Part shown: one piece after another, positions 1 to 64,000 of the stretch
Layout: the number at the start of each line of letters is the position of its first letter
How positions within the stretch are numbered: position 1 is the first letter of the stretch
DNA from: an uncultured Mediterranea sp.
Lineage (GTDB): Bacteria > Bacteroidota > Bacteroidia > Bacteroidales > Bacteroidaceae
NCBI GenBank assembly: GCA_945879145.1
Contig: CAMCUZ010000005.1
Span: 1-64,000 of the forward strand
Length of the DNA stretch: 64,000 nucleotides
Reading direction: 5' to 3'
The notes under the pieces: generated by a model
Database searches by the model: none
Seen by the model: only the letters and a program-made list of their open reading frames with translations
Told to the model about the DNA's origin: nothing
Translations under genes and position numbers: made by a program

Positions 1-100
1 TTTTGGTACACATTTAATTCGTTATAAATATGTCTACCTATATCAGTATAAGACACAATCGTGACTAAGCCGCAAACGTATCAACCAAATATAAAAGTAA

Positions 101-168
101 TGTTTAACCTGGTCAACCAACTTTAAAAGTAAGGCTTGAAGTAGTCAACCAGAAGCGTTAAACTACAA
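101..168 (+). repeat. Dispersed IS-end-like repeat, uninterrupted copy
   Basis: TGTTTAACCTGGTCAACCAACTTTAAAAGTAAGGCTTGAAGTAGTCAACCAGAAGCGTTAAACTACAA; about 7 mismatches to the rejoined 56943-56973 + 57463-57499 copy. Confidence 0.75.
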
Positions 169-247
169 AATCTATTCATATACAATTTGCACACTTCTAT
201 ATAATTATAATAAGGTATAACCATTGATTGGTAAGATGCAAAGTTTC

Positions 248-259
248 GCAAACGATTGC
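248..259. promoter_or_regulatory. LacI-family operator-like palindrome GCAAACGATTGC upstream of susC
   Basis: GCAAnCGnTTGC-type dyad with central CG. Confidence 0.5.
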
Positions 260-315
260 AAACTCTTTTGCGGATATTCGTGGTCTATTTAACAATTACG
301 AAATATAAAATCTCC

Positions 316-323
316 TATTTTTG
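316..323 (+). promoter_or_regulatory. -7 element TATTTTTG upstream of susC
   Basis: TAnnTTTG match about 100 nt upstream of ATG 421. Confidence 0.5.
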
Positions 324-420
324 CGAGGTCATATCATGCTCTGCTCTGTATGGAGTAGGGGTATGATGTAACAGGAGAGAAAATTGTATTATTAATATTG
401 TTAACTTAAATTTTAAATGC

Positions 421-3400
421 ATGATGCAAGTTAATCTTAGAATCTGTCGAACGATTCTGCCCCTACTTTTAGGGTTGTTCTTGTCAGTAGGCGTTTATGC
501 ACAGACTATCACTGTGAAAGGGCATGTAAAAGATGCCTTGGGTGAGGTGATTGGAGCGAACGTCGTTGAAAAAGGTAACCCATCTAACGGTACGATTACC
601 GACTTGGATGGTAACTTTACGCTTACAGTTCCTAAAGGAGCTATCCTTCAGGTGTCTTTTATCGGCTACCAAACAGCCGAGGTGGCTGCTGCTCCGCAGG
701 TAGTCATCGAGCTGAAAGACGATACCGAGCTGCTGAGTGAAGTGGTGGTTATCGGTTACGGTGTAGCCAAGAAGAATGACCTGACTGGTTCGGTAACGGC
801 TGTGAAGCCAGACGAGATGAACAAGGGCTTGGTAACCAATGCTCAGGACATGATGCAAGGTAAGATCGCTGGTGTGAACGTAACCAGTAGCGGTGGTACG
901 CCTGGTGGTGGTTCTACAATCCGTATCCGTGGTGGTTCGTCACTGAATGCCAGCAACGACCCGTTGATTGTTATCGATGGTCTGGCTATGGATAACCAGG
1001 GTGTAAAAGGTCTGTCAAACCCCTTGTCAATGGTGAACCCTGCTGACATTGAGAGTTTCACGGTGCTGAAGGACGCTTCGGCTACGGCCATCTATGGTAG
1101 CCGTGGTTCAAACGGTGTCATCATCATCACCACGAAGAAAGGACGTTCTGGCCAGAAACCCAAAGTGTCGTACAACGGCAATGTATCGGTCAGCATGAAA
1201 AAGAAAACTATCGACGTACTCAGTGGACAGCAGTTCGGTGAGTTGATTGAAGAGTATTACGGTGTAGGTAGCACGGAGTGGAATCTCACTGCAGGTGCAC
1301 GTCCCGACGGCTCGCTGGCATACGCCAAGGAGGTGGATGGTAAGTATGTGTATAATAATACTGATTGGCAGGACGAAATCTACAAGGCGGCCATCAGTCA
1401 CGACCACAATATAACCATTTCGGGCGGTTTGAAGAACATGCCTTATCGCATCTCGCTGGGTTACACGAATCAGGATGGTATCTTGAAGACTTCAAACTTT
1501 GAGCGTTACACCGCAACGGTGAATGTTTCACCCAAGTTCTTTGACGATCACCTCACGGTGAACCTGAATGCCAAGGGTATGATTGCCAACAACCGCTATG
1601 CAGATGGCGGTGCCATTGGTGCTGCTGTCTATATGATTCCTACCTGGAGCATCCGCTCGAATGACGACACCATGAAGAACTACTTTGGTGGTTATCAGCA
1701 ATGGACACTGGATGGCTCGGCACTTGATGACCCCACCTGGACCATCACGGCTAACCGTAATGCTACAAAGAACCCCGTGGCTACACTGGAGCAGAAGGAT
1801 GATACGGCCAACTCAAAATCGTTTATCGGTAATGCTGAATTCGACTATAAGGTACATGGCCTTGAAGACTTGCGCCTGCACATGAACGTGGGTGGTGACT
1901 TCTCTACCGGTAAGCAGACGACGATTGTATCGCCCTACTCAACCGAAAACAACTACTACGGCTGGGACGGCTGGGAAAAGATTACGAAGTACAACAAGAT
2001 GTTTAATGCATACGCACAGTACTATAAGGACTTCAATGATGCCCATCACTTCGACATCATGGGTGGTTACGAGTGGCAGCACTTCTATCACAAGGGAGAG
2101 CGCGACGGCTACGGTCTCTATCGTGACACCAACAACGATGCTGGCAAGCGTGGTACTCCCTACAATCGTAATCAGAAAGTTTGGAAGAGCGAGAACTACC
2201 TGGTATCATTCTTTGGTCGTGCCAACTACACGCTGCTCGACCGCTACATGCTGACAGCTACCGTACGTTACGACGGTTCGTCACGCTTCAAGGACCACTG
2301 GGCACTCTTCCCCTCATTCGCCTTCGGTTGGAGAATCAACGAGGAAGCCTTCCTGAAGAACAATGAAGTAATCAGCGACCTGAAGCTCCGCCTGGGTTAC
2401 GGTCAGACTGGTCAGCAGGAGGGTATCGGTGACTACAACTACTTTGCTTCTTACAACGTGAGCGACATTGCCGGTACACCGGGTAGCGCTTATCCCATCA
2501 TTGGCGACGGTACGCTCTTTCGCCCCGATGCTTACAACCAGGACCTGACGTGGGAAACTACGACCACTTACAACGCTGGTATTGACTTCGGACTCTGGAA
2601 CGGTAAGCTGAGCGGTAGCGTGGATTACTACTACCGTAAGACTACTGACCTGCTGAACTACGTCGATGTGCCCGTGGGCTCTAACTTCCGTACGAAGGTG
2701 AACAGCAACATCGGTTCGCTGAAGAACACCGGTGTGGAGGCTTCGCTGACCTATCGCCCCATCCAAGGCAAGGACCTCTCGTGGGAAATCACCGCCAACG
2801 TGACCTATAACAAGAATGAAATCACCGAACTGATAGGTGGTGACGACTACTTCGTAGCTACGGGTGGTATCTCAGCCGGTACGGGTGGTAACTGCCAGGC
2901 TCATGCTGTGGGTCATCCCGCCAGCTCGTTCTATGTATATCAGCAGGTTTACGACAAGAATGGCAAGGCTATTGAAGGGGCTTATGTAGATCGCAACGGC
3001 GATGGCATCATCAACGACAGCGACAAGTACTTCTACAAGAGCCCCGCTGCTCCCTGGACCGCTGGTCTCTCTTCGAAGATTCTGTGGAAGAACTGGGACT
3101 TCGGCTTCTCACTCCGCGCCAGCTTCGACAACTACGTCTATAACGACCTGGAGGCTGGATCGGCCAACGTCAACAAGGGTTACATCTCGCGCCTGAACTT
3201 CTTGAGCAACGTGCCCGTAATGTCAGTAGAAAAAGGATGGCAGACCAACGATGCCGTGCTCTCTGACTACTACGTGCAGAACGCTACCTTCTTGAAGTGC
3301 GACAACATCACGCTGGGTTACTCGTTCGACAAACTCTTCGGACATAACATCAGCGGACGTATCTACGGTGCCGTGACCAACGTATTCACCATTACCGACT

Positions 3401-3495
3401 ACAAGGGCATCGACCCCGAAGTATTTGGTGGTATCGACAACAACCTCTATCCCCGTCCGTTCACCGCTCAGCTGGGATTGTCACTTAATTTCTAA
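421..3495 (+). CDS. SusC/RagA-family TonB-linked outer membrane receptor
   Basis: 1024 aa; signal peptide; carboxypeptidase-like beta-sandwich (VKGHVKDALGEVIGANVVEKG), SEVVVIGYGVAKKNDLTGSV plug motif, C-terminal barrel ending in F. Confidence 0.96.
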   Translation: MMQVNLRICRTILPLLLGLFLSVGVYAQTITVKGHVKDALGEVIGANVVEKGNPSNGTITDLDGNFTLTVPKGAILQVSFIGYQTAEVAAAPQVVIELKDDTELLSEVVVIGYGVAKKNDLTGSVTAVKPDEMNKGLVTNAQDMMQGKIAGVNVTSSGGTPGGGSTIRIRGGSSLNASNDPLIVIDGLAMDNQGVKGLSNPLSMVNPADIESFTVLKDASATAIYGSRGSNGVIIITTKKGRSGQKPKVSYNGNVSVSMKKKTIDVLSGQQFGELIEEYYGVGSTEWNLTAGARPDGSLAYAKEVDGKYVYNNTDWQDEIYKAAISHDHNITISGGLKNMPYRISLGYTNQDGILKTSNFERYTATVNVSPKFFDDHLTVNLNAKGMIANNRYADGGAIGAAVYMIPTWSIRSNDDTMKNYFGGYQQWTLDGSALDDPTWTITANRNATKNPVATLEQKDDTANSKSFIGNAEFDYKVHGLEDLRLHMNVGGDFSTGKQTTIVSPYSTENNYYGWDGWEKITKYNKMFNAYAQYYKDFNDAHHFDIMGGYEWQHFYHKGERDGYGLYRDTNNDAGKRGTPYNRNQKVWKSENYLVSFFGRANYTLLDRYMLTATVRYDGSSRFKDHWALFPSFAFGWRINEEAFLKNNEVISDLKLRLGYGQTGQQEGIGDYNYFASYNVSDIAGTPGSAYPIIGDGTLFRPDAYNQDLTWETTTTYNAGIDFGLWNGKLSGSVDYYYRKTTDLLNYVDVPVGSNFRTKVNSNIGSLKNTGVEASLTYRPIQGKDLSWEITANVTYNKNEITELIGGDDYFVATGGISAGTGGNCQAHAVGHPASSFYVYQQVYDKNGKAIEGAYVDRNGDGIINDSDKYFYKSPAAPWTAGLSSKILWKNWDFGFSLRASFDNYVYNDLEAGSANVNKGYISRLNFLSNVPVMSVEKGWQTNDAVLSDYYVQNATFLKCDNITLGYSFDKLFGHNISGRIYGAVTNVFTITDYKGIDPEVFGGIDNNLYPRPFTAQLGLSLNF

Positions 3496-3519
3496 ACCCT
3501 ATTTAACTGAATTACTGAT

Positions 3520-5112
3520 ATGAAATTTAGCTTCATAAAACATATTGCTCCTGTTGCAACCCTTATGTTGTCAGTGGGATTGGGCTCGTGCGTCAACGAC
3601 TTGGACGTGACGCCGATTGACCCCAGTACGAACATGACGGCCGATTACGACGGTCTGTTCGCCAAGTGTTATGCCAACATGGCCGTAGCCGGTAACGGCG
3701 GTGCCAATGGCGATTGTGACGTAGATGGCCTAGATGGTGGTACCACTGGTTTTGTTCGTCAGCTTTGGAACGCCTACGAACTCACTACTGACGAGGCTAT
3801 GTGCTGTTGGGGTGATGAAGGTATTCCTGCGTTTAACTACAACCAGTGGGGTGCCAGCCATCCGATGCTGCGTGGTTACTATAACCGTCTCTATATCGGA
3901 GTCACCTTCTGCAACTTCTATTTGTCTGAGGCTGCTGAACATGATAAGACCATGACGGCTGAAATCCGTTTCCTCCGCGCCCTCTACTACTACTACTTGA
4001 TGGATGGTTGGGGCAACATACCCTTCTTGACCGCCTTGAGCTCGGAGGCTGCTCCGCAGGCCAGCCGTAAGGAGGTGTATGAGTTTATCGAGAGCGAACT
4101 GCTGGAGTGCGAAGCTGATATGGCAGCACCGATGAGCAACACCTATGGTCGTGCCGATAAGGCTGCTGCTTGGATGCTGCTCTGCCGCCTCTACTTGAAT
4201 GCTGAGGTTTATACTGGTTCGGCTCAGTGGGCTAAGGCTGCTGAATATGCCAAGAAGGTGATGGACAGCGGATACCAACTCCACACCCAAGGCGAAGGCC
4301 AGTGGAGTGCATACCAGATGCTCTTCATGGGTAACAACGGTGAAAACGGTGCGCAGAAGGAGGCTATCCTCCCGCTGCTGCAGGACGGTAAGCAGACCAC
4401 CAGCTGGGGTACTACCCTCTTCCTGATGGCTTCTACCTTCCAGAAGGATATGACCATCAGCGGTTCGGGTACCAACAACACCACCGAAATCTGGGCTGGT
4501 AACCGTTGCCGTCCCGACCTGATTAAGAAGTTCTTCCCCAACGGTGGCATCCCCAATGGCGACCTGAATACGATGGTAGTTGCTGCAGGCGATGACCGTG
4601 CTCTCTTCTGGGGTCAGGACCGTTCGCTCGACATCGAGGACGTTGCAACCTTCGAGAGCGGCTTCTCTTGCGCCAAGTTCCATAATTTCTACTCCAATGG
4701 CGCCACGCCGAAGGATCCTCAGTTCCCCGATGCAGACTTCTTCCTGATGCGTGCTGCCGAGGCTTACTTGGCTTATGCCGAGGCTACTGCCCGCCAGAAC
4801 AACGGAACGACAACAGCTGAAGGCGCTAATGCCATCAATAAGCTCCGTGCACGAGCCAACAACAAGGACCAAAAGACTTCGTACTCACTTAACGAAATCC
4901 TCGATGAGTGGTGCCGCGAGTTCTTCTTCGAAGGACGTCGTCGTACGGACCTGATCCGCTTCGGCAAGTTCGGCGGTGCAAGCGACTACAAATGGCAGTG
5001 GAAGGGTGGCTCCTTCGAAGGCACCAACTTCAGCGCCAACCTCAACATCTTCGCTATCCCCGACACGGATATGAATTCCAACCACAACCTGGTGCAGAAC
5101 CCGGGCTATTAA
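3520..5112 (+). CDS. SusD/RagB-family nutrient-binding lipoprotein
   Basis: 530 aa; lipobox LGSC; directly downstream of SusC; WCREFFFEGRRRTDLIRFGKF C-terminal SusD motif. Confidence 0.96.
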   Translation: MKFSFIKHIAPVATLMLSVGLGSCVNDLDVTPIDPSTNMTADYDGLFAKCYANMAVAGNGGANGDCDVDGLDGGTTGFVRQLWNAYELTTDEAMCCWGDEGIPAFNYNQWGASHPMLRGYYNRLYIGVTFCNFYLSEAAEHDKTMTAEIRFLRALYYYYLMDGWGNIPFLTALSSEAAPQASRKEVYEFIESELLECEADMAAPMSNTYGRADKAAAWMLLCRLYLNAEVYTGSAQWAKAAEYAKKVMDSGYQLHTQGEGQWSAYQMLFMGNNGENGAQKEAILPLLQDGKQTTSWGTTLFLMASTFQKDMTISGSGTNNTTEIWAGNRCRPDLIKKFFPNGGIPNGDLNTMVVAAGDDRALFWGQDRSLDIEDVATFESGFSCAKFHNFYSNGATPKDPQFPDADFFLMRAAEAYLAYAEATARQNNGTTTAEGANAINKLRARANNKDQKTSYSLNEILDEWCREFFFEGRRRTDLIRFGKFGGASDYKWQWKGGSFEGTNFSANLNIFAIPDTDMNSNHNLVQNPGY

Positions 5113-5157
5113 TCTTCAACGGTGTTCTTTTATAAACATTATAGCATAATATAAGAT

Positions 5158-6294
5158 ATGAAGAAATTATCCATATACAGCATGTTGCTCGCAGGGTTGA
5201 TGGCGTTTGCCTCCTGCGAAGCCGACAGAGACTCCAACCCCGTGCTGCAGGAACCTACTGAGTTTGTACTCAACACGCCTGCCTACGTGAACTCTGTCTA
5301 TGACCTCAGCAGCTCAAAGACTATTGAGCTGACCTGCTCGCAACCTAACTTCGGCTATACCGCTCCCACCATCTATGGAGTGGAGGTGTCGCTGACGCAG
5401 GATTTTGCCAACAGTATTGCCCTCGACACGAAATATACCACGGCAAAGATGGCTGTGGATGCATCGGAAATGGCTGTGGCCTTCACCAACCTCTGGGTGG
5501 CTGAGGGTAAACTGGAAGCTGACTTCCCGATGACCAGCGAGTTCTATGTGCGTGTGGTTGCTGAACTGACTGCAGCCAGCGGTACGATTGCTTCCATCAA
5601 GTCGAACGTGGTGAAGCTGCCTACCGTTCGCTCAGAGTTTGCACTGCCTCCTGTGAAGCTGCCTACCAAACTCTACCTGATTGGTGGCTTCTGCGACTGG
5701 GCTTGGGCCAACGCTCCCGAGATGATTCCTACCGTGGATGGTACGACGGGTGTCTTCTGGCGTATGGTTTACCTGCCTGCCAACAGCGGATTCAAGTTCA
5801 ATACGGCTACGGCTTGGGATGGTGGCGAAAAGGGTTTTGCCCACGCTACAATTAGCGACGTGGCTGGTGCCGGCACGAAGGACGACGGTGGCAATATTGG
5901 CGTAACCAACGGTGGATGGTACCTGGTAGTAATCCGCTCGGCTGTGAAGGGCCGCGACATTGAGTACACTGTAGAGATGCAGAAGCCCGAGGTATGGCTG
6001 ATTGGTGGTTGCACCACAGATGGTAAGTGGGATGAACTGATGGACGGTTGGATGTTCTCCGTACCTGAGACGGCTGACGACTACTTCGTATCGCCTGCCT
6101 TCGCCCAGGATGCTGCCGAAGGTCCCCGTGCTTACGTCAAGATTGACGGCTACGACTGGTGGAAGTCTGAGTTCATGGTATTAGACAAGAAGCTGACCTA
6201 CCGTGGTGCAGGTGGCGACCTCGACCGTGTTACTTCGAAGGCTGGACAGAGAATGTATCTGAACTTCACCAACGACACCGGTAAGATTGAATAA
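5158..6294 (+). CDS. SusE/F-like outer membrane starch-binding lipoprotein
   Basis: lipobox FASC; FVLNTPAYVNSVYDLSSSKTIELTCSQPNFGYTAPTIYGVEVS is SusE-domain-like; follows SusCD. Confidence 0.85.
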   Translation: MKKLSIYSMLLAGLMAFASCEADRDSNPVLQEPTEFVLNTPAYVNSVYDLSSSKTIELTCSQPNFGYTAPTIYGVEVSLTQDFANSIALDTKYTTAKMAVDASEMAVAFTNLWVAEGKLEADFPMTSEFYVRVVAELTAASGTIASIKSNVVKLPTVRSEFALPPVKLPTKLYLIGGFCDWAWANAPEMIPTVDGTTGVFWRMVYLPANSGFKFNTATAWDGGEKGFAHATISDVAGAGTKDDGGNIGVTNGGWYLVVIRSAVKGRDIEYTVEMQKPEVWLIGGCTTDGKWDELMDGWMFSVPETADDYFVSPAFAQDAAEGPRAYVKIDGYDWWKSEFMVLDKKLTYRGAGGDLDRVTSKAGQRMYLNFTNDTGKIE

Positions 6295-6310
6295 TCATCT
6301 CCATAGCGGG

Positions 6311-6329
6311 GCGGCGGCTCGTCCGCCGC
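6311..6329. repeat. GC-rich intergenic hairpin (GCGGCGG-CTCGT-CCGCCGC) between two SusE/F-like genes
   Basis: perfect 7-bp inverted repeat, 5-nt loop. Confidence 0.7.
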
Positions 6330-6366
6330 TCCATTACACTAACTCATTTTAATTATTGACAATCGT

Positions 6367-7875
6367 ATGAAAAAATATTTGCTTTATTCGCTTGTAGGTG
6401 CCGCAGCACTGGCCATGGGTGCTTGCAACGAAGATTTCAACGAGGATGTGGCCGAACCTCAGAGTTGGCCGCAAGAAGAGGCAGTCACCATTCCCGGATT
6501 CAGCGCTTCGGCTGCTGCAGCTTCCGACCTGGCTACGGCAGGTGATATGGTGACGGTCTTCACCTATGCTCAGCCCAGCGGCATGCCCGAAGGGACTATC
6601 ATTGAGAACTTCCGTCTGGATATTACCCCAGCTGATGTAGAAGGTGCTAAGACCACACAACTGAAGGCGACTACCGAGGGACAGGTATTAACGGCTGAAC
6701 TGCAGGCTCTGATTGAAGAGGCTTATGGCAAACGCCCCACCGAGCGTTCGCTCAATGCCAAGGTGTACGCCAACTTGATGAAGGATGGCCAGGCTTCTTT
6801 ACTGACCTGCGACCCCATCGTGATTAAGGCTACTCCTAAGGCTCCCTATATTGACAATGGCTATTACCTGGTGGGCGATATGTTCACCGTCAATGATGCG
6901 GATGGTAATAAAGTGCTGGATGGATGGTCGGCAGATGCTGCAACCGCTTTCAACCATAGCGGTGCTGACGTGTATGATGATCCGGTCTTCACGTTGATGT
7001 TCACCACAACAAAGGAGAACTCTTACTGGAAGATTATTCCAAAGAGCAACTACGATGGCGGCAATATCTGGGCTGATGGCGTAGTGGGCGTAGAAGTAAA
7101 TGGCGACCCCAGCCTGGAAGGTAAGCTGGTTAACGCAGGTGCCAATGCCGGTATGATTGAAAAGGCTGGCATGTACATCATGAGTCTGAACATGATGGAT
7201 TACACCTATACCATCAAGGAGGTGGCCCCTGAATACTACGTGATTGGTGAGATGCAGGGTTGGAACAACTCAGCTACAGGCATGACCAACATGCTCTACC
7301 CGACGACCCCGATGATTCAGAGCTACACCACCAAGTGGGTAGGTGCTGCTAACTTCAAGCTGAGTTTGAGCAGTGATATTGGTAACTGGGATGCTTGCTT
7401 TGGAGCCACTTTTGATGGTTGCAGTGAAGCAGAAGCTGCTCTTACTAACAACCATTCCGGTGCCATCGTTTGTCCCGAGAAGGATGCATACTATACTTTC
7501 ACGGTCAACTTTGCTACCATGAGTTATGAATGGAAGAAGCTGGATAACCAAGAGCCGAAGGAGTACGGATTCATAGAACTGCTGGGCGACTTCAACGGAT
7601 GGCCTGGTAACGATACAAAGGGTGAGGTGATGACGAAACTCGAAAAGGCTCCTCACAACTGGTATTTAGCAGGTTTGAAGATTGAGGCGGCAGGAAACAT
7701 CAAGTTCCGTGCAGATGCTAACTGGTCAGTGAATTGGGGTGCTGGTGTGGACATTGCAACCGATAACAGCGGCGTAGGTGTTCAGAACGGTGATAACAAC
7801 AAAATACCTGCTGGTACCTACAATGTATTCTTCAACGACATCACAGGTCAGTTTGTATTCAAAGCCGTAGAATAA
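6367..7875 (+). CDS. SusE/F-like outer membrane starch-binding lipoprotein with repeated carbohydrate-binding modules
   Basis: lipobox MGAC; repeated YYVIGEMQGWNN / FIELLGDFNGWPG modules. Confidence 0.85.
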   Translation: MKKYLLYSLVGAAALAMGACNEDFNEDVAEPQSWPQEEAVTIPGFSASAAAASDLATAGDMVTVFTYAQPSGMPEGTIIENFRLDITPADVEGAKTTQLKATTEGQVLTAELQALIEEAYGKRPTERSLNAKVYANLMKDGQASLLTCDPIVIKATPKAPYIDNGYYLVGDMFTVNDADGNKVLDGWSADAATAFNHSGADVYDDPVFTLMFTTTKENSYWKIIPKSNYDGGNIWADGVVGVEVNGDPSLEGKLVNAGANAGMIEKAGMYIMSLNMMDYTYTIKEVAPEYYVIGEMQGWNNSATGMTNMLYPTTPMIQSYTTKWVGAANFKLSLSSDIGNWDACFGATFDGCSEAEAALTNNHSGAIVCPEKDAYYTFTVNFATMSYEWKKLDNQEPKEYGFIELLGDFNGWPGNDTKGEVMTKLEKAPHNWYLAGLKIEAAGNIKFRADANWSVNWGAGVDIATDNSGVGVQNGDNNKIPAGTYNVFFNDITGQFVFKAVE

Positions 7876-7906
7876 GTATTCGTTTTATACTGAAACCTCC
7901 ATAATT

Positions 7907-7946
7907 AAAGAGCGCATTCCATGCTACGTGGATTGCGCTCTTTCTT
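7907..7946 (+). terminator. Rho-independent terminator at the end of the Sus operon
   Basis: AAAGAGCGCATTCC...GGATTGCGCTCTTT stem (one mismatch) directly after the last Sus gene. Confidence 0.75.
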
Positions 7947-7983
7947 CTAGATGATCTTGATTCGTGTAAAGGGGATAATAGCA

Positions 7984-8016
7984 TAAAAAATGCCACCCCT
8001 TCGTGTGAGAAAGGAT
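7984..8016 (-). terminator. Terminator of tRNA-Ala
   Basis: minus strand GCCATCCTT...AAGGGGTGGC followed by ATTTTTT. Confidence 0.6.
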
Positions 8017-8026
8017 GGCTTCAGTG

Positions 8027-8104
8027 TGGTGGAGCGTATGAGACTCGAACTCATCACCTCGACACTGCCAGTGTCGCGCTCTAGCCAGATGAGCTAACGC
8101 CCCG
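8027..8104 (-). tRNA. tRNA-Ala (anticodon GGC), CCA encoded
   Basis: minus strand GGGGCGT acceptor, GCTC/GAGC D stem, CGACA-CTGGCAG-TGTCG anticodon arm, ATGAG-TTCGAGT-CTCAT T arm, ACGCTCC+A+CCA; G3:U70 alanine identity pair present. Confidence 0.95.
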
Positions 8105-8203
8105 TTTTGAAATCGTTTTCAGAATCTTTTCTGATTTTGACGCTGCAAAGATAATGCATATTTCTGAAATAATCACTATTTTTGCAGAAAAAATTTCAAG
8201 CCT

Positions 8204-8506
8204 ATGCTGATTTTTAATACGACATATCATTTAGAGGAGGAAAATGAACAGCTTTTCCTCATTTGGATGCAAGAATTCTACCTTCCAGCAGTAGAAAAGG
8301 ATGGCCGATTGAAGCATCCACGAATAGCTCGCATCTTGAGTCATCGCGATGCGGGTACCTGCTTCTCTGTGCAGTTTGAGGTAGAGAATTCCAGTGTGCT
8401 GCACCATTGGCACCAAGAGCTGGGCGTGAAGCTCAACGAGGAGCTATTGAAGACGTTCAAGGAGAAGGTGGTGGGATTTCCCACACTGATGGAGGTGCTA
8501 CTGTGA
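8204..8506 (+). CDS. DUF4286-like small protein
   Basis: 100 aa; [30 protein letters not shown]; overlaps the ruvC start. Confidence 0.75.
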
Positions 8507-9075
8507 TACAGCCGGTTAAGGAGAAAATCGTGATGGGTATCGACCCAGGTACCAACGTGATGGGTTACGGATTGATACGCATTACGGGTACCAAGGCAGA
8601 GATGATTGCCATGGGGGTGATTGACTTGCGTAAGATAGGAGACACCTATCTTAAGTTAAAACACATCCACAACCGCGTGTTGGGTATCATAGACAGCTAC
8701 CTTCCCGATGAATTGGCCATTGAAGCCCCTTTCTTTGGGAAGAATGTGCAGTCGATGCTGAAGTTGGGACGGGCTCAAGGGGTGGCTATGGCAGCAGCCT
8801 TGATACGCGACATCCCTATTACGGAGTATGCTCCGCTGAAAATCAAGATGGCCATTACAGGCAACGGACAGGCCTCAAAAGAGCAGGTGGCTGGCATGTT
8901 GCAACGCATGCTTCACATTGATGCCGGTGAGATGCCGAAGTTTATGGATGCCACTGATGCCTTGGCTGCTGCCTATTGTCACTACCTGCAGATGGGGCGA
9001 CCCGCCGTAGAGAAAGCTTATAAGAGCTGGAAGGACTTCATTGCCAAGAATCCCGGTAAAACACATGGGGCTTGA
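8503..9075 (+). CDS. ruvC: Holliday junction endodeoxyribonuclease RuvC
   Basis: [62 protein letters not shown] start inferred at 8503 with GTGA overlap (track ORF opens at 8407). Confidence 0.95.
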
Positions 9076-9132
9076 GTGATGAGTGTTTTGTGATTTAGGA
9101 AATTTTATATCTTAAAAACTTAAAATATCGCC

Positions 9133-11130
9133 ATGAAATTGAGCAATGTATTGATTATCGGTGTTACTACCGCCACGTTGACAGGCTGTACGTCTAAGAA
9201 AGAGTACGCCTCGTATGAACTCTATCCTGTGCGTCAGGGTAGTCTGACGGAGATGGAATATGCTCCTGAACTTACCCGTTTCCACCTCTGGTCGCCTACC
9301 GCCGACGAGGTGAAAGTGCTTCTCTTTGACGATGGAGAGAACGGTCATGCTTATGAGACCATCAACATGATTCTGGGAGAAGATGGTACTTGGAACGCTG
9401 AGAAGGAGGGCGATCTGAAGGGAAAATTCTATACCTTCAACGTGAAGTTGAACGAGAAGTGGTTGGGTGATACTCCAGGTATCAATGCCCATGCAGTGGG
9501 TGTAAACGGTAAGCGGGCGGCTATCATCAATATGGCTGATACCGATCCCGAGGGATGGTCGGAGGATGTGAGACCTGCCTTGGCTTCGCCTGCTGATGTC
9601 ATCCTCTATGAGATGCATCACCGTGACTTCTCCATCTCGCCCACATCGGGCATTACGAACAAGGGTAAATTTCTGGCTCTTACTGAGGAGGGTACTAAGA
9701 GCCCTGAGGGATGGAGCACGGGTATCGATCATCTGAAGGAGTTGGGTATAACCCATGTCCACCTGCTTCCTTCGTACGACTATGCTTCGGTGGATGAAAG
9801 CAAACTGGAAGAGAATAAGTACAATTGGGGGTACGACCCGCAGAACTACAACGTGCCCGATGGCTCGTACTCAACGGATCCCTTCCGCCCCGAAGTGCGC
9901 ATCCGTGAGTTCAAGCAGATGGTGCTGGCCCTTCATAAGGCAGGCATACGCGTGGTGCTTGATGTGGTCTATAACCACACCTTCAATACCGACGACAGCA
10001 ACTTTGAACGTACCGTGCCTGGTTACTTCTACCGTCAGCGTCCTGATGGCTCATGGGGAAATGCCTCGGGCTGTGGTAACGAGACGGCCAGCAACCGACC
10101 TATGATGCGCAAGTACATGGTGGAATCGGTGAAGTATTGGATTAACGAATATCACCTTGACGGCTTCCGCTTCGATTTGATGGGTATTCATGACATCACG
10201 ACCATGAACGAAATCCGCAAGGCTGCTTCTGAGATTGATCCTACCATCTTCATCTATGGTGAGGGATGGGCAGCTGAAGCACCTCAACTGCCTAACGATT
10301 CACTCGCAATGAAGGCTAACATTTACCGTATGCCGGGTATAGCTGCCTTTAGTGACGAGATTCGTGACGGATTGCGTGGCCCATTCAGCGACAACAAGCA
10401 GGGCGCTTTCCTGGCTGGTCTGCCCGACAATGAAGAGAGCATTAAGTTCGGCCTGGTAGGCGGCATACAGCATCCACAGGTGGATAATGAAGGGGTGAAC
10501 TATAGCAAGGCTCCTTGGGCTGCTCAGCCTACGCAGCTCATCAGCTACATCTCTTGCCACGATGACATGTGTATGGTGGATCGCCTGAATACGAACATCC
10601 CTGGTATCTCTCCCATTGAGGTGGCCAAACTCGATAAGTTGGCCCAGACGGCAGTCTTTACCTCGCAGGGTGTGCCTTTTATCTACGCTGGTGAGGAGGT
10701 GATGCGCGACAAGAAAGGCGTGCACAACAGCTTCCAGAGCCCAGACTCGATTAATGCTATCGATTGGAGTCGCAAAGCGCTGCATGCCGACGTGTTTGCC
10801 TATTATAAGGGATTGATGCAGCTACGCCGTAATCATCCGGCTTTCCGTCTGGGTGATGCAGATGCCGTACGTAAGCATCTGGAGTTCCTTTCGGTTGAGG
10901 GCAGCAATGTGATTGCTTTCCGTCTGAAAGACCATGCCGGTGGTGATGCCTGGAAGGAGATTGTGGTGGTGCTTAACGCACGCACTGAGATGGCTAAGGT
11001 GGAGGTGCCCGAAGGCAAGTACATCGTGGTCTGCCGTGATGGTGTCATCAACGAGCAGGGATTGGGTACTCTTTACGGCCCCGAACTGCAGGTTCCGGCC
11101 CGCTCGGCACTGATTCTCTATCAGAAGTAA
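9133..11130 (+). CDS. pulA: Type I pullulanase (GH13) lipoprotein
   Basis: YNWGYDPQNYNVPDGSYSTDP, VVLDVVYNHTF, DGFRFDLMGIHD, SYISCHDD GH13 motifs; lipobox LTGC. Confidence 0.94.
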   Translation: MKLSNVLIIGVTTATLTGCTSKKEYASYELYPVRQGSLTEMEYAPELTRFHLWSPTADEVKVLLFDDGENGHAYETINMILGEDGTWNAEKEGDLKGKFYTFNVKLNEKWLGDTPGINAHAVGVNGKRAAIINMADTDPEGWSEDVRPALASPADVILYEMHHRDFSISPTSGITNKGKFLALTEEGTKSPEGWSTGIDHLKELGITHVHLLPSYDYASVDESKLEENKYNWGYDPQNYNVPDGSYSTDPFRPEVRIREFKQMVLALHKAGIRVVLDVVYNHTFNTDDSNFERTVPGYFYRQRPDGSWGNASGCGNETASNRPMMRKYMVESVKYWINEYHLDGFRFDLMGIHDITTMNEIRKAASEIDPTIFIYGEGWAAEAPQLPNDSLAMKANIYRMPGIAAFSDEIRDGLRGPFSDNKQGAFLAGLPDNEESIKFGLVGGIQHPQVDNEGVNYSKAPWAAQPTQLISYISCHDDMCMVDRLNTNIPGISPIEVAKLDKLAQTAVFTSQGVPFIYAGEEVMRDKKGVHNSFQSPDSINAIDWSRKALHADVFAYYKGLMQLRRNHPAFRLGDADAVRKHLEFLSVEGSNVIAFRLKDHAGGDAWKEIVVVLNARTEMAKVEVPEGKYIVVCRDGVINEQGLGTLYGPELQVPARSALILYQK

Positions 11131-11157
11131 TACCTATTTATATATATAACGTAACGT

Positions 11158-12633
11158 ATGCAACATACCATCACCCTGAGCCAGGCCATTGCCCGCAATC
11201 CACAGCTGCGGTTGGCTGCTCCTGTTGACTTGCAATTGAACGATGGAGAGCAACTGGCTATCGTGGGACCTAATGGGGCAGGGAAGAGTCTGCTAGTTGA
11301 TTTATTAACTGGCAAGCTTCCCCTCCTGCAGGGATTCCCCACATACGACTTCCGTCCGTCGGCCAGCTCCATGGCCTACGATAACATCAAGTATATCGCT
11401 TTTCGTGATACCTACGGTTCGGCAGATGCCAATTACTACTATCAGCAGCGTTGGAACCAGACGGAGCAGGATGATGTCCCTTTGGTGCGTGAACTCCTTG
11501 GAGGGCACACCAACGATGAGGTGTGTAACCGTCTCTTCCGCCTCTTCGGTTTGGAACCGCTGTTGGACAAGAAAATTATTCTCCTCTCCAGCGGCGAGTT
11601 GCGCAAGTTCCAACTCACCAAGGCGTTGCTTTCCTCGCCTCGCATCTTGATAATGGATAACCCCTTTATCGGTTTGGATGCTACTACACGCCAGATGCTG
11701 AGTCAACTGATGGAAGAACTTACCCAACAGCTCCCTTTGCAGATTGTGCTTGTGCTCTCGATGATGGAGGATGTGCCGACGTTCATTACCCATGTGATAC
11801 CAGTGGATTCGATGCGTGTAGGAGAGAAGATGGAACGAAGCAGTTATCTGAAGCAGTTTGCTGTAGAAGATGCTTCACGCCGAGAGAGCGATGAAGTGGG
11901 CTATGCTGTAACTAACAGTCAGGTGGCTGCAGTGCCTTACCAAGGGACAAACTTCAGTGGCAGTGAGGTGGTGAAGCTCAACAAAGTGAGCATCCGTTAC
12001 GACGACCGCACTATCCTGAGTGAACTTGACTGGTTGGTGCAACGCGGTGAGAAGTGGGCCTTGAGCGGAGATAATGGCTCGGGCAAATCCACGTTGCTCA
12101 GTCTAATTTGCGCCGACAATCCACAATCGTATGCTTGCGACATCAGTCTCTTTGGCCGTCGTCGCGGTACGGGAGAGAGCATTTGGGAAATTAAGCAACA
12201 TATTGGCTATGTGAGTCCCGAGATGCATCGTGCTTACCTCAAAAATCTGCCTACGATCGAAATCGTGGCTTCCGGACTGCATGACAGTATCGGCCTCTAT
12301 GTGCGTCCTAAACCTGAGGAGTTGGAGCAGTGTATGCGGTGGATGGAAATCTTTGGCATCGGTGCATTGAAGGAGTGCCCCTTCCTGCAGTTGAGTAGCG
12401 GTGAGCAACGGCTGGCCTTGTTGGCGCGTGCTTTTGTGCGCGATCCAGAACTGCTTATCCTTGATGAACCGCTCCATGGGCTGGACACCTATAACCGCCG
12501 CCGTGTGAAGCGCATCATAGAGGCTTTCTGCAGGCGAGAAGACAAGACGCTGATTATGGTCACCCATTACGCCAACGAACTGCCAAGTAGCATTACTCAC
12601 CGGATTCATCTGAAGAAACCACGTGTTCGATAA
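11158..12633 (+). CDS. ATP-binding cassette protein with two ATPase domains (ModF/PhrA-like)
   Basis: Walker A GPNGAGKS and GDNGSGKS; LSSGELRKFQ and LSSGEQRLALLARA signatures; no TM domains. Confidence 0.9.
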   Translation: MQHTITLSQAIARNPQLRLAAPVDLQLNDGEQLAIVGPNGAGKSLLVDLLTGKLPLLQGFPTYDFRPSASSMAYDNIKYIAFRDTYGSADANYYYQQRWNQTEQDDVPLVRELLGGHTNDEVCNRLFRLFGLEPLLDKKIILLSSGELRKFQLTKALLSSPRILIMDNPFIGLDATTRQMLSQLMEELTQQLPLQIVLVLSMMEDVPTFITHVIPVDSMRVGEKMERSSYLKQFAVEDASRRESDEVGYAVTNSQVAAVPYQGTNFSGSEVVKLNKVSIRYDDRTILSELDWLVQRGEKWALSGDNGSGKSTLLSLICADNPQSYACDISLFGRRRGTGESIWEIKQHIGYVSPEMHRAYLKNLPTIEIVASGLHDSIGLYVRPKPEELEQCMRWMEIFGIGALKECPFLQLSSGEQRLALLARAFVRDPELLILDEPLHGLDTYNRRRVKRIIEAFCRREDKTLIMVTHYANELPSSITHRIHLKKPRVR

Positions 12634-12660
12634 TAAGGTTATTACAGGTTCTTCTATAAA

Positions 12661-12698
12661 AAAAGGATGCAAATTTGCAGGTTTGCATCCTTTTTTTT
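12661..12698 (+). terminator. Terminator of the double-ATPase ABC gene
   Basis: AAAAGGATGCAAA-TTTGCAGG-TTTGCATCCTTTTTTTT perfect stem plus T-tract. Confidence 0.9.
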
Positions 12699-12699
12699 A

Positions 12700-12707
12700 T
12701 ACCTTTG
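12700..12707 (+). promoter_or_regulatory. Bacteroidetes -7 element TACCTTTG for the sulfatase gene
   Basis: matches TAnnTTTG about 40 nt upstream of ATG 12749. Confidence 0.55.
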
Positions 12708-12748
12708 CCACAACTTTTGGTGGATTTACCTTATTTATTCTGACAAAA

Positions 12749-14656
12749 ATGAAACAAAGACTATACCTGTTTTTTAAGACTTACTTGCTGTTGCTGCTGC
12801 TGATGGTGGTGCAGAAACCGCTTTTTATGGCATATCACCACGATTTATATACTGATGTTTCGTGGATGGACTGGTTGCGAGTGATTTGGCATGGCTTAGT
12901 GATTGACCGCTCATTGGCAGCCTATTTTACGGTTATTCCAGGATTTTTGCTCGTCCTCTCAGCGTGGAGTTCGGCCAAATGGCTACACCGGGTGTGGCGT
13001 GGGTATCACGTGTTGATATCTATGTTGATAGGACTCATCTTAATCGTTGATATGGCGCTCTACAGCTATTGGGGATTCCGGCTTGACACTACACCACTCT
13101 TCTATTTCTTCTCTTCCCCCAAGGATGCACTGGCCAGTGTCGAGAACTGGATGGTTATAGTTTTTCCTCTGCTCTTTGTGGCGGTTGCTTTGAGTTGCTA
13201 CTTATTGCAGTATTATTTCCTTTGTTCTGAACGACAACTGGCTAAGCTTCGTTTGCCTTATCAAAGACTGAGAGTAAGTGGTGTGTTGCTGCTTTTGACG
13301 GGACTACTCTTCATTCCCATTCGAGGTGGTGTCACCGTATCCACGATGAATACCGGTAAGGCCTACTTCAGTGCAAACAATCGCCTGAACCATGCAGCGG
13401 TTAACCCAGCCTTCAGCTTGATGGAGTCGTTGGCTAAACAGAATAACTTTGCCGAGCAATATCGTTTCATGAAAGATGAAGAGGCCAATAACCTCTTCCT
13501 GCAGTTGGCCGATACCACGCAGGTGGAACCTCTTGCTCTTGTTGATACTATTGCAGCATCCGACTCACTCCGGAGGCTTTTCCGCATGGAGCGTCCTGAT
13601 ATCTATATCGTCATCATGGAGAGTTTCTCCTCACACCTGATGAAATCATTGGGCGGTGAAGCCGATGTTGCTGTCTGTCTGGACCGATTGGCCGACGAAG
13701 GGGTACTCTTTACTCACTTCTTTGCAAACAGCTTCCGGACCGACCGTGGTCTGGTCTCCATTCTAAGCGGTTATCCTGCACAGCCCACTACGAGTTTGAT
13801 GAAGTATCCGCGTAAGACGCAGTCCCTTCCCTCTATTGCACGCTCGTTACAAGAGGTAGGCTATGCTACCCAGTATTACTATGGTGGAGATGCAGACTTT
13901 ACCAATATGCGTTCCTATCTAGTCTCTGGGGGATATGAAACAATCATTTCTGACCAGGACTTCCCCATCGGTGACCGTTTGAGTAAGTGGGGAGTACACG
14001 ATCACTTGCTCTTTCGACGTGTGATAAATGATTTGCAACAAGCTATACCTTCCGACCAATCAGGTAGAGGCAAAGCCGCTGAACAGCAACCGAAACTGAC
14101 CGTTATCCAAACCAGTAGCAGTCACGAACCTTTTGAAGTGCCCTATGAACGGCTGAACAATCCACGTCTGAATGCTTTTGCATACTCAGATAGCTGCATT
14201 GGTCATTTCATAGATGAACTTCGTAAGTTGCCGTTGTGGAAGAAGAGTGTCGTGTTGCTGTTTACTGACCAGTTAGGTTGCTACCCTGAACTGATTGACA
14301 ACTTTAGCGTGAATCGCTATCAGATTCCACTCCTCATGGTGGGTGGAGCTGTCAAGGAACCCCGTCGTATAGCGGTTTATGGTTCGCAGCAGGATATAGC
14401 TGCTACCTTGTTGGCTCAGCTTGGACTGGATCATAGCGCTTTCCGCTTTAGCAAAGACCTACTCCATCCTGCTGCTCCTCACTTTGCCTTCTTTACTATG
14501 CCCGATGGTTTCGGCATGGTGACACCTGACAATGCGCTGATTTTCGATTGCCAGTCGGATAGGGTAGTTGTGGATGAAGGTAGTTTGCCTGGACGCAACC
14601 TCTCCTTAGGTAAAGCCTACCTGCAGATACTTTACGACGATATAGCCCAACGATAA
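12749..14656 (+). CDS. LTA synthase family / sulfatase-type membrane phosphotransferase
   Basis: N-terminal TM helices, then RPDIYIVIMESFSSHLMKSLGGE...FANSFRTDRGLVSILSG...; start moved from track 12623 to ATG 12749 because of the terminator and -7 box upstream. Confidence 0.9.
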   Translation: MKQRLYLFFKTYLLLLLLMVVQKPLFMAYHHDLYTDVSWMDWLRVIWHGLVIDRSLAAYFTVIPGFLLVLSAWSSAKWLHRVWRGYHVLISMLIGLILIVDMALYSYWGFRLDTTPLFYFFSSPKDALASVENWMVIVFPLLFVAVALSCYLLQYYFLCSERQLAKLRLPYQRLRVSGVLLLLTGLLFIPIRGGVTVSTMNTGKAYFSANNRLNHAAVNPAFSLMESLAKQNNFAEQYRFMKDEEANNLFLQLADTTQVEPLALVDTIAASDSLRRLFRMERPDIYIVIMESFSSHLMKSLGGEADVAVCLDRLADEGVLFTHFFANSFRTDRGLVSILSGYPAQPTTSLMKYPRKTQSLPSIARSLQEVGYATQYYYGGDADFTNMRSYLVSGGYETIISDQDFPIGDRLSKWGVHDHLLFRRVINDLQQAIPSDQSGRGKAAEQQPKLTVIQTSSSHEPFEVPYERLNNPRLNAFAYSDSCIGHFIDELRKLPLWKKSVVLLFTDQLGCYPELIDNFSVNRYQIPLLMVGGAVKEPRRIAVYGSQQDIAATLLAQLGLDHSAFRFSKDLLHPAAPHFAFFTMPDGFGMVTPDNALIFDCQSDRVVVDEGSLPGRNLSLGKAYLQILYDDIAQR

Positions 14657-14677
14657 TCCTCTATCCCTAATAGCGCT

Positions 14678-15403
14678 ATGAATATACTCCTTGCAACCCT
14701 ACTAGATAGTGGCATTTTGAATCAGCTAGTTCAGTTGGATACCGAACTCTTTCTTTTCTTCAATAGCCTACATACTACGTACTTTGATCCCTTTATGAAA
14801 CTCTATAGCAGCAAGCTGGTCTGGGTGCCGCTTTATGCCTCGTTAGTATATGTGCTATGGCGCAATCTGTCGGGGCACCAGTTCTTCTGTGGATTGGTGT
14901 GTGTGGCTCTAGTTATTCTCTTTGCTGACCAGGTGAGCGCCTCGTTGATTCGTCCCTATGTGGCTCGTCTGCGTCCAGCTAATCCTGATAACCCGATTGC
15001 CCCGCTGGTACATATCGTAGATGGATATCGGGGCGGTCGCTTCAGCTTTCCCTCCTGCCATGCTGCCAATACGGTAGGTCTGGCTGTTTATGTTGCCCTC
15101 TTGCTGCGCCATCGTGGGCTTTCCTTCTTTCTCATGGGGTGGGCCTTGCTGACCTGCTATTCGCGTATCTACCTCGGTGTTCACTATCCAGGTGACCTGC
15201 TGGTAGGCGGAGTGATTGGTGCAGCCGGGGCCTATCTGATGTATCGTCTTTTTATCCTGGCTATGTACTTCATTTCCGAAAAGCCACGATTATCGAGGGG
15301 TAATCAGTCACTATTTACTCATCCGCTACATGGTATCTATTGGCCTATGGTAGTGGGCCTACTGACGATTGTAGGCATTGCATGTTACAGTGCATGGTGC
15401 TAA
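14678..15403 (+). CDS. PAP2-family membrane phosphatase
   Basis: RPYVARLRP...FSFPSCHAANTVGLAVY...SRIYLGVHYPGDLLVGG phosphatase motifs. Confidence 0.93.
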   Translation: MNILLATLLDSGILNQLVQLDTELFLFFNSLHTTYFDPFMKLYSSKLVWVPLYASLVYVLWRNLSGHQFFCGLVCVALVILFADQVSASLIRPYVARLRPANPDNPIAPLVHIVDGYRGGRFSFPSCHAANTVGLAVYVALLLRHRGLSFFLMGWALLTCYSRIYLGVHYPGDLLVGGVIGAAGAYLMYRLFILAMYFISEKPRLSRGNQSLFTHPLHGIYWPMVVGLLTIVGIACYSAWC

Positions 15404-15428
15404 CTGCTGCTTAATGGGTGAAAACCAT

Positions 15429-15480
15429 TCGAGGTGGCACCTTGGAGTTTGGACTCCTCAGGTGCCACCTCGAAAGTTTT
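15429..15480. terminator. Bidirectional terminator between convergent PAP2 and gdhA genes
   Basis: TCGAGGTGGCACCT...AGGTGCCACCTCGA 14-bp perfect stem, then AAGTTTTT. Confidence 0.9.
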
Positions 15481-15496
15481 TATAAAAACATGCTTC

Positions 15497-16834
15497 TTAT
15501 ACAATACCTTGCGCCATCATAGCTTTGGCAACTTTCATGAAGCCGGCAATGTTGGCACCCTTCACGTAGTTGATGTAGCCATCAGGCTCAGTGCCATACT
15601 TCACGCAATTCTCGTGAATATTCTCCATAATGTAGTGCAGTTTGGCATCCACCTCTTCACTGCTCCATGATAGACGCTCAGAGTTCTGGGTCATTTCCAA
15701 TCCTGATACCGAAACCCCACCGGCATTAGAGGCTTTTCCTGGAGCATAGAGTATCTTGGCTTCCTGGAACACCTTGATGGCTTCGGGGGTAGAGGGCATG
15801 TTGGCACCTTCACTCACGGCAATCACGCCATTGGCTATCAGTTGACGAGCCTGGTCACCGTTGATTTCGTTTTGTGTAGCACAGGGTAGGGCTATGTCGG
15901 CCTTTTCTCCCCAGGGCTTTGCACCTTCTACGTACTTCACGCCAGGATACTGTTCTGCATATTCGCGGATGCGGCCACGGTAGAGATTCTTCAGTTCCAT
16001 GATGTAGTCCAACTTCTCGCGGTCAATGCCTTCGGGGTCATAGACATAACCATCAGAGTCGCTCATGGTGAGCACCTTTCCGCCCATCTGGAGCACCTTT
16101 TCTGCCGTGTATTGGGCTACGTTTCCAGCTCCGGAAATCAAGACAGACTTGCCCTGCAGGTCCATGCCACGGGTCTTCAGCATCTCCAAGAGGAAATAGA
16201 CGTTACCATAACCTGTAGCTTCGGGACGAATCAGAGAACCTCCAAACTCGCGGCCCTTACCGGTAAGTACACCGCTGAATTCGCGAGTCAATTTCTTGTA
16301 CATACCAAACATGTAGCCCACTTCACGGCCACCTACGCCGATATCACCAGCAGGTACGTCCACATCGGGACCTATATGGCGCCAGAGCTCCAACATGAAG
16401 GCCTGACAGAAACGCATCACTTCTGCATTGCTCTTGCCTCGGGGCGAGAAGTCAGAACCACCCTTGCCACCTCCCATGGGAAGCGTGGTAAGTGAATTCT
16501 TGAAAGTTTGTTCGAAAGCCAAGAACTTCAGGATGCCCAGATTCACTGAGGCATGGAAGCGGATACCGCCCTTGTAGGGGCCAATGGCATTGTTGTGCTG
16601 TACGCGGTAACCCATGTTGGTGCGTACGTTGCCTTGGTCGTCAACCCACGTGACGCGGAACTGATAGATGCGGTCAGGGATGCAAAGGCGCTCAATCAGG
16701 TTGGCCTTGTCAAACTCAGGATGTTTGTTGTACTCTTCTTCGATGGTTCCTAATACCTCTTCTACTGCTTGATGATACTCGGGCTCTCCTGGAAACCGTC
16801 TTTTCAAATCTTCTAATACGTTAGCTGCATTCAT
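15497..16834 (-). CDS. gdhA: NADP-specific glutamate dehydrogenase
   Basis: GYRVQHNNAIGPYKGGIRFHASVNLGILKFLAFEQTFKNSLTTLPMGGGKGGSDF; start set to ATG 16834 (track extends to 16987). Confidence 0.96.
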   Translation of the reverse strand: MNAANVLEDLKRRFPGEPEYHQAVEEVLGTIEEEYNKHPEFDKANLIERLCIPDRIYQFRVTWVDDQGNVRTNMGYRVQHNNAIGPYKGGIRFHASVNLGILKFLAFEQTFKNSLTTLPMGGGKGGSDFSPRGKSNAEVMRFCQAFMLELWRHIGPDVDVPAGDIGVGGREVGYMFGMYKKLTREFSGVLTGKGREFGGSLIRPEATGYGNVYFLLEMLKTRGMDLQGKSVLISGAGNVAQYTAEKVLQMGGKVLTMSDSDGYVYDPEGIDREKLDYIMELKNLYRGRIREYAEQYPGVKYVEGAKPWGEKADIALPCATQNEINGDQARQLIANGVIAVSEGANMPSTPEAIKVFQEAKILYAPGKASNAGGVSVSGLEMTQNSERLSWSSEEVDAKLHYIMENIHENCVKYGTEPDGYINYVKGANIAGFMKVAKAMMAQGIV

Positions 16835-16887
16835 AATTTTACATATCTTTTGTTTGATTGTTGTTGCTAAATTGTTGTTTGCGGTGG

Positions 16888-16918
16888 CAAAAGTACATAG
16901 AAAAATCAAACTAGCAAA
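16888..16918 (-). promoter_or_regulatory. Bacteroidetes sigma-ABfr-type promoter of gdhA
   Basis: minus strand TTTG (16918-16915), exactly 19 nt, TACTTTTG (16895-16888). Confidence 0.8.
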
Positions 16919-16996
16919 CATTTTATAAAGAAAATGCACGAAAAAGATTAAAATTGTTATTTTTGTATCTTTATACGCATCCAGCATGATGAAAAA

Positions 16997-17036
16997 ACAG
17001 CCGCTGTAAGCTATTTGAGAAGCTTTACAGCGGCTG
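16997..17036. terminator. Hairpin terminator downstream of the FKBP gene
   Basis: CAGCCGCTGTAA...TTTACAGCGGCTG inverted repeat. Confidence 0.65.
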
Positions 17037-17063
17037 ATGTGGCCTATGTGTATGCGGAGATGC

Positions 17064-17690
17064 TTATTCTAACGTAATAGCTACCAGTTCCACATCGAAG
17101 GTCAGAGCAGAGTAGCCTGGGATGCTTCCACTGCCCGTCGTTCCGTATGCGCAGGTATGTGGAATGTAGAGCATCCACCGCTCACCAGTGCGCATCAGTT
17201 GCAGTGCAGCAGTCCAACCGCTGATAACTTGCGATACACCAAATTCTGTTGGCGAATCCGTAGCTTGTGGCTTATACTCTTCAGGGTTGATGATACCTTG
17301 GTAGGTCGCGGGGAAGCCTGTGAAGTTGCCATCGAAACGGTTACCGGTAATCAACGTACCATAATAAAAGGTGGATACCTGTTCGGTATAGAGCGGACGA
17401 CGACCTTCAGGGACGGCACGGAGCTTTTTACAATAGATGTAGCAGGTCTCCTCGTTCGTGCTTGCTGCAGGAACGTAGATTGAGAAGAGCTGTCCTATCG
17501 GCATCTTATCAGCCTGCTCAATGGTGGCGACGGTAACATTGCCCGTCAAGGCGCTGATTGAGTCGATAAAGGCTTCGTTGCGCTCCTGCCAGTTATCGTA
17601 GATAGTAGGCTCTGTCACTTCATCACATGCGGTAAAGAGCGCACTAAGGCTCAGCAAGGCTACAGCTACCCATGAAAATAGTTGCTTCAT
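17064..17690 (-). CDS. FKBP-type peptidyl-prolyl cis-trans isomerase lipoprotein
   Basis: FYYGTLITGNRFDGNF...VSQVISGWTAALQLMRTGERWMLYIPHTCAYG; N-terminal lipoprotein-like signal. Confidence 0.88.
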   Translation of the reverse strand: MKQLFSWVAVALLSLSALFTACDEVTEPTIYDNWQERNEAFIDSISALTGNVTVATIEQADKMPIGQLFSIYVPAASTNEETCYIYCKKLRAVPEGRRPLYTEQVSTFYYGTLITGNRFDGNFTGFPATYQGIINPEEYKPQATDSPTEFGVSQVISGWTAALQLMRTGERWMLYIPHTCAYGTTGSGSIPGYSALTFDVELVAITLE

Positions 17691-17734
17691 TGTTGTTTGA
17701 TCTTTAAAGTCAAAGTGGTTTCCGAATGTTCCTA

Positions 17735-19276
17735 TCAGAGTCTCTTCAGCAGTGAGGGGATGCTGACACGTTCCTCAATAAGGCTGCAGAGATCACTGAT
17801 GGCTACACGTTCTTGCTTCATGGTGTCGCGGTCGCGCAGGGTGACGCAGCCATCGTTAAGTGTTTCGTGGTCCACTGTGATGCAGAAGGGAGTGCCAATA
17901 GCATCTTGACGACGATAGCGCTTGCCAATGGAGTCTTTCTCGTCATAGCGGCAGTTGAAGTGGAACTTCAGGCTATCTACAATCTCGCGAGCTTTTTCGG
18001 GCAGTCCATCTTTCTTAACCAGCGGCATAACGGCAAGCTTCACAGGAGCCAAGGCTGCGGGTAACTTCAGTACGACGCGACTTTCTCCATTTTCCAGCTG
18101 CTCTTCTTGGTAGCTGGCACAGATGATACTGAGGAACATACGGTCCACACCAATGGAAGTTTCGATAACGAAGGGCGTGTAGCTCTCGTTGCTCTCGGGG
18201 TCGAAGTATTTGATGCTCTTTCCGCTGAACTTCTCGTGTTGTGACAGGTCGAAGTTGGTGCGGCTATGGATGCCTTCAACCTCCTTGAAGCCGAAAGGCA
18301 TGAGGAACTCTATGTCGGTTGCCGCATTGGCGTAGTGAGCCAGCTTCTCGTGGTCGTGATAGCGGTAGTGGTCGTCGCCAAAGCCCAAGGCTTTGTGCCA
18401 CTTAAGGCGTGTCTCCTTCCACTGCTTGAACCACTCCAGCTCGGTGCCGGGCTTCACGAAGAACTGCATCTCCATCTGCTCGAACTCGCGCATACGGAAG
18501 ATGAACTGGCGGGCCACGATTTCGTTGCGGAAAGCTTTACCAATCTGTGCGATGCCGAAAGGAATCTTCATGCGGCCCGTCTTCTGCACGTTCAGGTAGT
18601 TGACGAAGATACCCTGTGCCGTCTCAGGACGCAGATAGACCTTCATTGCGCCATCGGCCGTAGAACCCATCTCTGTCGAGAACATTAGGTTGAATTGACG
18701 TACCTCGGTCCAGTTCTTGGTGCCACTGATGGGGCAGACAATCTCTTCATCGAGGATAATCTGGCGCAGTTCGTTCAAGTCGGGACCAGCATTCATCGCA
18801 TCGCTGTAACGCTGGTGCAGCGCGTCACGCTTGGCCTGTTGCTCTAGTACGCGGGCATTGGTGCTGCGGAACTGTGCTTCGTCGAATGATTCACCGAAAC
18901 GCTTGGCTGCCTTGGCTACCTCCTTGGCAATCTTTTCGTCATATTTGGCAATCTGGTCCTCAATCAGCACGTCAGCGCGGTAGCGCTTCTTCGAGTCGCG
19001 ATTGTCGATGAGGGGGTCATTGAATGCGTCCACATGTCCACTGGCTTTCCAGATGGTGGGGTGCATGAAGATGGCGCTGTCGATGCCCACGATGTTGTCG
19101 TGAAGCAGCACCATGCTCTGCCACCAGTATTGCTTGATATTATTTTTCAGTTCTACGCCATTCTGTCCGTAATCATATACAGCACCGAGGCCATCGTAAA
19201 TTTCGCTGCTAGGGAATACGAAGCCGTACTCTTTGCAGTGGGACACGATTTTCTTGAAAACATCTTCTTGTGCCAT
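17735..19276 (-). CDS. glyS: Glycyl-tRNA synthetase (single-chain)
   Basis: class II synthetase: GFVFPSSEIYDGLGAVYDYGQNGVELKNNIK...YLRPETAQGIFVNYLNV...IGKAFRNEI. Confidence 0.95.
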   Translation of the reverse strand: MAQEDVFKKIVSHCKEYGFVFPSSEIYDGLGAVYDYGQNGVELKNNIKQYWWQSMVLLHDNIVGIDSAIFMHPTIWKASGHVDAFNDPLIDNRDSKKRYRADVLIEDQIAKYDEKIAKEVAKAAKRFGESFDEAQFRSTNARVLEQQAKRDALHQRYSDAMNAGPDLNELRQIILDEEIVCPISGTKNWTEVRQFNLMFSTEMGSTADGAMKVYLRPETAQGIFVNYLNVQKTGRMKIPFGIAQIGKAFRNEIVARQFIFRMREFEQMEMQFFVKPGTELEWFKQWKETRLKWHKALGFGDDHYRYHDHEKLAHYANAATDIEFLMPFGFKEVEGIHSRTNFDLSQHEKFSGKSIKYFDPESNESYTPFVIETSIGVDRMFLSIICASYQEEQLENGESRVVLKLPAALAPVKLAVMPLVKKDGLPEKAREIVDSLKFHFNCRYDEKDSIGKRYRRQDAIGTPFCITVDHETLNDGCVTLRDRDTMKQERVAISDLCSLIEERVSIPSLLKRL

Positions 19277-19393
19277 GTCGTTTTTGCTCAGTTATTTTAT
19301 TTTCGTTGATTAAATTGGCCGCAAATATAGTGTAAATTCATGAAAGTCACAGCGCTTTCTCACGTTTTTTCATAAATCCCTTCATTTATGTGC

Positions 19394-21253
19394 TTATTTA
19401 ATGGCTTTTTTGAGTGCTTTGCTCCAGATGCTGTAGCCCTCTGGGCGCAAGTGCAAGCCATCGGTGGTGAGCTCGGCCTTGAGCACTTCGGAGCCTTCTG
19501 ACTCGGTAAATAGGGGATAGAGATTAACGAAAGTAAGGCGCGGGTCGTTGCGTTCTTTGACCCAGGCTTCTAATTGGTGGTTGATGGCTGCGAAGTGGGA
19601 GGTCTTGCCGAGGAGCCGCTTGTAGCGATTGAAACTCTCGTTGATGGGGAGCAGGCTCTGCAGGTAGAGGTGCGTCTTGGGACACTCGCGCAGGATTTGT
19701 TCGGCTAGGTGGCAGATGGAGTGGGCGATGGAATCCACGGAGAGGTCGTGGCTTACATCGTTGGCTCCCGTCAGCAGACAGATAGCGCGAGGTTGGGCAG
19801 GGAGAATCTGGTGGAGGCGTTGTGTGATACCGGGTACGTCGTCGCCGATGATACCACGGTTGACCACATGCTTCATACCCAGTAGCTTGCCCCAGTCACC
19901 ACCACCCTCGGTTAGGCTATTGCCCAGCATCACGAGGTCCTTGTCGGTGATGGCAGGTTCGTTGTCGAACTGCAAGTAGCGTTTGCGGTAGTGGGGCGTG
20001 GGCTCGATGCCGCAGCGGCCTTGGTGATAGGGGCTGAGGATGGAGGCGGCCACAGTGTTGGCCACGAGTGTGCGGAGGCGCACCACGCTCTTGGAGTCGG
20101 CGGGGTGAACGGCGTTGGTGAGTAGAATCACCGAGGTATCGGTCTCAGGGTCTATGACGATGCTGGTACCCGTATAGCCCGTATGGCCGTAGGTGGAGGG
20201 GGAGAAGAGGTTGCCGTTATTGCTGGCGTAGGGGGAGTAGCTATCCCATCCAAGGGTGCGACCGAAGGGCATCACCTCGCGTGGCACTCGACGCATGGCC
20301 TCAACGCCCAGGGGAGAGAGGATGCGACGACCATTCCAGCTTCCACCATTCTGAAGCATGGCGCAGAGTATCGCGATGTCGTCAGCTGTGCTGAAGAGGC
20401 CAGCATTGCCGCTGATACCTGCGTTGAGAATGCGGGCCAGCGGATCGTGTACCTGTCCGCAGAGCATTTGGCCGTTAGCTTGCCGTTCGGTTGGGGCAAT
20501 GGGGTAGCTGACCACCAAACCAGGTATGTTGACCCAACGCTCTTTTTCGTCCAGTCTGCAGGGGTGGTAGTCGGTGTGGGTCATCCCAAGGGGCTGGAAG
20601 ATATGCAGGCGGGCAAAGTCGCGTAGTGACTGACCACTGATATGCTCTATGAGGTATTGCAGGGTGACGTAATTGAGGCAGCTGTACTGGAAGTTGGTGC
20701 GGGGTGCGAATTGGCGTGGGCAGGTGGCGATGTAGTGCATCAGGCTGTCGCGACAGGGCGATCCATACTGCTTCTGTAACTGAGCCACGGGGGCATAGGG
20801 TGGCAATCCCGAGGTATGGGTCAGCAGGTCCTGTACACGGATGGTTATGTTTGTGCCGTCCTGCCAATCTTCAAATTCCGGTAGGTAGAGGTTGACGGCA
20901 TCTTGCAACCGTAGCCGTCCCTGTTCGATGAGAATCATAGCGCATAGTGCGGTGCTCATCGGCTTGCTGCACGAGGCCATGTCAAACTGCGTATCGATGC
21001 TCATCGGTTCCTTCTGCGGCTCGAGGGCGCGCTGTCCAAAGGCCTTGAGGTAGGCCATCTTGCCGTGGCGTACTACGGCAAGCACGGCTCCGGGAATCTC
21101 ACCTTGCTGCACGGCCCGGAGCAGTACTGAATCGACTAAGGCTAACCGCGAGGCATCCATGCCCACCTCCCAGGGCAACACACGCTGTAACTGCTGCGCT
21201 CTGCCTATACTGGACATGGTGAGTATGATAGATAATATAATTAGGTGTTTCAT
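19394..21253 (-). CDS. Serine hydrolase (beta-lactamase/class C-like) fused to C-terminal SGNH/GDSL hydrolase
   Basis: N-terminal DMASCSKPMST (SxxK) and YSCLNY (YxN); C-terminal LVMLGNSLTEGGGDW, LLTGANDVSHD, DGLHLRPEGY. Confidence 0.88.
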   Translation of the reverse strand: MKHLIILSIILTMSSIGRAQQLQRVLPWEVGMDASRLALVDSVLLRAVQQGEIPGAVLAVVRHGKMAYLKAFGQRALEPQKEPMSIDTQFDMASCSKPMSTALCAMILIEQGRLRLQDAVNLYLPEFEDWQDGTNITIRVQDLLTHTSGLPPYAPVAQLQKQYGSPCRDSLMHYIATCPRQFAPRTNFQYSCLNYVTLQYLIEHISGQSLRDFARLHIFQPLGMTHTDYHPCRLDEKERWVNIPGLVVSYPIAPTERQANGQMLCGQVHDPLARILNAGISGNAGLFSTADDIAILCAMLQNGGSWNGRRILSPLGVEAMRRVPREVMPFGRTLGWDSYSPYASNNGNLFSPSTYGHTGYTGTSIVIDPETDTSVILLTNAVHPADSKSVVRLRTLVANTVAASILSPYHQGRCGIEPTPHYRKRYLQFDNEPAITDKDLVMLGNSLTEGGGDWGKLLGMKHVVNRGIIGDDVPGITQRLHQILPAQPRAICLLTGANDVSHDLSVDSIAHSICHLAEQILRECPKTHLYLQSLLPINESFNRYKRLLGKTSHFAAINHQLEAWVKERNDPRLTFVNLYPLFTESEGSEVLKAELTTDGLHLRPEGYSIWSKALKKAIK

Positions 21254-21293
21254 TGTTGAGCTTTGCTGTGATGAGGATCAGTAATAGGGTGCA

Positions 21294-22109
21294 TTATTGG
21301 GCATTCCGGTAGGCATCGACGGCTTTCTTCACCGAGCCATGCATCAGCAGCAAGTCGCGGGCTTTGCCATAATCCAAGCCCAGTTCCTCCACAATCATCC
21401 GCGTGCCGCGGTCGATGAGCTTCTTGTTGCTGAGCTGCATATTGACCATCTTGTTGCCTTTGACACGGCCCAATTGAATCATCACCGAGGTGGTGATCAT
21501 GTTGAGAATCATCTTCTGCCCGGTGCCCGACTTCATGCGCGAACTACCTGTAACGAACTCTGGACCTACAATCATCTCTATAGGTACATCGCTTTCTGCT
21601 GCCATGGGCGAGTCGGGATTGCTCGTGATACAGGCTGTCAGTATGCCGTGGGCACGTGCTTCGTGCAGGGCGCCGATAACGTAGGGGGTGGTACCGGAGG
21701 CGGCGATGCCAATCACGGTATCCTTGACGCTGATACCCCGTTCACACAGTTCTTCCCATCCTCGGTGGATATCGTCCTCAGCATTCTCCACGGGGTTTCG
21801 CAGAGCCGTGTCGCCACCAGCTATCAGTCCGATGACCAGCGTAGGGGGCATGCCGAATGTGGGTGGAATCTCGCTGGCATCGAGCACTCCGAGTCGGCCA
21901 CTCGTCCCGGCACCCATATAGAATATCCGCCCCCCTTGCTTCATGCGGGGTACAATCTGTGTCACTAGTTTCTCAATCTGCGGAATGGCCTCCTTCACGG
22001 CCAGGGCCACCTTCTGGTCTTCCGTATTGATGCCTTCTAGAAGTTCGCGTACACTTTTCTTCTCCAAATCGTTGTAGAGCGAAGGCTGCTCTGAGATTTT
22101 CACAAACAT
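21294..22109 (-). CDS. murQ: N-acetylmuramic acid 6-phosphate etherase
   Basis: GRIFYMGAGTSGRLGVLDASEIPPTFG, GIAASGTTPYVIGAL, ITSNPDSPMAAESDVPIE, GSSRMKSGTGQKMILNMITT. Confidence 0.96.
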   Translation of the reverse strand: MFVKISEQPSLYNDLEKKSVRELLEGINTEDQKVALAVKEAIPQIEKLVTQIVPRMKQGGRIFYMGAGTSGRLGVLDASEIPPTFGMPPTLVIGLIAGGDTALRNPVENAEDDIHRGWEELCERGISVKDTVIGIAASGTTPYVIGALHEARAHGILTACITSNPDSPMAAESDVPIEMIVGPEFVTGSSRMKSGTGQKMILNMITTSVMIQLGRVKGNKMVNMQLSNKKLIDRGTRMIVEELGLDYGKARDLLLMHGSVKKAVDAYRNAQ

Positions 22110-22214
22110 AGAGGAATTGAATAAATTACAAATTACAAATTACTAATTAAAAATTTAATCCCTTATCCCTAATTCCTAAACCCTAATTACCAATTTATAC
22201 TGGTGGGTGTTTGC

Positions 22215-22234
22215 GGGCGCAAAATATTGCGCCC
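22215..22234. repeat. REP-like palindrome GGGCGCAA-AATA-TTGCGCCC
   Basis: perfect 8-bp stem, 4-nt loop between murQ and the kinase gene. Confidence 0.75.
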
Positions 22235-22269
22235 CTACAAGTGGTTCATCACTAAACACTAGTTCTTAA

Positions 22270-23112
22270 TCACTGCTCGGAATGAAACTTCAGCAACCCC
22301 TCCATGGGGGCTTTGATAATGAGGCCCAGCTGGAGGCCTAGTTCGGCCATCGTTTCGCTCAGCAGCTCGCGGTAGTACCACGCCACGGAGCCGTTGAAGC
22401 CCACGCGGTAGGGAGAGTAGTCGTACTGCATCACATTGCGTGTGAGGAACGCCTTGAAGCTCTGCTTGATCAGCTGTCGCACTTCGGGTACCTCAATATG
22501 GGCCGCGAGGAAAGGCGAGAGACTGGCTAGGAACCGGTTGGGGAAGGGTTGGCGATAGACGCGGTCGATAATCTCTGCCGGAGTCAGCCCGTACTGCTTC
22601 AGAAACTCTTCCTTGAGCCCTGCAGGCAGTTGATTCTTCAGCAGGTCGCCCACGAGCAGTTTGCCCAACACGGCTCCACTCCCTTCATCGCCCAGGATAA
22701 AACCAAGAGGCGAGACGTTGGCTACTATTTCCTCTCCATTATAGAAGCAGGAGTTACTTCCCGTGCCCATGATGCAGGCGATACCTGCCTCGTGGCCGCA
22801 CACCGAACGTGCTGCGGCTAGCATGTCGCTGTTGACCTCTATGCAATCCGCATCGAGCATCAATACGCGTGAAATAGCCCGGCGTACCTGTTCGACCTTG
22901 TCGAACGCACAGCCGGCACCGTAGAAATAAACGGCCTCAGGACGCTTTCCTTCCAGTCCGGGTAGGAGCGAGGTCTGCATCTCGGTAACCATCTCCTCTT
23001 CGCTCTGAAAGAAGGGATTCATGCCTTTGGTGGGGATGCGCTTCAGCGCCACTCCCTGCTCTGCCATACACCAATCAGTCTTGGTTGAGCCACTGTCTGC
23101 TATCAGTATCAT
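22270..23112 (-). CDS. BadF/BadG-type N-acetyl-amino-sugar kinase (MurK/NagK-like)
   Basis: MILIADSGSTKTDW, GIACIMGTGSNSCFYNG, GFILGDEGSGAVLGK, VGFNGSVAW. Confidence 0.88.
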   Translation of the reverse strand: MILIADSGSTKTDWCMAEQGVALKRIPTKGMNPFFQSEEEMVTEMQTSLLPGLEGKRPEAVYFYGAGCAFDKVEQVRRAISRVLMLDADCIEVNSDMLAAARSVCGHEAGIACIMGTGSNSCFYNGEEIVANVSPLGFILGDEGSGAVLGKLLVGDLLKNQLPAGLKEEFLKQYGLTPAEIIDRVYRQPFPNRFLASLSPFLAAHIEVPEVRQLIKQSFKAFLTRNVMQYDYSPYRVGFNGSVAWYYRELLSETMAELGLQLGLIIKAPMEGLLKFHSEQ

Positions 23113-23205
23113 ATTGTCTTGGAGTTAAATAATCGATTCAAGTTTCTTTAATCTATCTCTTTCTTTTTTCTCTTTTTCAGCTTATGCCGAATGTCAGGTT
23201 GCATA

Positions 23206-24393
23206 TTATATCTTAATGTAAATGCGTCGTTTGTAGAGCGGGTAGCCGATGCTCCAGCAGAGGGCTACGAAGAGTAGGGCATAGGCCAGCGAGCCTGCAG
23301 TTTCGCCCAGCAGGGGTTGGAGCACATCGCGATAGAGCCGGCCGTGTAGGCCCGTGCTGCCTAAGAGGATACTGAGCACGCCACCTAAGACGTACATGAA
23401 GAGTGGGTTGACGCCAAAAGCCTCAAAGAACCGGCTCCAACCCCTTTTCCCCTTGACGTCGATGATCCATACCAGTACACCCAGCAGGCTGGAGGCCATC
23501 CCACAGGTGGTCAGCACGAAAGTGGGTGACCACACCTTCTTATTGATGGGGCAGCCGTAGCTCAGAAGCAGGCCGCTGAAGGTCAGTACTGCACCCACCA
23601 GGAAGAGCTTGACCAACAGTGTCGTGTGGGCATCACCTGCCCCCTTTGAGGTCTCGTCTTGCCCTCTCCTCGCCTCGTTTGCCTCGGGGCCAAAGAGCAT
23701 ACGTCCCACTGAGAAGCCCAGCAGAACGTGGGCGATGGAAGGCACCGTGCTGAGGAGTCCTTCGGGGTCGATGCCATGGTCCCTGTACATGTGGGCCGGA
23801 GTGAGCAGGGTGCGGTCGATTACTGAGAGTATATTCTCTTCGCCATAGACAAAGCCGTTGCAGCTGAGCAGTACCACTCCGTAGCCCACCAACAGCAGGC
23901 CAGTAATCCAGGGAATAAGGCGATGGTTCAGGGTGAGAGCCATCAGCGAAGCAGCACAGTAGCAGAGTGCCAGCCGCTGCATCACGCCTAGGATGCGCAT
24001 GCGGTCGAAGGTCCAGACTGATGCCCAGAGGTTCTGGCTGAAACTCAACTCTTCGGGGGCTGAGGCCCAGTAATAGCAGCAACGGGAGAACCAGCCGATG
24101 GCCATACCGATGACGAAGATGACCAGCGTGCGGCGGACTATTTTCAGTGCCGTCTCGCGGCTCAAGGTAAAGCGGTACTTCTTGAGCGAGATGTAGGTGG
24201 AGATGCCCATAATGAACATGAAGAATGGGAACACCAGGTCGGTTGGAGTAAGGCCGTTCCACTCGGCATGACACAGCGGTGCGTAAATGTGGCTCCACGT
24301 GCCAGGGTTGTTGACCAGGATCATCCCTGCAATGGTGATGCCACGCAGGATATCCAGGGCCAGTATGCGTTGACTAGGATTGACGTTGCTCAT
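23206..24393 (-). CDS. HGSNAT/NagX-like (DUF5009-type) membrane protein
   Basis: RILALDILRGITIAGMILVNNPGTWSHIYAPLCHAEWNGLTPTDLVFPFFMFIMG, multi-TM. Confidence 0.88.
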   Translation of the reverse strand: MSNVNPSQRILALDILRGITIAGMILVNNPGTWSHIYAPLCHAEWNGLTPTDLVFPFFMFIMGISTYISLKKYRFTLSRETALKIVRRTLVIFVIGMAIGWFSRCCYYWASAPEELSFSQNLWASVWTFDRMRILGVMQRLALCYCAASLMALTLNHRLIPWITGLLLVGYGVVLLSCNGFVYGEENILSVIDRTLLTPAHMYRDHGIDPEGLLSTVPSIAHVLLGFSVGRMLFGPEANEARRGQDETSKGAGDAHTTLLVKLFLVGAVLTFSGLLLSYGCPINKKVWSPTFVLTTCGMASSLLGVLVWIIDVKGKRGWSRFFEAFGVNPLFMYVLGGVLSILLGSTGLHGRLYRDVLQPLLGETAGSLAYALLFVALCWSIGYPLYKRRIYIKI

Positions 24394-24450
24394 GATGCTT
24401 TCTCTTGTTTTATGCTCTTATTCTTTTGTTTTATCGTATCTACGGCTGGC

Positions 24451-27411
24451 TTACTGTTTGGCCGTGGTGCATTCATCTACCAAGTAGGCGATGTTCACGT
24501 AGGGCACACCCGAGTGGGTGCTCAGGCCGATTTCACAGGTGCGGCTATTGCTGTAGCCCAATGTGATGCCATGGGCCTCAATCTGTGGACGCAGTTTGCG
24601 TAGGGCGTAGGCATTCAGTTCCGGATGGGTAAAGCCTCGGTCACCGGCAAAGCCACAGCAACCTATCTCTTCAGGTACCAACACCTCGGTGGAGCAGAGA
24701 CGGGCCAAGGCCACCAGTGTGGGGCCTAACCCCATCTGGCGCATGGAGCAGGTAATGTGGACTGCTACGGGGCGTGTGGTGGGGGTAAACTCCAGGTAGG
24801 GCCGCAGTATGGTGTAGATAAACTCTGCAGGCTCGTAGAGCTTCATCCGCTGGATGTGCTGGCGCATACGGTGCAGACAGGGACTCTGGTCGCAGAGCAC
24901 GGGGATACGCCCTCCATCGCTCGCTTGCCACAACGCCTCTTCCAGCTCATGCAACTTGCGGTCGGCAATCTCCATCATCCCTTTGCTCTCCCAGATGGTA
25001 CCACAGCAGAGCTGCTCCATCCCCTCAGGGAAGATGACCTCGAAGCCGGCCTTGTGGAGCACGGCAATCATCTTGTTGACCAATGCTTGCTCCTCCTTCG
25101 ACTTCGAGGGGAGACCCATGGTCTGGTTGATGCAGCTGGGGAAATAGACTACCTGACGCTTCGTCGGGTTTGCCTCGGGATCCGTCTTGTAGGCCACCGA
25201 GGCAGGCACTACGCGCGAACCTTTATATCTATACGCTTTCGGCATGGAGGGGAACCATTGCGGGATGCCCAACGCATGATGCATACCTTGTGTAATGCGG
25301 CTCATCAGACGGGTGCCTATCAGGTTGTGAGCTGTATCAGCCAGGCTCAGAACGGGGCGTAGGCCACGCTTGACGGCGGCAAAATGGCGTGCGGCATAGT
25401 CACCAATCTGATAGCCAAGACTCGATGGGGGAAGCTGTTGCTGACGCACCAGGTGGGTAAGGTCGGCCGTGTTGATGCCCATGGGGCAGGAGAGTGAGCA
25501 GAGTCCGTCGCCTGCACAAGTCTCGTTTCCGAGATATTGGTATTGCTTGGTGAGCAGGGCCAATCGCTCGGGGTCGTCACCGTTCGCTCTCAGTCTGGCC
25601 AACTCACGCTGGATTACGATGCGTTGGCGCGAAGAGAGCGTCAAGCCGCAGGATAGACAGTTCACCTCGCAGAAGCCACACTCTATGCAGCGGTTGAGCT
25701 TATTGTAGATGGCTGTGGCCTCTGCCTCGCGCTCGGCATTTGACAACGGGCTCGTCTGCTTCATCAAGGGTAGGGGCTTGAAGCACTTGATATGGCACTC
25801 CGGATCGTCGTTGAAGATGACCCCTGGATTGAGCAAACCTTTCGGGTCGAACAGTTGCTTCACCGCCTTCATCAGTTGGTAGGCCTCGTCACCCCATTCG
25901 TAGCGCACGAAGGGGGCCATGTTACGTCCTGTTCCATGTTCGGCCTTTAACGAGCCGTCGTATTGATCCACTACCAGATGTTTTACATCTTCCATGAGGT
26001 CGGCATAGCGCTTCACTTCGGCCTTGGTATGGAAACTTTGGTTGATGATGAAGTGGTAATTCCCCTCTAAGGCATGGCCGTAGATGCAGGCATCATGGTA
26101 GCCGTGGCGGGCCAGGAGTTGCTGCAGCTGGGCGGTGGCCTCGGGCAGTTGCTCCACGTGGAAAGCTACATCCTCAATCAGACAGGTGGTACCCGGTTGT
26201 CGCGTACCTCCCACGCTGGGGAAAATGCCTGACCGAATGGCCCAGTAGGGCTGGTACTCCTCGGGTTTGTCGGTGAAGCAGACAGGGGTGTAGGTGCTGA
26301 AGGCGGCTAAGCATTGACCAATTTCGTTGATATGCTGTTGTAGTTCCTCAGAGCTGTCGGCCTTGGTCTCTACGAGCAGGGCGGTGAGTCCTTTTTCGTC
26401 TCCGGGTCCCACACCGGGCCATAGGGACGAAGCCACCTCGCCTTTGTAGCGCAGGTAGGTGGGGTCGTTGACCGATGAGAGGCTCTTGTAGTCGAGCATC
26501 TCGGCACTCTTCACTACGCGGTAGGCAAGCTGCTTCAGAGCCACCACTGCACGACAAGCCTCCTGGATAGTCTTGAAGTAGAGCATGGCACTGGCCTTGC
26601 AGGGGTAGTCATGCGCGGTCTGCATGGTCACCTCGCTCACGAAGGCCAGCGTTCCCTCAGAGCCTACCATGAGGTGAGTGATGATGTCGAAGGGGTCATC
26701 GAAGAGAACAAAGGGGAGGATATTGAGTCCCGTGACGTTCTTGATGGCATATTTGTAGCGGATACGCTCCAGGAGCGGAATATTAGACTTCACCTCGTCG
26801 CGTAAACGACAGATTTCGCGCAGGAAGTCGCTGTGATTGGCCTCAAAGGCTGCTTTGCTCGCGGCATCACCGGTGTCGAGCAGGGTGCCATCAGTCAGAA
26901 TGATACGTGCTGAGAGCAGGGTGCGATCGCTGTTGGCGTGGGTGCCGCAGTTCATACCTGAGGCGTTGTTCATCACGATGCCACCTACCATAGCGCTCTT
27001 CACAGAGGCAGGGTCGGGGGAAAATTTACGGCCATAAGGGGCGAGCAGTTCGTTAACCCGCTGCCCCACGATGCCAGGCTGGAGCCGGATGGTCTTACCT
27101 TCGGGGCCAATGACGTAGTGCTCCCAGTGCTTGCCCGCTACGATGAGGATAGAGTCGCTCACCGATTGCCCCGACAGGCTGGTTCCTGCAGCGCGGAAGG
27201 TGACGGGGAGCTGGTAGTGGTTGGCCAGCTGCAAGAGTCGCTTCACCTCCTCTTCGCATGTGGAGCGGATGATGATTTGTGGTATCAAGCGATAAAATCC
27301 TGCATCGGTGCCCCACGCCAGCCGGCGTAGCTCATCGGTGTAGATTCGATCTTGAGGAATGAATTGGCTTACCTCATGCAAGTAAGCTGTGTAGTTGTTT
27401 TGATGCATCAT
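24451..27411 (-). CDS. FAD-linked oxidase with Fe-S/CCG domains (D-lactate dehydrogenase-like)
   Basis: FAD-binding FRAAGTSLSGQSVSDSILI; Fe-S CIECGFCEVNCLSCG and CAGDGLCSLSCPMGINT; CCG motifs; 986 aa. Confidence 0.9.
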   Translation of the reverse strand: MMHQNNYTAYLHEVSQFIPQDRIYTDELRRLAWGTDAGFYRLIPQIIIRSTCEEEVKRLLQLANHYQLPVTFRAAGTSLSGQSVSDSILIVAGKHWEHYVIGPEGKTIRLQPGIVGQRVNELLAPYGRKFSPDPASVKSAMVGGIVMNNASGMNCGTHANSDRTLLSARIILTDGTLLDTGDAASKAAFEANHSDFLREICRLRDEVKSNIPLLERIRYKYAIKNVTGLNILPFVLFDDPFDIITHLMVGSEGTLAFVSEVTMQTAHDYPCKASAMLYFKTIQEACRAVVALKQLAYRVVKSAEMLDYKSLSSVNDPTYLRYKGEVASSLWPGVGPGDEKGLTALLVETKADSSEELQQHINEIGQCLAAFSTYTPVCFTDKPEEYQPYWAIRSGIFPSVGGTRQPGTTCLIEDVAFHVEQLPEATAQLQQLLARHGYHDACIYGHALEGNYHFIINQSFHTKAEVKRYADLMEDVKHLVVDQYDGSLKAEHGTGRNMAPFVRYEWGDEAYQLMKAVKQLFDPKGLLNPGVIFNDDPECHIKCFKPLPLMKQTSPLSNAEREAEATAIYNKLNRCIECGFCEVNCLSCGLTLSSRQRIVIQRELARLRANGDDPERLALLTKQYQYLGNETCAGDGLCSLSCPMGINTADLTHLVRQQQLPPSSLGYQIGDYAARHFAAVKRGLRPVLSLADTAHNLIGTRLMSRITQGMHHALGIPQWFPSMPKAYRYKGSRVVPASVAYKTDPEANPTKRQVVYFPSCINQTMGLPSKSKEEQALVNKMIAVLHKAGFEVIFPEGMEQLCCGTIWESKGMMEIADRKLHELEEALWQASDGGRIPVLCDQSPCLHRMRQHIQRMKLYEPAEFIYTILRPYLEFTPTTRPVAVHITCSMRQMGLGPTLVALARLCSTEVLVPEEIGCCGFAGDRGFTHPELNAYALRKLRPQIEAHGITLGYSNSRTCEIGLSTHSGVPYVNIAYLVDECTTAKQ

Positions 27412-28649
27412 TTATAGAGATAATATTTTTTTGCTAATAGGCGGAAGCTATCTACATCCTTGTTCCAGTAATCGCTGATGTCGGCCCATCGGTTGTGCTG
27501 GCTGAAGCGGATTCGAATCTGCTTCGAGCCGCATACTTTGTCAAACATATTGAAACGTCCTGCGTCTGCTCGGTCGAACACGGCCCGATTGGGCCACAGC
27601 TCAGCAATGGCCTCCATGACGCGAAACTGGATCTCTGCCAAGGGTGCAGCTTGTACATTGGTTAAGTGAACCTGTACACCTTGCAACTGTTCCCCTTTGC
27701 CTGGACCATAGAAAGGTTTCAAGTAGATGGGCCGGAACTCTACACCGGGAAGGTGTAAGGCATTGAGATGCTTGGCCAGTACATGGGCGTCCATCCACGT
27801 GGCGCCAAACATCTGGAAGGGGATGGTATAGCCCACGCCAATGCTCACGTAGCCTCCCAGCTCACCCAGAATGCCACTTACGGGATAGAAGAAGGCCGAG
27901 TGGGCATGGGGGATGTGGGGCGATGAGGGTACCCATTGCAGCCCCGTTTGCGTGTAGTCCATCTTGCGCTTCCATCCCTTCATCTTCACCACCTGTAACT
28001 GGCATTGCACACCGCCCCGGAGCATGCGCTCCCCGTTGAGTAACAGGGCCAGCTCGCCGCAGGTCAGCCCGTAGAGGTAGGGTATCTTAAACTGGCTGAC
28101 GAAGGAGGTGCAATCCTCCTCTGTCAGATTGCCCTCTATTTTTAGTCCGCCTAAGGGGTTGGGCCGGTCGAGCACGATGAACTCCTTTCCGTTCTCGGCA
28201 GCTGCCTCCATAGCCAGTCCCATGGTGCTGATGTAGGTAAATGATCGGCACCCGATGTCTTGGATGTCATAGACCAGTACATCGATATCCTTCAGCATGT
28301 CGGGCGTGGCTTTACGAGTTTTACCGTAGAGCGAATAGACAGGTAGTCCCGTGGTGGCATCCTTCAGGTCACTCACGTGGTCGCCGGCATGTACGTCGCC
28401 TCTCACCCCATGCTCTGGTCCGTAGAGGGCCACTAGATTCACTTCGGGGGCGTTGAAGAGGATGTCGATGGTGGAGCGCATGGTATTGTCCACGCCAGTG
28501 GGATTAGTAATCAGTCCCACACGCTTTCCTTGAAGGCAGTCAAAGTGCCGCTCCTTCAGCACCTCAATGCCCGTTTTTATTTTGATTTTCTGAGCCTGAA
28601 TCCCGCTGCATAGCAGCAAGGCCCAAAGGCTTATCATCCATTGTTTCAT
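27408..28649 (-). CDS. namZ: DUF1343 protein, NamZ-like exo-beta-N-acetylmuramidase
   Basis: GIEVLKERHFDCLQGKRVGLITNPTGVD, LYGPEHGVRGD, VYDIQDIGCRSFTYISTM, VLDRPNPLGG; signal peptide. Confidence 0.88.
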   Translation of the reverse strand: MKQWMISLWALLLCSGIQAQKIKIKTGIEVLKERHFDCLQGKRVGLITNPTGVDNTMRSTIDILFNAPEVNLVALYGPEHGVRGDVHAGDHVSDLKDATTGLPVYSLYGKTRKATPDMLKDIDVLVYDIQDIGCRSFTYISTMGLAMEAAAENGKEFIVLDRPNPLGGLKIEGNLTEEDCTSFVSQFKIPYLYGLTCGELALLLNGERMLRGGVQCQLQVVKMKGWKRKMDYTQTGLQWVPSSPHIPHAHSAFFYPVSGILGELGGYVSIGVGYTIPFQMFGATWMDAHVLAKHLNALHLPGVEFRPIYLKPFYGPGKGEQLQGVQVHLTNVQAAPLAEIQFRVMEAIAELWPNRAVFDRADAGRFNMFDKVCGSKQIRIRFSQHNRWADISDYWNKDVDSFRLLAKKYYLYK

Positions 28650-28704
28650 AGTGGTATCCGTAATAAATAGCGATGTTATTAATCAGTTGTCGGGGTATAT
28701 GGAG

Positions 28705-30033
28705 TTATTTTTTCCCGTAGTTGGGGTCTATCTTTCGATCGACGAAGTAAGTCACTACCAGCGTGGCTATGCAGCAGGCCATCACCATGAGGAAGAAATT
28801 ACTGTAGCCGATAGCCTCCTGAATGTAGCCGGCCACCATGCCTGGAAGTAGCATGCTGGCTGCCATGAAAGCAGTGCAGATGGCGTAGTGGGAAGTCTTG
28901 AATTCACCCTCGCTGAAGTACATCATGTAGAGCATGTAGGCTGTGAAGCCAAAGCCGTAGCCAAACTGCTCAATGGCCAGCGAGGCACAGATGGCCAGAA
29001 TATTTGTAGGTTGGAACATGGAGAGATAGACGAACGTTGCGCAGGGCAGCGTCATGAAGCCTGCCATCATCCAGAGTGATTTCTTCAGTCCTAGCTTGGA
29101 GGCATAGGTTCCACCCAGAATACCTCCTGCGGTGAGGAAGAAAACACCTACTCCACCGTAGATCCAGCCCACATCCTGTGTGGAGAGGCCCAGTCCGCCC
29201 TTCTCTTGTGCAGCCACCAGGAAGGGGGTACACATCTTGATGAGGAAGGCTTCAGGCAGGCGGTAGAGTAGCATGAAGACAATAGCGAGCAGTACGCCCG
29301 GCTTGGTAAAGTAGGTCTTGAAGGTACGGGCAAACTCACTGAAAATGGTTGTTGCGTTCACCGTCTCCCCTTCTGTGGCTATGACCGAGGTGTCTGATGC
29401 TGGACGGGGTATGAAGAACGTGTGGTAAATCGTAATGCTTGAGAAGAGCAGAGCGGTAACCAGCAGCGTGATGCGCCACGACATGGGGATGTCGTCACTC
29501 TCCTTCTCAATCGTGCCGGCAATCCATACCAGAACGCCCTGGCCGAAGATGCTGGCCAGGCGGTAGAAGGTGCTACGCCATCCCACCCAGGCTGCCTGCT
29601 GACTTTGCGTCAGGGCCAACATGTAGAATCCGTCGGCTGCTATATCGTGAGTGGCACTGGCAAAAGCGGTTACTACAAAGAGCATCAACGTAATGTAGAA
29701 CAGACTGATGGGTGTTTGCCCTGAGGCGATGGTCGTTGCATCGGGGGCTGGCACTGTCAACGTCAGCAAGATAAAAGCTGCCGACATCACCAGTTGCATG
29801 GCCAGAATCCACCAGCGCTTGGTTTTGACGATATCGATGAAGGGACTCCAGAAGGGTTTGATCATCCAGGGCAGATAGAGCAGGCTGGTGAAGAGGGCCA
29901 TCTGCCCGTTGGGTACACCCATCTTGGCCAGCATCAGCACGCTGATGTTGTTGACAATAAAATAGGGGATGCCTTGGGCAAAGTAGAGGGTAGGTATCCA
30001 AAACATGGGGGAAATCTGTTTCTTATTTTCCAT
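28705..30033 (-). CDS. AmpG-like MFS transporter (putative muropeptide/amino-sugar permease)
   Basis: 12-TM MFS; WIPTLYFAQGIPYFIVNNISVLMLAKMG, ASATHDIAADGFYML. Confidence 0.88.
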   Translation of the reverse strand: MENKKQISPMFWIPTLYFAQGIPYFIVNNISVLMLAKMGVPNGQMALFTSLLYLPWMIKPFWSPFIDIVKTKRWWILAMQLVMSAAFILLTLTVPAPDATTIASGQTPISLFYITLMLFVVTAFASATHDIAADGFYMLALTQSQQAAWVGWRSTFYRLASIFGQGVLVWIAGTIEKESDDIPMSWRITLLVTALLFSSITIYHTFFIPRPASDTSVIATEGETVNATTIFSEFARTFKTYFTKPGVLLAIVFMLLYRLPEAFLIKMCTPFLVAAQEKGGLGLSTQDVGWIYGGVGVFFLTAGGILGGTYASKLGLKKSLWMMAGFMTLPCATFVYLSMFQPTNILAICASLAIEQFGYGFGFTAYMLYMMYFSEGEFKTSHYAICTAFMAASMLLPGMVAGYIQEAIGYSNFFLMVMACCIATLVVTYFVDRKIDPNYGKK

Positions 30034-30053
30034 GATAACGACAGATAAATAGG

Positions 30054-31481
30054 TTAATAGAGATGTGTGAGTTCAGCTCCCTCAAAGTAGTGGGAGAGGA
30101 TGGTGCGGTAGTCGTAGCCTCGGGCACCCATTACTGCGGCTCCAATCTGGCAGAGTCCTACGCCATGGCCCCAACCGGCACCAGTCAGCATAAAGCGGGC
30201 AGGTACGTGGGTTATGCCGGTGGCGTTAGGTTCCACTTCCAGTGTACCCTCCTTATCCACCACAAAAGCCGAACTGTATAGGTGGCTGGTCGAAAGGGTG
30301 CGACGGATCTCCAGTTCCTTACCGATGATGCAGCTCTGCTTGGTGCCGATAATCTTCAGTTTCCAGATCCGTCCACTGGTACCTCGGGCAATGGGCTTGA
30401 GATCGATGATGTAACCATAATCCACGCCTGAGCGCTTCTGTATGAGATTGCTCAACTCTTCCTGGGTGTATGACACGTGCCAGCGGTAGAAATCGGTAGT
30501 CTCTTGGTCATAGCTGTTGAGCACCTGGCTCAGAATGCTTTGGTTGTGGGTGTTACAGAAGGCCTCAGGTGCGGTTCGTATCCACTGTTCGGCTTCTTCC
30601 TCTTGAGAGAGGTCGGGCAGGGCAGGGGCCTTGCCGTGGGCATCCAGTAGGTCGTAGCGCTTTCTGAGGTAGGGATAGCGGATGTTGTCCCAGCAGTAGG
30701 CAAACTCTTCAAAGGCCCCGCCACAGCATTTGGAGAAGCGGGCATCGCAGATGCTTCCCTCGGAGGTGAGCACCTCGCCTCGTGTGGCTTCGATGGCCCT
30801 GCGCACCGTATCGCGCGAAGCACGGGTGATGCCCTGGTAGCGCTGGCAATGGTCATCGGCACAGACATCGAACCGGGTATGCGCATCGCGCTCAAACCAC
30901 TTGATTTGCTCTCTGTCCTCATCTGGGGTAGTCGGCATCGTACACCGGTGTCTCTCGGGGTGGGCCTTCAACTCCGGGTACTTCTGCTCAATGCTCTTCA
31001 TGCTGGCAAGCAGCCAACTGCGTGAGATGACTGCATGGGCCTTCAACAGTTCTTCAGAGGCTGAGGCGCTCATCTCACTGCTGATGACAGAGGTGAGGTA
31101 ATCCTCTACAAGTACGTGGTTGACTGCCGTCACTCTCTCCTCTTCGACGATAAGTTCCAGAGCACCTTTGAAGCGTTGGTCCTCCTTGCGTTGCCAGTGG
31201 AAATCGACACCGATGGTCACCTCCTTCAGCACGAAGTCAGCTTCATGCTCTTTCAAGGGGATAAAGCAGAGGGTCTCCCACTCCTTTCCGTCCCAAGCCA
31301 TACGTCCGTTGGAGGTGATGGAGACCTCTTGTGCTCCCTTCGTCACCATTTCGCGGGTGATGACACCACTCATGTAGGTTCCTCTCGAGAGATAGAGTCC
31401 ATTCAGTTCCAACTTGATGGTGGAGCTTGACATAATGCCTACGCTTACTCTTGGTTCTTCCATGTTCGGGTTATGATTCAT
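30054..31481 (-). CDS. SpoIID/LytB-domain protein
   Basis: VLVEDYLTSVISSEMSASASEELLKAHAVISRSWLL; MLTGAGWGHGVGLCQIGAAVMGARGYDYRTILSHYF. Confidence 0.92.
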   Translation of the reverse strand: MNHNPNMEEPRVSVGIMSSSTIKLELNGLYLSRGTYMSGVITREMVTKGAQEVSITSNGRMAWDGKEWETLCFIPLKEHEADFVLKEVTIGVDFHWQRKEDQRFKGALELIVEEERVTAVNHVLVEDYLTSVISSEMSASASEELLKAHAVISRSWLLASMKSIEQKYPELKAHPERHRCTMPTTPDEDREQIKWFERDAHTRFDVCADDHCQRYQGITRASRDTVRRAIEATRGEVLTSEGSICDARFSKCCGGAFEEFAYCWDNIRYPYLRKRYDLLDAHGKAPALPDLSQEEEAEQWIRTAPEAFCNTHNQSILSQVLNSYDQETTDFYRWHVSYTQEELSNLIQKRSGVDYGYIIDLKPIARGTSGRIWKLKIIGTKQSCIIGKELEIRRTLSTSHLYSSAFVVDKEGTLEVEPNATGITHVPARFMLTGAGWGHGVGLCQIGAAVMGARGYDYRTILSHYFEGAELTHLY

Positions 31482-31497
31482 TGTGATCTTTTTGTTT

Positions 31498-32415
31498 TTA
31501 CATGTTGCTTTTTAGTCTTAAAGCCTGTTCATGCGGTAAGCAGACTTCTCTCAGAATTCCTTCCAGGAGGGTTGCATTGATTCTGTTGAAGTCCTCTTCG
31601 ATGGGGAGGATGAAGACACCGCCTAAATCGACCGAGGCGGGACTGCTCAGCAGGCGTTGGTCGCCTTCTGCAAAGTAGCAATCTGGGCGATGCTTCCTAC
31701 GGGGGAAGATGCAGAGGCTCCATCCTTCGGCTGCATCGTAGAGTGCCAGCACATTCATCATAGGCTCTGTATCGTCGCTCTGCAGGGGCAGGCGGTCGTA
31801 GAGTCTTTGGAAGATAGTGACACCCTCCTCCAGCTGCTTGGCGCGCAAAAGGAGGGTAGTGCGTGGCGCATCATCGAGCAACGAAAGGGTGGCTCCGCCC
31901 TCCTGGTCCAGCAAGGTGCCTTTCAGTGATTTGCATTGCTCCTCGATAGGCATGAAGCCTCGGTTGCCAGCCTGAAAGTGGGCATGATCGGGAGCTGATG
32001 CGCCACACTTAGGGCCGTTGTAGAAAATGGTGAAATCAGGCAGTTCGGCTGCCAACTTCATCAGGTCACCTATGCGGTTCCGGATGCTTTGGGGCAGGTG
32101 CTCCTTCTCGGGAATGGTCAGGTGCAAGGGGAATATGGGAAAGGGATTCACCAGGATGTCGTAGTGCCCACCCCAGTCAATGCCCTCTTGTACTTCAGGG
32201 CGGTTGGCAGCGCAGAGGAAACATTTCCGCTGGCTGATGGCCTTGGCATCAACTTTGGCTCCTGAGGAGACGATGCGTGCAGGGTTGAACTGGACCTTGT
32301 AAAGGATGCCGTTCAGGTCGATTGTCTTCACCCGCACTCCCGAGAGGGCGGCGTAGTTGTTGCGTGCCGTCTCCCATTTCTCCAGTTGCGATGTAATAAA
32401 ATGCTGAATCATCAT
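31498..32415 (-). CDS. DUF4922, HIT/GalT-like putative nucleotide-sugar phosphorylase
   Basis: CFLCAANRPEVQ, DILVNPFPIFPLHLTIPEKEH, GPKCGASAPDHAHFQAG (HxHxQ-like). Confidence 0.82.
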   Translation of the reverse strand: MMIQHFITSQLEKWETARNNYAALSGVRVKTIDLNGILYKVQFNPARIVSSGAKVDAKAISQRKCFLCAANRPEVQEGIDWGGHYDILVNPFPIFPLHLTIPEKEHLPQSIRNRIGDLMKLAAELPDFTIFYNGPKCGASAPDHAHFQAGNRGFMPIEEQCKSLKGTLLDQEGGATLSLLDDAPRTTLLLRAKQLEEGVTIFQRLYDRLPLQSDDTEPMMNVLALYDAAEGWSLCIFPRRKHRPDCYFAEGDQRLLSSPASVDLGGVFILPIEEDFNRINATLLEGILREVCLPHEQALRLKSNM

Positions 32416-32430
32416 TATCTCCCTAATAAC

Positions 32431-33846
32431 TTATTGGTTTCTCTTTTTGTTCAGAGCGATGCGTGCTTGAAGCTCCCAGGTGCGGATGCGGTCCTTGTAG
32501 AGATTGTGGGCATTCATCTTGTTGATGTCGAGCGAGGCATCGCTGTTATCGTCCCAGCGGCGGCAGAGATAGACCACATCATAGACACGGCCAATCTGGT
32601 ACTTGCGGCTGAAGTTTAGCCCAAGGGCATAGTCTTCACCGTAGCTTGTGTTGGGCACCTTGACCTCTCTCAAAACAGGGGTGTAGAAAGCTCGAGGTGC
32701 ACCTAATCCATTGATGCGCAATGCATTGTTTCGACCGTTTTCCGGAGTCCACTCCTTGTGGTCGATGATGCCTGGTGCAATCATGTTCATGTTGAAGTCA
32801 GTCATCATGTAGGTTCCCACCACCATGGCGCAGTTCTGCTCGTAGAAGGCACGGACCATGGTCGTGAGGGTGTTTTCATCTTTATAGACATCGTCGCTGT
32901 CGAGCTGTATGGCAAATTTTCCGCAGAGGGGATGGTGTACACCCAGGTTCCAGCAGCCGCCAATGCCCAGGTCATTTCGTTCGGGGATGAGGTGAATCAG
33001 CCGTTCGTCCTGCTTGAACTCATCGATGGCTTCGGTGGTACCATCGGTGCTGTGGTTATCAATGATGATGAGGTTGAACTTGAAGTCGGTCTTTTGGCTC
33101 AGCACCGAGCGGATGGCATCGCGAATGGTGCGGATGCGATTGCGCACGGGGATGATGACTGAGGCTTCGAAGGCGAAATCTCCCTTTTCGAACGCAATGG
33201 GCTCAAAGTGTGGTTCCAGGTAGCCGCCGATCTCCTTGAGGTGCTGCGTGCAGGCCTGTTCCATCTCTATCTGGCGGTCGCGGTTCTTGGGGTCAACATA
33301 GTCGAACATTTTCTCACCACTTTTGCGGGTATCCAGCTCTACTTCGCTGTAGAGATACTCGTTCATGTGGACCAGACTACCCTTTTGGCTTAATTTCAAG
33401 CGCAGGTCATAGAGGCCAGCAAAGCGGTAGTCGGCCGTCATACGTGCTGCGGCTTCTTTTAGTTTGGCGGTGTTGAAGAGCAGCACCGAGCCGAAGTCAA
33501 AGTCATCGCGGAGCGAGCCCGGTTGGTAGTCAATGACGGGAGCCGCCATCTGCTTTCCCTCCTTAATTTGGTAATGGTCGGCATAGATCATGCTGGCTTC
33601 GGAGTCGTCCATGACGTGCATCATACGTTCCAGGGCAAACATTCCAAGCTGTAGCACGGTTTGTTTGGTGTAGAGCAGGGTATAGGGCGCTTGAGCCTGG
33701 GCTGCCATTTGCTTGAGCAACTGGCTGGAGTAGGGGCTCTCGATGGTGTGGATTTCTTCTACCAGGCCTGTGGCTTGCAGGCCTTCCATGGTACGTGATG
33801 CCAGTTCTTCTACTGAACAGGTCATAAAGCAACTGATTTTTTTCAT
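32431..33846 (-). CDS. Glycosyltransferase family 2
   Basis: ASVIIPVRNRIRTIRDAIRSVLSQ...LIIIDNHSTDGTTEAID...IQLDSDDVY. Confidence 0.92.
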   Translation of the reverse strand: MKKISCFMTCSVEELASRTMEGLQATGLVEEIHTIESPYSSQLLKQMAAQAQAPYTLLYTKQTVLQLGMFALERMMHVMDDSEASMIYADHYQIKEGKQMAAPVIDYQPGSLRDDFDFGSVLLFNTAKLKEAAARMTADYRFAGLYDLRLKLSQKGSLVHMNEYLYSEVELDTRKSGEKMFDYVDPKNRDRQIEMEQACTQHLKEIGGYLEPHFEPIAFEKGDFAFEASVIIPVRNRIRTIRDAIRSVLSQKTDFKFNLIIIDNHSTDGTTEAIDEFKQDERLIHLIPERNDLGIGGCWNLGVHHPLCGKFAIQLDSDDVYKDENTLTTMVRAFYEQNCAMVVGTYMMTDFNMNMIAPGIIDHKEWTPENGRNNALRINGLGAPRAFYTPVLREVKVPNTSYGEDYALGLNFSRKYQIGRVYDVVYLCRRWDDNSDASLDINKMNAHNLYKDRIRTWELQARIALNKKRNQ

Positions 33847-33892
33847 GCGATATCTTATTTTTAGTTTATTAATCTATAATGATCTTGTGATT

Positions 33893-36871
33893 TCATTTCT
33901 GTTCCAGGGATGGATTGAGGAACAGCATTATCTGTTGCATCAAGGTCGCTATCTGTTGGGTGGAGGTGAGTGCCTCGATAGGGAAGCCCAGTACGCAGGT
34001 ACGGTAGTCCGGTCCGCCATAGGCTACGGCAGCGCTCAGACCATTCTCGCTATAGCGCATCACGGAAGTGGCTTCTTTGCAGGCCGGCTCAATGGCATCC
34101 GGACTCTCTACGACGTAGCAAGTGCTGTTAGGCGTATGGTAGAAGCTGTACTCGCTGCCAGGACTCCCTATCAACGGGCTCACGCATTTCACGCGCCCTT
34201 CGGTAGCTGCTTGGCCTACGCGCCACTTGTACTTCAGCACCTCCATGGCGAACTGCTTATCTTCTTCGTTTGCGGCCGTCAGACGGCTGTTCCACAGATC
34301 GCTGCCTACGAAGGCTCCGCTTACTAACAGCGCTCCTCCGTTGCGACAGAAGCGGGTTAGTGCAGCTTGAAGTCGGTTGCTGAAGGTCTTGTATTTCAAG
34401 GGGGTGATGCCTCCGCGTCCCATCTTGGTTTGGCACTGCTTGCCCAGGATGAGGTCAACCAGCCGATAGGCGGTGAGGTCAACTGTTCCCTCTTCTACCA
34501 CTTCATTGCTGCACGAGGTGAAGGAATACCCGGCGGTTAAGAGTGCTTTGCCATGGACGGCAGGATAGTCGAAGCTGTTGCCTGCAATCACCTCTGTTTC
34601 ATAGTTGCCGTAGCTGTCGCCAAAGCCCGAAGCATCATCGTCCATCCAGGGAATTGCGCGGCGGTACTCTTTCATCGAACCGATGTAGCTGATATCCTTC
34701 AGGTAGGGTACACCATGATCCACCTTGTCAAGAAATCCGGCCAAATGAGCCCCTGCATCACCTGGAGCGCTGAAATCGGCCGGGGCACTGATGCGGTCGA
34801 AACCATTGATGATGAGTACCCTCTCTTTTTCGTTTAGGCTCTTTCCAACAGATAAGATCTCAGAGTCAAAGCTGCGTCCACCGGCGTTGACGGCGGCCAC
34901 CTTGTAGCTGCATACCACGCCCACGGGTATCGAGGAGCGATAGCGAGGCTCATGGACGAGTACGCCATTGTCAAACCCCTGGTTCCCGATGCGGGTATAG
35001 ACAATATATTGTTCAGCCTTGGCTGTTGGTTCTAACGGGTCATCCACAGCTTGCCAGGTCAGTTCGATCTCGTTGTCATCCATCATGCGGAGTGCCAGGT
35101 GGTCAACCGGTAGCGGTTGTACCACGTAGGGTGTGCCTCGCTGCGAACTGATAAAGCGGAGCATCCCTTTGTAGATGGCACGGCTCACGGTGAAGCGGAA
35201 ACGTGGGTCGAGGCCGTAGCGCATGTCGGCAAAGTTCTGGTGAGAGAGCAGCTCCAGCAGCATGGTAGGTACACGAGGCACGCGGGCCTCGAAGTAGGAT
35301 TGGTTCCACATGCCTCGGCGGCTCCAAAGTGGTTCGTAGAGCATGCGGACGTCGTTGACGATGGCGCTTTGTATCAGGTCTGTGAGGTCCCGGCTTAAGT
35401 AGCGCGAAGCACCTCCTTCAAAGATGCCGTCGTAGGCTGCTGTCTGGTAGATGCCCAGCGTACCAATGATCGAGTCGTTGAGTGTAGTACCCGCATCGCT
35501 GTGGAAGGCAAAGGCAAGGTCGATGGGGATATGCAGTCCCTCCTCCTTGGGATGGACCATGGACCCACCCGCCAGCCAGTTCACCCAATGGCCGCGGCAC
35601 TTGTAGTCGTCGGTATAATCGTTTTCTCCATGGCTCGGGGAGTAGATGCTGTCGGGCGCACCTGCCCACTGCAGCCAGTAGCGTGCCGCTTCGCAGAAAC
35701 GCGGGTAGCCGCTGGTTTCTCCACGGGCGATGTTACCCATGCCGCCACCTACCTTTACCGCATCGGCTGTCACGATGCGTCCAGCTTTCGCGCTCCGGTT
35801 GCTCAGCGTGATGCGCCCTTGCTTTCCCTGCTCAAAGGGGAAGGTGCCCAAGTAGATCCAAGTACCTCCACCCATCCGTTGGTTCACCTTGAAGGTAGAG
35901 GTTCCCCCTTGATGGTGCACGGTGTAGAGGGCATCGTCAGCACTTTCAGGCAGCGAACGGTAGGCCACATAGATGGCATATTCCCCCTGTTCCGGAATCT
36001 CGGGTATCCATTCGGCGTGACTGGCCAGCCCTTTCTTGATGGTTTCAATCTGTCGGTAAGAGCCCATCTTGAAGGGATTCTCAAAGCCGGAATAGCTCCA
36101 CTGCTTCTGTGCAAACCCCTCACCTTGGCCTTGGCTCCAGCGCTTGGCTCCTTGATGCTCGATATAGGTGGATTGCGCATCGAGTGATCCGTCGTTATCG
36201 ACGATGATTTCGTGCTTCTGCGTATCTCTCTCGCGGGGTAAGAGCACATTAGCTCCTGCATGTTCCAGCATGGGTACCAGGAATGGGAGGACATAGCTTT
36301 GCGTGTAGAGGTCCTCTACGGTTTGGAAGATGCGTGCCCGTTGCCACTCCCAGCGGTCCAGCTTTTTCTCGTAGTACCAGCCGTGGCTCTGCCAGAGGGC
36401 GATGTGGCGACCCTCCAATCCCTGGGGAGCATGCCAGGGAGCGTCCGTGCGTGTTACCAGCTGATTACCTCCCTCAGGTGCCCAGCGGATGGCTTTATTC
36501 CGCTTTCCCTTGCCCTTTTGGACCGTGCGGAGGGCCAGCGGAATCTGCTCTTCAATGCTGCGCCCATTGGTTATCAAGGTTATCTTGCCATATTTTGAGG
36601 GGAGCAACTTCCGCAGACGCTCATAGATTTCAGCCACATTCTCCTCACGGAAGGGGATGTAGGAGCAGTTCATGTTGGCAAATAGCTGCAACTCCTTGCC
36701 TTCGGTGGCCACCGAATCGATGTGGATAGGGCCGATGGCCACTTCGCGGGCAGCTATCTCGTCAAGAAACTTTTCCATCTGCAGGCGTACAGGTTCCGTT
36801 ATCCCTTGGGCCTGCAGGGTCAGGTATCCTGGGAAAAGCATGGTTAGGAGGAAGAGGGTGAGGTGTTTCAT
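33893..36871 (-). CDS. N-acetylmuramoyl-L-alanine amidase-like protein with golvesin/xanthan-lyase-type and FnIII-like domains
   Basis: HIALWQSHGWYYEK, VLLPRERDTQ, FHSDAGT; YAIYVAYRSLPESADDALYTVHHQGG; signal peptide. Confidence 0.82.
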   Translation of the reverse strand: MKHLTLFLLTMLFPGYLTLQAQGITEPVRLQMEKFLDEIAAREVAIGPIHIDSVATEGKELQLFANMNCSYIPFREENVAEIYERLRKLLPSKYGKITLITNGRSIEEQIPLALRTVQKGKGKRNKAIRWAPEGGNQLVTRTDAPWHAPQGLEGRHIALWQSHGWYYEKKLDRWEWQRARIFQTVEDLYTQSYVLPFLVPMLEHAGANVLLPRERDTQKHEIIVDNDGSLDAQSTYIEHQGAKRWSQGQGEGFAQKQWSYSGFENPFKMGSYRQIETIKKGLASHAEWIPEIPEQGEYAIYVAYRSLPESADDALYTVHHQGGTSTFKVNQRMGGGTWIYLGTFPFEQGKQGRITLSNRSAKAGRIVTADAVKVGGGMGNIARGETSGYPRFCEAARYWLQWAGAPDSIYSPSHGENDYTDDYKCRGHWVNWLAGGSMVHPKEEGLHIPIDLAFAFHSDAGTTLNDSIIGTLGIYQTAAYDGIFEGGASRYLSRDLTDLIQSAIVNDVRMLYEPLWSRRGMWNQSYFEARVPRVPTMLLELLSHQNFADMRYGLDPRFRFTVSRAIYKGMLRFISSQRGTPYVVQPLPVDHLALRMMDDNEIELTWQAVDDPLEPTAKAEQYIVYTRIGNQGFDNGVLVHEPRYRSSIPVGVVCSYKVAAVNAGGRSFDSEILSVGKSLNEKERVLIINGFDRISAPADFSAPGDAGAHLAGFLDKVDHGVPYLKDISYIGSMKEYRRAIPWMDDDASGFGDSYGNYETEVIAGNSFDYPAVHGKALLTAGYSFTSCSNEVVEEGTVDLTAYRLVDLILGKQCQTKMGRGGITPLKYKTFSNRLQAALTRFCRNGGALLVSGAFVGSDLWNSRLTAANEEDKQFAMEVLKYKWRVGQAATEGRVKCVSPLIGSPGSEYSFYHTPNSTCYVVESPDAIEPACKEATSVMRYSENGLSAAVAYGGPDYRTCVLGFPIEALTSTQQIATLMQQIMLFLNPSLEQK

Positions 36872-38325
36872 ATCTTTTGCTTCTTTTTTATCAGCAGACA
36901 GAGGCCGGCTGCGGTGATGAGTGCGTTGATAAGGAGTAGTTCAAAGCTGATTTGGTAACCACCCAACCAGGCCTCGCTGTTGCGCTTCAGGATATAGCTC
37001 AGCAGCGGCGCGGCTATGGCCACCACAGGCACGTAGGCATCGCGTACAGCCCGCTTGCAAGCCAGACCGAAGATGAACAGGCCCAGGATGGGACCGTAGG
37101 TGTAGGCGGCAAGGCTATATACGGCATTGATGGCGCTGTCGTCATTCAGCTCGTAGAACACCACAATGGTGATGACCATCAGGAGCGACATGATGAAGTG
37201 AATCAGCTTTCGGGTCAGCGTAAGGTCTCGTTCATTTTGCCTCTCGTCAGCGCGGAGGATGTCGATGGTGAACGAGGTGGTCAGTGCGGTTAATGCGGAA
37301 CCCGCTGCCGAATAGGCGGCGGCAATCAGTCCCACGATGAACAGAATACCGATGAAGAGCGGAAACTGTTCACTCCAGGTTACTGCGCCAAACAGGGCAT
37401 CGCCTTTCATCTGCGCGGTGGGCATGAAGCGATCGGCGTACAGGTAGAGCAGCGTGCCGAGTACGAGGAAGAGACCAATGACGAAGATTTGAACTCCTGC
37501 GCTCACTACCATATTCTTTTGCGCCTCGCGTGGGTTCTTGCAGCTCAAGGTGCGTTGCATTAAGTCTTGGTCAAGTCCTGTGCAGGCGATGATCATGAAG
37601 ATTCCTGCGATAAACTGCTTCCAGAAATATCGTCCATCGTTGGGATCATCTAGGAAAAACAGCTTGCTGGTGGGGTGATCGGCTACGGCAGCTGGCAAGG
37701 TTGTCCATGTTAGGTCGAGTTTCGAGGCAATGAAGCCGATGCAGCAAACGACAGACAGTATCAGACAAAGTGTCTTGAGTGAGTCGGTCCAGATGAGTGA
37801 CTTCACTCCTCCCTGGAAAGAGTAGAGCCAGATGAGGGCTACGGTCAACACCACGTTCAAGGAGAAGGGGATGCTCAGCGGGGCAAAGACCAGCGTCTGA
37901 AGCACGACGCAGACTACAAAGAACCGTACGGAGGCTCCCAGCATCTTGGATACAAAGAAGAACCAAGCTCCCGTGCGGTACGTGGCCAAGCCGAAGCGCC
38001 TCTCCAGGTAACCGTAGATGCTCACGAGGTTCATTCGGTAGAACATTGGGATAAGCAGCCAGGCCACCAGCATGGAGCCCACAAAGAAGCCTAGCACCAT
38101 CTGCATGTAGGCGTACCCTCCTGTCCCTACCGCTCCGGGTACAGAGATAAAGGTGACTCCCGAGATGCTGGCACCAATCATGGCAAAGGTCGCCATGTAC
38201 CAAGGAGTCTTGCGGTTGCCTGTGAAGAAACCGGCATTGTCGGCCTTTCGTCCCGTCACCCAGGAGATGAGAAACAACAGGGCGAAGTAGCAAACTATGG
38301 TGAAAAGAATAATCCAGGGAGTCAT
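36868..38325 (-). CDS. Sodium:solute symporter family protein
   Basis: multi-TM; MIGASISGVTFISVPGAVGTGGYAYMQMVLGFFVG; 4-bp overlap with the amidase gene. Confidence 0.93.
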   Translation of the reverse strand: MTPWIILFTIVCYFALLFLISWVTGRKADNAGFFTGNRKTPWYMATFAMIGASISGVTFISVPGAVGTGGYAYMQMVLGFFVGSMLVAWLLIPMFYRMNLVSIYGYLERRFGLATYRTGAWFFFVSKMLGASVRFFVVCVVLQTLVFAPLSIPFSLNVVLTVALIWLYSFQGGVKSLIWTDSLKTLCLILSVVCCIGFIASKLDLTWTTLPAAVADHPTSKLFFLDDPNDGRYFWKQFIAGIFMIIACTGLDQDLMQRTLSCKNPREAQKNMVVSAGVQIFVIGLFLVLGTLLYLYADRFMPTAQMKGDALFGAVTWSEQFPLFIGILFIVGLIAAAYSAAGSALTALTTSFTIDILRADERQNERDLTLTRKLIHFIMSLLMVITIVVFYELNDDSAINAVYSLAAYTYGPILGLFIFGLACKRAVRDAYVPVVAIAAPLLSYILKRNSEAWLGGYQISFELLLINALITAAGLCLLIKKKQKI

Positions 38326-38339
38326 TGGGTTGTTCGCTT

Positions 38340-39539
38340 TTAATTTTTATCTTTTATCCATTCGTTTTCCTCGTTGTCTTCGTAAAGCAGGTAGGGCTTA
38401 CGCTGCGTCTTGAAGCGTTCCACATCCCCTTGCCAACAGGCTTTGATTTCGTCGGCGCTGCACCCTTGCACAATCATCCGGCGTACGTAGTCAGTGCCTA
38501 CCAGCAGTTCGAAGAAGGCGCTGAAGAAGTGGTCGCCCCAGTTCAAGTTCCTGTAGGCATCGATCAGATAGGTCAGATCCACACCCCGTCTCCAGATCTC
38601 CTCGTTGCTCATCCCACTGAGGTCCACACCATAGCAGCGCTTGTTGAGTTGTGGGGGATTCTTGGCCCCGGGAAGGCTGCGTGGCGTGAAGCTGTAGCTG
38701 TAGCCCGTCATGTCGGGGTGACCATATACCTGAAACGGCTTCTCCGTTCCTCGTCCCAGGCTGACTTGTGTAGCCTCGAAGAAGCAGGTGGATGGATAGA
38801 GGTAGATGGACTTCATATCGGGCAGGTTAGGGCTTGGGGGAATAGGGAGTACATAGAGGGTCTGGTGTGTGTAGTTCTTGCAGGGAATGACGGTGAGGGG
38901 GACCACACGCGAGGCCGTAAGCCATCCTTCGCCATTGATCATCTGGGCCAGTTCGCCGAGCGTCATGCCATGCACAATGGGGATAGGCAGGGCGCCTACG
39001 CCCGATTTATACTTCATGTCGAGTATCGGACCATCTACGTAATGGCCGTTCGGGTTGGGACGGTCGAGCACGAGCACCCTCCTGCCGTATTGTGCGCAGG
39101 CATCCATCAGGCGATACATGGTGATGTAGTAGGTGTAGAAGCGTAGCCCCACATCCTGAATGTCAACCATCAGGATATCAAACTTCCGCATTGTGGCCTC
39201 GTCGGGACGCTGCTTTTTGCCGTCGTAGAGCGAGAGGATGGGCACCCCCGTTTGGGCATCCACTGAGCTCGATACCTTTTCGCCTGCATCAGCCTTTCCG
39301 CGGAACCCATGCTCAGGCGAGAAGATGGCCACCACATCGATACCCTGCTCCAGGAGAACATCCAGCAGATGCTTGTCTCCTATCATGCCTGTATGATTGG
39401 AGAAGAGGGCGATGCGCTTGCCTTGCAGGAGGGGGAGGTAGATGTCGGTCTGCTCGTCGCCCATTACCACCCGCTGAGCATGTACGTTAGGCATCATCCA
39501 TAAGGATGCTATCATAATCAAAATAACCAGTTTCTGCAT
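38340..39539 (-). CDS. DUF1343 protein, second NamZ-like paralog
   Basis: YLPLLQGKRIALFSNHTGMIGDKHLLDVLLEQGIDVVAIFSPEHGFRG, MVDIQDVGLRFYTY, VLDRPNPNGHY; start set to ATG 39539 (MQKLVILIMIASLWMM). Confidence 0.88.
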   Translation of the reverse strand: MQKLVILIMIASLWMMPNVHAQRVVMGDEQTDIYLPLLQGKRIALFSNHTGMIGDKHLLDVLLEQGIDVVAIFSPEHGFRGKADAGEKVSSSVDAQTGVPILSLYDGKKQRPDEATMRKFDILMVDIQDVGLRFYTYYITMYRLMDACAQYGRRVLVLDRPNPNGHYVDGPILDMKYKSGVGALPIPIVHGMTLGELAQMINGEGWLTASRVVPLTVIPCKNYTHQTLYVLPIPPSPNLPDMKSIYLYPSTCFFEATQVSLGRGTEKPFQVYGHPDMTGYSYSFTPRSLPGAKNPPQLNKRCYGVDLSGMSNEEIWRRGVDLTYLIDAYRNLNWGDHFFSAFFELLVGTDYVRRMIVQGCSADEIKACWQGDVERFKTQRKPYLLYEDNEENEWIKDKN

Positions 39540-39568
39540 AACACCAATTGTGTTGGTTAAATCCGCAA

Positions 39569-39576
39569 CAAATATA
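39569..39576 (-). promoter_or_regulatory. -7 element (TATATTTG, minus) upstream of the recycling cluster
   Basis: CAAATATA on plus strand, about 30 nt upstream of ATG 39539. Confidence 0.6.
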
Positions 39577-39758
39577 GTGATTGTTTTTAAAATCAGATAC
39601 ATTTGTTTATATATATTTTGTATTATATATTTTAATTCACAGATAATTGACCCTCTTTTTGCTATTCTTACCTTTATAAATAGCGTATGGGTGAACTCTT
39701 ATAATAGTTAAATAATATTATTTTCAAAAAAGAGTGTAGAAAATTCAAAAAATGACTC

Positions 39759-39766
39759 TATATTTG
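39759..39766 (+). promoter_or_regulatory. -7 element TATATTTG upstream of the divergent kinase gene
   Basis: TAnnTTTG 25 nt upstream of ATG 39791. Confidence 0.6.
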
Positions 39767-39790
39767 TGACCAAATTGAAAATCCAAGGCT

Positions 39791-40639
39791 ATGAAGTTGA
39801 TTGTTGAAAGTGGTTCTACACGTACGGAATGGGCGCTGGTTGAAGATCAGCAACTGATTCAGCATGCCTTTACGGAGGGCTTGAATCCCTATTTTCAGAC
39901 TCGCAGAGAGATTAGTAGAAGTGTGCGTTTGGGGTTGCCTGAAGTATTCTTCAAGAAGAAACTGGAGCAGGTGCATTATTATGGTGCAGGGTGTAATTCG
40001 CAGGAGAAGCGTAATACGCTTGGTGCTTCGCTGGTGGCCCAATTCAAGACGCCGATTCAGGTGGAGAGTGACCTGCTGGCAGCAGCTCGTGGTCTTTTTA
40101 AAACGGAGGCGGGCATTGCCTGTATTCTCGGTACGGGCTCAAACTCCTGTTTTTATAACGGGAAGATTATCGTTAAGAACGTCCGTCCTGGTGGATATAT
40201 CCTAGGTGATGAAGGAAGCGGAGCTGTGATTGGCAAGAAATTTTTGAGTGATGTACTGAAGGGACTCTCGCCGGCAGGTGTGACCAGCGACTTCCTCGAC
40301 AAGTTCCGTACCACGCCCAATGATATCATGGAGTCAGTTTACAACCGTCCATTCCCCAACCGCTACCTTGCTTCGGTGGCTTACTTTTTGGCTGATTACA
40401 TGGGGGTGGATTATGTGGCGAATTTGGTTACAAGCAGTTTCTTCGATTTCTTCCATCGTAACATCCGTCAGTATGACTACCAGAGCTATTCTACACGCTT
40501 CGTTGGCTCATTGGCTTACCGTTATGCTGATTCTTTACGTGATGTGGCCAAGGAGTTTGGAGTGACCGTTGATAAGATTGAAGAGACGGCGATGAGGGGA
40601 TTGATTGATTTCCATTCGTTGATTATTGACGAACCTTAA
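39791..40639 (+). CDS. BadF/BadG-type N-acetyl-amino-sugar kinase, second paralog
   Basis: MKLIVESGSTRTEWALVE, GIACILGTGSNSCFYNG, GGYILGDEGSGAVIGKKF. Confidence 0.88.
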   Translation: MKLIVESGSTRTEWALVEDQQLIQHAFTEGLNPYFQTRREISRSVRLGLPEVFFKKKLEQVHYYGAGCNSQEKRNTLGASLVAQFKTPIQVESDLLAAARGLFKTEAGIACILGTGSNSCFYNGKIIVKNVRPGGYILGDEGSGAVIGKKFLSDVLKGLSPAGVTSDFLDKFRTTPNDIMESVYNRPFPNRYLASVAYFLADYMGVDYVANLVTSSFFDFFHRNIRQYDYQSYSTRFVGSLAYRYADSLRDVAKEFGVTVDKIEETAMRGLIDFHSLIIDEP

Positions 40640-40660
40640 TTTTCCTCATGCATAGATAGA

Positions 40661-40700
40661 AAAACAGAGGCATAAAGTTTTGCTTTGTGCCTCTGTTTTT
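40661..40700. terminator. Bidirectional terminator between convergent genes
   Basis: AAAACAGAGGCATAAAG...CTTTGTGCCTCTGTTTTT inverted repeat. Confidence 0.85.
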
Positions 40701-40715
40701 TCTATGTTCTGTGGA

Positions 40716-41627
40716 TTAGAACAGCTTTTCAGGATATTCGCCAGCGTCAATCAAAGCCTGGATTTTCTCCACCACGCTCTGACGGTCTTCGGGATAGGTT
40801 ACGCCAAACCATTTGCTCGTGGTGTCGAGCACCTTCACCGTAGCCGTGCCATCCTTAATCAATTTATCTACCATCAGCGGAATGAAGAATTCGCTCTTCA
40901 GGTTCTCCATGTTCTTCGGGTCGCTCAAGAAACCCTTGAAGAACTCCTTGCTGTAAGCAAAATAGTCGGGAGTGAAGCCCCAGAAGTTCATGCTCACGGG
41001 AGTTGTTTCGGGAGTTACAGCCCATTCACCATTGTCGTCAATGTACTTCACTTCGCCCTCCCTACGCTCAATCTTGGTGCGCTCTACAACCGATTGCAAC
41101 AGCTTGTTTTCGTCGGTAGTGCAGAGACCACGTGAAACTGTACCACTTTCGCTCAGCGTGTTGCCGATACGGAAACCTACCATGGCGTAGGTGTTCTTGG
41201 CACCTTCGGGCAGGTTGCTCAGGAACTCAGCCATCACGCGGTAGGTGTCACGTCCGTAGAAGTCGTCGCAGTTGATTACGGCAAATGGCTCGTTGATTAC
41301 GCCTTCACCCATCATTACGGCGTGGTTCGTACCCCAAGGCTTCGTGCGGCCCTCGGGGCAGGTGAAGCCTTCGGGCAGGTTGTCGAGGGCCTGGAATACC
41401 AATTCGCAGGGGATGTGACCCTCGTATTTAGAGATGATCTTGTCGCGGAAATCCTGTTCGAAGTCCTTGCGGATGACGAATACCAGTTTACCGAATCCAG
41501 CATGAATAGCATCATAGATGGAGTAGTCCATGATGGTTTCACCATGAGGACCCAGACCGTCGAGCTGTTTCAGACCTCCGTAGCGGCTGCCCATTCCGGC
41601 AGCGAGTAAGAAAAGAGTTGGTTTCAT
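40716..41627 (-). CDS. Sugar nucleotidyltransferase family protein
   Basis: KPTLFLLAAGMGSRYGGLKQLDGLGPHGETIMDYSIYDA. Confidence 0.9.
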   Translation of the reverse strand: MKPTLFLLAAGMGSRYGGLKQLDGLGPHGETIMDYSIYDAIHAGFGKLVFVIRKDFEQDFRDKIISKYEGHIPCELVFQALDNLPEGFTCPEGRTKPWGTNHAVMMGEGVINEPFAVINCDDFYGRDTYRVMAEFLSNLPEGAKNTYAMVGFRIGNTLSESGTVSRGLCTTDENKLLQSVVERTKIERREGEVKYIDDNGEWAVTPETTPVSMNFWGFTPDYFAYSKEFFKGFLSDPKNMENLKSEFFIPLMVDKLIKDGTATVKVLDTTSKWFGVTYPEDRQSVVEKIQALIDAGEYPEKLF

Positions 41628-41685
41628 AATACAATAATTTTTTTAGTTAAGAGAAAATTGGTAAAAGTAAATCATACTTAGCTTA

Positions 41686-42390
41686 TTATGGGGTGCTGTG
41701 TGCCAGGTTCATCAAGTGTACTGCTACGAGGGCTGCTGTTTCGGTGCGCAGCCGGGTGTGGCCTAGTGTGACTGGCGTGAATCCTTCTGCAACGGCCAAA
41801 GCCACTTCATCAGGGCTAAAGTCACCCTCTGGGCCAATCAGCACCAAGGCGTCCTGTCCGGGTTGCAAAGCTTGGCGCAGGGGGCTCTTTTCTCCTTCGT
41901 GGCAATGGGCAATGAACTTCTGTCCACCGACGGGTTGTTTGACGAACTGGGCGAAATCGGTTATGTCGTTCAGCTTGGGCAGGCGGGCCTTGAGCGACTG
42001 CTTCATGGCCGATATGAGGATTTTCTCAATGCGTTCCCCCTTAACGATGCGTCGTTCGCTCCATTGGCAGTTCAAGAAGGTGAGCTCGTCAAAACCTATC
42101 TCAGTAGCCTTTTCGGCCAACCACTCCATGCGGTCCATGTTTTTAGTGGGGGCCAGGGCTAGGTGGAGATGACCCCTCCACAGCGGTGCCTGTTCTTCTT
42201 GCTCTATCACCTCCACCATACAGCGCTTGCGGTTGCACTCGCTGATGCGGGCATGGTAGAAACCGCCTTGTCCATCGGTTAGGCGCACCTCATCGCCGGG
42301 TTGCAGACGGAGTACACGCAAGGCGTGAGCTGCTTCATCGGCAGGCAACTCATGGCTATGAGCAATATCAGGAGTGTAGAACAGGTGCAT
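41686..42390 (-). CDS. rsmE: 16S rRNA (uracil1498-N3)-methyltransferase
   Basis: HALRVLRLQPGDEVRLTDGQG, LVLIGPEGDFSPDEV, VTLGHTRLRTETAALVAV. Confidence 0.94.
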   Translation of the reverse strand: MHLFYTPDIAHSHELPADEAAHALRVLRLQPGDEVRLTDGQGGFYHARISECNRKRCMVEVIEQEEQAPLWRGHLHLALAPTKNMDRMEWLAEKATEIGFDELTFLNCQWSERRIVKGERIEKILISAMKQSLKARLPKLNDITDFAQFVKQPVGGQKFIAHCHEGEKSPLRQALQPGQDALVLIGPEGDFSPDEVALAVAEGFTPVTLGHTRLRTETAALVAVHLMNLAHSTP

Positions 42391-42417
42391 ATTGAGTTTA
42401 TCGACTAGGGTTAAACA

Positions 42418-43674
42418 TTAGGATTGGGGAACATGTTTGTATCTGAAGAAAAGAGCAAACAGCACGGCCACCACAAGGGCGTAACTTGCGAAGATGAGCC
42501 AGCAGGTCTGCCATTGGGTTGTCTGCTCCAGACCAGCTGGTGCCACAACAAAGTGATTGACCACAGCCTGTGCACTCAGCGTGCCGATGGTGGCGCCTAA
42601 ACCGTTGGTCATGAAGACGAAAAGACCTTGTGCGCTCGAACGGATCTCCTTATTCACCTCCTTATCTACAAAGAGCGAACCAGAGACGTTGAAGAAGTCA
42701 AAAGCCACGCCATAGACAATCATGCTCAGTATAAACATCCATACGCCGCTACCAGGGTTGCCTGTGCCAAACAGACCAAAGCGGAGTACCCAGGCCAGCA
42801 TGGCTATCAACATCACCTGCTTGATGCCAAAGCGCTTTAAAAAGAAGGGTATGAGCAGGATGCAGAGGGTCTCAGAAATTTGCGAAAGAGAAATCAAGAT
42901 ATTGGCGTGCTTTACACCGAAGGTGTCGGCATATTCAGCGATACTGCCAAAGCTGCTGATAAAGGGATTAGCAAAACCATTGGTGATTTGCAACGACACA
43001 CCCAGTAACATGGAGAAGAGGAAAAAAAGAGCCATCTTGCGCTGCTTAAACAGGCTGAAGGCCTTTAGTCCCAATGCTTCGGAGAGACTCTTTCCTTTTT
43101 CGCTGTTTACAGGGCAAGCCGGTAAGGTCAAGGCATACCCGCTGAACAGGATGCCAATGACAGCGCAGGAGATGAATTGGCTGTAGTTGGCCTGCCAACC
43201 CATCAAGTCGGTCACCCACATGGAGCAGATAAAACCGATGGTGCCGAAGATGCGTATGGGGGGGAAAGCCTTGATGGTGTCTAAACCTGCTCGCTCCAGG
43301 GCGTTGTAAGCTACGGAGTTGCTTAATGCCAGCGTAGGCATATAGAAGCCTACAGCGCACGCATAGAGAGTAAACAGAATATGGAATTGGACGTCAGCTC
43401 CTTGCATCATTCCATACAGCCCTGCTGAACCCATAAAGAGGGCCGAGAGAAGGTGACTGAGCGAAAGCATCTTCTGGGCCGGTATCCAGCGATCGGCCAC
43501 GATGCCGAGCAGTGCCGGCATAAAGAGGGAGACTATACCTTGCATGGCATAGAACAGACCTATTTGCTGCGCCATACCAATGGTGACGAGGTAACTTCCC
43601 ATCGAGGTGAGGTAGGCACCCCATACGGCAAACTGCAGGAAGTTCATCACGATTAAGCGTGTTTTGAGATTCAT
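42418..43674 (-). CDS. MFS transporter, nucleoside:H+ symporter (NupG-like)
   Basis: RLIVMNFLQFAVWGAYLTSMGSYL, 12 TM, MNLKTRLIVMNFL start. Confidence 0.88.
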   Translation of the reverse strand: MNLKTRLIVMNFLQFAVWGAYLTSMGSYLVTIGMAQQIGLFYAMQGIVSLFMPALLGIVADRWIPAQKMLSLSHLLSALFMGSAGLYGMMQGADVQFHILFTLYACAVGFYMPTLALSNSVAYNALERAGLDTIKAFPPIRIFGTIGFICSMWVTDLMGWQANYSQFISCAVIGILFSGYALTLPACPVNSEKGKSLSEALGLKAFSLFKQRKMALFFLFSMLLGVSLQITNGFANPFISSFGSIAEYADTFGVKHANILISLSQISETLCILLIPFFLKRFGIKQVMLIAMLAWVLRFGLFGTGNPGSGVWMFILSMIVYGVAFDFFNVSGSLFVDKEVNKEIRSSAQGLFVFMTNGLGATIGTLSAQAVVNHFVVAPAGLEQTTQWQTCWLIFASYALVVAVLFALFFRYKHVPQS

Positions 43675-43763
43675 GGGCTATTGCTTTATTTCGACCGACA
43701 AAAATAGAGAAAAAAAAGGAAATGCACAATCTTTATGCTGAAAAATCGCTCTTTAGATAGATA

Positions 43764-43834
43764 CAAAAAAAGAAGGGTATCTATCCCAGACACCCAATCT
43801 TTATTAACCTTAAATCTAATACCATGAAAAACAC
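43764..43834 (-). ncRNA. Candidate short RNA / leader with own -7 box (43846-43839), 14-codon ORF and intrinsic terminator
   Basis: TACTTTTG -7; ATGGTATTAGATTTAAGGTTAATAAAGATTGGGTGTCTGGGATAG; terminator GGGTGTCT-GGGAT-AGATACCC-TTCTTTTTTT. Confidence 0.5.
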
Positions 43835-43931
43835 GATGCAAAAGTAGGGGTTTTATGTTATATAACATAATAAATGTCTGAAAAAATGCATTGCGTTAAC
43901 ACTAATTATACTTTTAGACGGTTTGAACTTG

Positions 43932-45113
43932 CTATTCTACATATAAGACGAGCCCTTTAAGGTATTCGCCTTCTGGATGGTAGATGTTGACAGGGTGGTC
44001 GGCTGGCTGGGTCAGCTGGTGCAAGATGCGTACGCTGCGCCCTGTCATTGCAGCAGCGGTGAATACTGCCGTGCGGAAATTCTCCTTGCTTACGGCTTGC
44101 GAGCAGGAGAAGGTAAAGAGGATGCCGCCGGGTTTAATCTTCTCGAAGGCCTTGACGTTCAGTTTGCGATAGCCTTGAAGCGCATTGCGCAGGGCGTCGC
44201 GGTGCTTGGCAAAGGCAGGTGGGTCGAGGATGATAAGGTCGTACTGGTCGCCCATACGGTCGAGGTACTTAAAGGCATCTTCGGCAAAGGCCTCGTGGCG
44301 TTCATCGCCAGGGAAGTTAAGGGCGATGTTTTTATTGGTTAGGTCGATAGCCTTGGCCGAGCTATCCACCGAGTGAACCAGTTTGGCTCCACCGCGCATG
44401 GCGTAAACTGAGAAACCGCCTGTGTAGCAGAACATATTGAGTACCGAGCGGCCTTTGGCATAACGCTCCAGCAGGGATCGGTTTTCCCGTTGATCCACAA
44501 AGAAACCGGTTTTCTGTCCCTTCAGCCAGTCAATATGGAATTGCAGGCCATACTCCGTAGCTACGTTGTCTGTGCTACCGCCCTGCAAGAATCCATTCTC
44601 AGGATAGAGGTCGGCCTTGAAGGGCAGGGTGGTTTCCGATTTATAGTAGATGTTGTCAATAGCCCCATTCATCACCTTCTTGAGAGCTTCCGCAATCTCC
44701 ATGCGTACCAGGTGCATACCTGCAGAGTGGGCTTGCATCACGGCTGTGCGGGCATAGATGTCGATGACGAGTCCCGGTAGGTTGTCGCCCTCGCCATGTA
44801 CCAGTCGGTAGGTGTTGTTGTCGTTTCGGGCCGCAATGCCGATATGCTGTCGCATGGCATAGGCTGTGGTTAATCGGCGCTGCCAGAAGGCCGCATCAAT
44901 CGCCTCATCAGCATGGAATGAGAGCACGCGTACGGCAATGCTGCCAATTTGCCAATGGCCTTTGGCGATAAACTCCCCTTGTGAGGTATAGACATCTACC
45001 ACTTCGCCCTCTTCGGGCTCGCCCTCTATGCGGGCAATGGCACCAGAGAATACCCACGGGTGAAACCGCTGGAGCGACTCCTCCTTGCCTCGTTTCAGTA
45101 CAATCTTATACAT
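43932..45113 (-). CDS. Class I SAM-dependent rRNA (cytosine-C5) methyltransferase, RlmI-like
   Basis: PUA-like N-terminus (KRGKEESLQRFHPWVFSGAI); FFVDQRENR, VLNMFCYTGGFSVYA, DLIILDPPAFAK, LFTFSCSQ. Confidence 0.93.
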   Translation of the reverse strand: MYKIVLKRGKEESLQRFHPWVFSGAIARIEGEPEEGEVVDVYTSQGEFIAKGHWQIGSIAVRVLSFHADEAIDAAFWQRRLTTAYAMRQHIGIAARNDNNTYRLVHGEGDNLPGLVIDIYARTAVMQAHSAGMHLVRMEIAEALKKVMNGAIDNIYYKSETTLPFKADLYPENGFLQGGSTDNVATEYGLQFHIDWLKGQKTGFFVDQRENRSLLERYAKGRSVLNMFCYTGGFSVYAMRGGAKLVHSVDSSAKAIDLTNKNIALNFPGDERHEAFAEDAFKYLDRMGDQYDLIILDPPAFAKHRDALRNALQGYRKLNVKAFEKIKPGGILFTFSCSQAVSKENFRTAVFTAAAMTGRSVRILHQLTQPADHPVNIYHPEGEYLKGLVLYVE

Positions 45114-45149
45114 TATTATATTATAGAATTAATCACTAATCACTAAACA

Positions 45150-45755
45150 CTAATCACTAATACAAATCCCCTCCTCCTTGAGGCGCAGCAGCCGGTGATA
45201 AATCTGCAGGCAGGCCCAGGCGTCGGTGGCTGCATAACGCTGTTGGGGCAGGGTGAGTTCTTTAGCTTCCCAGTTGCTCAGTTGCTGGCTCTTCGAGATT
45301 TTCTGCCCGAAGAGGATGGCATAGATTTTCTGCAGACTGAGCTCTTCAATGCCGAAGAGCTTGACTTTCTCCTGTAGCTCCACGATGCCTCGCGGCTCGA
45401 AGGGGGCGCGGCGGTGAAGCATCGTGAAGTCATCGTGCAGCGAGAGACCCACCTTGGTGATGGAGGGGTTTTCGAGCAGGTAGATGACGGGTAGCGTCAA
45501 GTCTGTCAAGTTAAGTCGGAATAAGAAGGAATGCTCCTGAGCCGAGATTTGCAGCAGGGCCACCTTGTGTTGTTGTCCGCGGCTGAAGTTGGGGCGTGTC
45601 TCCGTGTCGATACCCAGCAGGGGAAACTGCTTGAGGAAGTTCACCGCATGCTCCGCTTGCTGCGGCGTGTTGACCAGGTGAATCTCTCCCTCAAAAGCCA
45701 CTACCGGCAGCTCGTTGACGGTGGCTTTATCAATCGTTCGTTGTATGGTAATCAT
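45150..45755 (-). CDS. 3'-5' exonuclease (RNase D-like DEDD)
   Basis: LLGIDTETRPNFSRG, VALLQIS, YAATDAWACLQIYHRL. Confidence 0.9.
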   Translation of the reverse strand: MITIQRTIDKATVNELPVVAFEGEIHLVNTPQQAEHAVNFLKQFPLLGIDTETRPNFSRGQQHKVALLQISAQEHSFLFRLNLTDLTLPVIYLLENPSITKVGLSLHDDFTMLHRRAPFEPRGIVELQEKVKLFGIEELSLQKIYAILFGQKISKSQQLSNWEAKELTLPQQRYAATDAWACLQIYHRLLRLKEEGICISD

Positions 45756-46341
45756 CGTCGTCAGCTGTAAGGTATGGTTTCAGGTCATCGTCGATCTCAT
45801 CGGCTGGAAAATCCTCTTCCTCTTCAGTAGAGGCATAGCGCACCTCGTGGAGGGCACGTAGCGTGTTGACCAGTTTCTGTCCCCAATAGAGGCGGAAGTT
45901 CTCTTGGCAGGTGGCCAGCGCATCGTGCATCACCGTGTTGAGGCCCGACTGAAAGAGGCAGATAAAGTCTTTGACGTCCTGGTAGATATCACTTAGGTCC
46001 TCGGAGATGTATCGGGTGATAGGTTGGTCGCTGTACTTCATGTCGCTCACGAATACGTCCAGGTAGTCATCGCGATCAGCCAGGATGTCGGCCAGGGTAA
46101 GGCGCACCACTTCGTAGCTCTCTTCTGTTACGAAGGTTTCCAGCGGTTCATCGCCTATCACTTCACATGCGGGGAGCATGGATGCCTTGAGGTAGAGCAG
46201 GGGGAGTAACTTGAGGGCCACGTCCACAAGTTGCCGCCTCGGTGTGCCTTCAGCCTGCTCGATCCACTTGCAGTACTCCGCACCCACGGTTACAAACTCC
46301 ACCGTCTGACGGTCGAATATCACTTGACTATCTTTTGCCAT
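45730..46341 (-). CDS. DUF5063-like protein
   Basis: VEFVTVGAEYCKWIEQAE, acidic C-terminus; start set at MAKDSQVIF (46341); overlaps the exonuclease gene. Confidence 0.7.
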   Translation of the reverse strand: MAKDSQVIFDRQTVEFVTVGAEYCKWIEQAEGTPRRQLVDVALKLLPLLYLKASMLPACEVIGDEPLETFVTEESYEVVRLTLADILADRDDYLDVFVSDMKYSDQPITRYISEDLSDIYQDVKDFICLFQSGLNTVMHDALATCQENFRLYWGQKLVNTLRALHEVRYASTEEEEDFPADEIDDDLKPYLTADDDDYHTTND

Positions 46342-46364
46342 AATATAAAATTTGTTTCGGGCTA

Positions 46365-46395
46365 CAAAAGTAATGCAAATCGCGCGAATAACAAA
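46365..46395 (-). promoter_or_regulatory. Bacteroidetes -33/-7 promoter for the DUF5063/exonuclease pair
   Basis: minus strand TTTG (46395-46392), 19 nt, TACTTTTG (46372-46365). Confidence 0.8.
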
Positions 46396-46639
46396 GAGCG
46401 AGTCGAAATTCTTTCCGTCAAATGCCATTCTTGGGCTTGATACTTGCGCAATTCAGAATAATCATGCGACTTTGCACATCAATGCCTGATCTAAAAATAA
46501 CAGGGCGGTCTGGTGGCTATCCGTCAGGGCACTCCATTCCACAAGATTGTGATGCAGTTTGTAGGCAGGAAGTTGCGTTATTATCGAATTGATATAAACC
46601 TACTTATTTTGAATCAAGAATTTAAGGGTATAACAGCTC

Positions 46640-47515
46640 CTATTTCCGCTCTTTGCACCAGAGGTCTGGCCGGTCTGTGATGATGCCGTCAATGTCCATC
46701 TGTGGTGCATCAACTCCATCTAAAGTCCACATCTTGACTTCTTTGCCGTGCTGATGGATTTCTTTGATTAACTGATGGTTGAGTGAGCGGTAGTAGCAGT
46801 TGAAGGAGGCTACGTAGTGATACTTTTCATAGCTGAAATGCGTCAGGCGCAGACCATCTATGATGTATGGAAGGAGGGGTAACTTACCTATCAGCAATTT
46901 TTCGACTCTTATGTCTGGAGCAAGCTGATGAACTTTTTCAATCACTTCATCGGCGAACGACTGCACAATCACCCAGTTCCTTGCGTTATGCGCGTCAATG
47001 AGGTCAAGCATTCTCTGCTCAATGCCGTCGTATGCATGCTTGTAGGGGTACTTGATTTCCACAAGCAACTGAATCTGGCTCCCATTATTTCGCTCTTGTT
47101 CAAATAGTGATAGCACTTCGTCAAACGTAGCAATATGGTCACTGGTGCGCACTCCCTGTTTGTTGACTATGCGTAAGCGGGATATCTCTTGGTAAGTCAT
47201 CTTTGCAATGGTGCCTTTCCCGTCTGTCGTGCGGTTTACCGTTGGGTCGTGGCATACCACTAAGGTTCCATCACTGCTCTGATGAATATCTATCTCAATC
47301 ATATCAGCGCCACTTTCTATCCCCATTTTTAGACAGGTTAGGGAGTTCTCAGTTCCCATGCCAGCTCCGCCTCTGTGCCCGATGATGCTTCTGCCACTCA
47401 TCATGCTCTTGTCGTAGCCGCGAGGGTAGAAGAATGAGAGAACAAAGATGCTTCCTACGTAGATGACTACCAAGGAGCATACAATAATGATTGTCATACT
47501 AATCATACGCTTCAT
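46640..47515 (-). CDS. Glycerophosphodiester phosphodiesterase family protein
   Basis: SIIGHRGGAGMGTENSLTCLKMGIESGADMIEIDIHQSSDGTLVVCHDPTVNRTT. Confidence 0.94.
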   Translation of the reverse strand: MKRMISMTIIIVCSLVVIYVGSIFVLSFFYPRGYDKSMMSGRSIIGHRGGAGMGTENSLTCLKMGIESGADMIEIDIHQSSDGTLVVCHDPTVNRTTDGKGTIAKMTYQEISRLRIVNKQGVRTSDHIATFDEVLSLFEQERNNGSQIQLLVEIKYPYKHAYDGIEQRMLDLIDAHNARNWVIVQSFADEVIEKVHQLAPDIRVEKLLIGKLPLLPYIIDGLRLTHFSYEKYHYVASFNCYYRSLNHQLIKEIHQHGKEVKMWTLDGVDAPQMDIDGIITDRPDLWCKERK

Positions 47516-47535
47516 GTGCTATTTGTAGTTCGATG

Positions 47536-50500
47536 TTATGGTTGGAATAAATGTTTGATTAAGATTTTGACCACCTGTTCAAACCAGGCGAACGAGTTAC
47601 GCGATCGGGTGACGGCACCTATAGCCTCGATAGAGAAGTCATCTACTGGACGGACGTTCAGTAGCGCGTATGTCAGGAAGTTGCCAAACTTATGTGTCAA
47701 CACGTCCTGTAAGCTCTCACCACTGGGGTTGTAGTTGAGGATGCTCTCTTGATAGGAGCTTATGCCGGGGAAGGGCAATGCCGAGAGTTCTCGCTGTATG
47801 AAGCTATTCACCCGCTCGGGGCAATAGCTTTTTGCTGTGCTAAGCACGTTGCCTATCAGTTTGACAATGCCATACTCGTAAATACCCTTGCGGTCAAGGG
47901 GGACGCGGTCAATGAGCTCAATTTTCTCATTGCTGTCATAGCGCACCATGATATACTTGAGCAGGTCGAGGGCCAGATTGTAGTAGCCCATATCGGTGAC
48001 TAATTCCATGATATTGTCGATGAGGTGGATGAGAAGTTCTCGGTCATTCTGGTTTATTGCCTCGTCAATCAAGTCATAGAAGGCAGGCACACAACGTGAA
48101 TCTCCCTCCAGTTGACCACACTGGCCGGCATAGGTGCAATAGACAGCTGAGTACCAACTCATCAGATTTCGCTTATATTTGCCCGTAGCGTTGGCTTTGT
48201 CGCTGTGATGTCCCTTGAAGAGTCCGCGCAATCGGCGGGTCCAGTCCACTGCTTCTTTGGTGTAAATCTCGAGTAATTCTTGATTGTATCCCTTTGACTT
48301 CAGGGCAATCTGGTAGAGGGTGTAAAGGATGGACATCTGGGCGTAGTCGAACATCTTCACCTTACGGAATTCGTCACAGAAGAAACTCCTGACTACATGG
48401 GCTACATGGTCCCAGTTGCAAACACCCATGATGATCATAATGCGTTCGATAACGAAGAAACTTAGCGAGTCTCCACTCTGGTAAGCTGAAAGCAACTTCT
48501 CGTGCATAGCGTGCCAGGCTTCCTCGTCGCGGCGTTGGGCGGCTATTCGTTCAGCCGGTGCTTGTTGCCCCAGGGAGGTCAGCTCTTGCTGCTCAACGTG
48601 GAAGCAGCAGAACTTCATCAGCTCTGTGATGTCGTTCGGCTGCCAGCTAGTACCATTGTATTCAATGTTACGGAATGTATCTTTTTCCCAAAAGGTCTGA
48701 TATTCCAATGCGTTGTTTACGTAATCTGTCTGAAAGGTAACCTGTTTTTTCATTACTACCTGTAAGAAAGGCAGGATGCCCTTGACGAGATAGAGGTTGC
48801 AGGTGAGATAGCGGAACAATCCTTTCATTTCAGCAAGCATGTCGGATGCTATCGTTTGGTCGGCTTTTTCTGCCTCTTCTTCAGCTAGCATGCTGTCGAT
48901 TAGCATCAGCACGGCAAGTCGAGTTGATGTCTCAATCAGTGTGAACATGCGGGTTCGGGCTTTACGCGATGCCACATTGTATAGCAGGTTACCGCGTTTG
49001 ATGTTCAAATAGATTTGCTTTACAATCCTCACTGTCAGGTTATCCTTCAGCGGGATATGCCCATTGGTGTATGTTCGTTTTGACAGGTAATAGATATACA
49101 TGCAGGCATCATTCTTCACATCATAGATTTCGTCGGTAATGATGGTCCACAATAGGGCGAGCGCATCATGGGTGTAGAGATTCTCGTTGTAGAAGTCGGA
49201 GAGTAGCATGCCGTTGATGAGGCTGACGGAGGCCAGCTTTTTGAGGCGCATCACTGGGGCCAGCTTTACGGAGAGTATCTTGTGGCGCTCGATGATTGCA
49301 GAGTCAGCTGCATTGTTTTGTATGGCATGGACTACGGCATTGAACGCTGCTACATCTTCAGCTGCCTCGTTGCTGCTGTGAATCAGACGCGGTATGAGGG
49401 TGAATAGTTCCTCCTCGTAGTTCTCAATAATGAGGGTGCTCATGGTGTCATTAACGAGCGACATGATATTCATGTTATCACCCCATTCGCGGGCCAACTC
49501 AACCAGTACGTTGAAGTTCCCCTCTTGAAGCGATGTCATGATTAATGCGTTGCGCATGGCACCAAGGAATACAACGTTGATGTTCCCTTTTCCAATGGCT
49601 TCGCAGAAATCGCTTGCCTGCAGGGTGGTATGCCTACACAAAAAAGCCCTGCCCATAACGTACTCTAAAAAGCGTTCGTAGATGAATTGTACATAGAGCT
49701 GACTGCCTTCACGGTTTTGGCGTTCCATCTCTTTCAGTACGGGCCGTTCAGCCTTGTGAAGCAGCTCGGCGTAGGCGATGCTCACGCCATCCTTGCGGTA
49801 CATCAGCAAAGCCAGTTCATGCAAGGGCGAACGGGTATCACTTATTGCTTGCTTGATTTCTTCTACCGGCAGGCAGTCTTTGGCCTCACCATGGAGATAG
49901 GCATCGAGTAGGGCAGAACCTAGCAAATCGAGAAGTCGTCTTTGGCGGTTTCCTGCGTAGGAGTTGCCAATCTCCTCATACAGCTGATTGTAAAGGGCTA
50001 TGGAGGTGTAACAGTCGGGCTGATCTGAAAGTTCCTTGCCGAGGAATATGCCTGATGTGATTTTTAATGTCAGTGGATCACGTAGACGGAGTGCTACCCG
50101 GGCATCGAGTTGTTCGTAGGGTGTACGCATCTGGTAGAGCTGTTGGTAAATACCGTATGCCTTGGCGGCATCCTTGTCATTGAATCCCCTTACCTGTATG
50201 TGATTCTTTGGTGTGAACAGGAAAGAGGTTTGAGACTCGGTATGGGGTACAATCAGGTTGGCCCAAGTAAAATTTCTGCATGTAAAGAGCAGCTTGAATC
50301 GCGAATATTCCTGGCTGATGAATATCCTGCATAACGCCTTATAGAGTAGTAATGGCCCCTCAGTTTCACTCTCATCCTCTTCGGCGTAGTGTAGGCACTC
50401 GTTCAGCGCATCAATAAAGATATAGACATCTTGGTTGTTGGCGTGAGCCTTGCTGTGGATATTGTCCATCAGGCGTCTGATGTCCTTTCTGTTATTGTAT

Positions 50501-51597
50501 CCAAACATCGATTTAATCGAAAGGTCCAGACTGACGAATGAGAAGTCAGAGGCAGCCAATGTCAATACCGGCATGTCCCGGCCTATCAGTTGTTCGGTCC
50601 AGTAGGCCAACTGCGTGGTTTTACCTTGTCCAGCCTCACCAATCAGTGGGTAGAGTGTCTTGTCGCTACGATGGAAATCATGAAGCGTGTCCGTCAGTTC
50701 CTGACGCTCAACAAAGAGCTCCTCGTTGTATTTCTTTTCCGCATAGACTCGCTCCAGGTAGGTGGTTGAGGCGGTCTGCATGCATTTCTTGATTTCTGCC
50801 CAGTTTTTATCCTTCGCAATGTCGAAAGAAGGTACAATCTCTTGGAATGTTTTATCTATGGCCTCATTCATGTGGTCAGAGATGTAGGTTACTGCATTCT
50901 CATTCGAAGCCATGTAGCATGTCTGTTCATCCTTCAGTGTCTGGAGTACGTAGCGATAGTCGCGTTCGTTGCAGAACACCAAGGGGTAGAGGTCAATCCG
51001 CTTGCCCGTCATGGCGAAGTCTATCTTATAGTGACCCTGGCCTATGTCGTACCTGCACTTGGACAACGGCATGAGCGCCTCAATCATGGCGCTGACGCGA
51101 GGTAGCAACAGGTCGTCAACGCCATGGTAAATCTCTTCAGACAAGGTGGTGGAGTGACCACGATACTCATTTCTTATCTGTACGATGCTGGGCATGCTCT
51201 TCGACCCAAGCAGTATATTGCGCCTTTTTATGTAGATAGTAGCGGAGAAACTGCTGGAGAGTGGGTCGTCGGGTAGATGCTTGATGGCGGCAGACAGCAA
51301 GGGGGTAAACAGGTCGTTGAGCCAATCACCAAAAGAGAGCGGACGCTTCGCATCAATGCGGTTGATAAATTGTTCTAAGACGGGCAAAATGGTTGATTGA
51401 GTTGCAGCCTCTTGCTGCAGTAAGCGCAAGAAGATATAGGAACAGAATGGAACTGAAACCTCGAAAAAATCGAGCAGGTGATTCATGGCCCTGCCATACT
51501 TCCCTTCGCAATAAGCAGCATGAGCCTGCTCAAGCGGATGGCTTAGCGTATAGGGCATCTGGGTTACATCACGTAGGTTGTAGAGTAGGTTCTCCAT
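47536..51597 (-). CDS. Large STAND/NACHT-like P-loop NTPase
   Basis: Walker A PLIGEAGQGKTTQLAYW; Walker B VYIFIDALNECLH; LLFTCRNFTW sensor-like; long helical C-terminus; start set at MENLLYNL (51597). Confidence 0.75.
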   Translation of the reverse strand: MENLLYNLRDVTQMPYTLSHPLEQAHAAYCEGKYGRAMNHLLDFFEVSVPFCSYIFLRLLQQEAATQSTILPVLEQFINRIDAKRPLSFGDWLNDLFTPLLSAAIKHLPDDPLSSSFSATIYIKRRNILLGSKSMPSIVQIRNEYRGHSTTLSEEIYHGVDDLLLPRVSAMIEALMPLSKCRYDIGQGHYKIDFAMTGKRIDLYPLVFCNERDYRYVLQTLKDEQTCYMASNENAVTYISDHMNEAIDKTFQEIVPSFDIAKDKNWAEIKKCMQTASTTYLERVYAEKKYNEELFVERQELTDTLHDFHRSDKTLYPLIGEAGQGKTTQLAYWTEQLIGRDMPVLTLAASDFSFVSLDLSIKSMFGYNNRKDIRRLMDNIHSKAHANNQDVYIFIDALNECLHYAEEDESETEGPLLLYKALCRIFISQEYSRFKLLFTCRNFTWANLIVPHTESQTSFLFTPKNHIQVRGFNDKDAAKAYGIYQQLYQMRTPYEQLDARVALRLRDPLTLKITSGIFLGKELSDQPDCYTSIALYNQLYEEIGNSYAGNRQRRLLDLLGSALLDAYLHGEAKDCLPVEEIKQAISDTRSPLHELALLMYRKDGVSIAYAELLHKAERPVLKEMERQNREGSQLYVQFIYERFLEYVMGRAFLCRHTTLQASDFCEAIGKGNINVVFLGAMRNALIMTSLQEGNFNVLVELAREWGDNMNIMSLVNDTMSTLIIENYEEELFTLIPRLIHSSNEAAEDVAAFNAVVHAIQNNAADSAIIERHKILSVKLAPVMRLKKLASVSLINGMLLSDFYNENLYTHDALALLWTIITDEIYDVKNDACMYIYYLSKRTYTNGHIPLKDNLTVRIVKQIYLNIKRGNLLYNVASRKARTRMFTLIETSTRLAVLMLIDSMLAEEEAEKADQTIASDMLAEMKGLFRYLTCNLYLVKGILPFLQVVMKKQVTFQTDYVNNALEYQTFWEKDTFRNIEYNGTSWQPNDITELMKFCCFHVEQQELTSLGQQAPAERIAAQRRDEEAWHAMHEKLLSAYQSGDSLSFFVIERIMIIMGVCNWDHVAHVVRSFFCDEFRKVKMFDYAQMSILYTLYQIALKSKGYNQELLEIYTKEAVDWTRRLRGLFKGHHSDKANATGKYKRNLMSWYSAVYCTYAGQCGQLEGDSRCVPAFYDLIDEAINQNDRELLIHLIDNIMELVTDMGYYNLALDLLKYIMVRYDSNEKIELIDRVPLDRKGIYEYGIVKLIGNVLSTAKSYCPERVNSFIQRELSALPFPGISSYQESILNYNPSGESLQDVLTHKFGNFLTYALLNVRPVDDFSIEAIGAVTRSRNSFAWFEQVVKILIKHLFQP

Positions 51598-51641
51598 CAG
51601 TAAAAAGGTCAATATGAATAAGTATTGTAGCTATTTTATTG

Positions 51642-51649
51642 CAAATATA
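51642..51649 (-). promoter_or_regulatory. -7 element (TATATTTG) of the STAND NTPase gene
   Basis: CAAATATA on plus strand, about 45 nt upstream of the start. Confidence 0.5.
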
Positions 51650-51693
51650 GGGGATTTTTATGGTACGATGGATAGATTCTAAGTTGTTTTTAT

Positions 51694-51701
51694 TAATTTT
51701 G
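51694..51701 (+). promoter_or_regulatory. -7 element TAATTTTG for the divergent membrane protein gene
   Basis: TAnnTTTG match upstream of ATG 51789. Confidence 0.4.
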
Positions 51702-51788
51702 CCGATGTTAATGCAGATTCTTCACTTTATGACGAGTTAAAGTGGGGGGTATGCCGCATTTTTTTTGAACCCTAACAGCAGTAAAACC

Positions 51789-53087
51789 ATGTATGAACTG
51801 ACAGCCTACCTTTGTGGACATTTCCATCGTGATAAAGAGGTGACACCTCAGCAACTCGCTCAGGAACAGTGGAATCTTTGGCAATTCGATGATACGGAGA
51901 TTGTATCACTGAAGCGTATGTTCTATGCTGAGTTGATTGACTTCTTCTCCAATCGCTGTATCATGATGAAGAAGCAGGTTGACAGCGAACTGCTGCTACC
52001 TTTTCGCGACAGTCAATATAGCTATCATGTGGATGAATTGGCTGTTTACCAGATGCCAATGGGGATGACGCTCTTCTCCGTCTGCATCCAGATGACCGTG
52101 GCTGACCTGAATGAGGTAACGGCTGTGCTCTCTTCGCTCCGAATGATAGATTCCTATCAGGATGGGACGCATAACTCCTTCGTAGAGGTGGCCCTTCATC
52201 CGATTAAAAACGTGTACGACCTCTCAGTCAACAATCCGCTTTCCTCCATCTCGGCACTGGTTGAGAATGGCAATAAGTTAAGAATATACCAAGTAGTGAA
52301 TGAGAAGGTTAGTGGAGGGGATAGCCATCATACGGTGTATGAAAACAGCGAGTTGCTGTTGTTTCAACTAGGGTCGGTGTCCAAAGTCACCACAGGCATC
52401 GATGACTATTCCCCGGCTGACATCTACCTGCAGAAGGTGATGGAGGAGAGCCGCTTATCCATTTTTCGTAACTGGCAGGCCCTGAGTCTGCTGGATACGT
52501 TTACCATTCAGGCTACCAACGCTCCCGCATGGTTGGTTGAGAACTGGATTACGAGTTACTTCACCTTGATTTATATACATGCACTTTTCGTGAAGTGTTT
52601 TCTCTTCAGATTAAACAAGCAGTTGCGCGCTGTGATGATGGATCAGCCTTCGGCTATTACGAGATTATTGGGGGCATTGGGTGGTGAGAACTCTGAGATT
52701 TACAAACTGATACGCGATTTTAATCAGTTTGACCAACAATGTCGTTTTCATAAGATATCCTACAACTTCATGCCGCTGGAGATGGCAAGCGCCATAGACC
52801 GTGGCCTCTGCATCAGTGAGGAGCTTGAATTGCTCGACAAGGTGATAGAACGCGAAAAGCAACGACGGGACGAAGCCAACGACAGGATGGTCAATACGTT
52901 GCTCTTCATCCTGTCCACACTGACCCTAGGCTCTGCCATTTGGGACTTCTCCTGTCTTTTGGACCAGATGTTCCCCTACAGTGACTATTTAGGTTCCAGC
53001 ATATTGGGCTACCGCACTGTAGCCTTTATGTTCTTGCTGGCTTTGGTTTTTGTATTGACCAAGCTGTTTCGGAAAAAAGAGAGATAG
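51789..53087 (+). CDS. Hypothetical protein with helical stalk and two C-terminal TM helices (CorA-shaped)
   Basis: REKQRRDEANDRMVNTLLFILSTLTLGSAIWDF...GYRTVAFMFLLALVFVLTKLFRKKER; start set at ATG 51789 (track uses TTG 51765). Confidence 0.65.
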   Translation: MYELTAYLCGHFHRDKEVTPQQLAQEQWNLWQFDDTEIVSLKRMFYAELIDFFSNRCIMMKKQVDSELLLPFRDSQYSYHVDELAVYQMPMGMTLFSVCIQMTVADLNEVTAVLSSLRMIDSYQDGTHNSFVEVALHPIKNVYDLSVNNPLSSISALVENGNKLRIYQVVNEKVSGGDSHHTVYENSELLLFQLGSVSKVTTGIDDYSPADIYLQKVMEESRLSIFRNWQALSLLDTFTIQATNAPAWLVENWITSYFTLIYIHALFVKCFLFRLNKQLRAVMMDQPSAITRLLGALGGENSEIYKLIRDFNQFDQQCRFHKISYNFMPLEMASAIDRGLCISEELELLDKVIEREKQRRDEANDRMVNTLLFILSTLTLGSAIWDFSCLLDQMFPYSDYLGSSILGYRTVAFMFLLALVFVLTKLFRKKER

Positions 53088-53130
53088 TCTGTGATTGAAT
53101 AATATGAATCATAAAGAATAATAGATAACT

Positions 53131-54297
53131 ATGCAAAATTTTGATTATCAAACACCCACGCGTCTTATTTTTGGTAAGAACGTGGTAGCAGAGAAATTGC
53201 AAGGCGTTATGGCGCAATTCGGCAACAGGGTATTAATCACTTATGGCGGCGGAAGTATCAAGCGCAGCGGGCTTTACGACCAGGTGTTGACGCTGCTTAG
53301 TGACAAAGAAATATATGAATTGCCTGGCATCGAGCCGAATCCTAAGTTTAATCCCAGTGTGCTTGAAGGGGTACGCCTATGTAAGGAGCACGCCATCGAC
53401 GTCCTACTCGCTGTAGGTGGAGGTAGTGTACTGGATTGCACCAAGGCTATTGCCGGTGCAGCCTGTTCAGATGCAGACCCCTGGGATGTTGTCACGGGCA
53501 AGGCACCCACGCTCAAAGCCATACCCATTGTGGATATCATCACCTTGGCCGCTACAGGCTCGGAATATGACCAGGGCGGAGTGATTTCGCGCACAGAGAC
53601 CAACGACAAGCTAGCCTACTTTTCGCCCTTCGTATTTCCTGCCGTATCATTTATCGACCCCACATACACCTTCACGCTTCCTGTGAAACAGACATTAGCA
53701 GGCGTGGCCGACTGCATCAATCACATCATGGAGCAGTACTTCTGTGGAGAGCATATCCTGATGAACGATGCCTTTATGGAGGGGGCGGTGAAGTCTTTGG
53801 TTAAAAATGTGAAGGTGGTGCTTGATGAGCCGACGAACTATGATGCCCGGGCTGAGATATTCTGTGCCACTACGTTGGGCTGCAACGGTATCTACTCCCT
53901 GGGCAACTCCGAGAGCGGCTGGCCTATGCACGCCTTGGAGCATGCACTCTCGGGTCACTACGACATCACCCACGGCGAGGGACTTGCTATCGTCACGCCA
54001 CGTTGGATGCGCTATATCCTGAACCACACTACGGGTGAACTGCACGAACAGGTGGTGGAGCGCATCACGTCGTTTGGTAGCCACGTGTTTGGCACAGCGA
54101 CTCCCGAGGAGAGCATACAGGCCATTCATGCGTTCTATGAGGGTATCGGTATCCCGATGACACTCCATGCTGTAGGCATTGATGACAGTCGAATCGACGA
54201 GATGGCGCATCACATTGCAGTCAACGAGGGACTTGACCAGGCCTGGGTGCCGCTGTATGAAGAGGATATAGCAGCCATCCTGCGCGATTGCCTGTAA
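53131..54297 (+). CDS. Iron-containing alcohol dehydrogenase (YqhD/BDH-like)
   Basis: FDYQTPTRLIFGKNVV, YGGGSIKRSGLYDQV, AVGGGSVLDCTKAIA, ATGSEYDQGGVIS, HALEHALSGHYDITHGEGLAI. Confidence 0.95.
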   Translation: MQNFDYQTPTRLIFGKNVVAEKLQGVMAQFGNRVLITYGGGSIKRSGLYDQVLTLLSDKEIYELPGIEPNPKFNPSVLEGVRLCKEHAIDVLLAVGGGSVLDCTKAIAGAACSDADPWDVVTGKAPTLKAIPIVDIITLAATGSEYDQGGVISRTETNDKLAYFSPFVFPAVSFIDPTYTFTLPVKQTLAGVADCINHIMEQYFCGEHILMNDAFMEGAVKSLVKNVKVVLDEPTNYDARAEIFCATTLGCNGIYSLGNSESGWPMHALEHALSGHYDITHGEGLAIVTPRWMRYILNHTTGELHEQVVERITSFGSHVFGTATPEESIQAIHAFYEGIGIPMTLHAVGIDDSRIDEMAHHIAVNEGLDQAWVPLYEEDIAAILRDCL

Positions 54298-54339
54298 TAT
54301 ATACTTGTAATAATAGAATAACCCATTACTAATCATAGT

Positions 54340-54921
54340 ATGAAAACATCACTTCCACTTACTTGCATCTTCGCTCAGATGCTTTTGAATAGCTGCAATC
54401 TACAACAACCCGCTTGTGCAGAGGGTACTGCTGCTGCTACATGCAGCTGGCAGACTATTCTGCAGGATAAACTGCCACTTCTAGGTCATCGCAACTGGGT
54501 CGTCATCACCGATATGGCCTATCCGCTTCAGGCCAAGGATGGCATCACCACGCTCTACGCCGAGCAACCCTACAGCGAAGTACTCGGAGCCGTAAAGCAG
54601 ATGATTGATGATAGCAACCATGTTTATGCTCATGTTTATCAAGACAAGGAACTCACTTACCTTACCGAGGATATCTGTCCGGGCATCGACAGCCTCAAAG
54701 CCGATATGCAAAAGGCACTCGCAGGAACTACCATTACTGCTGTGGACCACGAGCAACTCATAGCCCGTCTCGACAACGTGAGCAGCCTGTTTGAGGTGGT
54801 CATTATTAAAACGCCGCTCACCAAGCCCTACACGTCCACCTTCTTTGAACTCGATTGCAAGTATTGGGACAGCCAAAAGCAAGAATTGCTCAACGCCAAG
54901 ATTGCCGAGGCTCAGAAATAG
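54340..54921 (+). CDS. RbsD/FucU-like lipoprotein (putative sugar mutarotase fold)
   Basis: LPLLGHRNWVVITDMAYPLQAKDGITTL; lipobox LLNSC; short family match by eye only. Confidence 0.5.
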   Translation: MKTSLPLTCIFAQMLLNSCNLQQPACAEGTAAATCSWQTILQDKLPLLGHRNWVVITDMAYPLQAKDGITTLYAEQPYSEVLGAVKQMIDDSNHVYAHVYQDKELTYLTEDICPGIDSLKADMQKALAGTTITAVDHEQLIARLDNVSSLFEVVIIKTPLTKPYTSTFFELDCKYWDSQKQELLNAKIAEAQK

Positions 54922-54989
54922 GAAGAACAGCGCTGAAGTATCTTTGCCCTCCCCAAGGGGATGTGATTCTCTTTTAATCTACTATTAAT

Positions 54990-56834
54990 ATGAAAAATAT
55001 GATGAAGAATAGATTTTTTAGCTTATGGGCCTTGCTGCTGGTTGCCGTTCAGGTGGCTGCCGAGGCTACGGTGATTTCAGTCAATAGTTTTGGCCTGAAG
55101 CCCAACAGTCGTGTGAATGCTACGCCTTACGTCAAGGAGGCTCTCGAAGCGTGCCGTAACCATCCCGAAGCGATACTGACCTTTGAGAAGGGGCGCTACG
55201 ACTTCTGGGAAGCCCATGCCACGGAGCGGGACTATTTTGAGTCGAATACCTACGACAACAATCCCAAGATTCTGGCTATCTTGCTCGATGAGATGCAGGG
55301 AGTAACGCTCGATGGACAGGGATCGGAGTTCATTATGCACGGCCGCATGCAGCCCATCACGCTGCATCGCTGCAAAGCCATCACGCTACGCAACTTCTCC
55401 ATCGACTGGGATATTCCGCTGACGGCCCAAGGCCGCGTGATTAACAGCTCATCTACCTACATGGACCTGGAGATTGACACGGATCAATACCCTTATATCA
55501 TCGAAAACGACTTGCTCACCTTTGTGGGCGAGGGGTGGAAGAGCACCGTCTGGAGCATGATGCAGTTCACCCCCGATACGCACCTGGTCTGCCCCAATAC
55601 AGGGGATAACTTGGGTTGGAAGCGCTATGATGCCAAGGAGTTGAAGAAGGGCGTAGTGCGCCTCTCCGAGATGAGTGGCAAGGAGCCTTTCCCCGCACCG
55701 GGTACCCTGGTCGTATTGCGCCACAACAGCCGCGACCATGCTGGCATCTTCCTCTTTCACAGCGAGGAGGTGAAGATGGAGCATATCAACGTCCACCACA
55801 CCGGTGGCCTGGGCATCTTGTCGCAGTATTGCCGCGACATCTCCTTCCTCGACGTGAACATGATACCCAATGCAGCCAAGAACCGCGTGCTGAGTGGCCA
55901 TGACGATGGTTTCCACGTAATGGGCTGTAGCGGCAAGGTGATGATAGACAGCTGCCGCTTTGCTGGGTTGATGGACGACCCCATCAATATTCATGGTACC
56001 TGCTCACGTATCGTCAAGGTGCTGTCGCCCACACGTTTGCAATGCCGCTTTATGCAGGATATGAGTGCCGGTATGGAGTGGGGGCGCAGAGGCGAGACTG
56101 TAGGCTTTATCGAGACCAAGACCATGCGGACGATTGATCAGGGAGTGATTACCGGTTACGAGCAGGTCAACAAGGAGGAGTTCATCCTGGAATTCAGCGG
56201 ACCTGTTCCAACAGCTATTCAGGAGGGCTATGTGGTAGAGAACCTGACCTGCACGCCCGATGCGGAGATTCGCAACTGTCATTTCGGTAGCTGCCGTGCC
56301 CGTGGGGTGCTCGTTTCTACTCCGGGTAAGGTGGTGATTGAGGATAATGTTTTTGAGAGCAGTGGCTCAGCCATCTTGATTGCTGGCGACGCCAACTATT
56401 GGTTTGAGTCGGGTGCCGTGAAGGACGTGACCATCCGCGGCAATGAGTTCCGCTATCCTTGCAACTCCTCCTCTTATCAGTTCTGCGAGGCCATCATCAG
56501 CATCTATCCCGAGATACCTGCCCCCGACGTGCGCTATCCCTTCCACCGCAACATCCGCATCGAGGGGAACACGTTCCACCTGTTCGATTATCCCATTCTT
56601 TACGCCCGTTCGGTTGATGGCCTTACTTTCTTGGACAACAAGCTGATTCGCAACACGACCTATCAGCCTGCTCACCGCCGCAAGGAGGGCATCACCTTGG
56701 AGTACTGCCGCAATGTGCGCATTGGCCGCAACCAGGTAGAGGGCGAGGTGCTCGGTTCGAAGGTGAAGCTCGACCACACCGCCCGTGGCAGCGTGAAGTT
56801 TGTCAAGAACAACTTCTTCAAGCTGGTGAAGTAA
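54990..56834 (+). CDS. GH110-like alpha-1,3-galactosidase (right-handed beta-helix), copy 1
   Basis: signal peptide; VTLDGQGSEFIMHGRMQPITLHRCKAITLRNFSIDWDIPLTAQG; beta-helix repeats. Confidence 0.85.
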   Translation: MKNMMKNRFFSLWALLLVAVQVAAEATVISVNSFGLKPNSRVNATPYVKEALEACRNHPEAILTFEKGRYDFWEAHATERDYFESNTYDNNPKILAILLDEMQGVTLDGQGSEFIMHGRMQPITLHRCKAITLRNFSIDWDIPLTAQGRVINSSSTYMDLEIDTDQYPYIIENDLLTFVGEGWKSTVWSMMQFTPDTHLVCPNTGDNLGWKRYDAKELKKGVVRLSEMSGKEPFPAPGTLVVLRHNSRDHAGIFLFHSEEVKMEHINVHHTGGLGILSQYCRDISFLDVNMIPNAAKNRVLSGHDDGFHVMGCSGKVMIDSCRFAGLMDDPINIHGTCSRIVKVLSPTRLQCRFMQDMSAGMEWGRRGETVGFIETKTMRTIDQGVITGYEQVNKEEFILEFSGPVPTAIQEGYVVENLTCTPDAEIRNCHFGSCRARGVLVSTPGKVVIEDNVFESSGSAILIAGDANYWFESGAVKDVTIRGNEFRYPCNSSSYQFCEAIISIYPEIPAPDVRYPFHRNIRIEGNTFHLFDYPILYARSVDGLTFLDNKLIRNTTYQPAHRRKEGITLEYCRNVRIGRNQVEGEVLGSKVKLDHTARGSVKFVKNNFFKLVK

Positions 56835-56942
56835 ATGGCGTGAAGTGTGGTGTGAGGTGTCATTTGTTTAACTTCACATCGTACGATATTGTAAATCAGT
56901 GTGTTACGAAGGAATGTGAAGTGTGAAGTATTTTTTGTCAAA

Positions 56943-56973
56943 TGTTCAACTGGGTCAACCAACCTTAAAAATA
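56943..56973 (+). repeat. Dispersed IS-end-like repeat, left part (interrupted by MITE)
   Basis: TGTTCAACTGGGTCAACCAACCTTAAAAATA; continues at 57463 after the inserted element; matches 101-131. Confidence 0.75.
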
Positions 56974-57454
56974 ACGTGAATTCGACGAAAAGCAGCGTTT
57001 GAGATAAGGGGGCAGGGATAGGTAATACATTTTAACCTATTCCCTTACGACACCTCGGTAACTGCTCGTTTGTACCTCTAATCAAACTCTAATCGTTCTC
57101 TAATCAAACTCTAATCTAACTCTAATCTGGAATTAGAGCTGGATTAGAGTTACTTTAGACTTACTATTGAGTTACTTTAGACTTACCTTAGACCTACTAC
57201 CTTGTCACCTATCCTTCATTCAGCCCCTCTCATGATACGAAAGAGGACTAATTGATGCGAACAGAGGAGCAACCTGCGCAATGTACATTTTGCAGAATCG
57301 AGAGTTGATTTTCAAAATAAGTTAACATAACAGTTGAATAATCAGGCTATTTGCATCTTCTGCTACAGCTCACGACTGATTCATGATGATGTAACAGCAT
57401 ACAACGTACTTTAGACACACAGCTGAACTGATTTCGAATTCATCGAACTCACGT
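56974..57454. mobile_element. 481-bp MITE-like non-autonomous element with imperfect 16-bp TIRs and 8-bp TSD
   Basis: left end ACGTGAATTCGACGAA, right end (rc) ACGTGAGTTCGATGAA (14/16); TSD TAAAAATA at 56966-56973 and 57455-57462; no transposase ORF inside. Confidence 0.82.
57076..57193. repeat. 11-bp periodic array, CTCTAATCNNN x5 then opposite-orientation TTAGAGNNNNN-type x6
   Basis: CTCTAATC at 57076, 57087, 57098, 57109, 57120; TTAGAG/TTAGAC-type cores at 57133, 57144, 57155, 57166 (degenerate), 57177, 57188. Confidence 0.85.
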
Positions 57455-57519
57455 TAAAAATAAGGCTTGAAGTAGTCAACCAAAAACGTTAAACTACAAC
57501 CCAAAACGTTAAACTACAG
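57455..57519 (+). repeat. Dispersed IS-end-like repeat, right part, with doubled AACGTTAAACTACA
   Basis: TAAAAATAAGGCTTGAAGTAGTCAACCAAAAACGTTAAACTACAACCCAAAACGTTAAACTACA; matches 124-168. Confidence 0.75.
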
Positions 57520-57647
57520 GCATCAATGATGAACAGTTGGATGAAAACAAATTTTCATAGCGATGAAAACGTTTTTTCATTCTGGTGAATACAAATTACC
57601 AATGAGAAGAAAAGGATATGTACCAGAAAGCAGCAGTTGTCGGTACA

Positions 57648-58253
57648 TTAGCTGAGCAAAAACAACAACCACATCAGGGATGGAGGTGGCGTTGTATGCT
57701 TTGCAGTAGGTGAAGCATCCTTCTTGCAGATCAGGTGTTGTCGAAGATAATGGAGTACCTCGCTGAGGTGCTTCTCTACGGTGCGTTCTGAAATGTTCAG
57801 TCGTTTTGCAATTTCTGCATAGGTGAGTAGCTCCTGACGGCTCAGTCGATAAACCTCTTGTTGCCGTGGCGTGAGCTGGCTAACGAGGTGGTCAATCTGT
57901 TCAGAGAGGTCGGCTGCCGACAATTCCCCCTCCACATCTACAGCACTTGCCGTAGATTCGAGCACAGTCAAATCAAAAAAGACCTCGTTGAATGAACTAC
58001 GTTGACGAGCAAAGATGAGATTGCGAGTAGATATGAAGAGAAAACCTTCAAAACTCTGCTCCTCATCGATTTTTTCCCTAATTTCCCATAGATGGATAAA
58101 CAGTTCTTGAACCATATCCTCCACTTCGGTTGCAGAGCGGATGTAGAGGCTCACAAAGGAGTAAACCTTCGGCCAATAGGCGCGGTAGATCCTTTCAAAG
58201 GCTTCAGCGTCACCCTCTTTGAAGCGGGATATGATGTACTTCTCCATAATCAC
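57648..58253 (-). CDS. RNA polymerase ECF-type sigma-70 factor
   Basis: FKEGDAEAFERIYRAYWPKVYSFVSLYIRS...VEDMVQELFIHLWE...LTPRQQEVYRLSRQELLTYAEIAKRLNISERTVEKHLSEVLHYLRQHL. Confidence 0.95.
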   Translation of the reverse strand: MIMEKYIISRFKEGDAEAFERIYRAYWPKVYSFVSLYIRSATEVEDMVQELFIHLWEIREKIDEEQSFEGFLFISTRNLIFARQRSSFNEVFFDLTVLESTASAVDVEGELSAADLSEQIDHLVSQLTPRQQEVYRLSRQELLTYAEIAKRLNISERTVEKHLSEVLHYLRQHLICKKDASPTAKHTTPPPSLMWLLFLLS

Positions 58254-58268
58254 TCATCGATTTGGGCA

Positions 58269-58298
58269 CAAAGATAGGAATTCTTTTTGGTAAAACAA
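58269..58298 (-). promoter_or_regulatory. Promoter of the ECF sigma gene
   Basis: minus strand TTG core (58298-58296), 19 nt, TATCTTTG (58276-58269). Confidence 0.65.
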
Positions 58299-58459
58299 TA
58301 GCAAAGAGCTTGGAATGGTTTACAAAGGTTAATAGTGGGGTTAAATTGCAAATTATTATTTATTTTCTACGGGTAATAAAGGTCAATATGCATATTCAAT
58401 AGCGTGACTCAATAACCTAATTCAAAACCTTTTTTTATATTGTGATTAAAAACAACCTC

Positions 58460-60295
58460 ATGAAGAACAGATTATTCAGTTTATGGGCCTTGCTGCTGGT
58501 TGCCGTTCAGGTGGCTGCCGAGGCTACGGTGGTTTCGGTCAACAGCTTCGGACTGAAGCCCAACAGTCGTGTAAATGCTACGCCTTACGTCAAGCAGGCT
58601 CTCGAAGCATGCCGTAAGCATCCCGAAGCGATACTGACCTTTGAGAAGGGTCGCTACGATTTTTGGGAGGCGCATGCCACGGAGCGGGAGTATTTTGAGT
58701 CGAACACTTACGACAACAATCCCAAGATTCTGGCCATCCTGCTCGACGAGATGCAGGGAGTGACGCTCGACGGACAGGGCTCGGAGTTCATCATGCACGG
58801 CCGTATGCAACCCATTACCCTGCATCGCTGTAAGCACATTACGCTCCGCAACTTCTCCATCGACTGGGATATTCCTCTGACGGCACAGGGCCGTGTAGTA
58901 GGCAGCTCGCCCCAGCACATGGATGTGGAGATTGATACCGAGCAATACCCTTATATCATCGAGAACAATCAGCTCACTTTCGTAGGTGAGGGGTGGAAGA
59001 GTGTCTGTTGGAGCATGATGCAGTTTACCCCCGATACGCATCTGGTCTGCCCCAATACCGGGGATAACCTGGGTTGGAAGCGCTATCATGCGGAGGAACT
59101 GAAAAAAAGCGTAGTGCGTCTCACCGACCCCGAGGGCAAACCTACACCCTTTCCAGCTGTGGGTACCCTGATTGTACTTCGTCACAACAGCCGCGACCAT
59201 GCCGGCATCTTCCTTTTCCATAGCGAAGAGGTGAAGATGGAGCATATCAACGTACACCACACCGGTGGTCTGGGCATCCTGTCGCAGTACTGCCGCAACA
59301 TCTCCTTCCTCGACGTGAATATGATACCCAATGCAGCCAAGCATCGCGTACTGAGTGGACACGACGACGGCTTCCATGTGATGGGCTGCAGCGGCAAGGT
59401 GATGATAGACAGCTGCCGCTTTGCCGGGTTGATGGACGACCCCATCAACATCCACGGCACCTGCTCACGTATCGTCAAGGTGCTGTCGCCAACGCGTTTG
59501 CAATGCCGCTTCATGCAGGACATGAGTGCCGGCATGGAGTGGGGACGTGCAGGCGAGACCGTGGGCTTTATCGAGACGAAGACCATGCGTACCGTAGGAC
59601 AGGGGAGCATCACCAAGTACGAGGTGGTGAATAAAGAGGACTTCATCGTGGAGTTCAGTCAGCCCATCCCGGAAAGCATTCAGGAGGGTAACGTGCTGGA
59701 GAACCTCAGCTGTACGCCCGATGCAGAAATCCGCAACTGTCATTTCGGAAGCTGCCGTGCCCGTGGTGTGCTGGTTTCCACTCCGGGTAAGGTGGTGATT
59801 GAGGACAATGTCTTTGAGAGCAGCGGCTCGGCCATCTTGATTGCTGGCGATGCCAACTACTGGTTTGAGTCGGGAGCCGTGAAGGATGTCACCATCCGTG
59901 GCAACGAGTTCCGCTATCCCTGTAACTCCTCCTCTTATCAGTTCTGCGAGGCCATCATCAGCATCTATCCCGAGATACCCGCTCCCGACGTGCGTTACCC
60001 CTTCCACCGCAACATCCGCATCGAGGGGAACACCTTCCATCTGTTCGACTATCCAATCCTTTATGCCCGTTCGGTAGATGGCCTTACCTTCCTGGATAAC
60101 AAGCTGATTCGCAACACCACTTATCAGCCTGCGCATCACCGTAAGGAGGGTATCACCTTGGAGTATTGCCGCAACGTGCGCATTGGCCGCAACCAGGTAG
60201 AGGGCGAGGTGCTTGGCTCGAAGGTGAAGCTCGACCACACCGCTCGCAGTAGCGTGAAGTTCATTAAGAACAACTTCTTCAAAATAGTGAAGTAA
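58460..60295 (+). CDS. GH110-like alpha-1,3-galactosidase, copy 2
   Basis: near-identical architecture and long identical blocks to 54990-56834; start set at ATG 58460 (track uses GTG 58442). Confidence 0.85.
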   Translation: MKNRLFSLWALLLVAVQVAAEATVVSVNSFGLKPNSRVNATPYVKQALEACRKHPEAILTFEKGRYDFWEAHATEREYFESNTYDNNPKILAILLDEMQGVTLDGQGSEFIMHGRMQPITLHRCKHITLRNFSIDWDIPLTAQGRVVGSSPQHMDVEIDTEQYPYIIENNQLTFVGEGWKSVCWSMMQFTPDTHLVCPNTGDNLGWKRYHAEELKKSVVRLTDPEGKPTPFPAVGTLIVLRHNSRDHAGIFLFHSEEVKMEHINVHHTGGLGILSQYCRNISFLDVNMIPNAAKHRVLSGHDDGFHVMGCSGKVMIDSCRFAGLMDDPINIHGTCSRIVKVLSPTRLQCRFMQDMSAGMEWGRAGETVGFIETKTMRTVGQGSITKYEVVNKEDFIVEFSQPIPESIQEGNVLENLSCTPDAEIRNCHFGSCRARGVLVSTPGKVVIEDNVFESSGSAILIAGDANYWFESGAVKDVTIRGNEFRYPCNSSSYQFCEAIISIYPEIPAPDVRYPFHRNIRIEGNTFHLFDYPILYARSVDGLTFLDNKLIRNTTYQPAHHRKEGITLEYCRNVRIGRNQVEGEVLGSKVKLDHTARSSVKFIKNNFFKIVK

Positions 60296-60315
60296 TAATC
60301 AACCCCAATTGTAGC

Positions 60316-61278
60316 ATGATAACCAATCAAGGAAAACAGCAACGGTCGAAGTCGCATCTGTTGCAAGACCGCCATGCAGACCATACTACCCAGCTCAGGT
60401 TAGCTGAAGAGGAGCATGTCGAACAACGGATGCGTCATCAGTGGGATCACATCGGACACCCTGTAGGCTCTCGCGAGATAGGAGAACGCATGTGGCTGCA
60501 GATTAGCCGTAACACCCTCAATAAGAAACGTATTCTACTTACTAGGCTACTCTGGCGTGGAGCAGCGGTTGCAGCCGTGCTACTCGTGTTCTTTTGTGGA
60601 AGATGGTGGCTGAAGAATCAACAACAGGTTGTAGCCCCTACTGTAGCCGTGGTGGATCATTCGTATTATGCCATTGATAGCCATACGTTCATCCTACCCG
60701 ATAGCTCGGTGGTGTGGATGAAAAAGGGAGCGACTCTTCGATATAAGTCAGACTTTCTCTCCCATCGTGTAGTCAGTATGAGCGGCCAAGCAGTGTTTGA
60801 CGTCCGCAAGATGAATAACCAACCTTTTAAGGTTTATGCAGGCGAGACGATGGTGGATGTGAAGGGTACCGTCTTCCAGGTGGTAAGTCACGACGATACG
60901 GGTGAGCATGAAGTGACCCTTTATAAGGGAGCTGTGGATTTTACAACATCCGCTCATGGGCAGCGCATCCAGATGAAACCAGGACAACGGGTAAGCTACA
61001 ATGCAACGACCGATGATTTGGAGTTGCACAGAGTAGCTTTAATCGAATGGGTCAATGGTCGTTTTCACTTTACGGACACTTCGCTCGAAAAACTAGCCTC
61101 TTCGCTTTCCGACCTCTACCATGTAGAGGTGAAGCTCGCATCTAACTTACCCCGTCGTTTCCATTTTAATGGCTACATTCGGTATGACGAAACCTTGGAG
61201 CAGGTGCTCGACAAGATATGCTACAATGCCAGCTTGCGTTATAAACAACAGAATAACCAATACGTTATCTATAAATAA
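60316..61278 (+). CDS. FecR-family anti-sigma factor
   Basis: single TM; DSSVVWMKKGATLRYKSDFLSHRVVSMSGQAVFDVRKMNNQPFKVYAGETMVDVKGTVFQV; C-terminal STN-like domain. Confidence 0.94.
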   Translation: MITNQGKQQRSKSHLLQDRHADHTTQLRLAEEEHVEQRMRHQWDHIGHPVGSREIGERMWLQISRNTLNKKRILLTRLLWRGAAVAAVLLVFFCGRWWLKNQQQVVAPTVAVVDHSYYAIDSHTFILPDSSVVWMKKGATLRYKSDFLSHRVVSMSGQAVFDVRKMNNQPFKVYAGETMVDVKGTVFQVVSHDDTGEHEVTLYKGAVDFTTSAHGQRIQMKPGQRVSYNATTDDLELHRVALIEWVNGRFHFTDTSLEKLASSLSDLYHVEVKLASNLPRRFHFNGYIRYDETLEQVLDKICYNASLRYKQQNNQYVIYK

Positions 61279-61306
61279 ACTAATTCTTTATCATTAACTA
61301 AATTGC

Positions 61307-64000
61307 ATGAGAAACATGAGAAAAAATTGTTTCAAGCTTTCCTTGCGCCATTTCCGAATGGCCTTGGCGCTCTTGCTTTTCTCTCCCATGTGCATGGTTT
61401 CGGCAGCTCAGAATACAGTGGCTGTAAAGGGTAAATCCCTCAGCTATGAGCGTGCCATCCAGCTGATTGAGCAGAGCAGTGATTACACATTTTTCTATGA
61501 GACCACCGACTTGGGGCAGCTTCAGTCGAGGGATTTTAACTGTGAAGGCAGCATTGAGAAAGTGCTGCAAGAGATGTTTGCGGGTAGCGGTATCAGCTAC
61601 CAGATTCGAGGCAATGAGATTATCTTGAAGCCTGTGAATCGTTCCGAGGTACAGGCCACTCAGCAAGCCAAACAAATTACCGTGAAAGGTACCATTAAGG
61701 ATAACCTGGGTGAAACGGTGATAGGTGCCTCTGTTTTCGAGGTGGGCAACAGTGCCAACGGTACCATTACCGACATAGATGGACACTTTACGCTGGTCGT
61801 GCCCGTAGGGGCTAAGCTCAATGTGAGCTACATTGGCTATGCCAGTCAGATTATTGAAGTAAAACCTGGTGTTACTCAGTATAACATCACTTTGAAGGAG
61901 GATGCTCAAGCCTTGTCGGAAGTGGTTGTCGTGGGTTACGGAACACAGAAGAAGGTGAACCTTACTGGTTCGGTAGCTTCGGTCAGTACGAATGAAATCA
62001 AAGACCGCGTACAGACCGATGTGCTTTCGTCGGTTCAGGGTGTGGTTCCCGGCGTTACCATCATTTCCCGTCCTGGAGCAGACGCCTCAATTAACTTCCG
62101 TGGTCGTGGTAACCTCGGAACTTCGGCTCCTCTTTACGTCATTGATGGCGTAATCTCTACTTCCTCTTTCTTTTCTAACCTGGATCCCAATAGTATTGAA
62201 TCAATCTCTTTCCTTAAAGACGCGGCTTCTGCCTCTATTTATGGTTCACGTGCCGCATACGGTGTGGTACTGGTTACCACGAAGCAGGGGAAAAAGGAGC
62301 GTACAAATGTGTCATACAGCGGCTACGTCTCGTTCGATAATCCTACGTACAAACCCGAATATGTGAATTCGGCCCAGTATGCTGAACTCTACAACGAGGC
62401 CCTCTACAACACGAATCCTGCTGCTGGCAAATACCAGGGGTATTCGGAGGAGGAGATTGGTTGGTTCCGCGACGGTTCCAAGCCCGACCTCTATCCCAAC
62501 ACCGACTGGAACGACTTGATTCTCGACAAGAACGTTGTTACTACCCAGCATTCGCTCAACGTGAGTGGTGGTTCGGAGAAGATTCGTTACTATGCAGGCT
62601 TGGGCTATGTCTATCGTGACAAGATGATTCCTGGTCAGGACATGAACCGCTATAACCTCAACCTCAACATGAATGCTGATGTCACCAACTGGCTCACGGT
62701 GAAGGCTGGCGTAAAGTATATCCAACGCTTGAACGACCGCGACTGCGGTGCGCCTAATCTGGCTTCTTTTGCTATGGTGCCTTCAACGTTCGTTGCCCGT
62801 CAGTCGAATGGAGATTGGGGTACGGTGAACGGAGGTAAGCTGGCTGAGAGCAACTTCATTAACAACAACCCCCTGCGTGCGCTCTCCAAGAACGATTGGA
62901 GCAAAACGAAGAGTGAAAATACGATGTATGATTTAGGGCTCGACCTGAAGCCTTTTAAGGGATTCACACTCAGTGCACAGGGGTCGTACCGTACATCGGA
63001 ATACAAAAGCAAAAGCTACACGGCACTGCAGGAGAATGCAATCAACTATTTCTCTGGTGAGGAGATTGTTGGTACAGGCAACACGGTGAATAAGATGAGC
63101 ATGGATTGGCAGAGCTCTTCTACTATTCTCTATACCACTACGGCCCGTTACGACTGGAGCAAGGACATCCACTCCCTGAACGTCTTGCTGGGTACCTCGT
63201 ACGAGCACTATAAGTTCGAGCAGCTTACGGCTTCACGTCAGGACTTCCCCTCCGACGGACTGACTGACATCAGTGGTGGCTCCACTTCAGGTGCCGGCTA
63301 CAAAAATGGTGGCTCTTCTGCTGAATATAAGATGCTCTCTTACTTTGGCCGTATCAACTACAGCTTGATGGATCGTTATCTCTTTGAGGTAAATCTCCGT
63401 ACGGATGCATCTTCCCGCTTCCACAAGACCAACCGTTGGGGTTGGTTCCCCTCGTTCTCACTGGGTTGGAGAATTAGCGAGGAGTCATTCATGAAGGATA
63501 TTCAGTGGATTGACAACCTGAAAATCCGTGGTTCGTATGGTACGCTGGGTAACATCAACAACGTGGGTAACTACGACTATTTCCAGAATTACGCTTCCAA
63601 CTATCACTACACTTTCGACGATGCAGACGCGATAGGTATTGTAGAGTCTAAGCCTGCCAACACTTCGCTGGGTTGGGAGAAGGTGGCCTTGACCGACTTT
63701 GGTATTGATGCAACACTCTTTGGAAAATTGGATATCACAGCCGATTACTACATCAAGAATACCAGCAACATCCTGTTGGCTTATAACGTGCCTTATGAAA
63801 CAGGTATCAGCCAGAAACCTTCGCAGAATATTGGTAAGGTGAAGAACAGCGGTTTTGAGTTTGCTGCGAACTATCGCGGCAACCTGGGCCAGGTGAAGTA
63901 CACCATTGGTGGTAACATTGCAACCAACCGTAACCGCGTGGTAGATATGGGCAACTCAAATGATCTCATTTCGGGGGCCAGTCACATCCTGAAATACATC
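61307..64000 (+). CDS. SusC/RagA-family receptor with N-terminal STN signalling domain, truncated by window end
   Basis: open frame from ATG 61307 (MRNMRKNCFKLSLRHFRMALALLLFSPMCMVSAAQNTVAVKGKSLSYERAIQLIEQSSDYTFFYE), then carboxypeptidase-like domain and SEVVVVGYGTQKKVNLTGSV plug; no stop before 64000. Confidence 0.93.
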   Translation, partial: MRNMRKNCFKLSLRHFRMALALLLFSPMCMVSAAQNTVAVKGKSLSYERAIQLIEQSSDYTFFYETTDLGQLQSRDFNCEGSIEKVLQEMFAGSGISYQIRGNEIILKPVNRSEVQATQQAKQITVKGTIKDNLGETVIGASVFEVGNSANGTITDIDGHFTLVVPVGAKLNVSYIGYASQIIEVKPGVTQYNITLKEDAQALSEVVVVGYGTQKKVNLTGSVASVSTNEIKDRVQTDVLSSVQGVVPGVTIISRPGADASINFRGRGNLGTSAPLYVIDGVISTSSFFSNLDPNSIESISFLKDAASASIYGSRAAYGVVLVTTKQGKKERTNVSYSGYVSFDNPTYKPEYVNSAQYAELYNEALYNTNPAAGKYQGYSEEEIGWFRDGSKPDLYPNTDWNDLILDKNVVTTQHSLNVSGGSEKIRYYAGLGYVYRDKMIPGQDMNRYNLNLNMNADVTNWLTVKAGVKYIQRLNDRDCGAPNLASFAMVPSTFVARQSNGDWGTVNGGKLAESNFINNNPLRALSKNDWSKTKSENTMYDLGLDLKPFKGFTLSAQGSYRTSEYKSKSYTALQENAINYFSGEEIVGTGNTVNKMSMDWQSSSTILYTTTARYDWSKDIHSLNVLLGTSYEHYKFEQLTASRQDFPSDGLTDISGGSTSGAGYKNGGSSAEYKMLSYFGRINYSLMDRYLFEVNLRTDASSRFHKTNRWGWFPSFSLGWRISEESFMKDIQWIDNLKIRGSYGTLGNINNVGNYDYFQNYASNYHYTFDDADAIGIVESKPANTSLGWEKVALTDFGIDATLFGKLDITADYYIKNTSNILLAYNVPYETGISQKPSQNIGKVKNSGFEFAANYRGNLGQVKYTIGGNIATNRNRVVDMGNSNDLISGASHILKYI

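Follow-up and report, generated by a model that had tools for sequence, protein, structure and literature searches.

The window analysed here, a 64,000-nucleotide part of one contig from the 2.5-Mb genome of an uncultured Mediterranea sp., contains a large P-loop NTPase gene transcribed away from a gene for a protein with two transmembrane helices. An earlier note on this DNA proposed the two as a candidate defence or signalling pair. The locus raises the question of which genes belong together here and what their products might do.

A linked, co-inherited accessory unit in Bacteroidales

The two open reading frames are present on opposite strands, as first described. The STAND/NACHT-type NTPase gene occupies positions 47536-51597 of the minus strand (1353 aa from its ATG, in an ORF of 1358 codons that runs to 51612) and the CorA-like membrane protein gene positions 51789-53087 of the plus strand (432 aa from its ATG, in a 440-codon ORF from 51765). 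Since homologues start at equivalent positions, with N-termini that match MENLLYN (STAND) and MYELTA (CorA-like), the ATGs at 51597 and 51789 are probably the true starts. The divergent intergenic region between them (51598-51788) spans 191 bp, close to the ~190 bp previously given. The −7-like boxes reported for both genes do exist at 51642-51649 (minus strand) and 51694-51701 (plus strand), but TANNTTTG shows no enrichment, with 33 occurrences across the window versus 27.8 expected from shuffles. Because this frequency is close to chance, we regard the boxes as plausible only and do not use them as evidence for promoters.

A single scan of 84,980 species genomes identified 59 loci in Bacteroidales (L041-L099) and one spurious match; no convincing locus was found outside Bacteroidales in these genomes. 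With tblastn checks included here and in the GDPD count below, a CorA-like gene lies near the STAND gene in 54 of the 56 loci with sufficient contig and is absent in L063 and L095. In all relatives that were first examined, the STAND gene is directly followed by a gene for a lipid-type phosphodiesterase of the GDPD family, and this arrangement holds for 53 of the 54 loci with sufficient contig (absent in L073). The window gene (46640-47515, minus strand) lies directly downstream of the STAND gene and encodes a 291-aa protein with an N-terminal membrane anchor. It is the sole GDPD gene of its genome, other genomes tested having one or two, and the GDPDs of the triad split from other GDPDs in a tree with modest support (68). 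On the basis of linkage, tree and copy number we rejected a housekeeping neighbour. The description of the pair as flanked by housekeeping genes was therefore mistaken on the STAND side, where the flanking gene is a component; housekeeping genes form the outer flanks of the triad, and no defence-island context is seen. The commonest neighbour besides the triad occurs in only 5 of the 59 loci, and outer genes vary.

Elsewhere in the window, positions 54990-56834 and 58442-60295 encode two near-identical ~615-aa proteins with signal-like N-termini, an apparent recent duplication. A sigma-factor-like gene (57648-58253, minus strand) lies between them.

Pairwise protein distances across 39 loci are strongly correlated among the three proteins (0.949, 0.923 and 0.905; none of 1000 permutations was as high). 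Shared ancestry of the hosts adds to these correlations, and we therefore read the co-divergence as co-inheritance rather than contact. The system genes occur in just 10-11 of 399 family genomes, carriers that overlap with the 59 loci of the scan. In G747, the nearest genome of the same genus that we found, the search gave no triad; the flank genes, 70-89% identical, are not linked to one another there. Because it is rare in the family and missing from close relatives, the unit is accessory rather than core. Its GC content is 0.47-0.49 versus 0.51 for the window, and no copy was found in phage, plasmid and viral-contig collections. The STAND, CorA-like and GDPD genes form a linked, co-inherited three-gene accessory unit in Bacteroidales. 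These data bear out the accessory insertion suggested in the earlier note; its pair is indeed co-inherited, but as part of a unit of three genes. Of the findings named there as able to overturn the proposal, neither a lack of co-occurrence nor universal conservation as core genes was observed.

Predicted properties of the three proteins

The P-loop, Walker B motif and conserved core place the large protein, by sequence, among the STAND/NACHT NTPases; it is a large ATPase and a relative of innate-immune receptors in bacteria and animals. The Walker A (GEAGQGKTTQ) and Walker B (IFIDALNE) motifs first noticed are conserved in 51 homologues. Across 52 sequences, Walker A (GEAGQGKT, residues 324-331; 50617-50640, minus strand) is at least 98% conserved, and D400 and R445 are likewise conserved in the alignment. 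The protein matches Pfam NPHP3_N above the cut-off (2.2e-6) and scores 11.6 bits against Pfam NACHT, under the 26.7-bit cut-off. A deep homologue in L188, in which a SAM domain precedes, passes the NACHT cut-off (1.2e-10). The PADLOC Avs2 model matches residues 249-664 (7.7e-13), which comprise the NTPase core only, and is itself covered over positions 273-663 of 1504 (45 bits). We thus retain the earlier characterisation as Avs-like for the core, which resembles those of Avs and NACHT proteins, and reject membership of Avs2.

The C-terminal region (residues ~680-1357; 47536-49572, minus strand) is the presumed sensor. It is conserved as strongly as the rest of the protein, with a majority-residue frequency of 0.50-0.64 across all stretches, and is not hypervariable. 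Searches of Pfam and of PDB sequences returned no family or solved relative for it, and as far as Pfam is concerned the region indeed has no recognisable repeat class. The STAND genes of L042 (G071:C168, 1831-5886), L047 and L081 contain in-frame stops or frame breaks, which reflect either decay or assembly error.

An all-helical module (residues ~20-185; 51055-51552, minus strand) followed by a small beta domain (residues 186-244) is predicted at the N-terminus by AlphaFold2 (pLDDT 91.2, helices at 20-184). The same module occurs behind the SAM domain of the L188 homologue. It contains a motif, R146-N147-x4-H152 (51154-51174, minus strand), that resembles the Rx4-6H motif of HEPN domains. R146, N147 and H152 are invariant in 56 of 56 STAND sequences, and E50 is conserved too. 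The STAND protein could thus itself be the toxin, its N-terminal module a HEPN RNase that the CorA-like protein and the GDPD regulate or localise; the motif is kept in the SAM-domain homologue, and its spacing varies in L038 as Rx4-6H allows. However, none of the 56 members has a HEPN match in Pfam, HEPN was not recognised among PDB sequences, and Foldseek against PDB structures gave no significant match, with HEPN absent from the matches shown. Nor did the 56 members yield a recurrent Pfam nuclease family. We consider a toxic STAND protein unlikely.

The CorA-like protein resembles CorA by fold, with weak similarity in sequence. PADLOC CorA matches its C-terminal part (2.3e-5). An AlphaFold2 model (pLDDT 89.7) predicts an alpha/beta cytoplasmic domain and a long stalk helix that runs into TM1 and is followed by TM2, the CorA-type C-terminal arrangement of a stalk and two transmembrane helices. 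CorA structures are the best Foldseek matches of this model, at moderate strength (probability 0.90 and 0.82, E 0.008-0.01), and their N-terminal domains are unlike that of the CorA-like protein. The CorA-like shape described in the earlier note is thus supported, and its two C-terminal helices are backed by model and hydropathy, TM2 being clear and TM1 milder. The pore motif GMN is missing, as first observed, here and in all system members compared, whereas it is found in 5 of 7 type III-B CorA proteins and in 4 of 4 Mg-type proteins; the system members thus lack this mark of a CorA Mg2+ transporter. Six loci instead encode a CorA-like protein of a second subfamily, upstream of the STAND gene on the same strand. 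On the STAND tree, a single branch accounts for the replacement of subfamily 1 by subfamily 2, which suggests that the effector was swapped in one event. Both subfamilies and type III-B CorA show a distant whole-length relationship (E 1e-5 to 7e-5).

The third protein contains a GDPD domain (Pfam accession PF03009, 4.8e-37), with catalytic residues H47, R48, E74, D76 and H89 conserved in 50 homologues. A simple hydropathy rule applied to these 50 proteins assigns a membrane anchor, signal peptide or lipobox to 39, a weak signal to 1 and none to 10. This predicted, predominantly extracytoplasmic location favours action on envelope phosphodiesters and speaks against an off switch that removes a nucleotide in the cytoplasm.

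Such an off switch would be expected if the system relied on a second messenger. In type III-B CRISPR systems, CorA acts as an effector at the membrane, binds SAM-AMP and has a phosphodiesterase partner (PMC10600005). By analogy, the STAND protein, through its N-terminal module or a partner, might make or trigger a nucleotide signal that is bound by the cytoplasmic domain of the CorA-like protein and removed by the GDPD, as NrN does for SAM-AMP. The pairing of a CorA-like channel with a phosphodiesterase and the whole-length alignment with type III-B CorA (E 7e-5) are consistent with this idea. Against it, most GDPDs would not encounter a cytoplasmic nucleotide, and the N-terminal model of the STAND protein matches no nucleotidyltransferase fold significantly. 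Cas10/Cmr2 is missing from seven triad genomes, including that of the window, and from the neighbourhood, and on this ground we also rejected a type III CRISPR remnant. A second-messenger mechanism seems improbable.

Relatives of the CorA-like protein beside Cas13b and elsewhere

Relatives of both CorA-like subfamilies adjoin Cas13b in type VI-B loci. The gene directly after Cas13b (1.8e-208) in L040 (5279-11804), a locus with an eight-copy array, encodes a protein that aligns over its full length with subfamily 1 (hhalign E 9e-51). The type VI-B locus of L153 (745-10299) is complete: RT-Cas1, Cas2, Cas13b and an array of 13 copies are all present. The CorA-like protein beside this Cas13b likewise aligns over its full length, here with subfamily 2 (hhalign E 3e-48). 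In L181 (7424-13082), a subfamily-2 gene lies directly upstream of Cas13b. CorA-like genes are present in 2 of the 10 Cas13b genomes of the family sample, and Cas13b was not found in the window genome. Csx28, an accessory protein of Cas13b, forms an octameric pore and depolarises the inner membrane (PMC12669027). The CorA-like proteins in these three cases are candidate accessories besides Csx27 and Csx28, and our search of the open-access literature found no CorA-like protein described in type VI-B CRISPR. Directly upstream of Cas13b, L040 also encodes a protein that has a caspase domain (Peptidase_C14) and Sel1 repeats (2930-5260).

Subfamily-1 relatives further belong to a unit whose other members are a TPR-SpoIIE phosphatase and a ~200-aa protein that matches no known family (L189:396-4389, L190:2178-9833, L191:866-4626 and L192:4507-11847). 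The CorA-like protein is fused to the phosphatase in L192. An nSTAND1-WD40 NTPase adjoins this unit in L190 at least, and a similar ORF is found in L192. A similar-looking ~200-aa gene lies beside a CorA-like gene in L187 (4911-5504), and L188 (3815-11002) contains a four-gene variant that consists of CorA-like, a ~190-aa partner, SAM-STAND and GDPD genes.

Proposed function and comparison with known systems

We propose that the three genes constitute one accessory system of an NLR-like sensor, a CorA-type channel and an envelope phosphodiesterase, with anti-phage abortive infection as its most likely role, a reading to which we give about an even chance. As a cytoplasmic sensor, the STAND protein would detect an invasion cue through its C-terminal region and assemble when it binds ATP. 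Its N-terminal module with the RNxxxxH motif would then activate the CorA-like protein, probably a pentamer in which a two-TM pore is joined to a cytoplasmic domain. Opening of this pore, which we assume to conduct ions, would cause a leak, so that the infected cell stops growing or dies. The GDPD, which in most members is exported or anchored in the membrane, may act on envelope phosphodiesters and either add to the damage or limit it. The channels formed by plant NLR resistosomes offer a parallel to a channel driven by a STAND protein.

Several observations favour this sensor-channel arrangement. The triad is near-constant, its proteins diverge in a correlated manner, it is sparsely distributed, and its effector appears to have been exchanged once. 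Relatives of both CorA-like subfamilies occupy the slot beside Cas13b in which Csx28 is known, CorA-like proteins also accompany nSTAND1-SpoIIE genes, type III CorA acts as a membrane effector, and the fold match to CorA and the Avs2/NACHT-like core fit the assigned roles. We infer a defence role from the association with CRISPR loci and the patchy distribution; given that its channel protein has close relatives that adjoin Cas13b, the triad is probably an anti-phage or cell-suicide system. Uniform conservation of the C-terminal region, the ~10 of 50 GDPDs that lack an export signal, the weak sequence similarity to CorA and the loci that lack the CorA-like gene or the GDPD gene argue against the arrangement. 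The main counter-evidence to defence is the lack of a defence-island context and of mobile carriers.

The missing defence-island context would fit a role in envelope-stress or lipid-turnover signalling, in which the STAND protein would sense membrane damage and control ion flux through the CorA-like protein and glycerophosphodiester turnover through the GDPD. Of the three products, two are exported or lie in the membrane, and the presumed sensor is conserved uniformly. In addition, TPR-SpoIIE phosphatases, which carry a stress-signalling domain, accompany related CorA-like genes. The very patchy presence of the system and the CorA-like relatives within complete CRISPR loci are a better fit to defence, and we hold a stress-signalling role to be doubtful. 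Finally, the null hypothesis of three unrelated chance neighbours is in effect refuted by linkage in more than 50 loci with differing outer genes, even though the genomes tested have only one or two GDPDs.

Tentatively, and with slightly less confidence than we have in abortive infection, we suggest that the triad is an undescribed NLR-like immune system and that channel modules have been exchanged between NLR-like sensors and RNA-guided Cas13b. Such modules would make up a membrane effector class triggered by protein sensors, CRISPR RNases and type III nucleotide messengers. If so, bacterial immunity would gain a multi-gene NLR-like system in a dominant order of the gut, and its carriers would include the named reference strain Phocaeicola plebeius DSM 17135, at locus L055. 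How a STAND sensor acts on a membrane channel that is a protein of its own would become testable, and the answer would bear on what switches on CorA-like effectors in type III and type VI-B CRISPR systems and next to STAND sensors. The GDPD would represent an enzyme class that we did not find described in such systems in the open-access literature, where we also found no paper that joins STAND with CorA or GDPD.

The triad shares with Avs2 (AVAST) a STAND NTPase core and a large C-terminal region that is presumed to be the sensor. It differs in that the Avs2 model covers the core only, the STAND protein has no recognised N-terminal nuclease, and the effector role probably falls to a membrane protein encoded separately, accompanied by a GDPD. 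Like bNACHT proteins, it includes a NACHT-type NTPase, as the L188 homologue indicates by passing Pfam NACHT; the window protein scores below that cut-off and belongs to a co-inherited multigene unit. Type III-B CorA likewise sits in the membrane, has a cytoplasmic domain and is paired with a phosphodiesterase, but the triad has no Cas10, NrN/DEDD/lyase or GMN, and its GDPD is of an unrelated family and mainly exported. Csx28 is a membrane protein that adjoins Cas13b, a slot also occupied by relatives of both CorA-like subfamilies; it is, however, small and a protein of another kind, and the window genome is without Cas13b. The third protein has the domain and the catalytic His, Glu, Asp and His of the GlpQ-like GDPD family (PF03009), within which the GDPDs of the triad form a group of their own that is tied to the STAND gene.
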